From: Pectinatus cerevisiiphilus
Lineage (GTDB): Bacteria > Bacillota > Negativicutes > Selenomonadales > Selenomonadaceae
NCBI RefSeq assembly: GCF_004341685.1
Contig: NZ_SMAA01000002.1
Location: forward strand, 124,001-188,000
Direction: 5' to 3'
Length of the DNA stretch: 64,000 nt
In this document: in pieces, positions 1 through 64,000 of the stretch
Numbering within the stretch: the first letter of the stretch is position 1
Layout: each line of letters begins with the position of its first letter
Made by a program: the position numbers and the translations under genes
The notes under the pieces: generated by a model
What the model was told of the DNA's origin: nothing
The model's database searches: none
The model's input: the letters and a program-made list of their open reading frames with translations, nothing else

Positions 1-1
1 T

Positions 2-496
2 ATAAAAAAGGCATCTGCGGATATTCCTTTACAAGAGATTGTTGCGCGGAAACACCAGTTGTTTTTGCAATATGCGTCTGATAATGGGGCGGTAGAGCCT
101 ATCGATGGGGCATTAGACCTTATTAAAGAACTTCGTAGTAAAAATATACCTTTAGCTTTGGCTTCTTCATCTGTGCGTTATAATATAGAATGGTTTTTGA
201 AAAAATTTGGTGTTTTTGATTGCTTTGATGTTATCTTGAGTGGTGCAGAATTGACGGAGAGCAAGCCAAATCCTGAAATATATTTATTGGCAGCGCAAAA
301 ACTTGGCATAAAACCTCAAGAATGTGTAGTTATAGAGGATGCTGAGGCTGGTATAAAAGCGGCAAAAAGCGCGGCATGTTACTGTATTGCGTACTGCAAT
401 CCGGCATATAAAGACTGTGGACAGGATGCTTCTGCGGCTGATATGCGGGTAAATTCTTTGAAGGACATTTCCATAGAAAAAATAATGAATATATAA
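2..496 (+). CDS. HAD-superfamily hydrolase, 5'-truncated
   Basis: The reading frame is open from base 2, so the gene begins before the window and its N-terminus, with the nucleophile DxD motif, is missing. What is seen is the rest of a beta-phosphoglucomutase-like (subfamily IA) phosphatase: a cap-to-core segment, then LALASSS (motif II serine), the lysine of ESKPNPEIY (motif III) and VIEDAEAGIKAA (motif IV acidic pair). These hydrolases act on small cytosolic phosphate esters; the substrate cannot be read from sequence. A TTG near base 59 is an internal codon, not the start. The gene stops 18 bases before the alcohol dehydrogenase ATG, suggesting co-transcription. Confidence 0.85.
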   Translation: MKKASADIPLQEIVARKHQLFLQYASDNGAVEPIDGALDLIKELRSKNIPLALASSSVRYNIEWFLKKFGVFDCFDVILSGAELTESKPNPEIYLLAAQKLGIKPQECVVIEDAEAGIKAAKSAACYCIAYCNPAYKDCGQDASAADMRVNSLKDISIEKIMNI

Positions 497-514
497 ACTT
501 TGGAGGAGTATATT

Positions 515-1699
515 ATGAAAAGTTTTGAATATTGCTGTCCTACTGAGATTATTTTTGGTAAAGATGCAGAACTAAAGGCAGGAAAAAAGATAAAAGCATG
601 CGGAGCTAGTAAAGTGCTTGTGGTATATGGCGGCGGCAGTGTGAAAAGAAACGGTCTTTTAGATAGAATAGGTACAAATCTGACTACTGCTGGTTTGCAA
701 TATATAACCTTGGGCGGCGTGAAACCAAATCCTGTTGTGTCTTTTGTGCGTGATGGAATAAAGTTGGCTTTACGGGAAAAAGTGGATTTTATTTTGGCTG
801 TGGGTGGCGGCAGTGTCATTGATACTGCGAAGGCTTTAGCACATGGAGTGGCTAATAGTAAATATGATATATGGGACGATATATGGCAGAAAAAAGTAGA
901 AATTCATAAGACTACGCCATTGGCTTCTGTGCTGACTTTAGCTGCAGCGGGAAGTGAAACAAGTGATTCAGCTGTTTTAACCAATGAAGAAACAGGGCAG
1001 AAACGCGGTTTAAGTATGGTACTTAATAGACCTAGAATGGCTTTTATGAATCCGGAATTGACCTATAGCGCACCTAAATTTCAAGTGGCTTGTGGGATTG
1101 GCGATATCCTTATGCATACGCTGGAACGTTATTTCTCCAAGGATAAGGATAATTATATGACAGATTTCATAGCAGAAGGTTTGTTAAAAAATGTTATTGC
1201 TTTCAGCCATGATGCATTGGAAAAAGAAAATGATTATTTGTCCAGAAGTGAAATAATGTATTGCGGCAGCTTATCCCATTGTGATTTGACGGGCTTAGGC
1301 AGGCAAAAGGATTTTAGTGTCCATAAACTAGGACATGAATTGAGCGGTAAATTTGACGTAACACATGGTGCTTCACTCACAACTATGTGGGCATCGTGGG
1401 CACGTTATAGTTATAAAACAGACATTGCACGTTTTGCAAGACTGGCTAATGTCCTTTGGCAGATAGATGAAAAGGACGCGGAAACAGCTGCACTTAAAGG
1501 GATTGATAAAATGGAAGAATATTTTCATTCTATTGGTTTGCCGACATGCTTTAGTGAACTGGGAATTGGTGTCCAGGATGAAAAGAATATCAGCTATCTG
1601 GCTGATATGTGTACTGATGGTGGCAGTAAAACGGTGGGAAATTTTAAGCCGATTGCCAAACAAGATGCGATTAACATGTATAAAATGGCTAATCATTGA
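515..1699 (+). CDS. Iron-containing alcohol dehydrogenase (butanol dehydrogenase/YqhD-like)
   Basis: This is a 394-residue group III alcohol dehydrogenase that interconverts aldehydes and alcohols with NAD(P)H in the cytosol. The nucleotide-binding motif VGGGSVIDTAKA lies near residues 96-107. The four metal ligands are visible as D197, H201, H270 and H284, with spacing matching that known for E. coli YqhD. The start is ATG 515 behind GGAGG; the upstream TTG at 500 overlaps that ribosome-binding site and is not used. It follows the HAD gene by 18 bases and precedes a radical SAM gene by a similar gap. Substrate choice within the family cannot be decided; fermentative aldehyde reduction is the likely role. 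Confidence 0.93.
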   Translation: MKSFEYCCPTEIIFGKDAELKAGKKIKACGASKVLVVYGGGSVKRNGLLDRIGTNLTTAGLQYITLGGVKPNPVVSFVRDGIKLALREKVDFILAVGGGSVIDTAKALAHGVANSKYDIWDDIWQKKVEIHKTTPLASVLTLAAAGSETSDSAVLTNEETGQKRGLSMVLNRPRMAFMNPELTYSAPKFQVACGIGDILMHTLERYFSKDKDNYMTDFIAEGLLKNVIAFSHDALEKENDYLSRSEIMYCGSLSHCDLTGLGRQKDFSVHKLGHELSGKFDVTHGASLTTMWASWARYSYKTDIARFARLANVLWQIDEKDAETAALKGIDKMEEYFHSIGLPTCFSELGIGVQDEKNISYLADMCTDGGSKTVGNFKPIAKQDAINMYKMANH

Positions 1700-1717
1700 T
1701 ATTTAGGAGCGATTGCT

Positions 1718-2650
1718 ATAAAAGATAGTAAATGTTTATTATGTCCGCGTCACTGTGCCGTAAACCGCAGTCAAAATGAACGAGGTTTTTGCGGGGCAGG
1801 AGCACAAGCTAAGGTGGCGCTGGTCAGTGTCCACAAATGGGAGGAACCGTGTATATCAGGCAAAAATGGAGCCGGTACGGTGTTCTTTTCTAATTGTAAT
1901 CTAAAATGTGAGTTTTGCCAGAATTATACGATAAGTGCTCAGGGGTACGGTATTTCAGTAGATGTAGCACGGCTGGCAGAAATTTTTTTAGAACAGCAGC
2001 AGAAAAATGTGGAGTGTTTGGAACTTGTGACGCCGACACATTATGCACCAGTGGTAATAGAGGCCTTGAAGAGGGCACGTGCTGCTGGTTTAAAGCTGAC
2101 TGTGGTTTACAATACAAATGCTTACGAATCCATTGCAGTTATTGACCAACTTAGTACATATGTAGATGTGTTTTTACCGGATTTAAAATATTTTGATGAT
2201 GCTGCGGCGCAAAAATATTCTCATGCGCCAGATTATTTCCATTTCGCTGCGGCCTCTATAAAAAGGATGGTTGCGGCTGTCGGACCACTGGTGATGGAAA
2301 ATAATCTTATGAAAAAGGGCGTTTTAGTAAGACATTTAATCTTACCCTGGCTGTATAAGGACAGTATAAAAATAGTGGAATGGCTTTGGTCAACGTTTGG
2401 TGACAAGATTTATATAAGCCTGATGAGTCAATATACCCCAGCGTATAATGCAGCGGCCTTTCCTAAAATTAACAGGAAACTCACCACCTTTGAGTACCAA
2501 AAGGTAGTGGATACTGCTCTTGCGTTAGGCATTAAAAATTGTTTTGTTCAGGAAAAAAGTGCTTCTTCAGTGGATTTTATTCCTGTTTTTGATGGGAGTG
2601 GAGTCCTGCGGGGTAAGATGCAAAAACAAGGAAATACAAAGTCAGTGTAA
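1718..2650 (+). CDS. PflA-like radical SAM protein, probable ATA start
   Basis: The protein has the radical SAM cluster motif CNLKCEFC (C60, C64, C67 from the proposed start) and resembles the uncharacterised pyruvate-formate-lyase-activase-like family that binds a 4Fe-4S cluster and cleaves S-adenosylmethionine. The first canonical start in frame is GTG 1814, but the codons before it encode CLLCPRHC...ERGFCGAG, the conserved N-terminal segment of this family. The only codons between the in-frame TGA at 1697 and this segment that could initiate are ATT 1712 and ATA 1718. AGGAG at 1705-1709 is 8 bases before ATA. The true start is therefore probably ATA 1718. Its target protein is unknown. Confidence 0.85.
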
Positions 2651-2672
2651 TTTATCTTTAGGAAGTGAAGCT

Positions 2673-3632
2673 ATGCCAATAAAAATACCTAATAATTTAC
2701 CAGCCGCCCAGATCTTGGATAATGAAAATATATTCGTCATGGATGCTGAGCGTGCATATAAACAGGACATACGTCCTTTGCGGATTCTTATTTTAAATTT
2801 GATGCCGCTTAAGACAGTTACCGAAACACAGGTACTGCGACTTTTAAGTAACACACCACTGCAAGTCGAAGTGGATTTTATATATACACAGTCTTATACA
2901 CCAGCGCATACTTCAATGGAGTACTTGACAGAATTTTACGGAACGTTTGAAGATGTGAAGGATAAAATATACGATGGTTTTATTATGACAGGTGCTCCTG
3001 TAGAACAAATGGAATATGAAGACGTGGCCTACTGGCAGGAAGTCTGCCAGATAATGGAATGGACAAAAACACACGTGTTTTCTTCTTTTTATATTTGCTG
3101 GGGTGCACAGGCAGGACTTTATTATCATTATAAAATACCCAAATATCATGTGGAACCCAAAATTTTTGGCGTTTATAAACATCATTTGCTGGTTGAAAAT
3201 GAAAAACTTTTTAGGGGCTTTGATGATGAATTTTATGTGCCGCATTCACGCCATACAGAAGTTCGGCGCAGTGATATCGAAAAGGTACCAGAACTGACAC
3301 TTTTGGCAGAATCAGACAGCCGGTGCGGTGTATATGCAGTTGCCAATTTACAGAAACGGCAGTTCTTTATAACGGGACATGCTGAATATGATCCGCTTAC
3401 TTTAAAATGGGAATATGACCGTGACGTTAGCGCAGGGCTTGATATTCAAATTCCCTGCAATTATTATCCTAATGACGATCCATCGCAAAGGCCTGTGGTG
3501 AAATGGCGCAGTGTGGCAAATTTATTATTTGCCAATTGGCTCAATTATTATGTATATCAGGAAACGCCATACGATTTGTCTAAGTTGCAGAATGTTTCCG
3601 AGCACTGGAGTAATGGTATTCGTGAGATTTGA
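2673..3632 (+). CDS. metA: Homoserine O-acyltransferase, probably acetyl-CoA type
   Basis: This 319-residue MetA-family enzyme activates homoserine for methionine synthesis in the cytosol. The catalytic cysteine is C142 in YICWGAQAG and the His/Glu pair is H235/E237 in TGHAEYD. Residue 111 is glutamate (GAPVEQ). In the MetA family, Glu at 111 favours acetyl-CoA while Gly, as in E. coli, favours succinyl-CoA, so homoserine O-acetyltransferase activity is inferred. The start ATG 2673 follows AGGAAGTG, 22 bases after the radical SAM stop. A strong bidirectional terminator follows. No other methionine genes are adjacent. Confidence 0.95.
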
Positions 3633-3660
3633 TATATAACATATTTTATACGGCAAAGAA

Positions 3661-3696
3661 AAAGGCTTCCTATGTTCATTACATGGGAAGCCCTTT
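3661..3696. terminator. Bidirectional intrinsic terminator
   Basis: A near-perfect hairpin pairs AAAGGCTTCC..ATG with CAT.GGAAGCCcTTT around a short loop. It lies between the converging metA and D-2-hydroxyacid dehydrogenase genes, with A-rich and T-rich flanks, so it could serve both. Confidence 0.8.
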
Positions 3697-3728
3697 GTCA
3701 TGTTTTATTTATGTGGTTTTATAAGTCT

Positions 3729-4712
3729 TTATAAAATTTCTAATTGACTAGCTATACCCATTTCAAAATCATGGATACTTTTGTAGGTGCTTTCTATTTG
3801 GCTGCGAATGGCATTATCTGTATAAAAAGCAGTATGGGGTGTCAAAATTACGTTTGGAAAAGACCGTAAAATAGCTAAATCATGATTTTTTATAATGGCG
3901 CCGATTTTATTTGAAGAGTAAAAGTCTTGTTCGTTTTCTAATACATCAAGGGCGGCACCACCAATTTTTCCGCTTTCAATTCCTTGGATTAAGGCTTTGC
4001 TATCGATCAGAGCACCGCGCGCTGTATTTACAATGATTACCTTATCCTTCATTTTTTGGATGGTCACCGCGTTGATCAGGTGATAGGTGTCTTGGGTAAA
4101 TTGGGTATGGATAGAGATAATATCACATTCAGCTAAAAAAGTATCAAAGTCAACATATGTGGCATAGCGTTTTGCTTCTTCGTTTTGATGGACACTGTAA
4201 GCCAATAAACGAGAGCCAAAGCCATGTAAATGTTTCAATACTGTACAACCGATTCTCCCTGTGCCAAGTACACCAATTGTGCATTGGGACAGCTCCCGGC
4301 CTATTTTACCTCTTAGCGTATAATTTTGCAGTCTGGCCTGATCTATAATTTGGACAATATTTCTGCAGACCATGAGCATCATTAAGATGGCATAATTGGC
4401 AACGCTGTCTGGTGAATAGCGGGCGTTGCTGACTCTCATGCCAAGCTTGTGGGCGTAGGTTATATCGATATGCTCATAACCTATTGAGCGGGTAGAAATA
4501 TATTTGACACCCAATGCATGGAATTTATCTAATAAGGGCGCATCCATACGGCATGGAATAATGCTGATCGCGTCACAGCCTTTAGCCAAAGCTGTATTTT
4601 CCAGAGTAGGAAACGCTGCTGTAGAGGTGTATTCGTATCCATAGGATTGGCTAAAATGGTCAAAATATTGTCTTTCGTCAAATTCTCTTAAGTTGTAAAC
4701 AAATAATTTCAT
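3729..4712 (-). CDS. D-2-hydroxyacid dehydrogenase (D-lactate dehydrogenase/VanH-like)
   Basis: This is a 327-residue NAD-dependent D-isomer-specific 2-hydroxyacid dehydrogenase, likely reducing pyruvate or a related 2-oxo acid to the D-hydroxy acid. The Rossmann motif GVLGTGRIG, the catalytic Arg in NTARGALID, the Glu in DVLENE and the His in TPHTAFYT are all present. The closest recognisable pattern is the VanH/fermentative D-lactate dehydrogenase group (SIGYEHID, YSPDSVANY). No D-Ala-D-Lac ligase is nearby, so vancomycin resistance is not indicated. ATG 4712 has AGGGGA upstream. It lies 84 bases downstream of an AEC-family carrier on the same strand, suggesting a joint role in lactate or hydroxy-acid metabolism. 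Confidence 0.9.
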   Translation of the reverse strand: MKLFVYNLREFDERQYFDHFSQSYGYEYTSTAAFPTLENTALAKGCDAISIIPCRMDAPLLDKFHALGVKYISTRSIGYEHIDITYAHKLGMRVSNARYSPDSVANYAILMMLMVCRNIVQIIDQARLQNYTLRGKIGRELSQCTIGVLGTGRIGCTVLKHLHGFGSRLLAYSVHQNEEAKRYATYVDFDTFLAECDIISIHTQFTQDTYHLINAVTIQKMKDKVIIVNTARGALIDSKALIQGIESGKIGGAALDVLENEQDFYSSNKIGAIIKNHDLAILRSFPNVILTPHTAFYTDNAIRSQIESTYKSIHDFEMGIASQLEIL

Positions 4713-4796
4713 GCTTTTCCCCTAAAAAATTAAAATTTGCTAAAAGTAGTTTCCTAATTGAAAGGCAAAATATAATCTAATTTGAATTATGAATGC

Positions 4797-5726
4797 TTAT
4801 GAGAGCATACCGACTACGCTGAGGATAACGGGCATTGTGACCAAGCTGGAAACAGTCGATAGGGACATAACTTCGCACGGAAAGCCAACGTCTTTATGTG
4901 CCATTTTTGAAAATAATACGGAAAAACCTGCAATCGGGCAGGCTGCCGGAATTATGCTGCAAAGGAGAAGTTCACCGCGTATGCCTATTGCATAGAGGAA
5001 AAAGAGCAAAGCAAAAGGCAGTATCACATTACGCATTATGACACCTAACCATGAATGTACGTTGGTAAATAATCTATTGAAGGATATCTGTGTCATGGTA
5101 GTGCCAATTATAATCATTGAAAGTGCTGTATTTAATTGCGCAAGATATTTAACGAATAAATAAATTGGACCGGGAAGTGTGATAGAAGAACAATAAAGAA
5201 TCAAACCAACAATTGACACAATGATATTTGGATTTAAAAATGCTTTTAAGATAGATCTTTTGCTGATTTTTCCAGAAAAAAGCATGGCACCATGTGTCCA
5301 GATAAAAAAGCCATAAACGGTATTATAAGCTGAGCCGTAGAATAAGCCAGTCGTTCCAGCTAGGGCGTCTAACAAAGGGAAACCCATAAAACCGGTGTTG
5401 GAATAAGTACCGGAAAAACGCAAAACATTTCTTTGGTGCTCATCGGGGAACATTTTTTTGTTGAAGACGAGTGTTGAAACGAGAATATTAAAAATGTGGA
5501 CACCAAAAGTTATAGCACACATGATGATAAAATTAATCATCATACTGCTTGTAAATTTCATCTGGAATGAGTAAAGAATGGCACAAGGTAGAATAATGTA
5601 ACATAACAGCGATGTCATCTGGTAAGAAGTCTTTTGGTCAATCTTACCAGTCTTTGAGAGAATAAAACCAAGCCCCATAAGTAAAAATAATACAAAAACC
5701 TGAGTTATCATCGTTAAAATAGCCAT
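4797..5726 (-). CDS. AEC-family organic acid permease
   Basis: The 309-residue protein is almost wholly hydrophobic, with about ten membrane segments and the pattern of auxin-efflux-carrier (AEC) permeases, whose bacterial members include malate and lactate carriers. Recognisable parts are the N-terminal MGLGFILSKTGKI, the FSGTYSNTGFMGFPLL loop and the C-terminal PAACPIAGFSVLFS re-entrant segment. It is first in a two-gene minus-strand unit with the downstream 2-hydroxyacid dehydrogenase, so a hydroxy- or dicarboxylic acid substrate is inferred. The divergent TrmB regulator and an inverted repeat in the shared promoter region suggest local control. Confidence 0.88.
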   Translation of the reverse strand: MAILTMITQVFVLFLLMGLGFILSKTGKIDQKTSYQMTSLLCYIILPCAILYSFQMKFTSSMMINFIIMCAITFGVHIFNILVSTLVFNKKMFPDEHQRNVLRFSGTYSNTGFMGFPLLDALAGTTGLFYGSAYNTVYGFFIWTHGAMLFSGKISKRSILKAFLNPNIIVSIVGLILYCSSITLPGPIYLFVKYLAQLNTALSMIIIGTTMTQISFNRLFTNVHSWLGVIMRNVILPFALLFFLYAIGIRGELLLCSIIPAACPIAGFSVLFSKMAHKDVGFPCEVMSLSTVSSLVTMPVILSVVGMLS

Positions 5727-5832
5727 TCATTTTCCCTGAATGCAAAAACATAAAAATAATATGTATTGTGTAGCGCAGGATGTCCCTCCTTAAAAATAGA
5801 TTATGTATAGATAAATAAATAGAATAAAATAC

Positions 5833-5884
5833 GATTATCATTATCATAGTAGCTACTTGTTTAGTCACTAGAATTATGATAATC
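5833..5884. promoter_or_regulatory. Candidate operator between AEC carrier and TrmB regulator
   Basis: Nine-base arms GATTATCAT (5833-5841) and ATGATAATC (5876-5884) form a perfect inverted repeat. A perfect 10-base palindrome AGTAGCTACT (5848-5857) sits between the arms. The site is in the AT-rich divergent promoter region, where a TrmB-type regulator could bind. No footprint is known; the assignment is inference. Confidence 0.4.
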
Positions 5885-5957
5885 TTTTTGTATACCTATG
5901 TCAAGTATTTGGTGTTATACTGTCTACTATATTAGAGATAGAAAAGGATTGGAAATT

Positions 5958-6791
5958 ATGGATACTGATATTTTAGCTGTACTACAAAGACTGGATTTTA
6001 CAGAGTACGAGGCGAAAGCATATTTGGCATTGCTTGAAAAAGCACCTCTTTCTGGATATGCAGTTGCATTAAATTCCGGTGTACCGCGGTCAAAAGTATA
6101 TGAAGTTTTGGGTGGATTGGAAAAACGGGGAGTGGTATTGGTAAACCATGAAAATACAGCATTATATTCTCCACTGCCACCGCAGCAATTGCTTGCCAAG
6201 AAAAAACGCTATGCTGAAAAGTGCTTTAGCATAGCGGAAAAGACTTTGAAAAATTATCCTGTAGTGTTGCGGCATAGAGAAAACATATGGGACATTAAAG
6301 GATCTGGAGCGATTATAAATAAGGCTGAAGAAATTATTGATAGAGCCAGACATCGAATACTGTTGGAGATATGTCCGGAAGAGGCTGAGATTGTCAAGAA
6401 AAAGCTTAAAATGGCTGCCAATAGAGGTGTAGAAGTTACCATCGTTGCGCTTGGGGAAGTATCGTTAAATTTTGCACATGTATATTCACATGATTCCATA
6501 GATAAAATATATGCAGAATATGGCGGACGATGGCTTATACTTAGCGTTGATGATAAAGAAATATTGGCAGGTATTGTTTCCTTAGGGGCAGAAAGCCGGG
6601 CGGCTACTACCACACATCCGGGGTTAGTAATGCCAATCACGGAGGAAATTATTCACGATCTTTATATTGGTGAGATATTAAAAAAGCATCGTGATATTCT
6701 TGAAGAAAGTTTTGGCCCGGATTTGGTGAACCTGCGCAAGAAATATAATATGGGACCGGAAGCTGTAAAGCAATGGCTTTCAATTCTTTAA
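5958..6791 (+). CDS. TrmB-family transcriptional regulator
   Basis: This 277-residue protein has an N-terminal winged helix (LDFTEYEAKAYLALLE, SGVPRSKVYEVLGGLEKRG) typical of TrmB, and a C-terminal domain of about 170 residues of the ligand-sensing, PLD-like type found in that family. TrmB regulators sense sugars or other metabolites and control transport genes. An upstream GTG at 5898 is in frame, but the ATG at 5958 starts exactly at the usual N-terminus (MDTDILAVLQRLDF), so it is preferred. The gene is divergent from the AEC carrier and 2-hydroxyacid dehydrogenase unit, its most likely target. Confidence 0.88.
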   Translation: MDTDILAVLQRLDFTEYEAKAYLALLEKAPLSGYAVALNSGVPRSKVYEVLGGLEKRGVVLVNHENTALYSPLPPQQLLAKKKRYAEKCFSIAEKTLKNYPVVLRHRENIWDIKGSGAIINKAEEIIDRARHRILLEICPEEAEIVKKKLKMAANRGVEVTIVALGEVSLNFAHVYSHDSIDKIYAEYGGRWLILSVDDKEILAGIVSLGAESRAATTTHPGLVMPITEEIIHDLYIGEILKKHRDILEESFGPDLVNLRKKYNMGPEAVKQWLSIL

Positions 6792-6919
6792 ATTTATTGC
6801 TTACAGCTGAAGTTTAAAAGGTATAGTTTTTATGGTTGTAGCAAAGATTTGTGCTGGCAATATTATGAGAAAGCCTTTGGGTAGGGGATTAATTATAGTT
6901 TGCAGCCAACTAGGCAAGA

Positions 6920-9559
6920 CTATTTAGTTTGTGCCCAATCTGCACCAGTATTTATATCTATGGTCAGGGGGACTTTCAAGCTAACGATATTTTGCATGGT
7001 TGCAAATAAGATTTTTTTCAATATTGGAATCTCATCTGTAGTAGCTTCAATTACCAGTTCATCGTGTACTTGCAGTAGTATGCGGCTTTTTAATTTTTGT
7101 TCACGGATTTTTCGCCATGTTGCAATCATAGCCATTTTGATAATATCGGCAGCAGTACCTTGGATTGGCGTATTCATGGCCATGCGTTCGTTTTGCATAC
7201 GGATGTTGTGGTTTTTGCTTTTTATTCCGGGCAGATAGCGGCGCCGTCCAAACAATGTTGTGGTGTAGCCGTTTTGGTGTGCTTCTTCGACTATGGTATC
7301 CAGACATTTTTTTACACCGGCATATTTGGTAAAATAGTTGCTGATATAATCAGCTGCATCTTGGCGGGAAATATGCAGCTCTTGGGCAAGTCCGTAGTCA
7401 CTTTTACCATAGACAAGGCCGAAATTTATAGCCTTGGCGCGGCGACGAAGCTCAGGTGTCACTTCATCAAGTGGTACACCGAATACTTCCGAGGCTGTTC
7501 TGGCATGTATATCCTGTTCAAGATTAAAAGCTTCAATAAAGTTTTTATCACCAGACATATGCGCTAAAATACGCAGTTCTATTTGGGAATAATCCGCGGA
7601 CAGAAAAAGTGAGTAGTCTTCTGCTGGTTCAAATAGACTGCGAATTTTTTTCCCTGCGTCGGTTCTGACCGGAATATTTTGCAGGTTAGGATCGGAGCTG
7701 CTCAGGCGGCCGGTCGCGGTTACAGTTTGATTGAATGTAGTATGGATGCGGTGTGTATCTTTATCAATGAGTTCATACATAGCATCTAAATAAGTGCTTT
7801 TTAATTTACTCCACATGCGGTAGTCGAGAATTTTATCAATTATAGGATGGAAAGGACGTAGTATTTCTAATACTTCAGCATTTGTCGAGTAACCTGTCTT
7901 GGTCTTTTTTTGGACGGGCAGTTGCAGATGGTCAAAGAGCACTTCGCCAAGTTGTTTCGGCGAGTTGACATTAAACTCAGTTTCTGCAAGAAGATAGATG
8001 TCACTGAGTAGATCGGTAATGGTGTTGCCAATATCTGCAGACATGTTTTTTAACTTTTTGCTATTGATATAGACACCGTAATTTTCCATTGAGACAAGTA
8101 CTTCTTCCAGTGGGAGCTCTGTGTCTTCATAGAGCGGATAAAGCTCTTTGTCGTGTAGTGCAGGGATGAGGATATCAGTGATTTTTGTCAAAGAAAGCAT
8201 GTTAAGATAATAGGCAGCCTCTTTGGGCAGTGAAGCCGTTTCCTGTTTTGAATCATATGGTGGCAGGTCTTTATCCAGATATTTTGCCGATAGACTGCTC
8301 AGTGTGTAATTATTGGCGGCAGGGTCAAGCATATACGCGGCTAAGAGGATATCTATTGTTTTTCCGGTAGGAGAATAGCCACAATGCAGTGTGTTTTTCA
8401 GATCATATGTTATTTTGGTAATAGCAGTATCATTGAAAAGTTCTTTAATATAACTGGAATATTCGGGCAAGCAAGGAATATAGACAGCAGTCGAAGTATT
8501 TTCCGGGTGCTCAATCATTAGCCCCTGGCAGTTTATATGCGGTACTTTACCCGAAAAAACAGGCAGGTAAGCAAAGCTGCCCGTTGTTTTTATTTGTTTT
8601 ATTAGAGCGGCAATTGAGGTTTGGTCGACTGTGGTATAAGCACAATTATTTTCTTGTGTACCGCTTTCATCAGTAGAGGTTTCGTTGTAAAGTTTGTTTA
8701 TAAAACGCCAGATACTTTTTAACTCATATTCATCACAAAAAGATTTTAACTGCGTCATATCAGGTTTTATCATATATTTTTCTGTAGTGAAGGATAAATC
8801 CATATCACAATTGATTGTAGCTAATTTGTACGAAAGAAAGGCCATCTCTTTGTCGGTGGTGAGTTTTTCTTTTAATTTTTTAGCGGAGATTTTATCAATG
8901 TTTTTGTAGATTCCGTCTAGTGTTTTATATTCTACGAGTAGTTTTAAGGCAGTCTTTTCACCTACACCAAAAACCCCAGGAATATTATCGGATTTATCGC
9001 CCATAAGTGCCTTTAGGTCGATTAATCGTTTAGGTTCGATACCATACTTTGCTTCAAAGGCAGCATCATCAAAAATTTCTGTTTCACTGATTCCTTTTTT
9101 GGTCATAACTATTTTTAAATTCGGCCGAATGAGCTGTAAGGCATCGTGGTCTCCTGTTATTACCAATGTTTCCAATCCGTCAGAGGCAGCCTTGGTAGCA
9201 AGCGTACCAATTATATCATCGGCTTCATAGTTGTCCACTTCAATGAAATTTATGCCTAAAGCATCGGTAAAATCATGGAGTAAAGGAATTTGGCTGATAA
9301 GTTCATCAGGTGTTTTATTCCTCGTACCTTTATATTCCTTGAAAATTTCGGTACGGAATGTGTGGCGGCTTTTATCGAAAGCAACAGCTGCGTATTGCGG
9401 CTGTAATTCGTCGAGTAATTTTAACGTCATTTTACTAAATCCTAAAATGGCGTTAGTGTATTTACCAGATTCTGTTGTTAAAAGCGGCAAGGCGAAAAAT
9501 GCTCTATACATCAGGCTGCTTCCGTCGATGATGACAAATCGGTTGTTTTTGTATTTCAT
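6920..9559 (-). CDS. polA: DNA polymerase I
   Basis: This 879-residue protein has an N-terminal 5'-3' nuclease domain (FVIIDGSSLMYRAFFALP, YEADDIIGTLA, GDKSDNIPGVFGVGEKTA) and a C-terminal family A polymerase domain with motif A (SADYSQIELRI), motif B (RRAKAINFGLVYG) and motif C (LLQVHDELVIEA). The middle exonuclease-fold region lacks the DxE acidic pair that E. coli uses for proofreading (the matching stretch reads FAYLPVFSGKV), so 3'-5' editing is probably absent, as in many Bacillota. It fills gaps and removes RNA primers. The ATG at 9559 follows GGAG. It is monocistronic and convergent with the TrmB gene. Confidence 0.97.
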   Translation of the reverse strand: MKYKNNRFVIIDGSSLMYRAFFALPLLTTESGKYTNAILGFSKMTLKLLDELQPQYAAVAFDKSRHTFRTEIFKEYKGTRNKTPDELISQIPLLHDFTDALGINFIEVDNYEADDIIGTLATKAASDGLETLVITGDHDALQLIRPNLKIVMTKKGISETEIFDDAAFEAKYGIEPKRLIDLKALMGDKSDNIPGVFGVGEKTALKLLVEYKTLDGIYKNIDKISAKKLKEKLTTDKEMAFLSYKLATINCDMDLSFTTEKYMIKPDMTQLKSFCDEYELKSIWRFINKLYNETSTDESGTQENNCAYTTVDQTSIAALIKQIKTTGSFAYLPVFSGKVPHINCQGLMIEHPENTSTAVYIPCLPEYSSYIKELFNDTAITKITYDLKNTLHCGYSPTGKTIDILLAAYMLDPAANNYTLSSLSAKYLDKDLPPYDSKQETASLPKEAAYYLNMLSLTKITDILIPALHDKELYPLYEDTELPLEEVLVSMENYGVYINSKKLKNMSADIGNTITDLLSDIYLLAETEFNVNSPKQLGEVLFDHLQLPVQKKTKTGYSTNAEVLEILRPFHPIIDKILDYRMWSKLKSTYLDAMYELIDKDTHRIHTTFNQTVTATGRLSSSDPNLQNIPVRTDAGKKIRSLFEPAEDYSLFLSADYSQIELRILAHMSGDKNFIEAFNLEQDIHARTASEVFGVPLDEVTPELRRRAKAINFGLVYGKSDYGLAQELHISRQDAADYISNYFTKYAGVKKCLDTIVEEAHQNGYTTTLFGRRRYLPGIKSKNHNIRMQNERMAMNTPIQGTAADIIKMAMIATWRKIREQKLKSRILLQVHDELVIEATTDEIPILKKILFATMQNIVSLKVPLTIDINTGADWAQTK

Positions 9560-9785
9560 GTGATACTCCTGTAAAAATTATTTTTTAATTGCAGCGGTAA
9601 TTCCTTGCGTACTGTTTTGCGAAAAAAAGCTTTTTTGGGTACTTATATGTTAATTTTTTACATAAACATAGATCTAATATAAAATATATCATATTTAAGC
9701 GGTGATTCCAATTATTGTATAGCTGAACTGTTGAGAGAAGCCAGTAAAGCCCGCAATATCTTTTGTGTGGACAATAGAGTTTAAA

Positions 9786-9835
9786 AATATTATAATAAAC
9801 GCAAGTTTATTATAATATTCAATGCATTTGCATTG
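9786..9835. repeat. Tandem pair of perfect palindromes upstream of nicotinate phosphoribosyltransferase
   Basis: A 15-base perfect inverted repeat (arms 9786-9800 and 9805-9819, loop GCAA) is followed directly by a 7-base perfect one (CAATGCA 9820-9826, TGCATTG 9829-9835). They lie in the 394-base gap between the divergent polA and nicotinate phosphoribosyltransferase genes. No T-run follows, so a protein-binding operator or a structured RNA leader is more likely than a terminator. Confidence 0.55.
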
Positions 9836-9867
9836 TACGGCAGATAAGCAGCAGATTATATATAACA

Positions 9868-9924
9868 CACAGTACTAATTCTGTTGAAAATAAATGTTAG
9901 TATTATAGATATTTTAATACTGTG
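9868..9924. promoter_or_regulatory. Outer inverted repeat CACAGTA/TACTGTG near nicotinate phosphoribosyltransferase start
   Basis: CACAGTA (9868-9874) and TACTGTG (9918-9924) are perfectly complementary arms with AT-rich DNA between them, ending 29 bases before the ATG. Its position suits an operator or a leader hairpin. Function is inferred only from place and symmetry. Confidence 0.3.
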
Positions 9925-9953
9925 CATATACCACAATTTTGGGAGGCAATCTG

Positions 9954-11009
9954 ATGAAAAAAAGGCTGGATCCGGATTCTTTTGATTTCCCGGTAGAAAA
10001 AATTAAAAAGGGGTTTTACAGCGATATTTATTTTTTACGTACCCAAAACATACTTGAACAGGCTGGCAAAGATGCGCATGTCACAGTACAGGTCTTTCAG
10101 CGCGATTACGCAATGCTTTGTGGTATGGATGAAGTCATTGCTTTGATAAAGCAGTGCTCGTATAATCCTAAAGCATTGAAGGTAAGAGCCCTTCATGATG
10201 GGGATATGATCGCTCCGTGGGAAACAATAATGACAATTGAAGGTAATTTAGCCGATTTTATACATTTGGAAACAGTCTATCTTGGTATATTGGCCCGTCG
10301 TACTAAAATCGCTACTAACTGTCATCGGGCAGTTGAAGCAGCTAATGGCAAGCCTGTATTATTTTTCCCGTCGCGCTTTGATGATTATACGGTACAGGAA
10401 GGTGACGGTTATGCGGCTAAAGTGGGCGGCATGAGCAATGTTTCAACACCGGCCAATGCTATGTGTTGGGGTATTGAAGCTGCGGGCACTATTCCACATG
10501 CATTGATCGCTGCTTTTGGCGGAGATACTTTAGCGGCAACAAGGGCTTTCGATAAATATATGGATCCTAAAATCAGCCGTATAGCACTTGTCGATTTCAA
10601 TAATGATTGTGTAAATACGAGTTTGGCTCTGGCTCGTGAACTTGGTGATAGGCTTGAAGGGGTAAGGCTGGATACTTCTGATAAAATGGTAGATGTATCA
10701 CTTATTGGCCAGATGGGGCATTTTAAACCGACTGGCGTCAATGAACAGCTTGTCCGTAATGTGCGTGAAGCACTTGACCGTGAAGGATATAAACACGTAA
10801 AAATAATAGTATCAGGTGGTTTCAATCCGGAACGTATCCGTTTATTTGAACAAAATAAAGTGCCTGTCGATATTTATGCAGTTGGCAGTAATATTTTTTC
10901 CACTAATGTGGATTTTACATCGGATGTTGTTCTGCTTGACGGTAAACCGTGCGCTAAAACAGGACGTCATTATATGGATAATGCTCGTCTTGAAGATGTG
11001 GAATTGTAG
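9954..11009 (+). CDS. Nicotinate phosphoribosyltransferase
   Basis: This 351-residue protein matches the short (archaeal/thermophile-like) class of nicotinate phosphoribosyltransferases, which join nicotinate to PRPP to make nicotinate mononucleotide in NAD salvage. Recognisable segments are FFPSRFDDYTVQEGDGYAAKVGGMSNVST, GTIPHALIAAFGGDTLAA, VRLDTSD and IIVSGGFNPERI. The ATG at 9954 follows GGGAGG; a TTG at 9939 overlaps that site and is rejected. The gene stands alone behind an unusually palindrome-rich leader, which suggests regulation by NAD status or nicotinate supply. Confidence 0.92.
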   Translation: MKKRLDPDSFDFPVEKIKKGFYSDIYFLRTQNILEQAGKDAHVTVQVFQRDYAMLCGMDEVIALIKQCSYNPKALKVRALHDGDMIAPWETIMTIEGNLADFIHLETVYLGILARRTKIATNCHRAVEAANGKPVLFFPSRFDDYTVQEGDGYAAKVGGMSNVSTPANAMCWGIEAAGTIPHALIAAFGGDTLAATRAFDKYMDPKISRIALVDFNNDCVNTSLALARELGDRLEGVRLDTSDKMVDVSLIGQMGHFKPTGVNEQLVRNVREALDREGYKHVKIIVSGGFNPERIRLFEQNKVPVDIYAVGSNIFSTNVDFTSDVVLLDGKPCAKTGRHYMDNARLEDVEL

Positions 11010-11018
11010 GCGATAGAT

Positions 11019-11102
11019 GTGATCGGATTTGGCGATTTTTTGCTTATTATTTTGTTAATAGCTATGGTTATATATGCATTCGGTGATGATCTTTTCACTT
11101 GA
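11019..11102 (+). CDS. Possible 27-residue single-span membrane peptide
   Basis: A GTG-initiated frame encodes 27 residues, mostly one hydrophobic helix (FLLIILLIAMVIYAF) ending in acidic residues. It lies 9 bases after the nicotinate phosphoribosyltransferase stop. The N-terminal pattern (xGFGDFLLIILLIA) vaguely recalls TatA N-termini, but no amphipathic helix follows. The ribosome-binding site is weak. It may be a small membrane protein or chance. Confidence 0.25.
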   Translation: MIGFGDFLLIILLIAMVIYAFGDDLFT

Positions 11103-11117
11103 GGGGATATTTTCCTA

Positions 11118-11147
11118 TTGACTATAAGTACAATGATTATATATAAT
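11118..11147 (+). promoter_or_regulatory. Sigma-70-type promoter for the ZTP riboswitch transcript
   Basis: TTGACT (11118-11123) and TATAAT (11142-11147) are separated by 18 bases, about 25 bases before the riboswitch aptamer. Confidence 0.65.
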
Positions 11148-11170
11148 ACAATATATAAAAGTGAATATGT

Positions 11171-11272
11171 AATGCAGGACTGACGGATTGTGTGGAAATG
11201 ACCACATGGACTGCATTATAGTGATAAGCCGACCGTCTGGGCAGGAGAAGTATCAGCTCAGGCGGTTTTTTT
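11171..11272 (+). promoter_or_regulatory. ZTP (pfl-motif) riboswitch with intrinsic terminator
   Basis: The architecture fits the ZTP/ZMP aptamer: P1 (AATGCAG 11171-11177 with CTGCATT 11211-11217), an internal loop with GACTGACGG on one side and GGA on the other, P2 (TGTGG/CCACA), a linker, and the hallmark CCGACCGTCTGGGCA at 11229-11243. That last segment also forms one arm of a terminator (11232-11242 with 11256-11266, two G-U pairs) followed by seven Ts. Ligand binding would hold the 5' arm in the pseudoknot and allow read-through. The regulated gene is the OFA carrier 58 bases downstream, linking it to one-carbon/folate starvation. Confidence 0.82.
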
Positions 11273-11329
11273 ATGCGCTTTTGCTGTAATATTTCTCTTT
11301 GATGTTTTATAAAAAGGAGAAGATATATT

Positions 11330-12532
11330 ATGAGGAATCGGTGGCTTATCGCTTTATCAGCAGTTGGTATACATATTTGTATTGGCAGCGTATACGCATG
11401 GAGTGTGCTTACTAAGCCGATAATGCAGCAGATGGGGCTTTCGTTAAAGGAAACTACATGGGCTTTTTCTATAGCAATTTTATTTTTGGGTATGTCTGCC
11501 GGATTTTTAGGCAGCTTTGTAGAAAAATGTGGACCGCGAAAAAGCGGGCTTATTGCAATGGTTTTCTTCGGCACTGGAATGTTCGGGACTGCCTTGGCTA
11601 TTAGTATGCACAGCTTGGCGTTACTCTACCTTTTTTATGGTGTGATCGGTGGTATTGGGCTTGGCACAGGGTATATTACGCCAGTATCAACCTTAGTAAA
11701 ATATTTTCCTAATAACCGTGGTTTTGCCACAGGGCTTGCCATCATGGGGTTTGGCTTTGCCAGCCTCATTGCCGGGCCACTCATGCAATATTTGGCTGCC
11801 CATTATGGTTTGGTAAATAATTTTTTATTTTTGGGTTGCGCTTATATGGTGATTATAGCAGCATCGTCACTTTATTTGAAACCGCCGGTTGAAACGGCAG
11901 CAGGAAAGAATGTAATAAAAAGAAATGAAAAAGGTTTAAAGGCAAGCCAGGCGTTTCATACATGGCAGTTCGGTGCTTTGTGGTGGATCTTTTTTGTGAA
12001 TATAACTTGTGGTATAGGTCTTCTTGCGGTGGCTTCACCCATGGCGCAGGATGTGGTGAAAATGGATCCAACGGCAGCTGCATCGATGGTGGGGATAATC
12101 GGTTTACTCAATGGCTTGGGAAGAATATTTTGGTCCACTGTATCGGATTACATAGGGCGCGGTATGACGTATGCGCTGTTTTTTATCATAGAAATGATTG
12201 CTTTTTGGCAACTGGCGGCAATAACAGATGAATTCCTTTTTCAACTTGTAATTTTTATAATAATAACATGCTACGGTGGTGGGTTCTCCTGTATGCCTGC
12301 CTATTTGAGCGATATATTTGGTACACGCCAGCTTAGTGCTATCCATGGGAGAATTTTGACTGCGTGGGGAATAGCTGGAATTGTAGGTCCGGTGTTGGTT
12401 TCATGGTTGCGTGAAGTCACTAATAGCTATGCAGTGACGTTGCAATTTTTTGCTGGCTGTTTTATATTGAATTTTATAGTAGCAATGGTATTAAAATATA
12501 AAGGAACATCATTAGATAAGAGAAAAGTATAA
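11330..12532 (+). CDS. OFA-family MFS carrier (oxalate/formate antiporter-like)
   Basis: This 400-residue, 12-span MFS protein has the OFA family signature at its N-terminus (GIHICIGSVYAWSVLTKPI) and the typical GTGYITPVSTLVKYFPNNRG motif. Characterised OFA members exchange oxalate and formate or carry related monocarboxylates. Control by a ZTP riboswitch, which signals low 10-formyltetrahydrofolate, suggests formate as the relevant cargo here. That is inference from context. The ATG at 11330 follows AAAAGGAGA. A strong terminator follows the gene, so it is monocistronic. Confidence 0.88.
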   Translation: MRNRWLIALSAVGIHICIGSVYAWSVLTKPIMQQMGLSLKETTWAFSIAILFLGMSAGFLGSFVEKCGPRKSGLIAMVFFGTGMFGTALAISMHSLALLYLFYGVIGGIGLGTGYITPVSTLVKYFPNNRGFATGLAIMGFGFASLIAGPLMQYLAAHYGLVNNFLFLGCAYMVIIAASSLYLKPPVETAAGKNVIKRNEKGLKASQAFHTWQFGALWWIFFVNITCGIGLLAVASPMAQDVVKMDPTAAASMVGIIGLLNGLGRIFWSTVSDYIGRGMTYALFFIIEMIAFWQLAAITDEFLFQLVIFIIITCYGGGFSCMPAYLSDIFGTRQLSAIHGRILTAWGIAGIVGPVLVSWLREVTNSYAVTLQFFAGCFILNFIVAMVLKYKGTSLDKRKV

Positions 12533-12563
12533 AAGTATAAAAGCGTTCTTGTTGTAAAAATTA

Positions 12564-12604
12564 AAAGACTATTTCCTGGTATATTGCTGGAAATAGTCTT
12601 TTTT
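12564..12604 (+). terminator. Intrinsic terminator after the OFA carrier
   Basis: Perfect 13-base arms AAAGACTATTTCC and GGAAATAGTCTTT with a 12-base loop are followed by a T-run. The remaining bases to 12894 are very AT-rich, presumably promoter DNA of the next gene; no clear operator was seen. Confidence 0.88.
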
Positions 12605-12894
12605 GTGCCTTTTCATATAAAAGAAGATTCGATTAGATATATTTACAAATAAAATAATAAAAAAATAATATTATTTAACACTATCTTCAGAAAATTGTAT
12701 TGAATTAATAATAAATATGATACAATTTGTTTTTCTTATGGTAATAAATATTTTTTTTTGATTTTACAGATAATTTGTCCTGCTTTATACTCATATTTAA
12801 AGACTAGGTGAATTTTATAACGTTATATTTTATCAATTCAAATTCATAAGAATATGGAAATTTAAAAATTGACAGGAAGTTGTGGTGAGATTGT

Positions 12895-14238
12895 GTGAAA
12901 AAAAATTACAAATGGATAATTTTAATCACTTGTATTTTAGTGTATTCCTCAGCAAATCTTGTACGATTAAATTACACTGGAATAGCAAGTTACTTAATGA
13001 CAGAATGGCAAATTGGTAAACCTGAACTTGGCGTTCTGGGGGCTGCATTTTTTTATGCATATGCATTAGGTCAAAGTTCTTGGGGAAGTCTGACTGATTT
13101 ATTCGGTGGTAGAAAAATCATACCATGCGGTGTGTTTATTACTGCGATACTTATGGGAGTATTTGCTATTACGGATAATTATCATCAGGCTGTTGTAGTG
13201 CGAGCTTTATTAGGATTTGTTGGCGGAGCATCTTTTGTACCTTGTGTTGCGGTTATTGGGCGTTGGTTTGGTAAAAAACAGCGTGGCTTAGCAATGAATT
13301 TATTTTCTGGACCGGGTGGTGGACTAGGTGAAGTATGGTCTTTCTTGTTATTACCGATTATGGCGTTGTTTTTAAATCAAGGTGTAACTGTTTTTGGTAT
13401 GAGTTCATGGCATGCAGCTACTTTTATTATGGGAATAATAATTTTAGTGATTGCAATAGTGGCATATGGATTGTTGCGTTCTGATCCAACCGAATTATAT
13501 ACGGATCAGACAGATACTCAAATAACAAAAGAGAATAAATCTGTGCACCAAAAGAATAATTATAAAACAATTATATTTTCTGCTTTAAAAAATCCGTCTT
13601 TTTGGATTTTTGTATTGATTTGGCAGGGATTTACTGTTTGCTTGCGTTTAATTCCAAGTTGGCTTCCGCTTTATGCAGCTACTTTTTATCAGGAAATGGC
13701 TAATATGAGTAAGGCAGAAGCAATGATTGCTGGTGGGGCAATAGCTTCTTTCTATGTTGCTGGTAGAATTATTGGTCCACCATTTGTAGGAAAATTATCA
13801 GATTGGTTACTGAGTAAATATAATATTTCACGTATAGTAATATTAATAGCTAGTTTTAGTATAACGCTTATTTGTTCGTTCTTTTTAACATTGCATATTA
13901 CTTCTGCGGTTATTTTGGTAGTAATAGCATTTATTCTTGGAACAGGAATAAATTTACTATCAATATTAAATACTGTAATTGCTGAAACGTGGTCCGTTGA
14001 AACATCAGGAACTTTGAACGGAGTAGCCAATACTATAACACAATTCATTGGTGCAGCTTCATTGTCATACAGCGGATATATGGCAGTAAATTTCGCTATT
14101 AAAGATGGTGGATTTAACTTAGAATATCGTGGTATTTGGTTTTTAGTGATGATTTCTGTGATTATAGCGGTATTAGCATCTATTTTTGCATTTTTTTATA
14201 ATAAAAAACGGGAAAAAATGCAAAAAATGATTTACTGA
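12895..14238 (+). CDS. MFS transporter, anion/organic-acid type
   Basis: The 447-residue protein has about 12 membrane helices and MFS motifs (GSLTDLFGGRKIIP between helices 2 and 3). It resembles the OPA/ACS (phosphate ester or anion:cation symporter) branch, which imports organic anions. The start is GTG 12895 behind GGTGAGA. It is the first gene of a 6-kb, visibly AT-rich stretch and is followed within 15 bases by a DUF6282 hydrolase, so it probably delivers that enzyme's substrate. Codon choice (many A/T third positions) differs from the OFA gene just upstream, a sign of possible acquisition. Confidence 0.85.
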   Translation: MKKNYKWIILITCILVYSSANLVRLNYTGIASYLMTEWQIGKPELGVLGAAFFYAYALGQSSWGSLTDLFGGRKIIPCGVFITAILMGVFAITDNYHQAVVVRALLGFVGGASFVPCVAVIGRWFGKKQRGLAMNLFSGPGGGLGEVWSFLLLPIMALFLNQGVTVFGMSSWHAATFIMGIIILVIAIVAYGLLRSDPTELYTDQTDTQITKENKSVHQKNNYKTIIFSALKNPSFWIFVLIWQGFTVCLRLIPSWLPLYAATFYQEMANMSKAEAMIAGGAIASFYVAGRIIGPPFVGKLSDWLLSKYNISRIVILIASFSITLICSFFLTLHITSAVILVVIAFILGTGINLLSILNTVIAETWSVETSGTLNGVANTITQFIGAASLSYSGYMAVNFAIKDGGFNLEYRGIWFLVMISVIIAVLASIFAFFYNKKREKMQKMIY

Positions 14239-14252
14239 AGGAGTAAATGAAA

Positions 14253-15107
14253 ATGGATTATAGTGTTGAAAAAGATCGTATCCCAGAACTTTTGGAAGGC
14301 GTTATTGACACGCATATACATACCAATCCAGATGTACGTCTTAGAAGCATCAATGATATAGAATTAGCTAGAGAGGCATTGAGAGTTAAAGCGAAAGCTG
14401 TTGTTATTAAATCACATTTAGTTCCCACAATGGATAGGGCTAAAATAGCTGAGTTTGTTGTTCCTGGGATACATGTTTTTGGTGGTATTGTGTTAAATTC
14501 TTATGTCGGAGGATTGAATGTGGCGGCCGTAAATAATGCAATTGATATGGGGGCGAAAATTATATGGCTACCAACAGCTGATTCTTTTCATGAAAGAAAA
14601 TTAAAAGGTAAAAGTGATGGAATTGTAACTGTAAAAAATAATAAAATTTTACCCAAATTAGCACAAATTCTAGAAATAATCGCAAAAAAAGATGTTATAT
14701 TAGCCACAGGGCATTTGTCATTTGAAGAAAATATTGTAGTAGTTGAGGCAGCAAAAAAAATAGGAGTGAAAAAGATAATAGTTAATCATCCAGAGTGGTG
14801 GTCTATAAATATGTCTATAGATGAACAAAAAGAATTATCACAATATGGAGTATTCTTTGAACGGTGTTATGCTACACGACCTCCAGGAGAAAAGTATAAA
14901 AAAAATTTTGAGAAGAATCTTGATGCTATAAATAAAGTCGGTTATGAAAGTACTATTTTGGCTACAGATGGAGGACAGGTTGAAAATCCTGCATGGAGTG
15001 AAGCTTTGGCGGAAAGTATCGGATTTATGCTTGATCATGGTATTCCTAAAAATGTTGTTGATAAAATGACTAAAGAATATTCAGCAAAGCTTTTGGGATT
15101 ATTTTAA
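14253..15107 (+). CDS. DUF6282-type metal-dependent hydrolase
   Basis: The 284-residue protein looks like an amidohydrolase-fold, PHP-like enzyme of the DUF6282 family. It has an N-terminal DTHIHTNPD metal site, VIKSHLV, a LATGHLS motif, VNHPEWW and a C-terminal LATDGGQVENP. These His/Asp positions match a binuclear metal hydrolase, but no substrate is known for the family. ATG 14247 is only 3 bases from AAGGAG, while ATG 14253 is 9 bases away, so the latter is preferred. It follows the MFS gene closely and precedes the aconitase-like gene, implying a shared catabolic pathway. Confidence 0.8.
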   Translation: MDYSVEKDRIPELLEGVIDTHIHTNPDVRLRSINDIELAREALRVKAKAVVIKSHLVPTMDRAKIAEFVVPGIHVFGGIVLNSYVGGLNVAAVNNAIDMGAKIIWLPTADSFHERKLKGKSDGIVTVKNNKILPKLAQILEIIAKKDVILATGHLSFEENIVVVEAAKKIGVKKIIVNHPEWWSINMSIDEQKELSQYGVFFERCYATRPPGEKYKKNFEKNLDAINKVGYESTILATDGGQVENPAWSEALAESIGFMLDHGIPKNVVDKMTKEYSAKLLGLF

Positions 15108-15258
15108 AAATGTATTGATAGGTATTAATGATAATAAAGTTTAGATGGAAGATGAACTATGGAATCATTAATAACAAGATTTTTACAGAAAATCTAAAAT
15201 GGGTTTTGTAAATTGGTAGATTTTGTCAGCAAAATTTATTATACGGGGGAGAATACAT

Positions 15259-17526
15259 ATGAATATTTTTAAAAACGGTGCCTACCTAATTAATGGGGAA
15301 CAATTAATTCCTGAAGAACAAATAAAAGATGATAGTAAGGTAGATGGGAAAAAAGAAACAGCATATAAAAATACAATAGCATATCACATTTTAGAAACAC
15401 ATAATACTAGTAATACGATGGCAGACTTGCAAATTAAATTTGATGCATTAGCATCTCATGATATAACTTTTGTGGGAATTATACAAACTGCATTGGCAAG
15501 TGGATTAAAAGAATTTCCTATTCCCTATATACTCACTAATTGCCATAATAGTTTATGCGCTGTGGGTGGAACTATAAATGAAGACGATCATATCTTTGGT
15601 TATTCAGCAGCAAAAAAATTTGGAGGTATATTTGTACCACCACACCAAGCGGTAATACATCAATTTATGCGTGAAATGTATGCCGGTTGCGGGAAAATGA
15701 TTTTAGGTTCGGATAGCCATACTCGTTATGGCGCATTGGGGACAATGGCAATAGGCGAGGGTGGTGGTGAATTAGTAAAACAACTATTAAGCCACACATA
15801 TAATATACAATATCCTAAGATTGTCGCAATTTACCTTAAAGGAACACCTCGTCCTGGAGTAGGACCACAGGATATTGCCTTAAGCATAATCGGTAAGGTT
15901 TTTGCATCAGGTTATGTAAAAAATAAAGTTATGGAATTTGTTGGCCCTGGTATACAAAATCTTTCTATGGATTTTAGGAATGGTATTGATGTCATGACTA
16001 CGGAAACTACTTGTTTGAGTTCCATATGGTGTACAGACAGTAAGACGAAGAAATTCCTTGAAATACATGGGCGCGGAGCCGATTATAAAGAATTAAGACC
16101 AGGTAATACGGCTTATTATGATGGCGCAGTGGAAATTAATTTATCAGAAATAAAACCGATGATTGCCATGCCTTTTCATCCGAGTAATATTTATACTATT
16201 GATGAAGTTAATGAAAATACAGCTGATATTCTTAATATAGTGGAAAAGACAGCTAAAGAACAATTAGCTAATAAAAAACTTAATTTGGGTTTACAAGACA
16301 AAATTGTTAATGGTCGTTTTAAAGTAGATCAAGGTATCATTGCTGGTTGTGCAGGGGGAACATTTGAAAATATAATGAACGCAGCAAGCTCTTTAAAAGG
16401 CGCTTCAGTAAAAGATTTCCCACTGAGTGTATATCCGGCTAGCCAACCTATTTTTCTTGATTTATTGAAAAAGCATGCAATAGAAGATTTGGCTGTAGCG
16501 GGAGCTACTATTCGTACTGCTTTTTGTGGACCATGTTTTGGTGCGGGAGATGTGCCAGCTAATCAGGGATTTAGTATAAGGCATACGACAAGAAATTTTC
16601 CAAATCGAGAAGGTTCTAAGCCTAATGAAAATCAGATCGCTTCAGTTGCATTAATGGATGCTAGATCAATTGCAGAAACGGCAAAAAACGGAGGGTATCT
16701 GACAGCAGCTACAGATTCAATAGAAGAACTTCCAGAATATAATTTCGATGATACAGTATATAAACATAAAATATATAATGGATATTTACATAAACATATT
16801 GAAGAAAAATTAATTTCTGGTCCTAATATTGTCCCTTGGCCGAAAATAAGAAAGATGCCAGAAAATCTTTTGCTTAAAGTTTGTGCGGTTATCCATGACG
16901 CTGTAACCACAACTGATGAACTTATTCCATCGGGGGAAACTTCATCATATAGATCTAATCCGTTACGCCTTGCTGAGTTTACATTATCACGTAAGGTGCC
17001 CGAATATGTTAAAAATGCAAAAGCAGTACAAAAAATAGAAAATATACGGCAGAAATATTTAACTGATGATATTTCCCTAAATGAAGTACAACAATATTTT
17101 CCTAAAATATTACAAGATGGACCAGATATAAAAAACACAGGGATAGGTAGTGTTATATTTGCGATAAAACCTGGTGATGGTTCTGCTAGGGAGCAAGCTG
17201 CATCTTGTCAAAGAGTGTTAGGTGCGGATGCCAACATTGCAGTTGATTATGCAACTAAAAGATATCGTAGTAATTTGATTAATTGGGGAATAGTGCCATT
17301 TACTATTGCTGGAAAAGATATAAATAAGATAAGACTTAATGATCAGATATATGTTAAAGGTATAAAACAAGCATTAAGCCAAGGAATGGAATCAATTAAT
17401 GGTATTATATGGCATGATGAAAAAGAATCGGAAAAAATTGTATTGTATTTGAGCAATCTTTCACATTCTGAACGGGAAATTTTACTATCGGGATGCCTTA
17501 TAAACCATTATGCCAAACATGAATAA
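15259..17526 (+). CDS. Aconitase-family hydratase (YbhJ-like)
   Basis: This 755-residue protein has the aconitase fold. The signature [12 protein letters not shown] is at about residues 150-161 and the 4Fe-4S cysteines are C364 (IAGCAGG), C423 and C426 (FCGPCFG). A C-terminal swivel domain carries [14 protein letters not shown]. Length and order fit E. coli YbhJ, a predicted hydratase of unknown substrate, better than true aconitase. It likely adds water to, or removes it from, a di- or tricarboxylic acid. The ATG at 15259 follows GGGGGAG. Upstream genes are a hydrolase and a carrier; downstream are a DcuC-type carrier and citrate-lyase-like genes. Base composition is AT-rich. Confidence 0.88.
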
Positions 17527-17681
17527 TAATTACTAAAAGGATATTAGTAATTATTGAAGTCCGAAAATAGATTTAGAGATAATGTGTTCTAAGATATATT
17601 TTAAATAGAGCAGAGAGTTTAAAAGAATAGTAACAGCAACATAAGTCTTTATTGATATTAAATAGGTTAGGATATTAAAAG

Positions 17682-17730
17682 CACGACAAATGCATAGATA
17701 TTAAAAATTTGTATACGTGCATTTGTCGTG
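17682..17730. repeat. 13-base perfect inverted repeat in the hydratase-DcuC gap
   Basis: CACGACAAATGCA (17682-17694) and TGCATTTGTCGTG (17718-17730) are perfect complements with a 23-base spacer. The motif ATATTAAAA occurs just before the first arm, inside the spacer and just after the second arm. No T-run follows. The 374-base gap holds no credible gene; this repeat is its only clear structure, so an operator or a processing hairpin is possible. Confidence 0.5.
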
Positions 17731-17900
17731 AATATTAAAATTTTGCGAAAATCATTACTTAAGGACTATTGGATTTAGGGTTTAAATGTTGTTTTGGTTA
17801 GATTTTATTATTAGTAACCATCTTAATATAAATGATCTTCCAAAGTAATAAAACCATAAAATTTGAAATATTGTTTATTCTATGGAAAGAAGTGATAATT

Positions 17901-19175
17901 GTGATATTAATGACTATTTCAGGAATCTTAATTGTAATAGGAACGATATATTGTTTAATAAAACGATATGAAACAAGATTAGTATTATTTTGTTCAGGTC
18001 TTTTAATGACATTTATTGGTGGAAATCCAATGGGAACAATGCAGGCATTTTCTCATGCTATGTTAGAAAGTAAATTATTTGAATCAATTATTGCTGTTAT
18101 GGGATTTGCCATGGTAATGAAATTGACTGAATGTGATAAACATTTGATAAATCTTTTAATAAAGCCACTGCGCAAAGCTGGAACTTTTCTTATACCGGCA
18201 GCAGTGCTTGTCACTTTTTTTATAAATATATCGATTACTAGTTCAGCAGGATGTTCTGCAGCAGTGGGAGCAATATTAATACCGCTTATGATAGCAGCGG
18301 GCATTCATCCAGCTATTGCCGGTGCTGCTATTTATGCGGGAACTTATGGTGCTATGTTTAATCCTGGTTATCCGCAGGTGGCGTTGATTGTGAGTGTATC
18401 TGATTCTAATCCAGTAGCAGTGGTAGCTAACCATTTTTATCCATTATTGTTATGTGGAGTTATTGGAGCAATGAGCCTTTGGGTAGTGGCTAAAATACAT
18501 CATGAGGACAAAGGCTATAAATTACAAGGAGAGATTGTTAAGCAAACAGAAGATTTCCATGTAAAACTATCACACGCAATTGTACCGCTTGTTCCTATTG
18601 TGATACTTGTATTAGGAAGTATGAATATAGTTCCTATTTTTAAACCATTATCTATTTCACATGCAATGATAATAGGTGTCTTTTGTGCATTCTTGATAAC
18701 AAGAAAAAACCCACAGGATATTTCCAAAGAATTTTGGAAAGGCGCAGGTAATTCTTTTGGTTCAGTTTTTGGTATTATTATCTGTGCGCTTGTATTTGTT
18801 AATGGATTGACTTCAATTGGACTTATTCAGCAATTAATTCAGACAATGATAAATATACCATCAGTTGCTAAAATAAGTTCGGCGATAGGCCCATTTTTAT
18901 TAGGAGTTATGAGTGGTTCTGGTGATGCTGCAGCAGTTGCATTTAACAAAGCGGTAACTATCCATGCAGCAGATTTTGGTATTTTACCAATGAGTATGGG
19001 AAGTGTAGTTGCTATTACTGGTGCATTAGGTCGGACGATGTCACCGGTAGCAGGGGGGATGATAATATGTGCTACCTTAGCAGGTGTTTCACCAATGGAA
19101 ACAGCAAAAAGAAATGCACCAGGGATGATAATAGCTACCTTGGCAATTATGGTAATAATGTTATTTATAGAGTGA
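17901..19175 (+). CDS. DcuC-family anaerobic C4-dicarboxylate transporter
   Basis: The protein is about 425 residues, highly hydrophobic, with the DcuC pattern: an N-terminal CSGLLMTFIGGNPMG, ITSSAGCSAAVGAILIP, YAGTYGAMFNPGYPQVALI and a C-terminal LGVMSGSGDAAAVAFNKAV and GALGRTMSPVAGG. DcuC carriers export succinate or exchange C4-dicarboxylates during anaerobic growth. GTG 17901 behind GGAAAGAAG, or ATG 17910, is the likely start; an earlier ATG at 17832 has no ribosome-binding site. It lies between the hydratase and the lyase genes, so its cargo may be the pathway's substrate or product. Confidence 0.88.
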   Translation: MILMTISGILIVIGTIYCLIKRYETRLVLFCSGLLMTFIGGNPMGTMQAFSHAMLESKLFESIIAVMGFAMVMKLTECDKHLINLLIKPLRKAGTFLIPAAVLVTFFINISITSSAGCSAAVGAILIPLMIAAGIHPAIAGAAIYAGTYGAMFNPGYPQVALIVSVSDSNPVAVVANHFYPLLLCGVIGAMSLWVVAKIHHEDKGYKLQGEIVKQTEDFHVKLSHAIVPLVPIVILVLGSMNIVPIFKPLSISHAMIIGVFCAFLITRKNPQDISKEFWKGAGNSFGSVFGIIICALVFVNGLTSIGLIQQLIQTMINIPSVAKISSAIGPFLLGVMSGSGDAAAVAFNKAVTIHAADFGILPMSMGSVVAITGALGRTMSPVAGGMIICATLAGVSPMETAKRNAPGMIIATLAIMVIMLFIE

Positions 19176-19219
19176 GATAAAAGAATATGAATCATTGACG
19201 ATAAAAAATAGTTATTTTA

Positions 19220-19251
19220 TTTAATTATTATTAGAATTTATAATAATTAAA
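19220..19251. promoter_or_regulatory. 12-base perfect inverted repeat upstream of citD
   Basis: TTTAATTATTAT (19220-19231) and ATAATAATTAAA (19240-19251) are perfect complements with an 8-base spacer, 46 bases before the citD ATG. It could be an operator for the local LysR regulator, but all-AT repeats arise easily in DNA of this composition. Confidence 0.3.
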
Positions 19252-19297
19252 GATACATTTTTAGAATTATAGAGATGTTATATGAGGAGAAGACGCT

Positions 19298-19576
19298 ATG
19301 ACAAAAATATTAGCAAAATCTGCTAAGGCAGGATTTGAAGAAAAAAATGATCTTGTGGTCGAAGTTTCTCCACTGCAAAACGGTAGCGGAGTGGTAATTG
19401 ACCTACAATCACCTGTAAAAAATCAATATGGCAGGCATATAGAAGCATTGATTAAGGATACGGTAACAGCCGAAGGCTTTTTTGATGTTCAGGTTAATGT
19501 ACTAGATAAAGGGGCATGGGATTATACAATAAAGGCAAGGACAATTGCAGCACTTGAAAGGGGTATGAAGCAATGA
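19298..19576 (+). CDS. citD: Citrate lyase acyl-carrier-like subunit, prosthetic-group serine replaced
   Basis: The 92-residue protein matches CitD, the gamma (acyl-carrier) subunit of citrate/citramalate lyase, along its length (NQYGRHIEALIKDT, VLDKGAWDYTIKART). In known CitD the phosphoribosyl-dephospho-CoA group is attached to Ser14 within the motif LESGD/LESSD. Here the aligned stretch is FEEKND: the serine position is lysine (K16). A serine at residue 8 is the only nearby alternative. Either attachment moved or the subunit is structural. The ATG follows GAGGAG and the stop overlaps citE by 4 bases. No citC, citX or citG is in the window. Confidence 0.88.
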   Translation: MTKILAKSAKAGFEEKNDLVVEVSPLQNGSGVVIDLQSPVKNQYGRHIEALIKDTVTAEGFFDVQVNVLDKGAWDYTIKARTIAALERGMKQ

Positions 19577-20481
19577 ATGATCCTAAAACGAGATTACGTC
19601 GAACAATGATGTTTGTCCCCGGGAACAGTCCTAAGATGATTAATTCAGCAGATATTTATGGAGCGGACAGTCTTATGTTCGATGTGGAAGACGCAATAGC
19701 CATAACGGAAAAAGATACGGCAAGGCATCTTGTGGCCAATGCTTTAAAAACACTTAAATTTCATTCGGAAACGGTTGTCAGAATAAACCATCCCACACAA
19801 ACTCCTTTTGGCATGGACGATTTGAAAGTAATATTGCCATCAAAACCTGATATGATACGTTTACCCAAAGTGGAAGATGTATCCGAGGTTCAACTGATAA
19901 CTGATGAGATAGAAAAGGTTGAAAAAGAAAATGGCTGGCCGGAAGGCACCATAAATATTATCGGCGCGATTGAAAGCGTTAAAGGCCTTTATAATGTTAG
20001 AGAAATCTGTCAGCAGCCACGTTTAATTGCGATTGCGTTAGGCGCCGAAGATTTTATAGCCAATTTAAAAACGCAACGGACGAAAACAGGCATTGAACTT
20101 TATTATGCACGTTCGCAAATATTAATGGCGGCACGGGATGCAGAAATTCAATGTATGGATACCGTTTTTTCTGATGTAAAGGATATGGAAGGTTTTGAAC
20201 GTGAAGTGACAAACAGCCGTGACATGGGGTTTGACGGCAAGTCTGTTATTCATCCAAAACAAATAACGGCAGTCCATCGTATTTATACACCAAATGATAA
20301 ACAACTGACACATGCACTTAAAGTCCTTGCAGCCTTTGAAGATTCGCTTAAGAACCATAAAGGGGTATTGGCTGTCGACGGTAAAATGATTGATGGGCCA
20401 ATTGTTGTCAGGGCACAGCGTATTGTCGACCAAGCAAAAGCCGCGGGGATTGATGTTGAAAAGAAGAGGGAAGAAATATGA
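19573..20481 (+). CDS. citE: Citrate/citramalate lyase beta subunit (CitE-like)
   Basis: This 302-residue CitE-like protein is a TIM-barrel lyase subunit that cleaves the acyl thioester (citryl- or citramalyl-type) to oxaloacetate or pyruvate plus an acetyl thioester. Expected motifs are present: RRTMMFVPGNSPKM near the start, LMFDVEDAIAITEKD (magnesium-binding acidic residues), RINHP, IGAIESVKG, ALGAEDFIANLKTQRT and SVIHPKQI. It overlaps citD and citF by ATGA at both ends, so the three are translationally coupled. CitE homologues also act on free acyl-CoAs, which matters because the partner CitD lacks its usual attachment serine. Confidence 0.93.
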   Translation: MNDPKTRLRRTMMFVPGNSPKMINSADIYGADSLMFDVEDAIAITEKDTARHLVANALKTLKFHSETVVRINHPTQTPFGMDDLKVILPSKPDMIRLPKVEDVSEVQLITDEIEKVEKENGWPEGTINIIGAIESVKGLYNVREICQQPRLIAIALGAEDFIANLKTQRTKTGIELYYARSQILMAARDAEIQCMDTVFSDVKDMEGFEREVTNSRDMGFDGKSVIHPKQITAVHRIYTPNDKQLTHALKVLAAFEDSLKNHKGVLAVDGKMIDGPIVVRAQRIVDQAKAAGIDVEKKREEI

Positions 20482-22034
20482 AAAATGCAATAGGACGTGA
20501 TATCCCGGCTCATATTTCGGGAATAAATAATATAAGACTTTACGAAGGCGCAGGCGTTTATAAACCAGAAAAATCCGGCGCTGGTAAAAAGCTTCGTGTG
20601 GGCAAACCACATACAAATAAAATTTTACAATCAATTGATGAAGCAATAGAAAAGACCGGTCTAAAAGATGGACAGACGATTTCTTTTCATCATCATTTGC
20701 GCAATGGCGATTATGTGATGAAAATGGTAGTGGAACGCATTGCTGCCAAAGGTATAAAGAATATTACTATTGCGGCCAGTTCGCTTAGTCCCTGCCATGA
20801 TTTTCTGATTGATTATATTAAGGATGGTACAGTGACGGCACTGGAATCGAGCGGACTCAGGGGACAGTTAGGTAAATATTTGACAAGGCATCCTGAAGCT
20901 TTGCAAAAACCTACCATAATACGTTCACATGGTGGCAGAGCCAGAGCTATTGAAGCAGGTGAACTGCATATTGATGTTGCTTTTATGGCTGCACCGACAT
21001 GTGATAGGCAGGGAAATGCTACGGGACGTATCGGCAAGTCTGCATTTGGTTCTATGGGTTATGCGATGATTGATGCTGCATATGCGGATAATGTCGTGCT
21101 GATCACCGATAATCTTGTGGATGAACCTGTACATCCGTACAGTATTCCGCAGACACAGGTTGACTATATCGTCCCTGTCGAAGAAATCGGTGATCCTGCG
21201 GGGATTGCTTCTGGTGCTATTCGTATTACTAAAAGTCCTACACAACTGCTTATTGCTAAATATGCGGCTGAAGTTATGGAAAAAACAGGTATCCTTAAGG
21301 AAGGTTTTTCCATGCAACTGGGAAGTGGCGGAGCTTCTTTGGCAGCTGCAAAGTTCATCCGTGAAAAGATGGAAGCACAAAATATCACGGGGAGTTTCGG
21401 CATAGGTGGAGTTACAGGTATATTTTCTGAAATGCTCAAGGATGGTTTATTTAAAGCATGTTATGATGCGCAGACCTTTGATACAACGGCTGTGCAATCA
21501 TTGGCGGAAAATCCTAACCATATTGAAATATCAGCTTCTTTTTATGCTAATCCGTGGAACGCGGGGCCGATTGTCAATGACCTTGATGTGGTAATATTGA
21601 GTGCGACGGAAGTGGATCTTGATTTTAATGTAAATGTTATTACTGATTCCAATGGCGTATGTATGGGCGCGTCGGGGGGACATAGTGATACGGCCGCTGG
21701 TGCAGCTTTGACGATCATTGTTATGCCGCTGATTCGGGGCAGGCTGCCAATGATTAGGGATCATGTGCAAAATGTTGTGACGCCCGGAAATGATGTCGAT
21801 GTAATCATCACGGAACGGGGCATTGCCATCAATCCTAAGCGGACAGATCTCATTGAAAAATTAAGCAATAGCGGGCTGCCAATAATGAAAATTGAAAAAT
21901 TGCAGCAGATGGCTTATGATTTCGTGGGTAAACCTGATGAAGTGCAGCTGAGTGATGCTGATAAAGATATTGTGGCTGTTGTAGAATATAGAGATGGCAG
22001 TATATTGGATGTGATCCGCAAACCGTTGGTTTGA
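20478..22034 (+). CDS. citF: Citrate/citramalate lyase alpha subunit (CitF-like)
   Basis: This 518-residue CitF-like acyl transferase subunit exchanges acetyl for the incoming hydroxy acid on the carrier thioester. Seen are ISFHHHLRNGDYV, GHGRARAIEAGELHIDVAF-type CoA-transferase segments (here SHGGRARAIE), MQLGSGGASLAAAKF, and the C-terminal VITDSNGVCMGASGGHSDTAAGA. Length is that of the family. It is the last gene of the citDEF unit; LysR follows after a 320-base gap. Whether the complex splits citrate, citramalate or another branched malate cannot be read from sequence. Confidence 0.93.
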   Translation: MKNAIGRDIPAHISGINNIRLYEGAGVYKPEKSGAGKKLRVGKPHTNKILQSIDEAIEKTGLKDGQTISFHHHLRNGDYVMKMVVERIAAKGIKNITIAASSLSPCHDFLIDYIKDGTVTALESSGLRGQLGKYLTRHPEALQKPTIIRSHGGRARAIEAGELHIDVAFMAAPTCDRQGNATGRIGKSAFGSMGYAMIDAAYADNVVLITDNLVDEPVHPYSIPQTQVDYIVPVEEIGDPAGIASGAIRITKSPTQLLIAKYAAEVMEKTGILKEGFSMQLGSGGASLAAAKFIREKMEAQNITGSFGIGGVTGIFSEMLKDGLFKACYDAQTFDTTAVQSLAENPNHIEISASFYANPWNAGPIVNDLDVVILSATEVDLDFNVNVITDSNGVCMGASGGHSDTAAGAALTIIVMPLIRGRLPMIRDHVQNVVTPGNDVDVIITERGIAINPKRTDLIEKLSNSGLPIMKIEKLQQMAYDFVGKPDEVQLSDADKDIVAVVEYRDGSILDVIRKPLV

Positions 22035-22220
22035 TGTATTGCTTTAGGTTTGCAAATTTAAGACTGGTGTGAAAAATTGACTGTTGTTTTAAACGGCTTG
22101 GATACATATTAGTAAATTAGGCAGTGCAGTATGTAACGAGATTTGTTTTGGCAACAGTCTTTTTTGTAATGCCAAGAAAGAGATAGTCCATTTTCTGGTT
22201 GGTATATGGAAAGGGAAAAT

Positions 22221-22328
22221 ATGGCTGCAATTCTCTATAGGAGTGGGTTTCGGCATGGTGGTTTAGACGGTACTTCTATACCAAAGCAGGAATTTGCCGC
22301 TATGATACCGAAAATAAAATTAAAGTAA
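22221..22328 (+). CDS. Possible 35-residue small protein between citF and LysR
   Basis: An ATG behind AAGGG opens a 35-residue basic frame ending in PKQEFAAMIPKIKLK, 27 bases before the LysR ATG. It has no recognised relative and might be the tail of a decayed gene. It is the only coding-like content in the 320-base gap 22035-22354. Confidence 0.25.
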   Translation: MAAILYRSGFRHGGLDGTSIPKQEFAAMIPKIKLK

Positions 22329-22354
22329 ATTATTTGAAAGCAGTTGAGTTTTAA

Positions 22355-23218
22355 ATGGAAGATCGGGATTGGCAAATAATACAGAAGATATATAGCGAAA
22401 AAAATATAACTAAAGCTGCACAGGCTTTATATATGTCGCAGCCCGCATTGACTGCCCGGTTACAGCATATTGAACGTGAATTTAATGTCCGCATTGTCCA
22501 CCGCAGTACGAGGGGAATACAATTTACACCAGAGGGCGAATACCTTGTGGAAAAAGCGGCACAGATGATAGACCAGATGCGGCATATAAAAAACGAAGTA
22601 CAGGAGCTTTTTAGTGAAAATGCCGGTACACTTGAAATAGGTGCGTCGAACTATCTTACAATGTATGTATTGCCGGCGCTGCTCGAACAATTTAAAAAGA
22701 GGTATCCGGCTGTAAAATATAGTGTAGAGACAAACTGGAGCAAAAATATTTTTACCTTACTTTACAATCAGAAAATACAGATTGGTTTTACCAGTATAGA
22801 TTATGGCGGCTGCAAAAATAAACACCTTATGTTTGAAGAGCCTGTCTGCATTGCTTATCGGGAACCGTTTTCTATAAGCGATTTACCTGAATTGCCGCGG
22901 ATAGAATATGACAGTGATTATTTATTGAAGGGACAGCTTGATAAATGGTGGCGGGAGAATTTTAAAAAACCGCCCCAAGTAAGTATGCATGTGTCAAATT
23001 TGGAGAATTGCAAACGAATGGTAGTCCATGGCTTAGGGTATGCACCATTACCAGCGCATATTATTAAAGAGCATGATAATGTATTACATAAGTTACCTAT
23101 AGTGGAAAAATCGGGTGAACCGATTACACGAAAGACATGGATGATTTATAGTGAACTTAATAATGATTTACCAATCGTTAAATTATTTGTTGACTTTGTG
23201 AAAAAATACACATTATGA
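22355..23218 (+). CDS. LysR-family transcriptional regulator
   Basis: This 287-residue regulator has an N-terminal winged helix-turn-helix (KIYSEKNITKAAQALYMSQPALTARLQHIEREFNVRIVHRSTRG) and a periplasmic-binding-like effector domain from about residue 90. It sits directly downstream of citDEF on the same strand, so it is the likely activator of the citDEF and hydratase/DcuC genes. In E. coli a LysR gene (ybhD) also neighbours the YbhJ hydratase, a parallel noted from memory. Translation starts at ATG 22355; the ribosome-binding site is weak (GAAAGCAG). A strong terminator follows. Confidence 0.92.
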   Translation: MEDRDWQIIQKIYSEKNITKAAQALYMSQPALTARLQHIEREFNVRIVHRSTRGIQFTPEGEYLVEKAAQMIDQMRHIKNEVQELFSENAGTLEIGASNYLTMYVLPALLEQFKKRYPAVKYSVETNWSKNIFTLLYNQKIQIGFTSIDYGGCKNKHLMFEEPVCIAYREPFSISDLPELPRIEYDSDYLLKGQLDKWWRENFKKPPQVSMHVSNLENCKRMVVHGLGYAPLPAHIIKEHDNVLHKLPIVEKSGEPITRKTWMIYSELNNDLPIVKLFVDFVKKYTL

Positions 23219-23230
23219 TCTAATAATAAA

Positions 23231-23280
23231 AATAAGAACTTCTGGCAGCGATTTCGTTCGCTGTTAGAAGTTCTTATTTT
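23231..23280. terminator. Bidirectional intrinsic terminator
   Basis: Arms AATAAGAACTTCT (23231-23243) and AGAAGTTCTTATT (23266-23278) pair perfectly, with an inner CAGCGA/TCGCTG stem. It separates the LysR gene from converging murB, with T-rich ends on both strands. Confidence 0.9.
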
Positions 23281-23316
23281 ATATTGGGACTTATATGCTA
23301 AAAGGTCATAAGATAT

Positions 23317-24234
23317 CTATTTTTCACCGATGAGACGTACTTCCGGATAAAGCTTTATACCATGCTTTTCATAAACCCGGCGCTGTACCTCATCAATTAA
23401 TTGCAAAACATCTTGGGCAGTAGCCTTGCCGGTATTTACGACAAATCCCGCATGTTTTGTGGAGATTTGTGCGCCCCCGACACGGAAACCTTTAAGCCCT
23501 GTTTGGTCGATTAGGGTACCAGCATAGTGCCCAGGAGGTCGTTTGAAGGTAGAACCAGCACTAGGCATTTCCAAGGGTTGTTTGCTTTCCCTTTTTGCGG
23601 TAAGTTCATCCATCATGGTGATGATGTCTTCTTTTTTACCTTTTTGCAAAGTAAATTCTATTTCACAGATAGCATTGGCATTTCCCTGAAAAATACTGTG
23701 CCTGTAGCCAAAATCAAGCACATCCGCACCATAACGGATCATTTGGCCGCTTTTGTCGACAGCAGTTACGCTTGTTACTACATTTTTTATTTCGCCGCCA
23801 TAAGCACCGGCATTCATATAGACTGCACCACCGGTACTACCGGGAATGCCCACGGCAAATTCCAGTCCGGTCAAAAGCTGCGCCGCGGCAAACTTTGCCA
23901 CATCGTGCAAAAGGGTACCACAGCCAGCATAAACTTTTTCGCCTTTACAGTGCATAAAAGACATTTCTTTGCCGAATTTGATTACTACGCCGCGTATACC
24001 TTTATCAAGAACTAAAATGTTTGAACCGTTGCCGATTATTGTGCAGGGAACAGAATATTCTTTTATTACTAGCATAATCTTTTTTATTTCTTCCATTGAA
24101 GCGGGAAAAATCAAACAGTCAGCAGGACCGCCTATTTTAAAGGTTGTCTGTTCAGACATAGGAGCATTTGTTAAAATTCGTTCCGTAGGAAGAAAGCTTT
24201 TTAATTTTGCTATACAATTGTCAAGACGTGGCAA
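23317..24234 (-). CDS. murB: UDP-N-acetylenolpyruvoylglucosamine reductase
   Basis: This 305-residue flavoenzyme reduces UDP-GlcNAc-enolpyruvate to UDP-MurNAc in peptidoglycan synthesis. Seen are the FAD-binding TTFKIGGPADCLIFP and GNGSNILV, the AVGIPGSTGGAVYMNAGAYGGEI core, FGYRHSIF, SAGSTFKRPPG (catalytic serine region) and the C-terminal VYEKHGIKLYPEVRLIGE. This is the shorter type II form. The start is TTG 24234, with AAGGA upstream; the first ATG is 25 codons in and would remove conserved residues. trmL and pnp lie upstream on the same strand. Confidence 0.96.
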   Translation of the reverse strand: MPRLDNCIAKLKSFLPTERILTNAPMSEQTTFKIGGPADCLIFPASMEEIKKIMLVIKEYSVPCTIIGNGSNILVLDKGIRGVVIKFGKEMSFMHCKGEKVYAGCGTLLHDVAKFAAAQLLTGLEFAVGIPGSTGGAVYMNAGAYGGEIKNVVTSVTAVDKSGQMIRYGADVLDFGYRHSIFQGNANAICEIEFTLQKGKKEDIITMMDELTAKRESKQPLEMPSAGSTFKRPPGHYAGTLIDQTGLKGFRVGGAQISTKHAGFVVNTGKATAQDVLQLIDEVQRRVYEKHGIKLYPEVRLIGEK

Positions 24235-24259
24235 TTAACTCATTCCTTACATTTGCAAG

Positions 24260-24745
24260 TCAAATTTTCTCGAGATAGTCATTGGTCTTCTTCAAGGCCG
24301 CAAATGACTGCTGCCTGAGAGCTTCATAAACTACTATGGATACAGAATTAGAGAGGTTTAAGGAGCGTGCTTCTGCGATCATTGGAATACGCACGCAAGA
24401 AGATAAATTGGCCTTTAGGATTGATTCGGGAATACCAGCATCTTCTCTGCCAAACACCAGCATGTCATCTTTTCCATAGGTAACATCTGTATATGTGTTT
24501 GGTGCTTTTGTGGAAAGATAATGATAAGAAGAATTGGCATAAAGGGAAAGTACTTCATCAAAATTTTTGTGGTAATGTACTTTTAATAGATGCCAATAAT
24601 CAAGCCCAGCACGCTTTAAATGTTTATCATCTGTTGAAAAACCAAGCGGTTCAACAAGATGCAGTTCACAACCTGTGGCTGCACATAAGCGGGCAATGTT
24701 ACCTGTATTGGGTGGTATTTGTGGTTCAATAAGTACTATATGCAT
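24260..24745 (-). CDS. trmL: tRNA (cytidine(34)-2'-O)-methyltransferase
   Basis: This 161-residue SPOUT methyltransferase of the TrmL (YibK/CspR) type methylates the wobble ribose of tRNA-Leu. It has the N-terminal MHIVLIEPQIPPNTGNIARLCAATGCELHLVEPLGF, the LVFGREDAGIPE knot segment and the C-terminal IPMIAEARSLNLSNSVSIVVYEALRQ that binds S-adenosylmethionine. It follows pnp by 14 bases and precedes murB by 25 bases, so the three are likely co-transcribed. Confidence 0.94.
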   Translation of the reverse strand: MHIVLIEPQIPPNTGNIARLCAATGCELHLVEPLGFSTDDKHLKRAGLDYWHLLKVHYHKNFDEVLSLYANSSYHYLSTKAPNTYTDVTYGKDDMLVFGREDAGIPESILKANLSSCVRIPMIAEARSLNLSNSVSIVVYEALRQQSFAALKKTNDYLEKI

Positions 24746-24759
24746 CTTTCTGGCCTGCC

Positions 24760-26829
24760 TTACAATAATACCTTATGGGAAAGATTTACACGTCCGTGGC
24801 TGTCTATTTCAGTGACCTTGACTTCAAGCTCATCACCGACTTTTACAACATCTTCGACTTTGCCAACACGGTTTTTATCCAGCTGGGAAATATGGCATAA
24901 GCCTTCTTTGCCAGGAAGCACTTCGACAAAAGCGCCAAAGTTCATTATACGTGTTACTTTGCCTTTATATACAGTACCGACTTCGACTTCGCGAGTCAGA
25001 TCTTTTATTATGTCGACAGCTTTCTTAGCGCTTTCCAAGCTTACTGCCGTTATGCGGACTGTACCGTCATCTTCGATGTCGATTTGTACGCCTGTTTCAT
25101 CAATGATTTTTTTGATTATTTTACCGCCCGGTCCGATAACGTCGCGTATCTTGTCAACGGGAATATTGATAGTAGTGACACGCGGTGCGTAAGGAGAAAG
25201 TTCTTTTGCCGGTTCGTTTATTGCTTCCATCATTTTACTGAGGATATGGGCACGGCCGCGTTTGGCTTGTTCGAGTGCCGAAGCGAGGATATCGCGTGTT
25301 ATACCGGTCAATTTGATATCCATTTGGATGGCAGTTACGCCATCTTCTGTACCGGCTACCTTAAAGTCCATATCACCAAGGGCATCTTCCATACCCTGGA
25401 TGTCTGTTAAAATGGTATAAGCTTCGCCATCTTTTACCAGACCCATAGCGACACCGGATACTGGTTTTTTTATGGGAACGCCAGCGTTCATGAGTGAAAG
25501 TGTGCTGCCGCAAACGCTGCCCATGGAGCTGGAACCATTAGATTCTAAGATTTCAGAAACAAGACGGATGGTATAAGGGAAGTCGTCTACTGTCGGGATG
25601 ACTGGGACGAGTGCTCTTTCTGCAAGAGCGCCATGCCCTATTTCGCGCCGTCCCGGACTTCTCATAGGACGGGCTTCACCGACGCTGTAGCCGGGGAAGT
25701 TGTAGTGGTGGATATACCGTTTAGAGGTTTCGATACCAACGCCATCAATTATTTGTTCATCGCCTAGTGGGCCGAGCGTAGTGATTGTAAGTACTTGTGT
25801 CTGGCCACGGGTGAAGAGCCCGGAACCATGCACACGCGGCAGAAGGCCGACTTCACAGCTTACAGGGCGCACTTCGTCAACTGCGCGTCCATCAGGACGT
25901 ATTTTTTCGTGGGAAATCATCTTGCGGACGATTTCTTTTACTAATTTATGCAGAACGGCGCTGATTTCCATGGAAGCTTCAGGATATTCTTCCAGAAAAT
26001 GTTCGAGTGCTTCAGCTTTTACCTGCGCAATGTGTTCGTCACGGCGCAGTTTGTCGCTGTCACGTACAGCAGCGTTGAGTTTATCATAAGAATATTCGCG
26101 AACCTTATCTACTAATTCTTCTGCTGGCTGGAATAATTTAACATCACGTTTTTCTTTACCGCATTCAGCCACCATATTTTGCTGGAATTCGACAAGTTTT
26201 TTTATTTCCTGATGTCCAAACATAATTGCATCGAGAATTACTTCTTCAGGCAATTCATTGGCTCCGGCTTCAACCATCATTACGGCATCATGGGAGCCGG
26301 CAATTGTAAGGTTGAGGTCAGATTTTGCTCTTTCTTCCACAGTCGGGTTGACGATAAAGCTACCGTCGATGCGACCAATGCGCACGCCTGCGATAGGCCC
26401 TTTAAAAGGAATGTCGGAAAGGGAAAGAGCTGCCGAAGCACCGATCATACCGGCTATTTCGGGTGGGTTATCCTGGTCTACGGATAAAACCGTAGCTACT
26501 ATCTGGACGTCATTTCTAAAACCTTCTGGGAAAAGTGGACGTATCGGTCGGTCGATAAGACGGCTGCATAAGATAGCAGATTCCGAAGGACGTCCTTCTC
26601 TTTTAATGAAGCCACCAGGAATTTTACCAACAGCATACATCTTTTCTTCATAATCGACCGTTAACGGGAAAAAATCAATCCCCTCGCGCGGTTCAGCAGA
26701 TGCTGTGGCAGTGACAATGACGACAGTATCACCGTAGCGGACGAGAACGGCACCATTAGCTTGCTTGGCCATTTTCCCGGTTTCTACGACGAATTTGCGT
26801 CCGCCGAGCGTAGTTTCAAAACTGTGCAT
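24760..26829 (-). CDS. pnp: Polynucleotide phosphorylase
   Basis: This 689-residue phosphorolytic 3'-5' exoribonuclease has two RNase PH domains ([11 protein letters not shown]-like [19 protein letters not shown] first; [16 protein letters not shown] with the [15 protein letters not shown] phosphate site second), followed by a KH domain ([20 protein letters not shown]) and an S1 domain ([27 protein letters not shown]). The length is usual. The ATG follows AGGAGG. It lies 243 bases downstream of rpsO, as in many bacteria, with a long leader hairpin just before the start that fits RNase III-dependent autocontrol. Confidence 0.98.
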
Positions 26830-26875
26830 AATATACCTCCTAAAACTTATTGCAGCAAATGTGCACAGTAAACAG

Positions 26876-26916
26876 TGAAATATCTGCTTGAGAAACGCAC
26901 TCAGGCAAACATTTCA
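26876..26916 (-). promoter_or_regulatory. pnp leader hairpin (probable processing/autoregulation site)
   Basis: Seventeen-base arms (26876-26892 and 26900-26916) around a 7-base loop pair at 16 of 17 positions on the minus-strand RNA, counting two G-U pairs that would be mismatches on the other strand. That strand bias supports an RNA role. It ends about 47 bases before the pnp ATG. In E. coli a similar stem is cut by RNase III and mediates PNPase autoregulation; the same here is inference. Confidence 0.6.
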
Positions 26917-26953
26917 CCATCCACTGGACACACTGCAAAATCGTGTAAAATAC

Positions 26954-27003
26954 AAAAAACGGGACCAGTCCATTATACAAATAGACAACAGCCCCGCTTT
27001 TTT
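26954..27003 (-). terminator. Intrinsic terminator/attenuator between rpsO and pnp
   Basis: On the minus strand AAAAAGCGGG pairs with CCCGTTTTTT, one G-U pair, around a long loop, and the T-run lies at the 3' end. It would end part of the rpsO transcripts and let the rest read into pnp. Confidence 0.65.
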
Positions 27004-27072
27004 GATAATTGCTAATGTCGGCTCGTATAACTAATTTTACTTTAAAATTGCCCAAAATTAGATTTTAGATAA

Positions 27073-27351
27073 TTATCTTTTGTTAGCTTTGCCGATATTT
27101 AATTTCTTCAAAATAGCACGGTAACGTTCAACATCTTTGTCATATAAATAAGCTAAAAGTCTGCGGCGATGACCAACCATCTTGAGAAGACCACGACGGG
27201 AATGGAAATCTTTTTTGTTAGCTTTTAAGTGTTCAGTCAAATAAAGTATACGTGCAGTTAAAAGGGCGATCTGCACTTCCGGTGATCCAGTGTCACCTTC
27301 GTGGGTGGAATTGTCTTGAATAATCTGTAATTTTTGTTCTTGTGTAAGCAT
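27073..27351 (-). CDS. rpsO: 30S ribosomal protein S15
   Basis: This 92-residue protein is S15, which binds 16S rRNA early in small-subunit assembly. Conserved parts are [52 protein letters not shown] and [12 protein letters not shown]. The chosen start MLTQEQK has GGAGG upstream; an in-frame extension would add 34 unlikely residues. A consensus-like promoter lies about 90 bases upstream, and the short leader contains an ACCGT/ACGGC-type stem that could host S15 autocontrol, though no known S15 site was proved. Confidence 0.98.
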
Positions 27352-27443
27352 TAAAATCCTCCTAAATTTTTTCATTCCTATTGACCAGGCAGCCGTTGGA
27401 GTTGACGGTAACCGCGCCAAAGGAGATATGATATTTCTTAAAA

Positions 27444-27472
27444 AATATATCACAAAATAGAGCGGCTGTAAA
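27444..27472 (-). promoter_or_regulatory. rpsO promoter
   Basis: On the minus strand TTTACA (27472-27467) and TATATT (27449-27444) are 17 bases apart, about 93 bases before the rpsO ATG. Confidence 0.65.
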
Positions 27473-27492
27473 CAGAAATATATTAAATTAAG

Positions 27493-28197
27493 TTAAATAT
27501 CCCATTTTATGGACGAAGGCAGCGGCGTCGCCAAATCGATCTGGCGAAGTATCCAGGAAGCGTTGTCATGTGTTGCGCTCATTGCTTCTTCCAAGGCTTT
27601 TTTATTTTTTTCAGGCACGTCCATATATGAGAAGGCTTTTTTCATCATTTCGATGGAATCAACAGTATGGAAATTGGCAGCGGCAACCTGTGCCAAAAAA
27701 CGATAACCATAATATAGATAGCTTATGTGTTTTACAGGCAGGTTGGCATAGGCGGTTATCTTGTCTTCTATTTCGTCAGCGGCAAGGTCTGTTTTCTTCT
27801 GGCGCGTTAGGATATTCCAGCGATCGGCCCAAAGCTCGCCGCGCAGAATATATTTGTATAAAAAATCATTTTCTTCGGCTAGCTCTATAGCCATATTTAT
27901 GTAGTGAAGTGCTGCATCAAGATCTTTTTGGTCACGCAGAATTGTGCTCAAATGTTGCAAGGCGTACAGTTTTTCTTCTACATCTTCACTGCTGTTTTCA
28001 TTTGGTTCAATATCAACGATGGAACGGAACAGTTCGATAGCTTCGGTTTCCTTGGCAAATTCTGGCATTGCAAGAAAATGGGCAAGACGTGCTCTTGCAT
28101 GCCAGTCATCAAAACCGCCGGCGAATAACAGTGCTGGTGGCTTTATTTTAGAATCAACGACGAGATGTGTAAGTTCATGAAATTCATTGCTGTTCAT
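27493..28197 (-). CDS. TPR-like cytosolic protein of unknown function
   Basis: The 234-residue soluble protein is rich in paired helices with TPR-like spacing (EDVEEKLYALQHLSTILRDQKDLDAALHYINMAIELAEEND, then a second helical block). No enzymatic motif or known family was recognised. An ATG at 28221 is in frame, but AAAAGGAG lies between it and ATG 28197, so the latter is the start. It is upstream of rpsO on the same strand, separated by a promoter, so it forms its own unit. A scaffold or protein-binding role is possible but not shown. Confidence 0.6.
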   Translation of the reverse strand: MNSNEFHELTHLVVDSKIKPPALLFAGGFDDWHARARLAHFLAMPEFAKETEAIELFRSIVDIEPNENSSEDVEEKLYALQHLSTILRDQKDLDAALHYINMAIELAEENDFLYKYILRGELWADRWNILTRQKKTDLAADEIEDKITAYANLPVKHISYLYYGYRFLAQVAAANFHTVDSIEMMKKAFSYMDVPEKNKKALEEAMSATHDNASWILRQIDLATPLPSSIKWDI

Positions 28198-28467
28198 ATA
28201 AAAACTCCTTTTGAGACGCATGTTTACAATTTAGGCGGCGGCAGCTGCTTAAACTTTTAAATTATTATAGCATAGCTTAAATGATAACTAAAAGATTATC
28301 TATACTATCAATTGCAAAATCAATATATACGTTGTACAATAAAATAGTTGATTTATATGATGAAACAACGTTAATATTTTAGGAAATATTTACTCGTTTA
28401 AAATAGGGTGTCTGTTCTAGTTGAAAGGACTCTATTAGAGAACTCTATTTATAAGGTTGTGAATAAA

Positions 28468-29589
28468 ATGCTGATGGTATTTTTAGGAACAGCTTTGATT
28501 GTGGTTTTAACCAGTATTTTTTTTATATATAAATTTTTGACATTCTGTAAAATGCATTTGGAATTAAAGGCTATATCATTGGCAGCGATAATGCCCTTCT
28601 TATTTATTTTTGCGATAAGGCCTTGGATTAGTTATCCTACCGTTCCTTATTATGCTGTTATTGTGCTTGCGGTATTTTTGACAGCTTTTGCTGCTACCTT
28701 TTATAATGGCAGGCTTTTAGAGGGAAAGCAGAATTTCACCAAAAGCCGGCATGGAACAGTAGTATACGAACAGTTTTCTCCTGTTTGGGAGAAGGCACCA
28801 GAACCGCCGGAAAGTCCACCGCAGATAACTATTGCAGAGGCACATCACAGAAAAGCTAATAAGATTGCCGAAAAACGCTTAACGAAAATTATTGGTGATT
28901 TGTCAGAGTGTTTACAGTCCGAGCAGGATTTAGCGACTATTATACAGGTTGATCCGCATATGGTTGAGCAGCTCCTGTTTTATCAACCAACCCAGTATGC
29001 TGTCGTACATGAGCATTTGCTGTCGTACGGCGATGGGCAGCTATGTTTTTATGAAAATAGATTGTGGTTAAAGTTAGTGCGAAGATACGGGCTGCCAACA
29101 GCAAAGACTTGCCAGCGTAAGTACAATTTACCAGCACAGCTTGCCAAATCAGAAGTCCAGTATGCAGAGCTGTATCTACTGAACAGGGAAAAAGTGAAGG
29201 TAGAAAAGCTGGTAGAGAAAGCACAATCTATTGAAGAAGTACTCGATTACGTGTATCGGCAAAACAGAAAAAGAAAATATGCATTTTCATTGTATGCATT
29301 GAAATGCAGTTTACCAAAATATAGAGAGAGTCCTGATGCTCCTTTCCTTTGTATTGAAATGAGCAATATTTACAAGAAATTTGGTGCGTTCAACAAGGCC
29401 GCTTTTATATTACGGTCAGCACTTTATTTATCGGTAGTATGTGAAGATACAGGCATGAGGCAGGAATTTAAAAATCAGATTTTATATCTGCAAAAGATGG
29501 GTCAGGCATTGGCTGGTTTTAAGATGGCTAAGCTGTCTTTGGCGAAGGAACGAAGAGAGCATATGCAAATAGATGAAGCGTCAGATTGA
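28468..29589 (+). CDS. Membrane-anchored protein of unknown function
   Basis: The protein has three N-terminal membrane segments (about residues 1-25, 34-53 and 57-80), then a cytosolic region of about 290 residues with a basic, helical character. The C-terminal part (KLVEKAQSIEEVLDYVYRQN to KAAFILRSALYLSVV) resembles TPR-like helices. A PPESPPQ linker follows the membrane part. No family was recognised. ATG 28468 has AAGG upstream; an earlier GTG at 28408 is possible. It is divergent from the TPR-like gene at 27493. Confidence 0.6.
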   Translation: MLMVFLGTALIVVLTSIFFIYKFLTFCKMHLELKAISLAAIMPFLFIFAIRPWISYPTVPYYAVIVLAVFLTAFAATFYNGRLLEGKQNFTKSRHGTVVYEQFSPVWEKAPEPPESPPQITIAEAHHRKANKIAEKRLTKIIGDLSECLQSEQDLATIIQVDPHMVEQLLFYQPTQYAVVHEHLLSYGDGQLCFYENRLWLKLVRRYGLPTAKTCQRKYNLPAQLAKSEVQYAELYLLNREKVKVEKLVEKAQSIEEVLDYVYRQNRKRKYAFSLYALKCSLPKYRESPDAPFLCIEMSNIYKKFGAFNKAAFILRSALYLSVVCEDTGMRQEFKNQILYLQKMGQALAGFKMAKLSLAKERREHMQIDEASD

Positions 29590-29738
29590 GGTTACTGTCC
29601 GTACATAATAATAGTTTTTTGGCTAACAAACGGACATGCACTTATAAATAATAATTTCCGGTTTTGGTTTAAAAGAGATTTTAGCCAAATACGGAGTTTT
29701 TTATCTTTACTTGTAATATAAACAGGAGGGCTCTATTG

Positions 29739-30626
29739 ATGAAAAAAAGTGAAGAATTTTTGGGATTGCCTATTATCAGTATTACGGAGGGGCGTGAACT
29801 GGGGGTAAGTAAATCTCTTTTGATTGACGCTGAACATGGCAGTGTAGCGGCAATTATTATTGAAGACAAAGATTGGTATCGTGGTGTAAAGATTTTACCG
29901 TATGCTTCTGTGGTGGCAATAGGACATGATGCAGTTACTATTACCAGCAGTGAAGATATACTTACATTGGACGATGCTGTTGAATATGAACCTTTTCTTG
30001 ACCAGAACATACGTGTCATAGGAACAAAAGCCATAACAAAAGGTGGTACTATCCAAGGTGTGGTTTCAAATATGTTCATTGATGACGCGGGCAAGATTGC
30101 CAAAGTGATTTTAAGCGGAGAAGATACAGATACACAAAATGAAATATCTGCTGAAGAAATATCAATTTTTGGTAAAGAAGTTACAATAATTGAAAGTCCT
30201 GTTCCTAATAAAACAAATGTTTCTACTGAAGGAAAAGCAGCTGCCGAACAGACAAAGCCTGCGGTAAAGATAAATGGGGCGGCCGCTTCGACAACCCAGC
30301 AAAATGGAGCGCAAAAAGCGGCAGAACATGTTTCTGCTGAAAAAAAGGCAACTGAAAAATCAGTAAAACCAGAAGCAAAAAATGTAACGGCTGCACCGAA
30401 GACAACAGCAAACACTACCCCGACAGGGAAAGAAACACCTTCCGTCACGACCAGTTCGGCAGAAGACAGGCATCGTCGTTTCCTCCTCGGTAAAAAAGCA
30501 ACTAAACGTATTACTACGGATAATGGTATTGTGATTGTTGAAGAAGGTGCCGATATCACGGAAGAAGTATTGCAAAAGGCTAAATTGGCAAATAAATTTA
30601 TAGAACTGTCCATGAATGTTAAATAA
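29739..30626 (+). CDS. PRC-barrel domain protein with long Ala/Lys/Thr linker
   Basis: The 295-residue protein begins with PRC-barrel-type beta-strands (EFLGLPIISITEGRELGVSKSLLIDAEHGSVAAIIIED) and appears to have a second copy (LDQNIRVIGTKAITKGGTIQGVVSNMFID). Then comes a low-complexity stretch of about 90 residues rich in Ala, Lys, Thr and Glu, and a C-terminal segment (VEEGADITEEVLQKAKLANKFIELSMN). PRC barrels are found in RimM and in photosynthetic reaction centres, and many stand-alone forms are unexplained. ATG 29739 follows AGGAGGG. A terminator follows; it is monocistronic. Confidence 0.8.
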   Translation: MKKSEEFLGLPIISITEGRELGVSKSLLIDAEHGSVAAIIIEDKDWYRGVKILPYASVVAIGHDAVTITSSEDILTLDDAVEYEPFLDQNIRVIGTKAITKGGTIQGVVSNMFIDDAGKIAKVILSGEDTDTQNEISAEEISIFGKEVTIIESPVPNKTNVSTEGKAAAEQTKPAVKINGAAASTTQQNGAQKAAEHVSAEKKATEKSVKPEAKNVTAAPKTTANTTPTGKETPSVTTSSAEDRHRRFLLGKKATKRITTDNGIVIVEEGADITEEVLQKAKLANKFIELSMNVK

Positions 30627-30752
30627 AAGGCTTATTCTTTGGACGGAAATTTACCAAGTCGTGTTGTTTTGCTGTTTGGTTTAACACATGGCAGCTTATG
30701 CATTATAGAATTATTTTACTGAAAACAAGTTGACAATGGATCTCTATTTACG

Positions 30753-30781
30753 AAAGCTCCTGCGAAAACAGGGGCTTTTTA
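30753..30781 (+). terminator. Intrinsic terminator after the PRC-barrel gene
   Basis: AAAGCTCCTG (30753-30762) pairs with CAGGGGCTTT, loop CGAAAA, followed by Ts. It lies 32 bases before the VanW-family start, so that gene needs read-through or its own promoter nearby. Confidence 0.8.
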
Positions 30782-30812
30782 TAATCTGTGGAGGATTGTA
30801 GGGGGAATTTTT

Positions 30813-32039
30813 TTGGGCAGGCATTATAAGCTGGTAATTATGGTGGCAGCTTTATCTGTTTTGTTAGTAGCGGTATGTTCATCAGCCTTGGCTATAAAAA
30901 ATGCACCAGGAATTGCTAATGGAGTTCATTCAGAAAAAATTGATTTGTCTGGGCTCGATCAACAAACAGCGCAGAAACTGATCGCCGATAATTTTGCGCA
31001 GGAGCTTGCAGATGGTGTCGTGGTGTTGGCCTATAATGGTACGGAAAAGACTATCAAGGCAAATGATATAGATCTTTCCTGCAACAGTGAAAAAACGGCT
31101 CAAGCCGCAGCAGCAATCGGTGCGAGTGGGAATTTTTTCAAGGATACTTTTGATAAAATAATTTGTTCCTATCAAGGGAAAAACGTACCACTGGAAATCA
31201 CTTATGACAAAGATAAATTAAATAATATTCTCAAGACACTGGCAGCGTCTGTTCATGCAGAGCCTGTTAATGCATATGCTTATACGGCGGACGGCAGTAC
31301 TGTCAAAATAGTAAAGGAAAAAACGGGAAGAAGCATTGACACAGAACAACTTGCAGGGCTTATTGCCGATAAAATAGAAACGGAAAATTATCCGCAGACG
31401 GTAACTGTTCCCATTAACACGGTAGAACCAGATATAACTGCTGATAAACTTAGTCAGATTAATACGATACTAGCAGTTTATAAGACTAATTTTAATGCCA
31501 GTGCGGCCAATAGAAGCGCAAATATTGCGCTTGCTTCTAAAAATCTATCAGGTGTGTTGGTGCCAACAGGAACCACCTTTTCTTTCAATAAGACTGTAGG
31601 GCCACGCCTTGCCGCAGATGGATATAAGGAAGCTCCTGTGATTATAGACGGGAAAGTAGTACCGGGGGTAGGCGGTGGTGTTTGTCAGGTAAGTTCTACA
31701 CTTTATGATGCTATTTTACTTGCCGGGCTCACTCCTGTTGAAAGGTCAGCCCACTATATACCGGCAGAATATGTTCCACGCGCTTTTGATGCGACAGTGG
31801 CAGATGGCTTTATTGATTTTAGATTTAGAAATGACTTGCAGGACAGTGTATATATCTATAGCAAGGTCAGTGCAGGTACATTAACAGTCTTTATTATGGG
31901 CAGCAGTGCGGATAAGGCAAAAATAGGCACGGTTACCTTGAAGAATGCTTACAATAAGGATGGTTCGGTGTCTGCTTATCGGCTTTTTAACCAGAACGGC
32001 ACTGTCATAAAAAAAGAATTTTTGCATACAGATGAATAA
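30813..32039 (+). CDS. VanW-family exported protein
   Basis: This 408-residue protein has an N-terminal signal or anchor helix (LVIMVAALSVLLVAVCSSALA) and two peptidoglycan-binding-like domains, then a C-terminal VanW domain (LVPTGTTFSFNKTVGPRLAADGYKEAPVI, PGVGGGVCQVSSTLYDAILLAGL, RSAHYIPAEYVPRAFDATV). The family is linked to cell-envelope processes; despite the name, no vancomycin-resistance function is implied alone. The start is TTG 30813, with AGGGGG upstream. A conserved cysteine sits in the GGVCQVSS motif. Confidence 0.9.
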   Translation: MGRHYKLVIMVAALSVLLVAVCSSALAIKNAPGIANGVHSEKIDLSGLDQQTAQKLIADNFAQELADGVVVLAYNGTEKTIKANDIDLSCNSEKTAQAAAAIGASGNFFKDTFDKIICSYQGKNVPLEITYDKDKLNNILKTLAASVHAEPVNAYAYTADGSTVKIVKEKTGRSIDTEQLAGLIADKIETENYPQTVTVPINTVEPDITADKLSQINTILAVYKTNFNASAANRSANIALASKNLSGVLVPTGTTFSFNKTVGPRLAADGYKEAPVIIDGKVVPGVGGGVCQVSSTLYDAILLAGLTPVERSAHYIPAEYVPRAFDATVADGFIDFRFRNDLQDSVYIYSKVSAGTLTVFIMGSSADKAKIGTVTLKNAYNKDGSVSAYRLFNQNGTVIKKEFLHTDE

Positions 32040-32151
32040 ATATAAATAGCGAATATAAACAGCAGAAATAGTAAAGTACATTAGTTTAAAGAAAAAGGAT
32101 GCAGTTTACTTAATGAATAGTTGAAAATTAGATATTGAAGGGAGATATTTT

Positions 32152-33342
32152 ATGCAAACAAAACAAAACTGGAAAATAGTTTTAGCAATTTTGACATGTA
32201 ATGTAGTTTTGATGTCAGCCAGTTATACTATGCTAATTCCTTTTCTGCCGCTTTATTTGATGAAGGAACTTGGCGTAGCGCAGGCAGATGTAAATATGTG
32301 GAATGGGGCTATTTTTTCCATATCGTTTTTAGTGGGAGCCGTCATGGCGCCTATATGGGGAAAGATGGCAGATAAGAAGGGGCGCAAGATAATGGCGGTG
32401 CGTTCCAGTGTAGGCCTTGCCATTACTTATTTTCTGGGCGGGATTGTGACATCGCCGGAACAGCTTTTTATGGTAAGGGTTCTTCAGGGGTTTGCAGCGG
32501 GATTATGGGCCTCAGAATTAGCCATTATTTCGGCATCGGTGCCGATGGAAAAATTGGGACTAAGCTTGGGCGTTATGCAGGCTGCCTTAACGAGTGGTGC
32601 GGTAATAGGGCCACTGCTGGGCGGTGTGCTGGCAGAAGTGTTTGGTATGAGGGCGTCCTTTATGATTGCCGGCGGAGCATTGTTTACGATATCGTTGATA
32701 ACTATATTCTTTGTTCCTGAACCGCCGCGCGAAGCTGGAGATACCTCGGATAGGCCGCAGGTGAAACAGCGGGAGCTGTTGCGAAATCCTGTTATAAAAC
32801 AAATGCTTATCTTAGCGGTATTAGTGCAGATGGTAATTTTGATCTTACAGCCGATTATAACCTTATATGTAGCGCAGTTGCGCGGCAGTATGGATAATAT
32901 AGTATTGATTGCTGGCATAGTGTTTTCATTGGGCGGGATTGCTTCATCTCTTTCCGCACCTTTTTGGGGCAGGATGGGCCAGAAAAAATCTTTCGGCAAG
33001 ACGATGTATATGGCTATGGGCGGTGCAGGTATATGTTTGTTGATACAGGCCATTCCCAATAGGCTGATGCTGTTTGCGGTAATGCAGTTTGTGACCGGTT
33101 TGTTTTTTGCTGGTATAAATCCGTCCATTAGTGCTGTGCTGGCAAATAATACGGGAAGCTCAGTTCGGGGCAGTATTTTTGGAATGCTGTTTTCGGCACA
33201 GCAGCTTGGTTCTATGGCCGGACCGTTGCTGGGCGGTGCAGTCGGTACATATTGGGGATTGAAAGAAGTGTTTATTGTGGCAGGCGTCATCATGATACTG
33301 ACGAGTACTTTTGTATGCTCTACACGTGGTAATGTCTATTGA
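32152..33342 (+). CDS. MFS transporter, multidrug-efflux type
   Basis: This 396-residue, 12-span carrier has the drug:H+ antiporter motif in the 2-3 loop (GKMADKKGRKIMAVRSS) and the motif C-like LTSGAVIGPLLGGVLAEVFG in helix 5, which marks exporters. It resembles TetA/MdtG-type pumps. Substrates cannot be predicted. ATG 32152 follows GAAGGGAG. The downstream gyrB has its own promoter, so co-expression is not required. Confidence 0.88.
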   Translation: MQTKQNWKIVLAILTCNVVLMSASYTMLIPFLPLYLMKELGVAQADVNMWNGAIFSISFLVGAVMAPIWGKMADKKGRKIMAVRSSVGLAITYFLGGIVTSPEQLFMVRVLQGFAAGLWASELAIISASVPMEKLGLSLGVMQAALTSGAVIGPLLGGVLAEVFGMRASFMIAGGALFTISLITIFFVPEPPREAGDTSDRPQVKQRELLRNPVIKQMLILAVLVQMVILILQPIITLYVAQLRGSMDNIVLIAGIVFSLGGIASSLSAPFWGRMGQKKSFGKTMYMAMGGAGICLLIQAIPNRLMLFAVMQFVTGLFFAGINPSISAVLANNTGSSVRGSIFGMLFSAQQLGSMAGPLLGGAVGTYWGLKEVFIVAGVIMILTSTFVCSTRGNVY

Positions 33343-33351
33343 TGTATTGGT

Positions 33352-33380
33352 TTGATTAAAAAGATAAAAAATGATAAAAT
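33352..33380 (+). promoter_or_regulatory. gyrB promoter
   Basis: TTGATT (33352-33357) and TAAAAT (33375-33380) are 17 bases apart and 31 bases before the gyrB ATG. Confidence 0.6.
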
Positions 33381-33398
33381 GTAAAGTATATAAATTAG

Positions 33399-35396
<1,998 letters not shown>

Positions 35397-35416
35397 TAAA
35401 TCCTTTTATGTGAGGT

Positions 35417-35453
35417 CCTGTACGGGCAATGTTTATTGTCTGTACAGGGCTTT
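35417..35453 (+). terminator. Intrinsic terminator after gyrB
   Basis: CCTGTAC (35417-35423) and GTACAGG (35442-35448) pair, with an additional inner ...CAAT/ATTG stem, followed by CTTTATT. Confidence 0.7.
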
Positions 35454-35472
35454 ATTACGTAATGGGGACGGA

Positions 35473-35501
35473 TTGTTTTATATTTTTTGTTATGCTATAC
35501 T
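35473..35501 (+). promoter_or_regulatory. Promoter of the cbiC-cbiA-cbiP unit
   Basis: TTGTTT (35473-35478) and TATACT (35496-35501) are 17 bases apart. No cobalamin riboswitch was recognised in the 112 bases from here to cbiC. Confidence 0.5.
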
Positions 35502-35613
35502 TTTATTCAATAATTAATATATGGCAATATATTGCTACTAAGCTTTAATTAATAGGACACAGAAATTTTGCAGTGTAATGGCGATAACTTTGTATATAGG
35601 GGGACTGCTTTAG

Positions 35614-36246
35614 ATGGATTTCATAAAAGAGCCGATGGCTATTGAGAATCGCAGTATGGAAATAATTGCACCTTATTTGGAAAAATTTACCTTAAATGAT
35701 GAAGAAACAAAATTGTATTCACGCATGATCCACGCATCGGGAGATGTTGGTTATGCCGATATCATTAAAATAGGTGAAGGCGCTATCACAAAAATGAAAA
35801 CAGCCTTAAAAAATGGCTGTAATATATATACCGATGTGGAAATGGTCAGAACCGGCATCAATAAGAAAAAGCTTGCTTCTATGGGGGGCACAGTGTTTTG
35901 TAAAATAGCGGATGAACAGGTCGCAGCCACGGCTAAAAAGGAAGGCATTACTCGTTCGATGGCGGCTATGCGTGAGTTTGGTACGGAACTTAACGGCGCG
36001 ATAGTAGCGATTGGTAATGCCCCGACGGCACTTTTTGAAGTTATTCGCCTGATGCAGGAAAACCATATACGGCCGGCAGCTGTTGTAGGGACACCGGTTG
36101 GTTTTGTAGGGGCGGCTGAGTCAAAAAAGGTTTTGGCAGAGTGCTCACCGGTACCGTATGTAACAGTGGCGGGAACTAAAGGCGGCAGCCCAATTGCGGC
36201 CTCCTGCGTCAATGCGGTAATGTATATGATAGATAACAGCAGGTAA
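35614..36246 (+). CDS. cbiC: Precorrin-8X/cobalt-precorrin-8 methylmutase
   Basis: This 210-residue enzyme moves the C-11 methyl group to C-12, forming (hydrogeno/cob)yrinic acid in B12 synthesis. The catalytic histidine is in RMIHASGDVGYADI, and the family motifs NIYTDVEMVRTGI, NAPTALFEVIRLM and GTPVGFVGAAESK are intact. ATG 35614 follows GGGGGA. It is first in a tight unit with cbiA (2-base gap) and cbiP. Upstream corrin genes are not in the window; the anaerobic route is likely from CbiA/CbiP type. Confidence 0.95.
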   Translation: MDFIKEPMAIENRSMEIIAPYLEKFTLNDEETKLYSRMIHASGDVGYADIIKIGEGAITKMKTALKNGCNIYTDVEMVRTGINKKKLASMGGTVFCKIADEQVAATAKKEGITRSMAAMREFGTELNGAIVAIGNAPTALFEVIRLMQENHIRPAAVVGTPVGFVGAAESKKVLAECSPVPYVTVAGTKGGSPIAASCVNAVMYMIDNSR

Positions 36247-36248
36247 AA

Positions 36249-37649
36249 ATGGCAGATTATAATATACCGCGTATAGTTTTGGCTGCACCACAAAGCAGTT
36301 CGGGAAAAACAACTGTTGTAATAGGAATTTTGCGGGCTTTGCAGCAAAAGGGATTTAAGGTGCAGCCTTTTAAAATTGGACCGGATTACATAGACCCTTC
36401 TTATCATTGCGTTGCTGCCGGACGGCCGGGACATAATCTTGATACATGGCTTGTACCGAAAGAAAAGATTACGGAATTGTTTATAAAAGCGACAGAAGAT
36501 GCCGATATAGCCGTTATCGAAGGCGTAATGGGACTTTATGACGGCGGACGAAATGGTGTAAGTTCTACTGCTGAACTGGCAAAAAAATTGCAGGCACCTG
36601 TGGTTCTTGTGATAAATTGTCGGTCTATGGGAGAGAGTGCGGCAGCCTTGGCATTGGGGTTTAAGCAATATGATCCTGCGGTCAATTTTGCGGGAGTGAT
36701 ATTGAACTGTCTGGGGTCACCTACCCATGAGCAGATGATACGTGAAGCAATGGGAACTCTTGGCATCAGAGTTTTTGGTGCCATTCGGCGGGATGAGAAC
36801 ATGAAGATGCCGGAGCGCCATCTGGGGCTTACCCCTGCTGGCGAAAAAGATACGACTGAGAAAATACGGTATATTGCAGAAAAAATAGACGGACAGATGG
36901 ACTTTTCAGAATTGCTGAAAACGGCTAAGAGTGCGCCTGTGCTTTCTTCTTCGGTGACGCAGAACATCTCATTACAAGGCGAAAAGGTAAAAATAGCAGT
37001 GGCTCGTGATGAAGCTTTTTCCTTTTATTATGCCGCTGGTTTGGATGTGCTTAAAAAATGGGGAGGGCAGATAGAATACTTCAGCCCGCTGCATGACAGC
37101 CAATTACCAGATTGTGATGCGATAATCTTAGGCGGTGGTTTTCCTGAATTGTTTGTGGCTGAATTAGCTGCCAATACGGCTATGCTGCATACCTTACGTG
37201 CGGCTGCCAAAGCTAAAATGCCCATTTATGCGGAATGCGGCGGTTATATGTACCTGATGGAAGAAATAGTGGATTTCGAGCAAAAGACATGGAAAATGGC
37301 TGGCATCATTCCGGCTAGGGCGGTTATGCAGCGTAAGCTCCAAACTGTGGGCTATGTGACGGCACAGGCCTTGGTGGATAACATTCTCATAGCTGAGGGA
37401 GAATCCCTGCACGGGCATGAGTTTCATTTTTCAATACAGGAAAATGCTGCTGGCAGTAACTTCCCTTGGGCATTCAACCTCACTAAAAATAGAAATAAAG
37501 AGCAATATAAATCCGGCTATGCCAATGAAAACATCTTGGCATCTTATCTGCATGTGCATTTCCTTGGCGCACCGGCTGCGGCACGTCAATTTATAGAAAA
37601 GGCGCATAAATATAAAACGGGCAAAAATAATGCTGCTGTGAACAGTTAA
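36249..37649 (+). CDS. cbiA: Cobyrinate a,c-diamide synthase
   Basis: This 466-residue ATP-dependent amidotransferase amidates the a and c carboxylates of cobyrinate. The N-terminal ATP-binding domain starts with APQSSSGKTTVVIGI and has KIGPDYIDPSYH. The C-terminal class I glutaminase-like domain has YAECGGYMYLM, in which the cysteine is the nucleophile, and a late histidine in SYLHVHFLG. It begins 2 bases after cbiC. Confidence 0.95.
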   Translation: MADYNIPRIVLAAPQSSSGKTTVVIGILRALQQKGFKVQPFKIGPDYIDPSYHCVAAGRPGHNLDTWLVPKEKITELFIKATEDADIAVIEGVMGLYDGGRNGVSSTAELAKKLQAPVVLVINCRSMGESAAALALGFKQYDPAVNFAGVILNCLGSPTHEQMIREAMGTLGIRVFGAIRRDENMKMPERHLGLTPAGEKDTTEKIRYIAEKIDGQMDFSELLKTAKSAPVLSSSVTQNISLQGEKVKIAVARDEAFSFYYAAGLDVLKKWGGQIEYFSPLHDSQLPDCDAIILGGGFPELFVAELAANTAMLHTLRAAAKAKMPIYAECGGYMYLMEEIVDFEQKTWKMAGIIPARAVMQRKLQTVGYVTAQALVDNILIAEGESLHGHEFHFSIQENAAGSNFPWAFNLTKNRNKEQYKSGYANENILASYLHVHFLGAPAAARQFIEKAHKYKTGKNNAAVNS

Positions 37650-37671
37650 AATAATTGGGGAGAAGTTCAGC

Positions 37672-39192
37672 ATGACAAAATACATAATGTTACAGGGGAC
37701 GTCGTCCCATGTTGGTAAAAGTATCTTGACAACGGCGCTCTGCCGCATATTTTTTCAGGATGGTGTAAATATAGCACCTTTTAAAGCACAGAATATGGCG
37801 TTGAATTCCTATGTGACAGAAGACGGCAAGGAAATGGGGCGTGCCCAGATAGCGCAGGCAGAAGCAGCAGGTCTTAAACCATGCGTTGAAATGAATCCGG
37901 TCTTGCTGAAGCCTACGGGGAATTCCTGCTCACAGGTTATTCTTATGGGGCGGCCTGTGGGAAATATGTCAGCAAAGGAGTATCATCAAGGCTATTCTTT
38001 GAAAGCTTTTGCAACGGTGAAAAAAGCTTTGGCAAAGATGCAGGAAAGATTTGAAATGCTGGCCATTGAAGGGGCGGGCAGTCCTGCTGAGGTCAATTTA
38101 AAGGATAATGATATTGTCAACATGCGTATTGCCAAATATTTAAAGGCACCTGTACTGCTGATAGCTGATATAGACAGGGGTGGCGCTTTGGCTTCCCTGG
38201 TAGGAACACTGGAATTGCTCGATGATGAAGAACGCAGCTTGGTGAAAGGGCTTATAATAAATAAATTTCGTGGGGATATAAAATTGTTGGAACCGGCACT
38301 GGATTTTCTTAAACAGAAAACAGGTAAGCCGGTTTTAGGTGTAATTCCCTATTTGGAAAATATCGGCATCGATGATGAAGATTCCGTTTCACTTGATGAT
38401 AAAACAGTAAAAAATACTGCGGCAGCATTGAAGATCGCTGTCATTCGTACACCTAAAATATCCAATTTTACGGATTTTGCTGCATTAACGCAGGAAGAAG
38501 ACGTAAATCTTTATTATGTAACTACAGCGTCGCAGCTGGGGCAGCCAGATTTAATTATTTTGCCGGGGAGTAAAAACACCACGGAGGATTTGCTTTACCT
38601 GCGCAGCAGTGGTTTGGAAAAATGCCTGAAAGAGGCACATGCAAATAAAGTACCTATTATAGGCGTTTGCGGTGGTTATCAAATGCTTGGTAAGATGATA
38701 CGCGACCCCCATCATACGGAATCAACGCATGATGAAGTGGAAGCACTTGGCTTTTTGCCGATGGTCACTACTTTTTTCCCAAAAAAAGTAACCTCGCAGG
38801 TGGAAGCGCAGACGATGCAATGGCAATTTTTAGGGAAAAAAGCCGCTTTTACAAATCTACATGGTTATGAAATTCATATGGGACTTACTGATTTTGTTGG
38901 CGAAGTGCATCATCCCTTTTTGATAAACACAAGGGGTGGGCAGAGCGTAAACAGTATTGATGGCGCAGTTAGTACCGATGGTTTTGTCATGGGTTCTTAC
39001 ATTCACGGGATTTTTGATAATGATGAGTATAGAAGGGCACTGCTGAATATACTGCGCGAGAGAAAGGGACTGGCACCATTGCCAGTGAGCCAAAATTATG
39101 CAGCACAGAAGCAGGCGGCCTATAATAGGCTGGCGCAGACAGTAAGGCAGTCGCTTGATATGGAAAAATTGCAGCAGATAATAAATGAATAA
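37672..39192 (+). CDS. cbiP: Cobyric acid synthase
   Basis: This 506-residue glutamine-dependent amidotransferase adds four amides to adenosyl-cobyrinate diamide to give adenosylcobyric acid. It starts with MLQGTSSHVGKSILTTALCRIF (P-loop) and PFKAQNMALNSYV, and has ADIDRGGALASLVGTLELL. The glutaminase domain carries IIGVCGGYQMLGK (nucleophile Cys) and SYIHGIFDN (His). ATG 37672 follows GGGGAGAAG. It is the last B12 gene in this unit, although an HD protein follows by 42 bases. Confidence 0.95.
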   Translation: MTKYIMLQGTSSHVGKSILTTALCRIFFQDGVNIAPFKAQNMALNSYVTEDGKEMGRAQIAQAEAAGLKPCVEMNPVLLKPTGNSCSQVILMGRPVGNMSAKEYHQGYSLKAFATVKKALAKMQERFEMLAIEGAGSPAEVNLKDNDIVNMRIAKYLKAPVLLIADIDRGGALASLVGTLELLDDEERSLVKGLIINKFRGDIKLLEPALDFLKQKTGKPVLGVIPYLENIGIDDEDSVSLDDKTVKNTAAALKIAVIRTPKISNFTDFAALTQEEDVNLYYVTTASQLGQPDLIILPGSKNTTEDLLYLRSSGLEKCLKEAHANKVPIIGVCGGYQMLGKMIRDPHHTESTHDEVEALGFLPMVTTFFPKKVTSQVEAQTMQWQFLGKKAAFTNLHGYEIHMGLTDFVGEVHHPFLINTRGGQSVNSIDGAVSTDGFVMGSYIHGIFDNDEYRRALLNILRERKGLAPLPVSQNYAAQKQAAYNRLAQTVRQSLDMEKLQQIINE

Positions 39193-39234
39193 TAAAAATA
39201 TCCTAGTAGAAAATTTTAGTGGAGGAGAAATAAT

Positions 39235-39822
39235 ATGCAGACAAAGCTTACAAAGAAACAGGCATGGGAATTACTAAAAAAATATAATCAAGAAGAATTT
39301 CATTTGCGGCATGCAGCCACTGTTTCGGCAGTTATGCGTTGGTACGCTGAAAATTTAGGTTATGCCGAAGAAGCAGCTTTTTGGGAAATCGTAGGTTTGC
39401 TGCATGATGTTGATTTTGAAAAATATCCAGAGGAACACTGCAAAAAAGCACCAGAACTTTTAAAAGAAATAAATGCGGAAAATGCCGTAATACATGCGGT
39501 TTGCTCGCATGGTTATGGCATTTGCGTCGATATAAAGCCTGAACATACCATGGAAAAAGTATTATTTGCCAGTGATGAGTTGACGGGACTTATCGGTGCG
39601 GCGGCTCTTATGCGTCCGTCTAAGAGTGTACAGGACATGGAACTGAAAAGTCTTAAAAAGAAATTTAAGGACAAAAAATTTGCGGCGGGCTGTTCCCGTG
39701 ACGTTATTAAGCAAGGGGCAGCTATGCTGGAATGGCCGTTGGATGAACTGCTAGAAAAAACACTTTGTGCTATGAAGGCTGAAGAAAAACCCATAAATGA
39801 CGAATTAGCTGTAGAAGGATAA
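39235..39822 (+). CDS. HD-domain hydrolase
   Basis: The 195-residue protein has an HD metal-dependent phosphohydrolase fold: HLRHAATVSAVMRWYA (first His), LLHDVDFEKYPEEHCKKAPELL (HD pair) and an AVCSHGYG segment, followed by an ELTG Asp region. HD proteins of this size act on nucleotides or other phosphoesters, but the substrate is unknown. ATG follows GGAGGAG. It could be co-transcribed with the cobalamin genes, with no known functional link. A terminator follows. Confidence 0.8.
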   Translation: MQTKLTKKQAWELLKKYNQEEFHLRHAATVSAVMRWYAENLGYAEEAAFWEIVGLLHDVDFEKYPEEHCKKAPELLKEINAENAVIHAVCSHGYGICVDIKPEHTMEKVLFASDELTGLIGAAALMRPSKSVQDMELKSLKKKFKDKKFAAGCSRDVIKQGAAMLEWPLDELLEKTLCAMKAEEKPINDELAVEG

Positions 39823-39827
39823 TAAAC

Positions 39828-39860
39828 AAAAAAAGAGAGCCATCTAGCGCTCTCTTTTTT
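39828..39860. terminator. Bidirectional intrinsic terminator
   Basis: GAGAGC and GCTCTC form the stem core, flanked by A7 and T6 that extend the pairing, between the HD gene and the converging secreted-protein gene. Confidence 0.85.
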
Positions 39861-39870
39861 GTGTCTATAT

Positions 39871-40500
39871 TTATTCACCGGGGATGGGGTCACTGACAGG
39901 AGTATCCAAAGGATAGGAAGTCATTCCAAACCAGCTGGCTGCATCATCCCAGGACAGGACAAGATTTTCTTTAGGGTTGCCGCTCTCATCATAGCCTTGT
40001 AAAACAGGTAAGGCAGTAGTGTCGCTGAGCAAATGTATTTTCATACTGCTGCTGTCCCAGCCCATGTTGGTGAGATTATCCATATTAGCATAAGTAACAT
40101 AATGGTCTTGGTATGGACCTACCATATAGAAATTATGTGTAGAGTCATCACCGTTTAGAGCGTTGTCTTTTAGTACCCAAAAAACCATATCAGGATCGGT
40201 TGTCTTGAATTCAAATATTTTTATTATACTTCCGGGAAGAAAACTGAAGTGGATATCATTGCTGTCACCCGAGATAAGCATATCTCCCCGTACTGTTCCG
40301 TTATAATTGTTTGGCATATAAAAGGTAAATCGCACATATTCGTTCCATTGGCCGATGGTCCGGACACTGGAAACGTCATTCCATAGTTTGTCTGTGGAAA
40401 ATTCGGCGATTTCCCGGGTACTCGTAACTTGCATAGCCAAACATGATGGCTGGAAGAAACAAAATAAGGATACAAATATAATCAAAATAATTTTTTTCAT
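39871..40500 (-). CDS. Secreted protein of unknown function
   Basis: The 209-residue protein starts with a clear signal peptide (KKIILIIFVSLFCFFQPSCLA) and continues as a polar, beta-rich domain with many Asp, Thr and Tyr residues and no recognised family. The YNGTVRGDMLISG and GPYQDHYVTYANMDNL stretches may be structural. ATG 40500 follows AAGGAGTG. It is monocistronic. An extracytoplasmic role is inferred from the signal peptide only. Confidence 0.65.
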   Translation of the reverse strand: MKKIILIIFVSLFCFFQPSCLAMQVTSTREIAEFSTDKLWNDVSSVRTIGQWNEYVRFTFYMPNNYNGTVRGDMLISGDSNDIHFSFLPGSIIKIFEFKTTDPDMVFWVLKDNALNGDDSTHNFYMVGPYQDHYVTYANMDNLTNMGWDSSSMKIHLLSDTTALPVLQGYDESGNPKENLVLSWDDAASWFGMTSYPLDTPVSDPIPGE

Positions 40501-40580
40501 GGAATCACTCCTTAAAATAAATATTCTGTCAAAATAAACCTTAGCATATAGCGCAAATGTTAGTCAAGTAAACATTTTTC

Positions 40581-40609
40581 TTGACTTTTTTTTCATAGCT
40601 GTATATAAT
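40581..40609 (+). promoter_or_regulatory. tRNA-Gln promoter
   Basis: TTGACT (40581-40586) and TATAAT (40604-40609), 17-base spacer, start 21 bases before the tRNA. Confidence 0.8.
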
Positions 40610-40629
40610 ATTTAAGTCGGCAAAAGTAT

Positions 40630-40705
40630 TGGGGTATCGCCAAGTTGGTAAGGCACGGGATTCTGAATCCCGCATTCGTTGGTTCGAGTCCAGCTACCCC
40701 AGCCA
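40630..40705 (+). tRNA. tRNA-Gln (anticodon CTG)
   Basis: Acceptor arms TGGGGTA and TACCCCA pair perfectly. The anticodon stem CGGGA/TCCCG encloses loop TTCTGAA, giving CTG, which reads CAG. The T arm has GGTTCGAGTCC, and CCA is encoded. A terminator (40717-40741) follows. Confidence 0.97.
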
Positions 40706-40716
40706 ATTGTAATTTT

Positions 40717-40741
40717 GCACCGCGTTTGCGGTGCTTTTTTT
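40717..40741 (+). terminator. Intrinsic terminator after tRNA-Gln
   Basis: GCACCGC and GCGGTGC pair perfectly around GTTT and are followed by seven Ts. Confidence 0.95.
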
Positions 40742-40838
40742 GTATAAGCCTGTATTTTTAAGACCTATCGGCTATAATTTCCCCTCTGCGGAAAAGACAA
40801 AGCTATTATATGGAATTGCTCACAAAAGGAGTTATTTT

Positions 40839-42077
40839 ATGGCTAAGAAATTTATTGCACTCTTAATATTTATAGTCATTTTGTTTTTAGGAATTGTGTA
40901 TTTTTTTTGTTCCCGCACGTATAAAGATCCCGGCAGTGAATCTGGAAATATAGTTGATGAAGTGGAAGGGAAGCCTCTTTATGTCTGGCAGACAATTTCC
41001 CCTGACGTAGCCCACGGCCGGACAATTTCCTGGATGGGGAAGATAAATGATACAGGAACATTGGAACTTTCCTATGCGGAACACGGTGTTGTGACTTATG
41101 AAGCAATGGCGGTCCCTTTCGATGAAGATACAGCCGTATATACCGTCAAGCTTCGTTCACTTGACCCGGATACGGAATATAGTTATCGGGTAAGCTCGGG
41201 GGCAGGTTATTCTGATTGGTACAAATTTTCTACTGTAGATGAGGAAAAACAAACTTGTTCAGCACTTATTTTCGGTGATTCCCAATCCAGTGATTATTCG
41301 GTTTGGTCTGGAACGGCCAATGCGGCATATGAAAGAAATCCCAATATAGACTTTTTTATAAATATGGGTGATTTGGTTGATAATGGCAGTGATCTATCAC
41401 AATGGCGTGCATGGTTGGCCGGTATAGCCAAGTTTTCCTCGTCAATACCAGTGGCACCGGTTATGGGAAACCATGAAACATATGGTCTGGATTGGAAACC
41501 AACTACTCCCCAGAGTTTCCAAACATTGTTCGGTGTGCCGGAGAACAGTTCCTATGGCATTCAGAAACATGCGTATTCTTTTGACTATGGGCCAGTGCAT
41601 TTTGTCGTTTTGGATACCCAGTTTGAAGAAGAACAGGTAGCTCTGCCTAACCTTCTCAAGGAACAGGCCGAATGGCTGGACAAGGACTTGGCAATGTCTG
41701 ATCTACCTTGGAAAATAATATTGATGCATCGCCAGCCATGGAAAATCCCGCCTGACGGATCCTTGAATGATATCGGTAAAGCTTTTTTACCGATAATAAG
41801 CAAGCATAACGTTGATGTAGTGTTCAGTGCACACATCCATTCATATTCCCGCACAGATCCTTTGAGCTTCGGCGGTGGGTCGGCCGTGTATATTTCTACA
41901 GGCCGCAGCGGTGATCAGGTATGGGCTAAATCACCACAGAAAAACGATGATGAAAAATTTTTTAATCCCCTTGATGAACCAATGTATTTGAAGATGGATG
42001 CAGATACACATAAGCTAACGGTAACTGCCTATAAGCAGGATGGCAGCATTATTGATGAATGGCAGACACAAAAATAA
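40839..42077 (+). CDS. Exported purple-acid-phosphatase-like metallophosphoesterase
   Basis: The 412-residue protein has an N-terminal signal anchor (FIALLIFIVILFLGIVYFF), a fibronectin-like purple acid phosphatase N-domain (LYVWQTISPDVAHGRTISWMG to EYSYRVSSG), and a calcineurin-like phosphoesterase domain with FGDSQSS, NMGDLVDNG, MGNHETYG, LMHRQPW and SAHIHSYSR, which supply the two-metal ligands. It would release phosphate from organic phosphates outside the membrane. ATG 40839 follows AAAGGAG; an upstream in-frame extension falls in the tRNA terminator and is rejected. Confidence 0.9.
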   Translation: MAKKFIALLIFIVILFLGIVYFFCSRTYKDPGSESGNIVDEVEGKPLYVWQTISPDVAHGRTISWMGKINDTGTLELSYAEHGVVTYEAMAVPFDEDTAVYTVKLRSLDPDTEYSYRVSSGAGYSDWYKFSTVDEEKQTCSALIFGDSQSSDYSVWSGTANAAYERNPNIDFFINMGDLVDNGSDLSQWRAWLAGIAKFSSSIPVAPVMGNHETYGLDWKPTTPQSFQTLFGVPENSSYGIQKHAYSFDYGPVHFVVLDTQFEEEQVALPNLLKEQAEWLDKDLAMSDLPWKIILMHRQPWKIPPDGSLNDIGKAFLPIISKHNVDVVFSAHIHSYSRTDPLSFGGGSAVYISTGRSGDQVWAKSPQKNDDEKFFNPLDEPMYLKMDADTHKLTVTAYKQDGSIIDEWQTQK

Positions 42078-42087
42078 TAAAAAAGTA

Positions 42088-42116
42088 TTGACAAATTTGC
42101 CTGATCTTAGTATAAT
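42088..42116 (+). promoter_or_regulatory. tRNA-Lys promoter (full consensus)
   Basis: TTGACA (42088-42093) and TATAAT (42111-42116) with a 17-base spacer: both hexamers are perfect. Confidence 0.9.
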
Positions 42117-42148
42117 ATCATAGTCGGCTTGATGAGCGACACTTAAAA

Positions 42149-42224
42149 GGTTCACTAGCTCAGTTGGCAGAGCACCTGACTTTTAATCAGGGTGTCCCGA
42201 GTTCGAATCTCGGGTGAGCCACCA
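42149..42224 (+). tRNA. tRNA-Lys (anticodon TTT)
   Basis: Acceptor GGTTCAC pairs with GTGAGCC (one G-U). The anticodon stem CCTGA/TCAGG encloses CTTTTAA, giving TTT. The T arm is GAGTTCGAATCTC and CCA is encoded. Confidence 0.97.
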
Positions 42225-42236
42225 TTTGTAAACAAG

Positions 42237-42266
42237 GCCTTCTTCCCATTGAAGAAGGCTTTTTTT
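42237..42266 (+). terminator. Intrinsic terminator after tRNA-Lys
   Basis: GCCTTCTTC and GAAGAAGGC pair perfectly, loop CCATT, followed by seven Ts. Confidence 0.95.
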
Positions 42267-42299
42267 GTATTTTTTTATACATAGAAAGGGGAAAGAGGA

Positions 42300-43525
42300 T
42301 TGGAACCTTCCGCAACATCAGCTGATAACAATGGATTCTCTGCAGAAAAACATAATTATGAAGTTGCCCTTTTATCATTTGGACATTTGCTGAACGATTT
42401 CTATTGTAATTTTTTACCTATCCTTATACCAATGTTGATTGTCAGTATGGATATATCATTAGCTTTAAGCGGGGTATTGGTAATGGCACTGGCTTTTACC
42501 GCCAATGTTTTACAACCTGTATTTGGTTATTATATGGATAAATATAATTTCAGCAGATTACTTTTAGTGGTTTTACCTTTTGGTGCATTTTTTATCAGTA
42601 TGACTAGTTTTGTATCCAATTTTTTCACCCTGTTTTTGTGCGTGGCATTAAGTGGGCTTGCCGTGTCTCTTTTTCATCCTATGGCTACAGGAATGGTCGG
42701 TAAAACTGCGAATAAAAAAAGTATGGGTATTTCGCTTTCTTTTTTTATTGGTGGGGGCAATCTGGGATTCGCTTTTGCGCCTATCGTATTGGTTTATTTC
42801 ATTCAGGCATATTCATTGAAAATGCTTCCGGTATTGATTGTTCCAACAGTAATTTTGAGTATACTTTTTTATCAGGCAAAATTGTATAAAATTCGTACGG
42901 TAAATAAAGATGAAAAGAACAAAAGTACTTTATCATGGCGAAGTCTGGCAGAAAATACGGCTTTATTGAAACTAAACGCTGCTATGGCTATAAGGACATG
43001 GTCCCATGGAGCGATAACAACGTTTTTGCCGATGCTGTTGCTTACTTATGGATATGATAAGACTGCATCGGGTTGGCTGCTGACCGGTTTTTAGTGGGCG
43101 CAGCTGTTGGTGGTGTGTTTGGTGGTTTTTTAAACGATCGCATCGGCTATAAAAAAGTGATATGGATTTCTATGCTGGCTGCGGTTTTTCCTGCATTGTA
43201 TTTTTTTATGGCTGAAAATATATCATTCGTTTCTATAGCGGCATTGTTTATGGCTGGATTCTTTTTACAGGCAGCGCATCCATGCTCTGTTGTTTGGTGT
43301 CAACGGTTTTTACCGGATAACCCCAACCTTGCCTCAGGTATGATGCTGGGACTTTCGTTCGGGCTCGGCGGTGTTGGTGCTGCTTTAACGGCAGTTGCCG
43401 CTGAATACATAGGATTATCTTTAGCGCTTGCATGCACTGTGCTGACATTAGTAGTGGGAGCTGTTATTGTTTATACAATCCCGGAATGCCCTGCTGTTGC
43501 AAGGGACGTAATTCAATCAGAGTAA
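42300..43525 (+). pseudogene. Fsr-like MFS transporter interrupted by a -1 frameshift
   Basis: Two overlapping frames (42300-43094 and 43073-43525) together make one MFS protein of about 407 residues like the fosmidomycin-resistance (Fsr) family: SFGHLLNDFYCNFLPILIPML at the start, SLFHPMATGMVG, and AALFMAGFFLQAAHPCSVVW later. The first frame ends GWLLTGF at TAG. One extra T in the T5 run at 43088-43092 would continue it as GWLLTGFLVGAAVGGVFGG. All other motifs are intact and codon use is normal, so the break is recent, phase-variable or a base-call error. TTG 42300 with AAGGGG upstream is the likely start. Confidence 0.8.
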
Positions 43526-43548
43526 ACTATATTCTAAAATAAATAAAA

Positions 43549-43577
43549 GCAAGGCATTTTGCTGCCTTGCTTTTTTT
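43549..43577. terminator. Bidirectional intrinsic terminator
   Basis: GCAAGGCA and TGCCTTGC pair perfectly, loop TTTTGC, then T7; A-rich on the other flank. It separates the MFS gene from converging manA. Confidence 0.9.
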
Positions 43578-43584
43578 ATTTATT

Positions 43585-44550
43585 TTAAAGTGTAGTTAAA
43601 ATGAATTCACCCATACCATTAATGCGATAGTCCCCCATTGAAGCGGGGATGAACACACTATCACCCTTTTTCAGAATCAGGCTTTCGTTAGGGGCGTCAA
43701 GACATAATTCACCATCAAGCACCAGCAATGAATGGAAAGAGCTGGTGTCAGCACAGAGAGTACAGTTTCCACCAATTTGAAAAAGATATACTGTAAATAA
43801 AGAACATTGTGAGAGTAATTTAATTTTATAGTCAGAAAAGACATCAATTGAACCAATGGCACCTGGTTTGTATACAGGCGGCTGTAAATTGGTTACGGCC
43901 AGTGCTTTTGCTATATGCAGCTGTCTAGGTTTTCCGTCCTTACCTTTTCTGCCATAGTCGTAAACACGGTAGGTGGTATTGGAACTTTGCTGTATTTCAG
44001 CAATCAATATCCCCTTACCGATGCCGTGCAGCGTCCCAGACGCTATGAAGAAGACGTCGCCTTTCTTTACGGGAACCTGGTTACAGACATCAAGCAGCGT
44101 ATTGTCATGGATACGTCTTTCAAATTCATCATGGCTTATCTTATTTTTAAAACCGTAAATTAATTTAGCATCTGGTTCTGCATCCACTATATACCACATT
44201 TCAGTTTTACCGGGTTCACCTTCAACTGCTTGGGCATAATCGTCGTTCGGGTGCACCTGTATAGATAAATTGTCATGGGCATCAATTAATTTTATGAGCA
44301 AAGGAAAATAATCTACGGCAGCAGCTTTTGTGCCTACCACTTTTTTGCCGAGCTTATCGATATAAGAAGGCAGGGTTTGGTCTTTGTAGGTGCCATTTTC
44401 AATAGTACATACACCCGCTTTATGGCAGGATAGTTCCCAGCTTTCTGCAACTATAGGCAGATCAGTCCGTTTTCCGTACTCGTCTTTCAAACGAGTTCCA
44501 CCCCAGATGTAATCTTTTAGGGGAGACCGTAATTTTAATGGATATAGCAT
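43585..44550 (-). CDS. manA: Mannose-6-phosphate isomerase, class I (short form)
   Basis: This 321-residue zinc enzyme interconverts mannose-6-phosphate and fructose-6-phosphate. The zinc ligands are in LSIQVHPNDDYA (Gln, His), KTEMWYIVDA (Glu) and SGTLHGIG (His), and GRKGKDGKPRQLHI follows. The start ATG 44550 has GAGGTGA upstream; an in-frame GTG/ATG extension to 44652 lacks support. It resembles the Bacillus ManA/Pmi form. Monocistronic. Confidence 0.94.
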   Translation of the reverse strand: MLYPLKLRSPLKDYIWGGTRLKDEYGKRTDLPIVAESWELSCHKAGVCTIENGTYKDQTLPSYIDKLGKKVVGTKAAAVDYFPLLIKLIDAHDNLSIQVHPNDDYAQAVEGEPGKTEMWYIVDAEPDAKLIYGFKNKISHDEFERRIHDNTLLDVCNQVPVKKGDVFFIASGTLHGIGKGILIAEIQQSSNTTYRVYDYGRKGKDGKPRQLHIAKALAVTNLQPPVYKPGAIGSIDVFSDYKIKLLSQCSLFTVYLFQIGGNCTLCADTSSFHSLLVLDGELCLDAPNESLILKKGDSVFIPASMGDYRINGMGEFILTTL

Positions 44551-44769
44551 ATAATTCACCTCTGCTACATTATAACATAGATAGCGTTGCGGACGATATT
44601 TATGGCTTATATGAGCATTATTTTTATATTTCAGAACAAAGAAGTATGGCAAATTGCAAGATTTTTATATTTTAAGGCAATTATATTGAATATCATTTAT
44701 TTATTGCAGAAAAATAAAATAAAATTCCTTTTTTTATATCTATAGACGATAACGTCTTAAAGTTTTATC

Positions 44770-44798
44770 TTGACTAGTGTATACTTGCAAACTATAAT
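44770..44798 (+). promoter_or_regulatory. Promoter of the branched-chain amino acid ABC operon
   Basis: TTGACT (44770-44775) and TATAAT (44793-44798), 17-base spacer, lie 47 bases before the binding-protein ATG. Confidence 0.8.
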
Positions 44799-44844
44799 AT
44801 ATCTATCGTAATAATAGAAGTAATTACTACTAGGAGGAGCTTTT

Positions 44845-46026
44845 ATGAAATTAAAGGGAAAGCGTTTGAGAGTTATCAGCGCACTCCTTGGTGCAGCAAT
44901 GATGACAGCAGTCATTTCCGGCTGTGGCGGACAAAAAAGTGCGTCTGATGCAAACACCATTAAAATCGGTGCAAATTTTGAACTCACAGGGAATGCAGCA
45001 AATTATGGTTCGGCTGCATTAGATGGTTTAAGGCTTGCCGTCAAGGAAGTAAATGATGCAGGCGGCATCAACGGAAAGACCGTTGAATTAGAAGAAGTAG
45101 ATTGTAAATCAGAAGCATCAGAAGCAGCCAATGCGACGACTAAGCTGGTTACGGATAAAGTTTCTGCGATTGTCGGACCGGCTACTACTGGTGATGTATT
45201 GGCTTCATCGCCAATTGTTACTGACAGTAAAGTTCCTCTTATCGCTCCGGCAGCAACTAGTCCTAAAGTAACGGTTGATGATAGTGGCAAAGTGAATCCT
45301 TTCATTTTCCGCAGTTGTTTTATTGATCCCCAGCAGGGTGACGTAATGGCTACCTTTGCTACTAAAACACTGAAGGTAAAGACCGCAGCTATTTATGTGG
45401 ATTCCAGCACAGACTATTCAAAGAGCCTGGGCAAGGTATTCAAGGAAAAGTTTGAAGCGGCAGGCGGACAGGTCGTTGATGAAGAAGCGTTCGTACAAAA
45501 AGACCAGGATTTTAAGACTACACTCACAAAGATAAAAGCAGCTAATCCGGATGTAATTTTCATCCCTGCTTATTATGAAGAAGTCGGTAAGATTGTTAAA
45601 CAGGCACGTGAATTGGGCATAACTGCTCCACTGCTTGGTACTGATGGTTGGGATGATAATAAAGTCGTAGATATCGCTGGTGCGGATTCATTGAATAATA
45701 CTTTCTATAGCACACATTATTCAGATCAGGATAAAGATGTACAAAACTTTATCAAATTGTTCCAGACCGCAAATGATGGTAAATCACCTAATGTCTTTGC
45801 AGCACTGGGATATGATGCGGGCAAGATGTTGATTGAAGCCATTAAACAGGCAAATAGCAGCGATCCGCAGAAGATACGTGATGCTTTGGAAAATCTGAAA
45901 GATATTCAGGTCGGAACAGGCACCATCAGCATGGATAAGAACCATAATCCTATAAAATCGGCTGTCATAATTGAAATGAAAGACGGCAGTAAGGTTATGA
46001 GAGAAAAGATAGCTCCAGAAAGCTGA
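44845..46026 (+). CDS. Branched-chain amino acid ABC transporter, substrate-binding lipoprotein
   Basis: The 393-residue protein has a lipoprotein signal peptide (ALLGAAMMTAVISGCGGQ, Cys at about residue 27) and a Leu/Ile/Val-binding-type receptor domain (IKIGANFELTGNAANYGSAALDGLRLAVKEVNDAGGINGK, VGPATTGDVLASSPIV). It captures branched-chain amino acids or related substrates and hands them to the LivHMGF components downstream. ATG follows AGGAGG. A perfect hairpin terminator after the gene would leave it expressed above the other genes. Confidence 0.95.
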   Translation: MKLKGKRLRVISALLGAAMMTAVISGCGGQKSASDANTIKIGANFELTGNAANYGSAALDGLRLAVKEVNDAGGINGKTVELEEVDCKSEASEAANATTKLVTDKVSAIVGPATTGDVLASSPIVTDSKVPLIAPAATSPKVTVDDSGKVNPFIFRSCFIDPQQGDVMATFATKTLKVKTAAIYVDSSTDYSKSLGKVFKEKFEAAGGQVVDEEAFVQKDQDFKTTLTKIKAANPDVIFIPAYYEEVGKIVKQARELGITAPLLGTDGWDDNKVVDIAGADSLNNTFYSTHYSDQDKDVQNFIKLFQTANDGKSPNVFAALGYDAGKMLIEAIKQANSSDPQKIRDALENLKDIQVGTGTISMDKNHNPIKSAVIIEMKDGSKVMREKIAPES

Positions 46027-46037
46027 TTGCCAGAAGT

Positions 46038-46076
46038 AGTCAATTCCGGTCAAAATAACCGGAATTGACTTATTTT
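46038..46076 (+). terminator. Intrinsic terminator after the binding-protein gene
   Basis: AGTCAATTCCGGT (46038-46050) and ACCGGAATTGACT (46058-46070) are perfect 13-base arms, followed by TATTTT. Partial read-through is needed for the permease genes unless they have their own promoter. Confidence 0.8.
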
Positions 46077-46184
46077 AAAGGATAAATAACTGATATTGAC
46101 AATAATACGATTGATAATTTATAATATCAATATATTTGGTATTTTGTCTGCTGAAGTTAATATGTGCTCAACGGTGAGCTGTTT

Positions 46185-46334
46185 ATGGTTGATGCACGGA
46201 CTGGTATTGGAACCTTTGGCTGGTCGGCTGAAGGTTTTTATTTTTGCCTGCGGGATGACACGTGGGCAGTGCAGGCAAAATATTTTATCGGCGTGAAAGG
46301 CAAAGCGTTTTATTGTGCTGAGGTTTTCGGCTAA
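46185..46334 (+). CDS. Possible 49-residue small protein inside the BCAA ABC operon
   Basis: An ATG with GGTGAG 6 bases upstream opens a frame of 49 residues (MVDARTGIGTFGWSAEGF...FYCAEVFG) rich in aromatic residues and Gly. The frame is open upstream to GTG 46164. Codon use is like neighbouring genes. It lies between the terminator and livH in the operon's only long gap. No family was recognised; it has no signal peptide or membrane span. Confidence 0.4.
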   Translation: MVDARTGIGTFGWSAEGFYFCLRDDTWAVQAKYFIGVKGKAFYCAEVFG

Positions 46335-46390
46335 TAATATTTTGTACACGGCTAAATTATTGAAAAATAAAATGTAATGGGGGCTTTCTG

Positions 46391-47278
46391 ATGGGAATTA
46401 TGGATCAGTTTTTACAGCAGCTGATCAACGGAATATCGTTGGGAAGTATATATGCGCTGATTGCTTTAGGCTATACCATGGTATATGGTATTATTAAATT
46501 AATAAATTTTGCGCATGGCGATATTTATATGGTTGGCGCGTATATTGGCTTTTTTTGTATCACTGTGATGAATTGGCCGGTGCTGCCAGCTTTGTTGGTA
46601 TCAATGCTGCTGACAGGGATATTGGGTATGCTTATAGAACGGTTTGCGTACAGACCTTTGCGGTCGGCACCACGCATATCTGTCCTGATAACAGCGATAG
46701 GTGTTTCTTTTTTCCTCGAATATACAATGATGTATTTTGTTACACCACAGCCGAGAACTTTTCCCAGTATTTTAGATGATGCGGCATATCATATAGGGCC
46801 GTTTGTAATCAATAACCAACAAATTATGATTTTTGCTATTACTATAATACTCATGGCTATCTTGACTTATATAGTGCAGTATACAAAGGTTGGTAAAGCA
46901 ATGCGTGCCGTTTCTTTTGATAATGAAACAGCGCAACTGATGGGGATTAACTCCAACCGCATAATTTCTGTTACCTTTGGCATAGGTTCGGCATTGGCGG
47001 CCGCAGCCGGTGTGCTGGTTGGGATTTACTATAATTCAATTGATCCGCTTATGGGGATAATGCCAGGGCTAAAAGCTTTCGTAGCAGCGGTGCTTGGCGG
47101 TATAGGTATTTTGCCGGGAGCAGCAGCCGGTGGTATTATTTTGGGGATTATAGAAGCGTTGGTCAGCGGTTTTATTTCTTCTACTTTTCGTGACGCAGCA
47201 GCTTTTGCCATATTGATATTGGTTTTATTATTTAAACCAACAGGTCTTTTGGGCAAAAATACGAACGAGAAAGTGTAG
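46391..47278 (+). CDS. livH: Branched-chain amino acid ABC transporter permease LivH-like
   Basis: This 295-residue permease has about eight helices and typical LivH sequences: NGISLGSIYALIALGYTMVYGIIKLINFAHGD at the N-terminus, KVGKAMRAVSFDNETAQLMGI (coupling region) and GLKAFVAAVLGGIGILPGAA near the end. It forms the membrane channel with LivM. ATG 46391 follows GGGGG and the gene precedes livM by 9 bases. Confidence 0.95.
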   Translation: MGIMDQFLQQLINGISLGSIYALIALGYTMVYGIIKLINFAHGDIYMVGAYIGFFCITVMNWPVLPALLVSMLLTGILGMLIERFAYRPLRSAPRISVLITAIGVSFFLEYTMMYFVTPQPRTFPSILDDAAYHIGPFVINNQQIMIFAITIILMAILTYIVQYTKVGKAMRAVSFDNETAQLMGINSNRIISVTFGIGSALAAAAGVLVGIYYNSIDPLMGIMPGLKAFVAAVLGGIGILPGAAAGGIILGIIEALVSGFISSTFRDAAAFAILILVLLFKPTGLLGKNTNEKV

Positions 47279-47287
47279 GTGTGATAA

Positions 47288-48229
47288 ATGAATTCATTGC
47301 GTAAAAGAGATCTAAAAGCAATTGTTATCAGCCTAATTGTTTTTGCGATAATACAGGGGTTGATTTCTTCCGAATTTCTGGATCCTTTTTGGCAGTTAAA
47401 TATAATTGTAATATGCATAAATATAATTATGTCAGTGAGCCTTAATCTCATAAATGGTTACACTGGGCAATTTTCGTTGGGACATGCAGGTTTTATGGCG
47501 ATAGGCGCATATACGGGTGCTGTTTTGTCGGTAAATTTCCATATGCCGTTTATTATCGGCTTGATTGTAGCTTTTGCTGTTGCCGCTATTATAGGCTGCC
47601 TTATCGGTCTGCCGACAATGCGGCTCAGGGGCGATTACCTTGCTATCGCGACATTGGGCTTGGGTGAAATAATCCGCATTGTTATAATGAACGTCAACTA
47701 TGTAGGCGGGGCAGCCGGTTTTATGGGCATACCGAAAACTACAAATTTTGCATGGGCATTCTTTGTAATGCTTTTTGTAGTATTTTTTATAAAAAATTAT
47801 GTAAACTCGTCGTATGGCCGTGCTTGTGTAGCAATTCGTGAAAATGAAATTGCTGCGGAAGCTATGGGCGTGAATACGACAAAGTATAAGGTTCTTGCTT
47901 TTACGATAGGTGCGGGCTTTGCCGGCGTGGCAGGCTGTCTTTTCGCACATACGTTCTATATCATACACCCTTCGTCGTTTACTTTTTTGGCATCATTCAA
48001 TTATTTGATAATGATTGTTATGGGCGGGATGGGTTCCATTACTGGTTCTATAGCCGGTGCCTTTATCCTTACGACGATATCAGCATTGCTCTCTAATTGG
48101 CCGGAACTGCGCATGAGCATCTATGCATTGTTGCTTATTGGTCTCATGTTTTACCGTCCGCAAGGTTTGTTTGGTAATATAGAACTTACCAGTTTACCCA
48201 TTTTTAGACATTTTAAGGGGGGTAAATAA
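47288..48229 (+). CDS. livM: Branched-chain amino acid ABC transporter permease LivM-like
   Basis: The 313-residue partner permease has SLNLINGYTGQFSLGHAGFMAIGAYTGA, PTMRLRGDYLAIATLGLGEIIRI and the EAMGVNTTKYKVLAFTIGAGFAG coupling segment, the hallmarks of LivM. The downstream ATPase gene follows after 2 bases. Confidence 0.95.
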   Translation: MNSLRKRDLKAIVISLIVFAIIQGLISSEFLDPFWQLNIIVICINIIMSVSLNLINGYTGQFSLGHAGFMAIGAYTGAVLSVNFHMPFIIGLIVAFAVAAIIGCLIGLPTMRLRGDYLAIATLGLGEIIRIVIMNVNYVGGAAGFMGIPKTTNFAWAFFVMLFVVFFIKNYVNSSYGRACVAIRENEIAAEAMGVNTTKYKVLAFTIGAGFAGVAGCLFAHTFYIIHPSSFTFLASFNYLIMIVMGGMGSITGSIAGAFILTTISALLSNWPELRMSIYALLLIGLMFYRPQGLFGNIELTSLPIFRHFKGGK

Positions 48230-48231
48230 GC

Positions 48232-48999
48232 ATGAGCGTATTATTAGAAGCAAAAAACGTATCGAAATTGTTTGGTGGTTTAAAAGCTGTCAGCAATTTT
48301 AATATGACAATAAATAAAGGTGAATTAGTGGGACTTATAGGCCCTAACGGCGCAGGTAAGACGACGGCGTTTAACTTGTTCACCGGTGTTTATCAACCGA
48401 CAACGGGCACTATTTCTTTAGACGGGAAAAGCTTGCTGGGCATGAAACCTTCGCAGATAACACAAAGAGGTATTGCGCGTACATTTCAAAACATACGTTT
48501 ATTTTCTGAACTGAGTGTTCTCGATAACGTTAAAATAGCTTATCATACCCATTTGAATTACAATTTGTTGGAAGCAGCATTTCGTGTCGGCCGTTACATG
48601 CAGCAAGAACGGCAAGTTGAAGAAACAGGCAAGGAATTGCTGAAAATATTTAAGCTTGATGATAAAGTTAATGAGATTGCAAAGAACCTGCCATATGGTG
48701 CGCAAAGACGGTTGGAAATCGCCCGTGCCCTGGCTACAAGACCTAAACTTTTGCTTTTGGATGAACCGGCCGCCGGTATGAATCCACAGGAAACCAAGGA
48801 ACTCATGGAAATGATCCGCTGGATTAAAAAAGAATTTGCCCTTTCTATTTTGCTCATAGAACATGATATGAGTCTGGTCATGGGCATCTGCGAACGCATA
48901 TATGTATTGGAATACGGCTCCATTATAGCCCAAGGAGTACCTGATGAGATAAAGAAAGATCCGGAAGTTATCCGTGCTTATCTTGGTGAGGAGGCTTAA
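48232..48999 (+). CDS. livG: Branched-chain amino acid ABC transporter ATPase LivG-like
   Basis: This 255-residue ATPase has Walker A (GPNGAGKTTAFN), the Q-loop (ARTFQNIRLFSELSV), a divergent signature (LPYGAQRRLEIARALA), Walker B (LLLLDEPAAGMNP) and the switch His (LIEHDM). The LivG-specific insertion after the Q-loop and the C-terminal extension are present. It ends 2 bases before livF. Confidence 0.95.
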   Translation: MSVLLEAKNVSKLFGGLKAVSNFNMTINKGELVGLIGPNGAGKTTAFNLFTGVYQPTTGTISLDGKSLLGMKPSQITQRGIARTFQNIRLFSELSVLDNVKIAYHTHLNYNLLEAAFRVGRYMQQERQVEETGKELLKIFKLDDKVNEIAKNLPYGAQRRLEIARALATRPKLLLLDEPAAGMNPQETKELMEMIRWIKKEFALSILLIEHDMSLVMGICERIYVLEYGSIIAQGVPDEIKKDPEVIRAYLGEEA

Positions 49000-49001
49000 T
49001 A

Positions 49002-49715
49002 ATGGCAATAATGTTAAAAATGGATGATGTAAATGTTTTTTATGGAGCTATCCATGCAATAAAGGGAATAAATCTTGAGGTTGACCAAGGAGAAATAGTT
49101 ACACTCATTGGTGCCAACGGGGCAGGTAAATCTACTACGCTGCGTACGATTTCTGGATTGCTGAAACCGAAGACAGGGACTATCACGTTTGAAGATAAGA
49201 TTATAAGCGGCCAGCCGGCACATAAAATAGTTGAATTTGGTATATCACAAGTTCCGGAAGGGCGCCGTATCTTTGCGAATATGACAGTTATGGAAAATCT
49301 TGAACTTGGTGCTTATGTCAGGACGGATAAAAATGGCATAAAAGAGGATTTGAAACGAGTTTTTAAACATTTTCCGCGTCTTGCCGAACGTAAAAAACAG
49401 GAAGCCGGTACTCTGTCCGGTGGTGAACAGCAAATGCTGGCAATGGGGCGTGCCCTTATGAGCAGTCCGCGGCTGCTTTTGCTGGATGAACCATCTATGG
49501 GGCTGGCACCTTTATTGATAAAAGAAATTTTTGAGATCATAAAGGATATCAATAAAGCAGGAACTACAATCCTTCTTGTAGAACAAAATGCTAATATGGC
49601 ATTATCAATAGCCAATCGTGCCTATGTTTTAGAAACCGGAAAAATTACGCTCAGCGGCAGTGCCAAAGAGCTGTCCAACAGTGAAGATGTGCGCAAGGCA
49701 TATCTTGGCGGTTGA
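49002..49715 (+). CDS. livF: Branched-chain amino acid ABC transporter ATPase LivF-like
   Basis: This 237-residue ATPase has Walker A (GANGAGKSTTLRT), SQVPEGRRIFANMTVMENLELGAY, signature LSGGEQQMLAMGRAL, Walker B LLLLDEPSMGLAP and switch LVEQNA. It pairs with LivG to drive import. It is 34 bases before the CBS-ACT gene, likely in one transcript. Confidence 0.95.
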   Translation: MAIMLKMDDVNVFYGAIHAIKGINLEVDQGEIVTLIGANGAGKSTTLRTISGLLKPKTGTITFEDKIISGQPAHKIVEFGISQVPEGRRIFANMTVMENLELGAYVRTDKNGIKEDLKRVFKHFPRLAERKKQEAGTLSGGEQQMLAMGRALMSSPRLLLLDEPSMGLAPLLIKEIFEIIKDINKAGTTILLVEQNANMALSIANRAYVLETGKITLSGSAKELSNSEDVRKAYLGG

Positions 49716-49749
49716 GGTCTTAAGCTGTTAATGAAAGGAGTTTGATAAC

Positions 49750-50400
49750 GTGTTTGTAGCAAATTATATGACTAAAAATCCAGTTACCGTTTCAGCGGAT
49801 ACATCTGTGGATGAAGCCACAGGCCTTATGAAAATGAATCATTTTCGTCGTTTGCCCGTAATGAAAGACGGAAAGGTAATAGGGATTATAAGCGATCGCG
49901 ACATCTCGCGAATAGCCCCTTCACCAGCGACTACCTTATCTAAATATGAAATAAATTCGCTGTTGGCAAAAATGCCTGTTACTGATGTAATGTCTGCACC
50001 GATAGTTTCCGTTTCCGATGAAGCGACGGTGGAAGAAGCTGCTTTATTAATGTGCAACAATAAAATTGGTGGTATGCCTGTCGTGAGCAGTGTAGGTGTA
50101 CTCGTCGGTATCATAACGGAAACAGATATCTTTCGTGTGTTTGTTAAAGTTATGGGACTGGCCAGCGGCAAAATGCGTGTTACTCTGGATTTTAAGGATA
50201 AGATTGGTGCTACTAAAGAAATAGCAGACGTATTTGCCAAACATGACCTCAATATTGACAGTTTCGTTTCTTTTAATACGCCTAACGGTGATTCGGAAGC
50301 GATTATTCGCGGTAATTTCCCAGGAATAGAAAAAATAAAAGTCGACCTTGAGCATTTGGGTTATAAAGTTTCGCATATAACCAAGATTGGTACGTTGTGA
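49750..50400 (+). CDS. CBS-CBS-ACT domain protein (AcuB-like)
   Basis: The 216-residue protein has two CBS domains (MTKNPVTVSADTSVDEATGLM to GIISDRDI; PVTDVMSAPIVSVSDEATVEEAALLM to GIITETDIFRVF) and an ACT domain (LDFKDKIGATKEIADVFAKHDLNIDSFVSF). CBS pairs bind adenine nucleotides; ACT domains often bind amino acids. Placement after a branched-chain amino acid importer suggests a sensor of energy state and amino acid supply. The start is GTG 49750 behind AAAGGAG. A terminator follows. Confidence 0.85.
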   Translation: MFVANYMTKNPVTVSADTSVDEATGLMKMNHFRRLPVMKDGKVIGIISDRDISRIAPSPATTLSKYEINSLLAKMPVTDVMSAPIVSVSDEATVEEAALLMCNNKIGGMPVVSSVGVLVGIITETDIFRVFVKVMGLASGKMRVTLDFKDKIGATKEIADVFAKHDLNIDSFVSFNTPNGDSEAIIRGNFPGIEKIKVDLEHLGYKVSHITKIGTL

Positions 50401-50450
50401 TTGGTATAACTTTACTTTTTGGGTAGTGTATGTTATTATAAGCCTGTGAA

Positions 50451-50482
50451 TTAATCTGCGGTTTTCCGCAGATTAATTTTTT
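50451..50482 (+). terminator. Intrinsic terminator ending the BCAA operon
   Basis: TTAATCTGCGG (50451-50461) pairs perfectly with CCGCAGATTAA (50466-50476), followed by Ts. Confidence 0.93.
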
Positions 50483-50549
50483 ATGTAAGGGAAATACAAA
50501 TTGTTATGAAAAGCATTGATTAAATTAAGAGACACAGCAAAAATAAGTT

Positions 50550-50612
50550 TTTGCCATCTGGTGGCAAATGGGAAAAAGCTGATTGGCTGGTACTTTTGTG
50601 CAATCGGCTTTT
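50550..50612 (+). promoter_or_regulatory. Two-hairpin leader of the CDF metal-efflux gene
   Basis: TTTGCCA/TGGCAAA (50550-50556, 50562-50568) is followed by AAAAGCTGATTG/CAATCGGCTTTT (50574-50585, 50601-50612), the second with a U-rich end, 23 bases before the CDF ATG. It looks like an attenuator: a terminator hairpin with a smaller upstream stem. It does not match the yybP-ykoY or NiCo consensus that I can recall. Confidence 0.5.
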
Positions 50613-50635
50613 CTTTTGGATAAGAGGGTAATAAC

Positions 50636-51604
50636 ATGAATACTGTTGGATATGATGTATTAAAACGTCGTACAGCATATTTGTCGGTAATATCAAATAC
50701 GGTACTGGTTATATTAAAACTTTGTGTTGGGTTATATGTAGGGGCGATGAGCTTGATATCAGAAGCCATGCATTCGGGTGTTGACCTGATAGCGGCTTTG
50801 ATTGCATTTTGGGCAGTTCGCAAAGCAATGATACCGCCTGACCAAAAATATGACTACGGTTATGGAAAATATGAAAATTTATCTTCAGCTATAGAAGCTG
50901 TCTTGATAGTTATTGCAGCTATAATGATTGTGTATGAAACCTGCGATAAGTTTCGTGCCAATCCGCAGATACAGGATCTTGAATACGGCATTGCTATCAT
51001 GTTTATCGCCATAGTTATCAATTTATTGGTTTCGCGCAGATTGATTTATGTTGCCAGAAAAACTGATTCCCAGGCACTTGAAGCTGACGGACTGCATCTG
51101 CGGTCTGATGTTTGGACTTCTGTGGGTGTATTGATCGGCCTTTGCGGCATACACATTTTGGGCTGGTATTGGCTTGACCCTATAGTGGCGATAGCAGTGG
51201 CAGTGATAATTTTTCGCGCTGGCTATAAAATGATAGTGAAAAGCACTAAGGATTTGACAGATGCGAGCTTGTCCGCCGAATATGAAAAAAGAATAGCAAA
51301 TATATTTATGAAACATGATGAAGTTTTGGGGTATCATAATCTGCGTACACGTTCAGCCGGAGCCTATAAAATGATAGATGCCCATATTAACTTCGATTGT
51401 GGCATGAGTTTGGGTGCGGTGCATAAAGTCTGTGATGCTATTGAATTGGAAATAAAAAAGACACTGGGAGCTACTGTGGATGTAGTAATACATCCTGAAC
51501 CGGTTGAAAGAGTATCAAAAACTACATGCAAAATAAACTTTAACAATAATGCTGAAAATAATGAGGATGGGAAGAATGAACAAAATAGATTACAAAAAAG
51601 GTGA
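50636..51604 (+). CDS. Cation diffusion facilitator (metal efflux)
   Basis: The 322-residue CDF protein has six membrane helices, with the metal-binding SEAMHSGVDLIAALIAF (helix 2) and ADGLHLRSDVWTSVGVLIG (helix 5), each with the H/D-xxx-D pattern, and a cytosolic C-terminal domain (DVVIHPEP). CDF carriers export Zn, Mn, Fe or Co in exchange for protons. The helix 2/5 motif pairs HxxxD and HxxxD; metal choice is not decided. Its last 29 bases overlap the DUF951 gene. Confidence 0.92.
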   Translation: MNTVGYDVLKRRTAYLSVISNTVLVILKLCVGLYVGAMSLISEAMHSGVDLIAALIAFWAVRKAMIPPDQKYDYGYGKYENLSSAIEAVLIVIAAIMIVYETCDKFRANPQIQDLEYGIAIMFIAIVINLLVSRRLIYVARKTDSQALEADGLHLRSDVWTSVGVLIGLCGIHILGWYWLDPIVAIAVAVIIFRAGYKMIVKSTKDLTDASLSAEYEKRIANIFMKHDEVLGYHNLRTRSAGAYKMIDAHINFDCGMSLGAVHKVCDAIELEIKKTLGATVDVVIHPEPVERVSKTTCKINFNNNAENNEDGKNEQNRLQKR

Positions 51605-51773
51605 TATTGTCAGAATGAAAAAAAAGCATCCATGTGGCAGCGATACATGGGAGATCCTGCGTGTCGGTATGGACTTTGGCATAAAGTGCTGTGGCTGCGG
51701 ACATTATGTCATGATGCCGCGTCCTAAGTTTGAAAAAATGGCGAAAGCTATTGTGACACCAGCCGAAGAATGA
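51576..51773 (+). CDS. DUF951 family small protein
   Basis: The 65-residue protein matches DUF951: YKKGDIVRMKKKHPCGSDTWEILRVGMDFGIKCCGCGHYVMMPRPKFEK. Cys residues (PCG and KCCGCGH) suggest a metal or nucleic-acid site; the function is unknown. ATG 51576 follows GAGGATGGG and overlaps the CDF gene by 29 bases, so translation is coupled. Confidence 0.9.
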   Translation: MNKIDYKKGDIVRMKKKHPCGSDTWEILRVGMDFGIKCCGCGHYVMMPRPKFEKMAKAIVTPAEE

Positions 51774-51785
51774 TTTCAAGGTCAG

Positions 51786-51814
51786 TTGAAAAGTAACTCA
51801 ATATGTGTTATAAT
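51786..51814 (+). promoter_or_regulatory. tRNA-Ser promoter
   Basis: TTGAAA (51786-51791) and TATAAT (51809-51814) with a 17-base spacer, 20 bases before the tRNA. Confidence 0.75.
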
Positions 51815-51833
51815 GCTATTGCTTTTTGACGAT

Positions 51834-51921
51834 GGAGAGGTGTCCGAGTGGTCGAAGGTGATTGACTCGAAATCAATTGTACCGTAAGGTACCGTGGGTT
51901 CGAATCCCACCCTCTCTGCCA
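51834..51921 (+). tRNA. tRNA-Ser (anticodon CGA)
   Basis: Acceptor GGAGAGG and CCTCTCT pair (one G-U). The anticodon loop is CTCGAAA (CGA, reads UCG). A long variable arm (TACCGTAAGGTA) marks a class II tRNA, and G73 with encoded CCA fits serine. Confidence 0.96.
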
Positions 51922-51931
51922 GTGTAAATTC

Positions 51932-51962
51932 AAGGCTTTGCGAAAATTCGCAAGGCCTTTTT
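51932..51962 (+). terminator. Intrinsic terminator after tRNA-Ser
   Basis: AAGGCTTTGCGAA and TTCGCAAGGCCTT pair with one G-U, followed by Ts. Confidence 0.9.
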
Positions 51963-52100
51963 GTGGTTCATTGTCAATGGTTGGGGTTATGAAAAATTCA
52001 AGATAGTACAAGAGCAGTAGGAAAATTATCCTGCTGCTTTTGTACTATTAGCAATAAACACAATCTATTACGGAATCTCTTAAAGTTCCTGACACCGAAC

Positions 52101-52146
52101 CAAAAAAATGGAGCTGTTTACATGTTTTATGGTGTATAACAGCTCC
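52101..52146 (-). terminator. Intrinsic terminator for the PTS operon
   Basis: GGAGCTGTT (52110-52118) and AACAGCTCC (52138-52146) pair perfectly; the seven As at 52102-52108 become a T-run on the minus strand. It lies about 107 bases beyond the IIC stop. A 9-codon frame with strong GAGGAGG (ATG 52200, plus strand) lies between. Confidence 0.8.
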
Positions 52147-52252
52147 GGGTGCAATTATTATTGTTGGTATTTTTCCTAAATATAGAGGAGGCATACCAAT
52201 GATTTTTTTGTTTTTGTTAATGAGGTAAATGTCCTACTGTACAATTAAAATA

Positions 52253-53608
52253 TCACTGTTCAGTAGACGGTTTTTTTATTAAACGGCTGCTCAGTATAAC
52301 TAATACCAAGAATGCGAGAATACTAATGGTTAAGGCAGTCTGTCCTAAGTCACCCAGATTACCAAGGATAATCCCAGGAATTAGATAATCTGTATCAGCA
52401 AAGGTGGAACTTGCCAGACTCATATTGCCTAGGACTGGTAATATAAATAATGGCAACCAGCTGATTAGGAGACTGTTAATAATTGTACCAATGATAGCAC
52501 CACGCCGTCCGCCTTTGGCATTACCATAAATGGCTGCTGCGGCGCCACAGAAAAAGTGGCCGACGACACCAGGGATAATGACAACTGTGTGCATTGCTAC
52601 CATGGCAAACATTGAGAGTGCACCGACAAAAAAGCTGACTAAGAAACCAAGCAAAACCGCATTAGGTGCATAAGGAAAGATTATAGGCACATCAAGTGCT
52701 GGTTTTGAATTGGGGACGAGCTTCATAGCAATTCCCTGAAAGGCAGGAATAATTTCAGCTAAGATCATGCGAACACCTTGGAGAACTACAGCAAAGCCAG
52801 CGGCGAAAGTACCTGCCTGTATGATGGCAAATACCAGATAATTGGAGCCATGGCTCAGGTTTGTTTCTACGAAGGTTTGGCCGGTTAAAATTGCTAAGAT
52901 TAAATAGACAATGGCCATGACAATCGTAATAGATACAGTAGAATCACGCAGGAAGGAAAGGCTTTTAGGGATATTTATATCTTCCGTACTATGCGCTTTG
53001 TTGCCAAAATGTTCACCGAACCAACCAGATAATGCATAGCCGATATTTCCCGTATGCCCCATAGCTACTGCATCTCCGCCGGTGATGACACGCATATACG
53101 GTTGGCATAAAGCCGGTGTAATGGTTAAAAGGGTACCTTCAAATATACCGCCGAGCAGTATTGTCTTAATACCAGTCCCCATACCAGTCGATACCAGTAT
53201 GACGGCAGTGAGGCAAGAAACATACAGCATAGCTTGTCCTGTCAGGAATATATATTTAAAACGTGTAAATCTTGACAGCAGGACATTTACTATCATTCCC
53301 ACAAACATGATTAAAGCTGTTAATGAACCATATTCCACAAGGGCAATTGCCACCACGGCTTCGTTACTGGGGACAACCCCTTGGACATTCAAGGCAAATT
53401 GGAACATTTTAGCAAAAGGGTCCAGGGAACTAGAGAGAATACCGGCACCTCCAGTTAAAATTAAGAACCCGGCAAAGGTTTTTATGCCCCCTTGGATAAC
53501 TACTGTTCCTTTTTTCTTTTGTAGCAGTAACCCTAGAATTGCCAGCAGGCCGACGAGTAAGGCGGGCGCTTGGACAATGCTGATGAATAAGTTTAGAATC
53601 CCATTCAT
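52253..53608 (-). CDS. PTS ascorbate-type (UlaA/SgaT) IIC component
   Basis: This 451-residue membrane protein has about 11 helices and resembles the UlaA/SgaT family of PTS permeases (LPPGG-type sequences such as GILSSSLDPFAKMFQFALNVQGVVPSNEA, TGGDAVAMGHTGNIGYALSGWFG, FPYAPNAVLLGFLVSFFVG). It imports a sugar acid such as L-ascorbate with phosphorylation via IIB and IIA. ATG follows AAGGAGTG. No ulaDEF enzymes lie nearby, so the exact sugar is open. Confidence 0.88.
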   Translation of the reverse strand: MNGILNLFISIVQAPALLVGLLAILGLLLQKKKGTVVIQGGIKTFAGFLILTGGAGILSSSLDPFAKMFQFALNVQGVVPSNEAVVAIALVEYGSLTALIMFVGMIVNVLLSRFTRFKYIFLTGQAMLYVSCLTAVILVSTGMGTGIKTILLGGIFEGTLLTITPALCQPYMRVITGGDAVAMGHTGNIGYALSGWFGEHFGNKAHSTEDINIPKSLSFLRDSTVSITIVMAIVYLILAILTGQTFVETNLSHGSNYLVFAIIQAGTFAAGFAVVLQGVRMILAEIIPAFQGIAMKLVPNSKPALDVPIIFPYAPNAVLLGFLVSFFVGALSMFAMVAMHTVVIIPGVVGHFFCGAAAAIYGNAKGGRRGAIIGTIINSLLISWLPLFILPVLGNMSLASSTFADTDYLIPGIILGNLGDLGQTALTISILAFLVLVILSSRLIKKPSTEQ

Positions 53609-53662
53609 ATTATCACTCCTTAATAATGAAAATAATTGTAGTAGAATTTCTTTTACTCACTA

Positions 53663-53959
53663 TCAACTATGTGCAATATTTTCCTTGTCAAGAATTTTGG
53701 TTATTGCGGCTTGGATTTCATTTTTGTCAATGAGGCTGTTGAGTAATATTACTCGGTCTTTAGGAAGATTGGCTACGGTTTCACCTAGAGTTTTTTCAAT
53801 AAAGAAGTAGTCGGCAAGATCTGGTGTTGTACTCCCAACATCGGAATGATCTACAGTTATTTCTTCCTTTACATTCATAGCTTTTAAAATGCTCTGAATA
53901 TTCATCTGAACCATAAAACTACTGCCTAATCCGGACTGACAAATACATAAAAATTTCAT
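53663..53959 (-). CDS. PTS ascorbate-type IIB component
   Basis: This 98-residue IIB has the phosphocysteine loop CQSGLGSSFM near residues 7-16 and the fold of the lactose/ascorbate IIB superfamily. It takes phosphate from IIA and passes it to the sugar in IIC. The ATG follows AAGGAG. Genes run IIA-IIB-IIC on the minus strand with 31- and 55-base gaps. Confidence 0.9.
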   Translation of the reverse strand: MKFLCICQSGLGSSFMVQMNIQSILKAMNVKEEITVDHSDVGSTTPDLADYFFIEKTLGETVANLPKDRVILLNSLIDKNEIQAAITKILDKENIAHS

Positions 53960-53989
53960 GATAAATTCTCCTTTTTATAAATGGTAATA

Positions 53990-54427
53990 TTATTTACCAG
54001 AAAAAACATTGGCAAGGGCATCAACACTTTTAGCGGCCAATAGCTGTTGCAGCTTGCTGTCATCTATTAATATGGCTGTTAATTGTTGCAAGATGTCAAC
54101 ATGGCTGGTAGCATCTGGTGTCGCCAAAAAAAACCACAGTCGGGCGGGATGCTTGTCATTAATAAGAAAAATTTCTTCTGTTGTTTGCAATAACGCAAGG
54201 CATGCTTGTTTAGTGCTGGGGAGTGGTCTGGCATGTGCCAGGACAATCTGCGATCCGATATTCATATAGGGTCCCTTTTCCCGACAAACTGTGATGACAT
54301 TATTGACATAATCATTAGATATGATTTTTTTAGCAAGTAGTGGTTTGGCTGATAAAGTAATGGCATCTTGCCAAGACATGTCTTTTCCTTTTGTTTGCTG
54401 GATATATTCTTTAGTAAGTAACACCAT
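53990..54427 (-). CDS. PTS mannitol/ascorbate-type IIA component
   Basis: The 145-residue IIA belongs to the fructose/mannitol/ascorbate (PTS EIIA type 2) class: the phosphohistidine is in IVLAHARPLPSTKQA and the N-terminal WQDAITLSAKPLLAKKIISNDYVNNVI is typical. It is the promoter-proximal gene, divergent from the BglG-type regulator by 129 bases. Confidence 0.9.
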   Translation of the reverse strand: MVLLTKEYIQQTKGKDMSWQDAITLSAKPLLAKKIISNDYVNNVITVCREKGPYMNIGSQIVLAHARPLPSTKQACLALLQTTEEIFLINDKHPARLWFFLATPDATSHVDILQQLTAILIDDSKLQQLLAAKSVDALANVFSGK

Positions 54428-54556
54428 AAGGATCGTATCCCCTTTTTCTTATTTTATATAACATATAATAGTGCTTTACATAGATTTAAACAAGTGCAAT
54501 AATGACAATATAAATATGCAAATAATGAACCCCATTGACTGAAGGGAAGATAAAAA

Positions 54557-56629
54557 ATGATAAATTTTTCTCAATATAAACATGGTAATGAATTACTCTA
54601 TACACTTTATCAGGCAGATACAGCAATCCCCATAGAAAATTTGATGGATAAGCTGCATTTGTCGCGGCGAAGCGTTATGTATATATTGGAGCATGTTAAT
54701 CAAGAACTATCTGAAAAACAGATTTTACCGGTGGAAAATATTAAGGGAGTCGGTTATTTCCTTTTGCCGAAAGCTAAGCTGGGTTTGCAACCATTTGATA
54801 CAAATACAAAACAGAAGGTTGCGTTATATTTACCTAAGCAGTGGTCGCTGGATATCAAGACTATGACGCAGGAAGAAAGCCTGATCCTTTTTGAATACAT
54901 AATAATTACACAGGAACAAACGTCAATCAATGAGCTTATGGAAATCTTTCAAGCATCACGCAATACAGTATTGAACCGGCTGCGCTCTTTAGATCTTTAT
55001 AATCAGGAAAATGATTTAGAAATAAAGGTAACTTTAAAAGGGCGAATCATCGTGGGTTCGGAATTAATACAACGAAAATGGCTTTTGGAAAATTTAGAGA
55101 CAATACTAATACTTTTAAAAAAGAAGAACCAGTTTTCTTGTGAAAAAGATATTTCAAGGGAACTACACAAGTATGAACAAGAATCGGGCAATTATTTTAC
55201 TGATGATGCCCGGCGTATTTTAAAATATTTTTTGACATGGTACTCTAATCGTTTGGCGAGAGGAAAAATCTTAGAAAAAATAGATAAGAAGATAAGCCAT
55301 TCTGATCGGCTGGATATGTTATGGGAAGAAAAATTTTTACGGAAAAGAGGGATATATTCACTTATAGAACGTAAATATCTATCTAAGATATTACAAATTT
55401 ATGCTTTTTCAAAAATAAATGATAAAACGCAGTTCTATAAAAAAATGCATAAAATTGCAGAAAATATGACGAACCAATTCTTCTTGATTTCGGGGCTAAT
55501 GCCGGGAATACATCATCATATGATTATAGATTCCCTGACGGTTCATCTGGTATCTGTTTATCATCGCATTACTACCGGTCTTAAATACCATAATCCTTTA
55601 TTGGTACGAATAAAGACCTCCTACCGAAACTTATTTATTATTTCTCGGGCGGCAGCCCAGCCATTGATAGATTATTTGGGTAAGCCTGTATCTGATGATG
55701 AAATTGCGTTGCTTACAACATACTTTGGCAGTGACATCCGCGTAGACCAGATGGATGATAATATGCAGATTTTAGTGGTTTGCTCCAGCGGGATTGGCAC
55801 ATCCCAATTTATGCTGATGCAGTTGCGAGAAAAATATCCGCAGTTACTTTTTACTGGGCCTTTTTGTATGGCAGAGTATCTGCACCTGTCTTTTCATAAT
55901 ATTGGTTTGATAATTACTACTATCGCTTTGGAGGAGCGTCCGCAAAAAGATATACCAGTCGTGCAGATTTCTGCTTTACCAACAAAATACGAATGGAATT
56001 TGCTGGATAAGAAATTGTTGGCACTAGGATTTACTGTAGTCGAATATAAACAAGAAAATATTCAACAGATTATGGATTTGATCGGTAATTATGCAAAAAT
56101 TGAAGATGCGAATGGATTGAGTAAATGCTTGCAAGAATATTTTCAGACGAAACGGCAAACCCATTGGAAAATGCATACCTTGTTTAACAGTGAAATGGAT
56201 TCGCTGTTAAAATATGTCACATTTGTTCCTGAGCAAATTATAGATTGGAAAGAAGCAATTCGCGTTGCTTTTCAACCATTATTGGAGCATCATTTTGTTC
56301 GTAAACAATATGTGGAACAAATTATTAGGCTAAATGAGACAAATGGAAATTATATGTTTCTGGGAAAAGGTGTACTGCTGGCTCATGCAAAACCAGAAGA
56401 TGGTGTCCTAAGTCTTTCTGTGGCAGTAGCTTTATGCAGAGGGAGTGTTCCTCTGGGGAATGGTAAAAATGTGAAATGTATAATATGCTTGGCGCCAATT
56501 AACCAGACAAGCCATTTGGATTTTTTGGCAATGCTTTTACAACACATCAACGAGGATGATTGGTGTAATAAATTATATCAAATGAAAACACAGCATGAAT
56601 TAGAGGACTTTTTATTAGAAGCATTTTAA
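54557..56629 (+). CDS. BglG/LicR-type PTS-regulated transcriptional activator
   Basis: The 690-residue regulator has two N-terminal DNA-binding helix-turn-helix regions (LMDKLHLSRRSVMYILEHVN; LMEIFQASRNTVLNRLRSLD), PRD-type modules in about residues 190-400, a IIB-like domain with VVCSSGIGTSQFMLMQL, and a C-terminal IIA-like domain with VLLAHAKPEDG. This is the LicR/MtlR arrangement, not an RNA-binding antiterminator. It is divergent from the ascorbate-type PTS operon and likely activates it according to PTS phosphorylation. Lacking a protein-binding RNA domain fits transcription activation. Confidence 0.9.
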   Translation: MINFSQYKHGNELLYTLYQADTAIPIENLMDKLHLSRRSVMYILEHVNQELSEKQILPVENIKGVGYFLLPKAKLGLQPFDTNTKQKVALYLPKQWSLDIKTMTQEESLILFEYIIITQEQTSINELMEIFQASRNTVLNRLRSLDLYNQENDLEIKVTLKGRIIVGSELIQRKWLLENLETILILLKKKNQFSCEKDISRELHKYEQESGNYFTDDARRILKYFLTWYSNRLARGKILEKIDKKISHSDRLDMLWEEKFLRKRGIYSLIERKYLSKILQIYAFSKINDKTQFYKKMHKIAENMTNQFFLISGLMPGIHHHMIIDSLTVHLVSVYHRITTGLKYHNPLLVRIKTSYRNLFIISRAAAQPLIDYLGKPVSDDEIALLTTYFGSDIRVDQMDDNMQILVVCSSGIGTSQFMLMQLREKYPQLLFTGPFCMAEYLHLSFHNIGLIITTIALEERPQKDIPVVQISALPTKYEWNLLDKKLLALGFTVVEYKQENIQQIMDLIGNYAKIEDANGLSKCLQEYFQTKRQTHWKMHTLFNSEMDSLLKYVTFVPEQIIDWKEAIRVAFQPLLEHHFVRKQYVEQIIRLNETNGNYMFLGKGVLLAHAKPEDGVLSLSVAVALCRGSVPLGNGKNVKCIICLAPINQTSHLDFLAMLLQHINEDDWCNKLYQMKTQHELEDFLLEAF

Positions 56630-56724
56630 AATAATAGTAAAAATGTACGTGATAAGGATATGCATTTTTGCCATAAATTATTTGGGGCAGAAGTAAAACC
56701 TTGTGCCGGTATAAGCGGGGCTGC

Positions 56725-56761
56725 AAAAAGAAGCAGCAGGATAGAGGTGTCCCGCTGCTTC
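56725..56761 (-). terminator. Intrinsic terminator after the T-box-controlled MFS gene
   Basis: GAAGCAGC (56730-56737) and GCTGCTTC (56754-56761) pair; on the minus strand the stem is followed by TTTTT. Confidence 0.75.
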
Positions 56762-56831
56762 AACGATTTTCTGGGTATTTATAGATTAAGTTGGTGCTAT
56801 TAAAATATTACTGTGGAAAACTTTATATTCT

Positions 56832-58154
56832 TTAATTATTCGTTACGGCATTGCTTTTTGCCGGAACGGATTGTTTTTTGCCATTCAAACTGTATTTCAA
56901 GGTCAGTACAGTAATGCTGGCAATGAGCATGAAGGCGGACATGAGGAAGTAACCAAAGTTAAATGAACCGGTAGAAGTCTTTATCCAGCCCATCATATAT
57001 GGACCAACCCAGCCACCAAGGTTGCCGCAGGAATTGATGAGCGCTACGGAAGCCGCGGCAGCAGGACCCGTAAGGAAGGTCGTTGGTATTGTCCACCATA
57101 CACCCATGGATGCATAGATACCGATAGCTGATAGGCAAACAAGGAAAAGTGCTGTGTACATATTTGTGGCAAACGGGCTGAAACCAAGGCCGATAGCGCC
57201 GACGAGTAAAGCACCGGAAACATGCCATACTTTATCGCCTGTTTTACTCGAAGTGCGGCTGATTATCAGCTGGACAACCAGTGCAGCTATCATCGGTATC
57301 GCGATAGCACCGCCTAAAAGCTGTGTTGACCAACCAGACAAGCCTTTAAGGACGGTCGGCATCCAGAAATTGAAACCCCAAAAACCAATTACCCACATGA
57401 AATAGATAAAGCAGAGTTTTAAAACTTTACGATCAGTAAATGCTTGCCAAACGGTATATTTTTTTATGCTTTGCAGACGTGTTTGTTCTTCGTTATAAGC
57501 ATGGACAAGGTATTTCTTTTCTGCATCTGTGAGCCATGATACTTTTTCTGGATGGTCTTTTACGCAAAAGAGGAAAAAGATGGCGAAAAGAATAGCTGGG
57601 ATGGCTTCTAATATAAACAGTTCCTGCCAGCCATGCATACCGAAGACGGAAGTGTTGAGCAGGAAACCAGCCAACGGTGCGCCGACTATTGTAGAAAGAA
57701 GTAAGGAAGTAAGCATAAGGGAAGTAGCACGGGCACGTTCATTTGCGGTGAACCAACGGGGGAAAAGGACGGAATAAATAACAGGATACAAGCTCGCTTC
57801 CGAGGCACCTAAAAGAAAACGGTAAAGGTAAAATTCAAATTGTGTATGCATAAATGCCATGAGAATGCAGACAATTCCCCACGAAAACATAATGCGGGCA
57901 ATCCATTTGGCTGCAGAAAATCTTGCGGCAACAAGTGAACCAGGAATTTCAAATATTAAATAACCCATAAAGAAAATACCAGCACCGGCACCAAAGATTT
58001 CTGGTGTAATCCAATTGAGATCCTGTGTCATTGTAAGGGCTGCATAGGCAATGTTTACACGATCAATGCAGGCAACGATAGAAACAAGAAATACCGGCAG
58101 GATGATGCGTAAATCCCTTTGTCGTTTTAAGTGAGCGAAATTGATAGTATCCAT
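56832..58154 (-). CDS. MFS anion transporter (ACS family) under T-box control
   Basis: This 440-residue, 12-span carrier belongs to the anion:cation symporter (ACS) family of MFS carriers (SIVACIDRVNIAYAALTM, IFFMGYLIFEIPGSLVAARF, RFLLGASEASLYPVIYSVLFPRWF), which import organic anions such as tartrate, glucarate or galactonate. The start ATG 58154 follows AGGAGG at the end of a T-box leader; a longer frame reaching 58343 lies in the leader and is rejected. Its cargo may be an amino acid precursor or carboxylate, given its control. Confidence 0.9.
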   Translation of the reverse strand: MDTINFAHLKRQRDLRIILPVFLVSIVACIDRVNIAYAALTMTQDLNWITPEIFGAGAGIFFMGYLIFEIPGSLVAARFSAAKWIARIMFSWGIVCILMAFMHTQFEFYLYRFLLGASEASLYPVIYSVLFPRWFTANERARATSLMLTSLLLSTIVGAPLAGFLLNTSVFGMHGWQELFILEAIPAILFAIFFLFCVKDHPEKVSWLTDAEKKYLVHAYNEEQTRLQSIKKYTVWQAFTDRKVLKLCFIYFMWVIGFWGFNFWMPTVLKGLSGWSTQLLGGAIAIPMIAALVVQLIISRTSSKTGDKVWHVSGALLVGAIGLGFSPFATNMYTALFLVCLSAIGIYASMGVWWTIPTTFLTGPAAAASVALINSCGNLGGWVGPYMMGWIKTSTGSFNFGYFLMSAFMLIASITVLTLKYSLNGKKQSVPAKSNAVTNN

Positions 58155-58475
58155 AATATAATTCCTCCTAAAAATAAAAATAACCCCCGTCCAAAAAAGG
58201 ACGGAGGTTTTGTTTTCCGTGGTGCCACCTAAATTCCCGGCATTATTAATAAACCGGGCACTCAAACGTACATTATAATACGCGTTTCCTGTAACGTGGA
58301 TCAGACGTTTCGGCTTACAGAATCGTTCAGCCTCACTCCTCAAGGATGATTTTCTTCTCTGCTTTGGTTATCGTCTTTCAGCCGGATGACAATTCTCTGT
58401 GAACCTTGGGCAAAGAATACTTTTTCCTATCACGGAATTTTGATTTATGCAATTACAAGTTTACAAAAACTTGAT
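58155..58475 (-). promoter_or_regulatory. T-box leader with AUC (Ile) specifier
   Basis: On the minus strand, stem I has AAAAAGTA and an upper helix UUCUUUGC/GCAGAGAA. The 3' side of the specifier loop reads GAAAAUCAUCCUUGAG, which aligns with the glyQS loop (GAAAGGCAUUCUUGAG), putting AUC (Ile) at the specifier. The antiterminator has the T-box AGGUGGCACCACGG and the terminator has arms AACCTCCGTCC/GGACGGGGGTT. The T-box bulge UGGC would pair with a discriminator G, while bacterial tRNA-Ile usually has A73; this mismatch is unexplained. Uncharged cognate tRNA would switch on the MFS gene. Confidence 0.85.
58170..58209 (-). terminator. T-box regulatory terminator
   Basis: AACCTCCGTCC (minus strand 58209-58199) and GGACGGGGGTT (58192-58182) pair with one G-U around TTTTTT, then a T-rich tract reaches the Shine-Dalgarno site. 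Confidence 0.9.
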
Positions 58476-58482
58476 GTAAAAT

Positions 58483-58511
58483 AATATACACGCATATTTT
58501 TTATCTGTCAA
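58483..58511 (-). promoter_or_regulatory. Promoter of the T-box-MFS transcript
   Basis: On the minus strand TTGACA (58511-58506) and TATATT (58488-58483) are 17 bases apart; the first hexamer is a perfect match. Confidence 0.8.
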
Positions 58512-58616
58512 GTTTTTTTATGATATTTATTATAAAATATCAGATTTTAGCTATATTTAATAATAGATATGGACAATAATTTTTATATTTTAATAATCGT
58601 ATAGTGATGCATGAAG

Positions 58617-59687
58617 TTAATACTGATCGAACATTTTTTGTATGTCGGATAAATTGTGTGTTTTCAACAAAGCTAATTGCAATAAGATACGTGCTTTTTG
58701 AGGATTTAATGTTCCACCATTAAGAAAATGTTCGTCTGTATATGATTGTTGTGCTTTGATAACTGCTCCATTACCTACTCTGGAACTTCGTACAACTACT
58801 ATTCCTTGGGCTGCTGCCTTTGATAATTCTGCTTCATCTGTTTCATGGATGCTGCCATCTCCTGTGCCTGCATAAATAATTCCCTTGGCTCCAGCGTTTA
58901 CAGCAGCTGAAATTAAAGCGCTATCACCATTGGCATGTCCATAGATGATTGCTACATATGGTAATGAAAGTGCTCCATTTAGAGAAAAATCACTATTTAT
59001 AGTATTGCGACGAGTAGTTTCTCTATAAAAAACAGGAGTACCACCCTCCATATAACCCAAAGCACCTAACTCGGGAGCTTTAAACGTACTGGTCATTAGG
59101 GTGTTCGTTTTTGTGACATCACGTGCTGCATCGATTTCGTCATTTAAGGTTACGAGTACCCCTTTGTTGATAGCTTGTTTACTGGCAGCTATGCGTACTG
59201 CATTCAAAAGATTCATAGGTCCATCAGCACTAATTGCGGTTGCTGGGCGCATTGCACCAACAATAACAACGGGTTTTTTGCTTTTTACGGTGAGGTTTAA
59301 AAAATATGCAGTTTCTTCAAGTGTGTCAGTTCCATGTGTAACGACAATACCATCAACATTATCTTGAGCTAAGAGACTATTTATTCTGTCGGCTAATTTT
59401 ATCCATATGGAATCTGTAATATTATTACTGCTTATATTGCAGATTTGTTCGCCTGAAATATTGGCATAATCTTTCATTTCGGGTACGGCATTTATCAGCG
59501 TATCAATATCAATAGCACCTGCTTTATAACCTGTGGTAGCTGTATCAGAGGATGCTTTTCCTGCTATGGTACCACCAGTTGCTAATATTACAATATTTGG
59601 TTTACTGGATGTTTCGGCAGACACAGTGGATATACTTAGTATACCTATAATGACGACCATGATAAAAATTGAAAATTTCTTTTTCAT
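58617..59687 (-). CDS. Secreted type II L-asparaginase
   Basis: This 356-residue protein has a signal peptide (SIFIMVVIIGILSISTVSA, cleavage after about residue 24) and the L-asparaginase II fold. The active-site threonines are in ATGGTIAG (T40) and HGTDTLEET (T120, with D121), and GYKAG (Y54) fits the tyrosine site. It hydrolyses asparagine to aspartate and ammonia outside the membrane. ATG follows GGAGG. It is monocistronic and faces a divergent LysR gene across an AT-rich gap. Confidence 0.93.
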   Translation of the reverse strand: MKKKFSIFIMVVIIGILSISTVSAETSSKPNIVILATGGTIAGKASSDTATTGYKAGAIDIDTLINAVPEMKDYANISGEQICNISSNNITDSIWIKLADRINSLLAQDNVDGIVVTHGTDTLEETAYFLNLTVKSKKPVVIVGAMRPATAISADGPMNLLNAVRIAASKQAINKGVLVTLNDEIDAARDVTKTNTLMTSTFKAPELGALGYMEGGTPVFYRETTRRNTINSDFSLNGALSLPYVAIIYGHANGDSALISAAVNAGAKGIIYAGTGDGSIHETDEAELSKAAAQGIVVVRSSRVGNGAVIKAQQSYTDEHFLNGGTLNPQKARILLQLALLKTHNLSDIQKMFDQY

Positions 59688-59993
59688 TACATATATTCCT
59701 CCAAATTCAAATTTAGAAATGCTCGTGTCTATTAATCCTTGATAAAAATTAATCTAAGCGATAAAATCCCTTTTATTTTGCACCATTTGTATTGATATGT
59801 TTTATTAAATTTATTTTTTCTTTAAATTATAAACATATGCAATAAATACCAAATATTATATAATATATACAACATATAATCAATGTTTGTCAAAGACTTT
59901 GAGAAAGTAATGTGCAAGTTTGGAGAATATATATTACAAATTATAGAAAAAATTAAAAGGTATCCGTAGGTTATCAATAATTTTTCACTAGGG

Positions 59994-60107
59994 TGAAATA
60001 TTTCATTAGGGATAAATGTAGATATGTAGATATTGTTAATGTTTTTTCCTAGAGACATTACTAGATACCGTTTTAGTTTGACAAATATCTTAAAGACGAA
60101 GTACTAT
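59994..60107. promoter_or_regulatory. Palindrome and promoter region for the LysR gene
   Basis: TGAAATATTTCA (59994-60005) is a perfect 12-base palindrome between two TAGGG copies. A promoter-like TTGACA (60078-60083) and TACTAT (60102-60107), 18-base spacer, follows. They lie in the 506-base gap between asparaginase and LysR, which has no other credible gene. A LysR-type operator is possible. Confidence 0.4.
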
Positions 60108-60193
60108 ATAATTAATTTTCGGCCTATTAGCTGAAGTTTTGTAATAGTTTTTATCGCTTAGGCAGGAGAACTTTTTATAAAAGGGGTAGGAGA

Positions 60194-61108
60194 ATGACTT
60201 TACAACAATTGAAATATATTGTGGAAATAGTCAATTCAGGTTCCATAAACACAGCGGCACAAAAGCTTTTTGTATCACAGCCGAGTCTTTCCAATTCGGT
60301 GAAGGCATTGGAGCAGGAACTGGGAATAGATATATTTATTCGCACAAACCGTGGTGTTTCTTTATCTTCAGACGGTCAGGATTTCCTCAGCTATGCTAGG
60401 CAAATACTTGAGCAAACAGAACTATTGGAAAGACGCTATCTGCATAAGAAACCTTCAAGACGGTTATTTTCTATTTCCACGCAGCACTATGCTTTTTCTG
60501 TAAATGCTTTTGTAAACCTCATTCATGAATATGCGGAAGATGAATACGAATTTACTTTGCGTGAAACAAAAACGCATGAAATAATTGACGATGTAAAAGA
60601 TATGCGTAGTGAAATTGGCGTTATTTATCTGTGTTCTTTTAATGAACAGGTCATAAGCAAAATACTCCATGAAAATGATTTAAACTTTATTGAACTGTTT
60701 TCTACAAAGCCATATGTTTTTATGAGCTCGCGCCATCCGCTTGCCGACAAGAAAAAAGTTACATTTGCTGATCTCGAACCTTATCCGTGTCTTTCATTTG
60801 AGCAAGGCACATATAATTCGTTTTATTTTTCGGAGGAAATCCATAGTACCGTACCGCATAAAAAGAGTATTCGTGTAAGTGACCGCGCAACGCTTTTTAA
60901 TCTTGCCATAGGTTTAAACGGCTATACCATTTCTACCGGTGTACTTAGTGAAGATCTCAATGGCAGCAATATTATTTCTGTACCGCTTGAAAGTGAGGAA
61001 ATAATTCGTGTCGGTTATATTTATAACAAGCATGCCCATTTAACTCCGCTTGCACAAAATTATATTGATAAGTTAAAGCATTATATTGCGGCTAGTGTTA
61101 TAGCTTAA
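60194..61108 (+). CDS. LysR-family transcriptional regulator
   Basis: This 304-residue regulator has an N-terminal HTH (MTLQQLKYIVEIVNSGSINTAAQKLFVSQPSLSNSVKALEQELG, FIRTNRGVSLSSDG) and a C-terminal effector domain from about residue 90. ATG follows AGGAG. It is divergent from asparaginase and 145 bases upstream of a MetE-like methyltransferase, either of which may be its target. Confidence 0.92.
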   Translation: MTLQQLKYIVEIVNSGSINTAAQKLFVSQPSLSNSVKALEQELGIDIFIRTNRGVSLSSDGQDFLSYARQILEQTELLERRYLHKKPSRRLFSISTQHYAFSVNAFVNLIHEYAEDEYEFTLRETKTHEIIDDVKDMRSEIGVIYLCSFNEQVISKILHENDLNFIELFSTKPYVFMSSRHPLADKKKVTFADLEPYPCLSFEQGTYNSFYFSEEIHSTVPHKKSIRVSDRATLFNLAIGLNGYTISTGVLSEDLNGSNIISVPLESEEIIRVGYIYNKHAHLTPLAQNYIDKLKHYIAASVIA

Positions 61109-61253
61109 TCCTATAACTAATTAGAAAAATAAAACCTTAGTATATATCGTGATACTGAGATATAATATACGTATGAAGTCTTTGGCGGCAGGATGCTTGC
61201 ACGCAGTGTTTTCAGGCGGGACTTTATTAATCAAAAATTTAGGGGGTATATTT

Positions 61254-62363
61254 ATGGCGCCATTTCGCTATGATATAGTGGGCAGCTTTTTGCGTCCGCA
61301 GGCTTTGAAAAAAGCACGTATTCAATTCAATGAAGATAAAATTAGTTTGAAGCAGCTGCGAATAATCGAAGATGAATGTATAAGTGATTTAGTTGATAAA
61401 GAAAAACAGATTGGTTTAAAGGCTGTAACTGACGGCGAATTTCGCAGAGCTTTTTGGCATTTGGATTTTTTGGCGGAACTTGATGGTGTGACAAAGGTTG
61501 GAGCGAAGGCGTGGTCTGTAGCTTTTAAAGACCATCAGCCAAAAGCGGAAACAATAAAAATTACCGGAAAAATTGATTTCCCGGTAAACCATCCTTTTGT
61601 TGAACATTTTAAGTTTTTACAAGCACAGGCAGGCGAAAACCATATTGCTAAGCTTACTATTCCGTCTCCGTCAATGTTGCATCTTATTGTCTGCATGCGT
61701 GCTGAAGAATATACACCTATCAGTATTTATGAAAATGAAACCGATTTATATAAAGATATAATTGCAGCTTATAAAAAGGCAGTTAAAATATTTTATGATT
61801 TGGGCTGCCGTTATCTTCAGTTTGATGACACTTCATGGGGTGAGTTCTGTTCGGTGAAAAAGCGTGACGCTTACGCTAAAAGGGGCTTTGACCTTGATGC
61901 TGTAGCGGAAGCTTATGTAGCGGCTATAAATGAAATTATTGCGGATAAACCGGCTGATATGACAATTACTATGCATATTTGCCGTGGTAATTTCCGCTCG
62001 ACATGGTTTTCTTCCGGTGGATATGAACCTATAGCTGAAACGTTGTTTGGCAAATGTAATGTAGATGGATTTTTCTTGGAATATGACAGTGAACGGGCTG
62101 GTGATTTTAAACCATTGCGTTTTATAAAAGGGCAGAAAGTTGTTTTAGGGCTTGTTACGTCCAAAACTCCTGACTTGGAAAATCCGGACAATATTGAAGC
62201 ACGTATCAGGGAAGCAGCGGCATTTGTTTCGTTGAATCAGCTATGCCTGAGTCCGCAGTGCGGCTTTGCCTCAACAGAAGAAGGCAATGTTTTGACTGAA
62301 CGTGAACAATGGGAAAAAATAAACTTGATTAAAAAAATTGCTGAGGATGTTTGGCAGGCATAA
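61254..62363 (+). CDS. Cobalamin-independent methionine synthase II family protein (YxjG-like)
   Basis: The 369-residue protein matches the C-terminal catalytic domain family of MetE (YxjG/YxjH type): FRYDIVGSFLRP, AVTDGEFRRAFWHLDFL, LQFDDTSWGEF, TITMHICRGNFRS and LNQLCLSPQCGFAST. The HxC...C zinc site is visible (H and C in MHICRGN, C in SPQCGF). Such proteins transfer methyl groups to homocysteine or a similar thiol, though without the N-terminal folate domain the donor is uncertain. ATG 61254 follows AGGGGGT; an upstream in-frame ATG at 61173 is not favoured. Confidence 0.88.
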   Translation: MAPFRYDIVGSFLRPQALKKARIQFNEDKISLKQLRIIEDECISDLVDKEKQIGLKAVTDGEFRRAFWHLDFLAELDGVTKVGAKAWSVAFKDHQPKAETIKITGKIDFPVNHPFVEHFKFLQAQAGENHIAKLTIPSPSMLHLIVCMRAEEYTPISIYENETDLYKDIIAAYKKAVKIFYDLGCRYLQFDDTSWGEFCSVKKRDAYAKRGFDLDAVAEAYVAAINEIIADKPADMTITMHICRGNFRSTWFSSGGYEPIAETLFGKCNVDGFFLEYDSERAGDFKPLRFIKGQKVVLGLVTSKTPDLENPDNIEARIREAAAFVSLNQLCLSPQCGFASTEEGNVLTEREQWEKINLIKKIAEDVWQA

Positions 62364-62372
62364 GGTCTTGCC

Positions 62373-62416
62373 AAAATCTCCCTGACTGTGTATGAAGGCA
62401 GCCGGGGAGGTTTTTT
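62373..62416 (+). terminator. Intrinsic terminator after the MetE-like gene
   Basis: AAAATCTCCC pairs with GGGAGGTTTT (one G-U) around a long loop, followed by further Ts. Confidence 0.75.
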
Positions 62417-62486
62417 ATTTTGGAACGGAATTGTAACTTTAAGATATGCTATAATATATTAATAATATTATGTAAGGATGAAGTTC

Positions 62487-63236
62487 ATGTTAACTCCTCG
62501 TCTGCGGGCTGCTGCTGATTTTGTGCCCGCGAATACCGTTATTGCTGATATCGGTACGGATCATGCCAATCTGCCTGTTTATTTGCTCAAGACAGGTAGA
62601 ATCAAAAAGGCCATTGCCGTTGATGTGCATGAAGGTCCATATCGGATAGCACAAAGGACTGTCAAACGTTATGGCATGGAAAGTAAAATTGATGTAAGAC
62701 TGGGCAATGGGCTGACGGTCTTACAGCCAGGTGAAGCTGATGTGGCTGTTTTTGCAGGAATGGGCGGACAGCTTATAAATTCCCTGTTACAAAATTCACC
62801 GCAGGTAACAGCTTCTTTAAACGGACTTATTTTGCAACCGCAGCTTGCCAGCGAAAAGGTGCGACGCTATATTTACGATATTGGTTGGCATATAAAAGAT
62901 GAAGCTTTGGCTAAGGAACAGCACCATATTTATCAGTTGATCTATGCTGTCCCAGGGGTGCAGAATATGCCTGACGAACTGGCACTTAAAGTGGGACCTG
63001 TGCTCTTAGTGAAAAGGCCGCCGCTTTTTTTGAACCATATTACCGGATTGTTGCACTGTAGTAAAAAGATACTGGCGGGGCTTGGCCGCTCCCGTACGGA
63101 AAAAAGCGGTGAACAGTATCAAAGCTTAGTTGCGTTCATAAAAAAGTTGGAGATGATAAACGATGATAAAATGTCAGGTTGTAATGGAGGCAATGGAACG
63201 GATCGCGCCTCGCATTCTGGCGGAGGAGTGGGATAA
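62487..63236 (+). CDS. trmK: tRNA (adenine(22)-N1)-methyltransferase
   Basis: This 249-residue Rossmann-fold methyltransferase has the TrmK pattern: MLTPRLRAAADFVP, VIADIGTDHANLPVYLL (motif I), VFAGMGGQLI (motif IV), LILQPQ, LLVKRPPLFLNHI. It methylates A22 of tRNA. ATG 62487 is chosen because ATG 62478 overlaps the TAAGGA site. Its last 74 bases overlap the Nif3-like gene in another frame, a longer overlap than usual for this common pair. Confidence 0.93.
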   Translation: MLTPRLRAAADFVPANTVIADIGTDHANLPVYLLKTGRIKKAIAVDVHEGPYRIAQRTVKRYGMESKIDVRLGNGLTVLQPGEADVAVFAGMGGQLINSLLQNSPQVTASLNGLILQPQLASEKVRRYIYDIGWHIKDEALAKEQHHIYQLIYAVPGVQNMPDELALKVGPVLLVKRPPLFLNHITGLLHCSKKILAGLGRSRTEKSGEQYQSLVAFIKKLEMINDDKMSGCNGGNGTDRASHSGGGVG

Positions 63237-64000
63237 TCCGGGACTGCTTATTGGTGATCCTGCCCAAAAAATAAATAAAATTATCACTTGTCTTGATGTC
63301 AATGAAGCCGTGGTTAATGAGGCTATCGAAAAGAAATATGATATGATAATTTCCCACCATCCTTTTATATTTCATGCTTTAAAAAAGATACGTACTGATT
63401 TACCAATGGGAAAATTGATACAGAAATTATTAAAAAATAATATAGCTGTTTTTGCCGCACATACCAATCTGGATAGCGCAAAGGGCGGTATTAACGATAT
63501 GCTGTGCGAGCTCTGGCATTTGCATAATGTCCAGATGCTCAATGTTAACTTTGCGGAAGAGTTGGTCAAGCTGGCGGTATTTGTACCTAAGAGCCATGCG
63601 AAAGCAGTTCGTTTGGCAATTGGTAAAGCAGGGGCAGGTTATATAGGCAATTATTCATACTGCGCTTTTGAAATGCAGGGAATGGGACATTTCCTCCCGC
63701 TTGCCGGAACAAATCCCTATATAGGCGAAATAGGAAAGATTGCATCAGTTGATGAAGTGAAGCTGGAAACAATTTTACCTGCCAAAATAAAAGACAGGGT
63801 TGTTCGGGCAATGGTAAAGGCGCATCCTTATGAGGAAGCCGCTTATGAGATATATCCGCTGAAAATGACGGGTGAGACTGCCGGCTTAGGCCGTATCGGT
63901 GAACTGGAAAAGGTAGTTCCATTTGAAGAATTTGCCGCTATGGTAAAAGATACCCTTCAGATAGACCATATTCGGCTCGTGAGAACTAATGACAGAGAAA
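63163..64000 (+). CDS. Nif3-like dinuclear metal-centre protein, 3'-truncated
   Basis: The frame from ATG 63163 (GGAG 10 bases upstream) runs off the end of the window after about 279 codons. It encodes the YqfO/Nif3 type: MERIAPRILAEEWDNPGLLIGDP, IITCLDVNEAVVNEAIEKKYDMIISHHPFIF (metal-binding His), AAHTNLDSAKGGINDMLC, and the YqfO central insertion region. The function of the family is not established. It follows trmK, overlapping it by 74 bases, as in many Bacillota. Confidence 0.93.
   Translation, partial: MIKCQVVMEAMERIAPRILAEEWDNPGLLIGDPAQKINKIITCLDVNEAVVNEAIEKKYDMIISHHPFIFHALKKIRTDLPMGKLIQKLLKNNIAVFAAHTNLDSAKGGINDMLCELWHLHNVQMLNVNFAEELVKLAVFVPKSHAKAVRLAIGKAGAGYIGNYSYCAFEMQGMGHFLPLAGTNPYIGEIGKIASVDEVKLETILPAKIKDRVVRAMVKAHPYEEAAYEIYPLKMTGETAGLGRIGELEKVVPFEEFAAMVKDTLQIDHIRLVRTNDRE

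Follow-up and report, generated by a model that had tools for sequence, protein, structure and literature searches.

What does a riboswitch of the ZMP/ZTP class control when the gene behind it encodes an MFS carrier? The question arises at a locus of Pectinatus cerevisiiphilus that lies in a 64,000-nt window, by which we mean the whole stretch of DNA analysed (NZ_SMAA01000002.1, positions 124,001-188,000 of the forward strand; genome label G000). We regard ZTP-induced import of formate for 10-formyl-THF as the best reading of this locus and as probably correct, formate being the substrate that we infer for the carrier. Below, family counts refer to 151 genomes of the host family and class counts to a wider Negativicutes sample.

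The riboswitch itself is a plain member of the known ZTP/ZMP class (RF01750, the pfl motif). The original prediction, which had recognised a ZTP (pfl) aptamer by its CCGACCGTCTGGGCA signature and its P1 and P2 stems, proposed a search with the Rfam ZTP model as a check, and this search returned a full-model match at 11166-11249 on the plus strand (62.7 bits against a gathering cut-off of 39, E 8.4e-08), the single match in the whole 2.63-Mb genome. The start coordinate first given, 11171, falls 5 nt inside the aptamer. In the fold, P1 pairs 11169-11177 with 11211-11219 and P2 pairs 11190-11195 with 11202-11207; GACGG at 11182-11186 provides the 5' pseudoknot strand, its partner being CCGTC at 11233-11237, and the P3 hairpin (11228-11242) carries the signature (11229-11243), as both the RF01750 and the family alignments place it. 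The folding energy of the 115-nt leader is -45.7 kcal/mol, whereas shuffled versions average -28.3 (z -5.1) and none of 200 is as good. Across 32 aligned family aptamers, 31 of them distinct, 97.2% of the cells in the drawn structure pair, versus 86.1% after shuffling (0/500 as high), and sliding the structure lowers pairing to 30-47%. Two-sided changes affect 9 of the 20 pairs, including one pseudoknot pair, and 7 of the 8 pairs of P1 as drawn. The pseudoknot is 100% paired, its five pairs being kept in all 31 distinct aptamers, with G-C replacing A-U at one pair in 5 of the 31. A model built from the family aptamers, R1, scores the window's copy at 86.7 bits, the window sequence being among those from which R1 was built. 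A chance match is rejected, as score, fold, covariation and conservation all speak against it.

Downstream of the signature, the minimum free energy fold contains an intrinsic terminator at 11231-11272 (stem 11231-11242/11256-11267, with a seven-T run at 11266-11272). Just as originally proposed, the terminator shares the signature strand: 11231-11242 belongs both to its stem and to the P3/pseudoknot strand, so aptamer and terminator are mutually exclusive. A simple terminator scan of the region did not have the hairpin 11231-11267 in its list. For the Thermosinus ZTP switch, excerpts of PMC7337938 describe ZMP/ZTP binding in a way that serves as a model for holding P3 and the pseudoknot and blocking the terminator. 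By analogy with its class, the window's aptamer presumably binds ZMP and its switch is predicted to act in the ON direction. The other parts of the locus, all on the plus strand, are a sigma-70-like sequence, TTGACT-18-TATAAT, at 11118-11147 (11/12 consensus positions), which counts as a consensus match only, since the region holds 11 promoter-like sites against 8.4 expected; a probable ribosome-binding site, AAGGAG, picked out by eye at 11314-11319; and the carrier open reading frame of 400 aa at 11330-12532, the proposed formate importer. Upstream of the aptamer stands a gene for nicotinate phosphoribosyltransferase. The locus shares with the class a full-length match, P1, P2, P3, pseudoknot, signature and overlapping terminator, and what differs from the class is the target gene, an MFS carrier. 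Downstream of the carrier, at 12895-20481, we observed a gene for an MFS transporter by its PF match, then, by eye, amidohydrolase-like and aconitase-like genes, a permease and seeming citrate-lyase subunits. A T-box leader (123.4 bits) lies further along the window on the minus strand, at 58194-58442.

The pairing of this aptamer with this carrier is not a one-off, for it recurs in family, named-genome and class samples. The carrier is encoded in 70 of the 151 family genomes (E <= 1e-60), and an aptamer precedes it in all 70: 64 are found at E <= 0.001 in as many different genomes, four score 34.3-38.0 bits, under the cut-off of 39, and two, with long inserts, were recognised by eye only. Carrier paralogues in two genomes (G039, G010) have no aptamer ahead. 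In named genomes, taking the best 80 of 570 relatives, which include Veillonella, Selenomonas, Megasphaera and Phascolarctobacterium, an aptamer is present at 46 of 80 loci (L202-L246, 45/45, and L254), the weakest at 28.6 bits. A search of other Bacillota for such pairs, which the original prediction had proposed as a check, found them within the Negativicutes, at 46 of 47 loci in this set, and not at the loci of other groups (0/33); the one Negativicutes locus lacking an aptamer match ahead of the carrier belongs to a MAG (L279). The named-genome loci come partly from the same genomes as the family scan, whose aptamers also went into R1. The class sample holds the carrier in 125 of 300 genomes (E <= 1e-100) and in 46 of 97 genera. 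Outside the host family, 60 of its 76 carriers were taken and 59 had readable upstream regions (L320 offers only 52 bases), of which 54 contain an aptamer; the five without are all below 60% identity to the window's carrier. Carriers L365 and L367 have no ZTP aptamer and are both preceded by genes that are PurC-like by resemblance only, one scoring 118.6 bits against a cut-off of 189.9 and the other giving no match at E <= 1e-30. In genus g6 (L185, L186, L187), inserts split the ZTP aptamers, which then score under the cut-off (36.3 bits) or are hidden.

The company that the carrier keeps behind ZTP switches gives a first indication of its substrate. RF01750 has 155 matches in 84 of the 151 family genomes, and 150 of these places were read; one each in G002, G032, G075, G083 and G088 was left out, the carriers of the first four being examined separately. 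The 150 places precede the carrier in 64 cases (carrier start 130-244 nt past the aptamer start), an AICAR formyltransferase-like gene in 60 (NF005492, 711.5 bits in one example), PFL in 14 and other genes in 12, so that the carrier is as frequent a ZTP target as the purine enzyme. By eye, and partly by profile, the 12 others comprise fhs (2), an FNT-family channel (3), a phosphoribosyltransferase with a permease (6) and a tat/ubi cluster (1). The logic of such a regulon is that PFL makes formate, Fhs uses it and AICAR formyltransferase spends the product. The six places with a phosphoribosyltransferase and, by eye, a purine-type permease all lie in genus g16 (L081, L082, L088, L098, L105, L124; PF00156 in the one example scanned) and perhaps represent purine salvage under ZTP. 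The tat/ubi cluster, likewise read by eye (L144, genome G049), has fhs about 4.6 kb further on. Two ZTP aptamers stand in tandem before the carrier at 6 of the 59 readable class loci (L343, L349, L351, L352, L357, L369). In a review (PMC9481103), the number of tandem ZTP cases is put at five.

Gene neighbourhoods point the same way. In one family genome (G036), folD, a ZTP-preceded fhs and the ZTP-preceded carrier lie within 6 kb, with one opposite-strand MFS gene between; in a second (G061), fhs, aptamer and carrier are consecutive on one strand; and in a third (G064), folD and fhs are found a few kb from the carrier. Genus g21 has 14 genomes with a ZTP match, which precedes the carrier in 11 and an FNT-family channel in 3. 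These three (L094, L107, L108; L196, L193, L199) have PF01226 matches of 99-100 bits and no carrier match; they are related genomes, and their FNT gene is at a different locus from the carrier. Replacement of the carrier in place by the channel was not upheld, because the neighbours differ. FocA/FNT channels share with the carrier the proposed substrate and, in these carrier-less genomes, the position behind a ZTP switch, although they are a protein family different from the MFS.

Beyond the Negativicutes, the carrier has no aptamer match ahead of it and mostly stands beside other partners. Among the 33 such loci in the best 80 of 570 relatives, PurT is next upstream in 11 (604.2 bits in one example), an FdhF/YdeP-family gene is near in 13 and FdhD in 12; PurT, FdhF-family or FdhD is near the carrier in 26 and none of them in 7. 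PurT is the formate-dependent GAR formyltransferase. To our knowledge, not every member of the FdhF/YdeP family is a proven formate dehydrogenase; L272 carries a formate dehydrogenase alpha gene (696.9 bits against 666.25). The Bacilli contexts amount to one PurT clade and two formate dehydrogenase groups on the tree, so that the 26 of 33 are not independent and reflect few events. PurT is encoded in 19 of the 33 genomes (E <= 1e-80), which range from 3.6 to 7.1 Mb, with one copy each (one in two pieces), and it adjoins the carrier in 11 of these 19. PurT, FdhF and FdhD are near none of the 47 Negativicutes carriers in the same set. At 15 of the 33 loci, L280:5327-5686 among them, there is a gene for an MpsC-like protein (PF10057 by a scan of one example), which lies between carrier and FdhF-family gene in 13 and before FdhD in 2. 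The 11 PurT loci yielded no purine riboswitch ahead of purT-carrier; SAM riboswitches lie on the opposite strand near purT in two of them.

Taken together, the regulon, the fhs and folD neighbours, the exchange of carrier and FNT channel in g21 and the PurT and formate dehydrogenase contexts outside the Negativicutes suggest that the carrier moves formate. We propose a model in which a shortage of 10-formyl-THF would cause the AICAR nucleotides ZMP and ZTP to accumulate. Their binding would hold the P3/pseudoknot strand of the aptamer and block the terminator, allowing the carrier to be transcribed. The carrier, from an MFS clade close to SfMCT and OxlT, would then import formate, and Fhs (formate-THF ligase) would convert it to 10-formyl-THF, so that AICAR would be consumed. 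The original proposal that formate uptake is induced when 10-formyl-THF is low is in this way supported, solely through gene context. The host's own gene content is consistent with the model: its genome, from an assembly listed as 100% complete, encodes Fhs (906.8 bits) and gave no match for PFL (TIGR01255), FNT or formate dehydrogenase alpha (TIGR01591), whereby Fhs would depend on outside formate, unless the cell has a further source of it. Through GlyA and FolD, serine may offer another route to 10-formyl-THF. Within the family, PFL is found in 26 of the 70 carrier genomes, with no match in the other 44, the window's included (E <= 1e-100), so import is not always the sole formate source. 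The idea of the carrier as a mere substitute for PFL was not upheld, given the 26 genomes that have both.

The protein itself is an MFS carrier (PF07690, 136.8 bits), with MFS_1 the sole domain found and PF01226 (FNT) absent. It had been called an OFA carrier, and here the MFS part of the name stands while the OFA part is loose: TIGR00890 and TIGR04259 both remain under cut-off (190.7 against 374.85 and 149.9 against 335), and the position of the OxlT lysine Lys355 is occupied by Trp346. A canonical oxalate:formate exchanger is rejected on these grounds, that lysine being essential. In the PDB, the AlphaFold2 model (pLDDT 88.9) comes closest to SfMCT (6g9x, Z 52.2) and, level with it, to OxlT (Z 51.6). 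On a tree, drawn with no support values, all these carriers fall in one clade separate from both. The pocket residues V21, Y115, F141, N261, R265, Y315, F319 and L343 are invariant in the 80 named carriers (best 80 of 570), whatever the gene context, and W346 is present in 79 with one gap; in the alignment of the 64 carriers from the family, deviations at the pocket positions occur in one or two rows, including one truncated and one broken copy.

The likeness to SfMCT, the Syntrophobacter L-lactate:H+ symporter, suggests a different function, in which the carrier would import L-lactate (or pyruvate) and the riboswitch would raise the pyruvate supply so that PFL makes formate. The carrier passes NF049980, the NCBIfam equivalog for SfMCT named 'L-lactate MFS transporter' (376.9 against 320), as does a Bacilli member adjoining PurT (L270, 457.1), and SfMCT is one of its two best structural matches. 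The two share a fold, 27% identity, the TM8 arginine and asparagine, the TM4 tyrosine and the TM10 tyrosine and phenylalanine (SfMCT R280, N276, Y119, Y331 and F335). Against this, the 80 named carriers have V, F, L and W where SfMCT has L28, L145, F359 and C362 (W in 79, with one gap), and no residue of the carrier aligns with SfMCT histidine 250. Residues required for SfMCT transport are kept in part, with Y119, N276 and R280 retained and F359 and C362 changed to Leu343 and Trp346; according to PMC6573034, lactate transport by SfMCT was lost in the F359A mutant and fell strongly in C362A. A pocket narrowed by a bulkier side chain would suit a smaller acid. Moreover, PFL has no match in 44 of the 70 carrier genomes, and no use of lactate is known for the PurT and formate dehydrogenase neighbours. 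We consider lactate import unlikely.

Another one-carbon-related small anion, such as glyoxylate, oxalate or glycolate, would agree with the retained TM8 carboxylate-binding arginine (OxlT Arg272, here R265) and with OxlT as a relative that shares the fold and 26% identity. In OxlT, according to PMC10070484, the second carboxylate of oxalate is held by Lys355, a residue that the OFA family conserves. That position is tryptophan in 79 of the best 80 of 570 relatives, with one gap, and the substrate common to PurT, formate dehydrogenase and Fhs is formate, which makes a different anion very unlikely.

The direction of transport presents a further choice, since MFS symporters are able to run both ways, and export or exchange of formate might be read from the 26 of 70 carrier genomes with PFL and the 14 of 150 family ZTP places that precede PFL. 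Yet a switch predicted to be ON when formyl units are short fits a formate importer, and an exporter would deepen the shortage; beside PurT, too, it is an importer that makes sense, and in the window's genome neither PFL nor formate dehydrogenase alpha was detected. We deem export highly improbable, and formate is presumably carried inward. Least credible of all is an OFF switch or a 3' element of the upstream nicotinate phosphoribosyltransferase gene, for although excerpts of PMC9481103 describe tandem OFF ZTP switches, a promoter-like site separates that gene from the aptamer, the terminator takes up part of the P3/pseudoknot strand, and across the genomes read the carrier is constant but its upstream neighbour is not.

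Returning to formate import under ZTP, what appears new at this locus is the target, a widespread carrier labelled 'lactate' in NCBIfam that, to judge from its context, most likely imports formate. Among the open-licence papers listed, none dealt with a ZTP-controlled transporter or with a comparable importer of formate from the MFS, which is weak evidence of novelty. Somewhat less firmly than for the locus itself, we favour the broader view that the carrier founds an unrecognised MFS family of formate importers, unrelated to FocA and concealed under an L-lactate name, which belongs to the ZTP regulon across the Negativicutes and in Bacilli accompanies either the purine gene purT or genes of formate oxidation. 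It is tempting to think that ZTP thus calls in formate from neighbouring microbes in the gut, rumen, mouth or beer. If this is true, the family name of a carrier present in 46 of 97 sampled class genera would be corrected, and the reach of the ZTP alarmone would extend from enzymes to import. Cells that make no formate could then draw on formate released by their neighbours.
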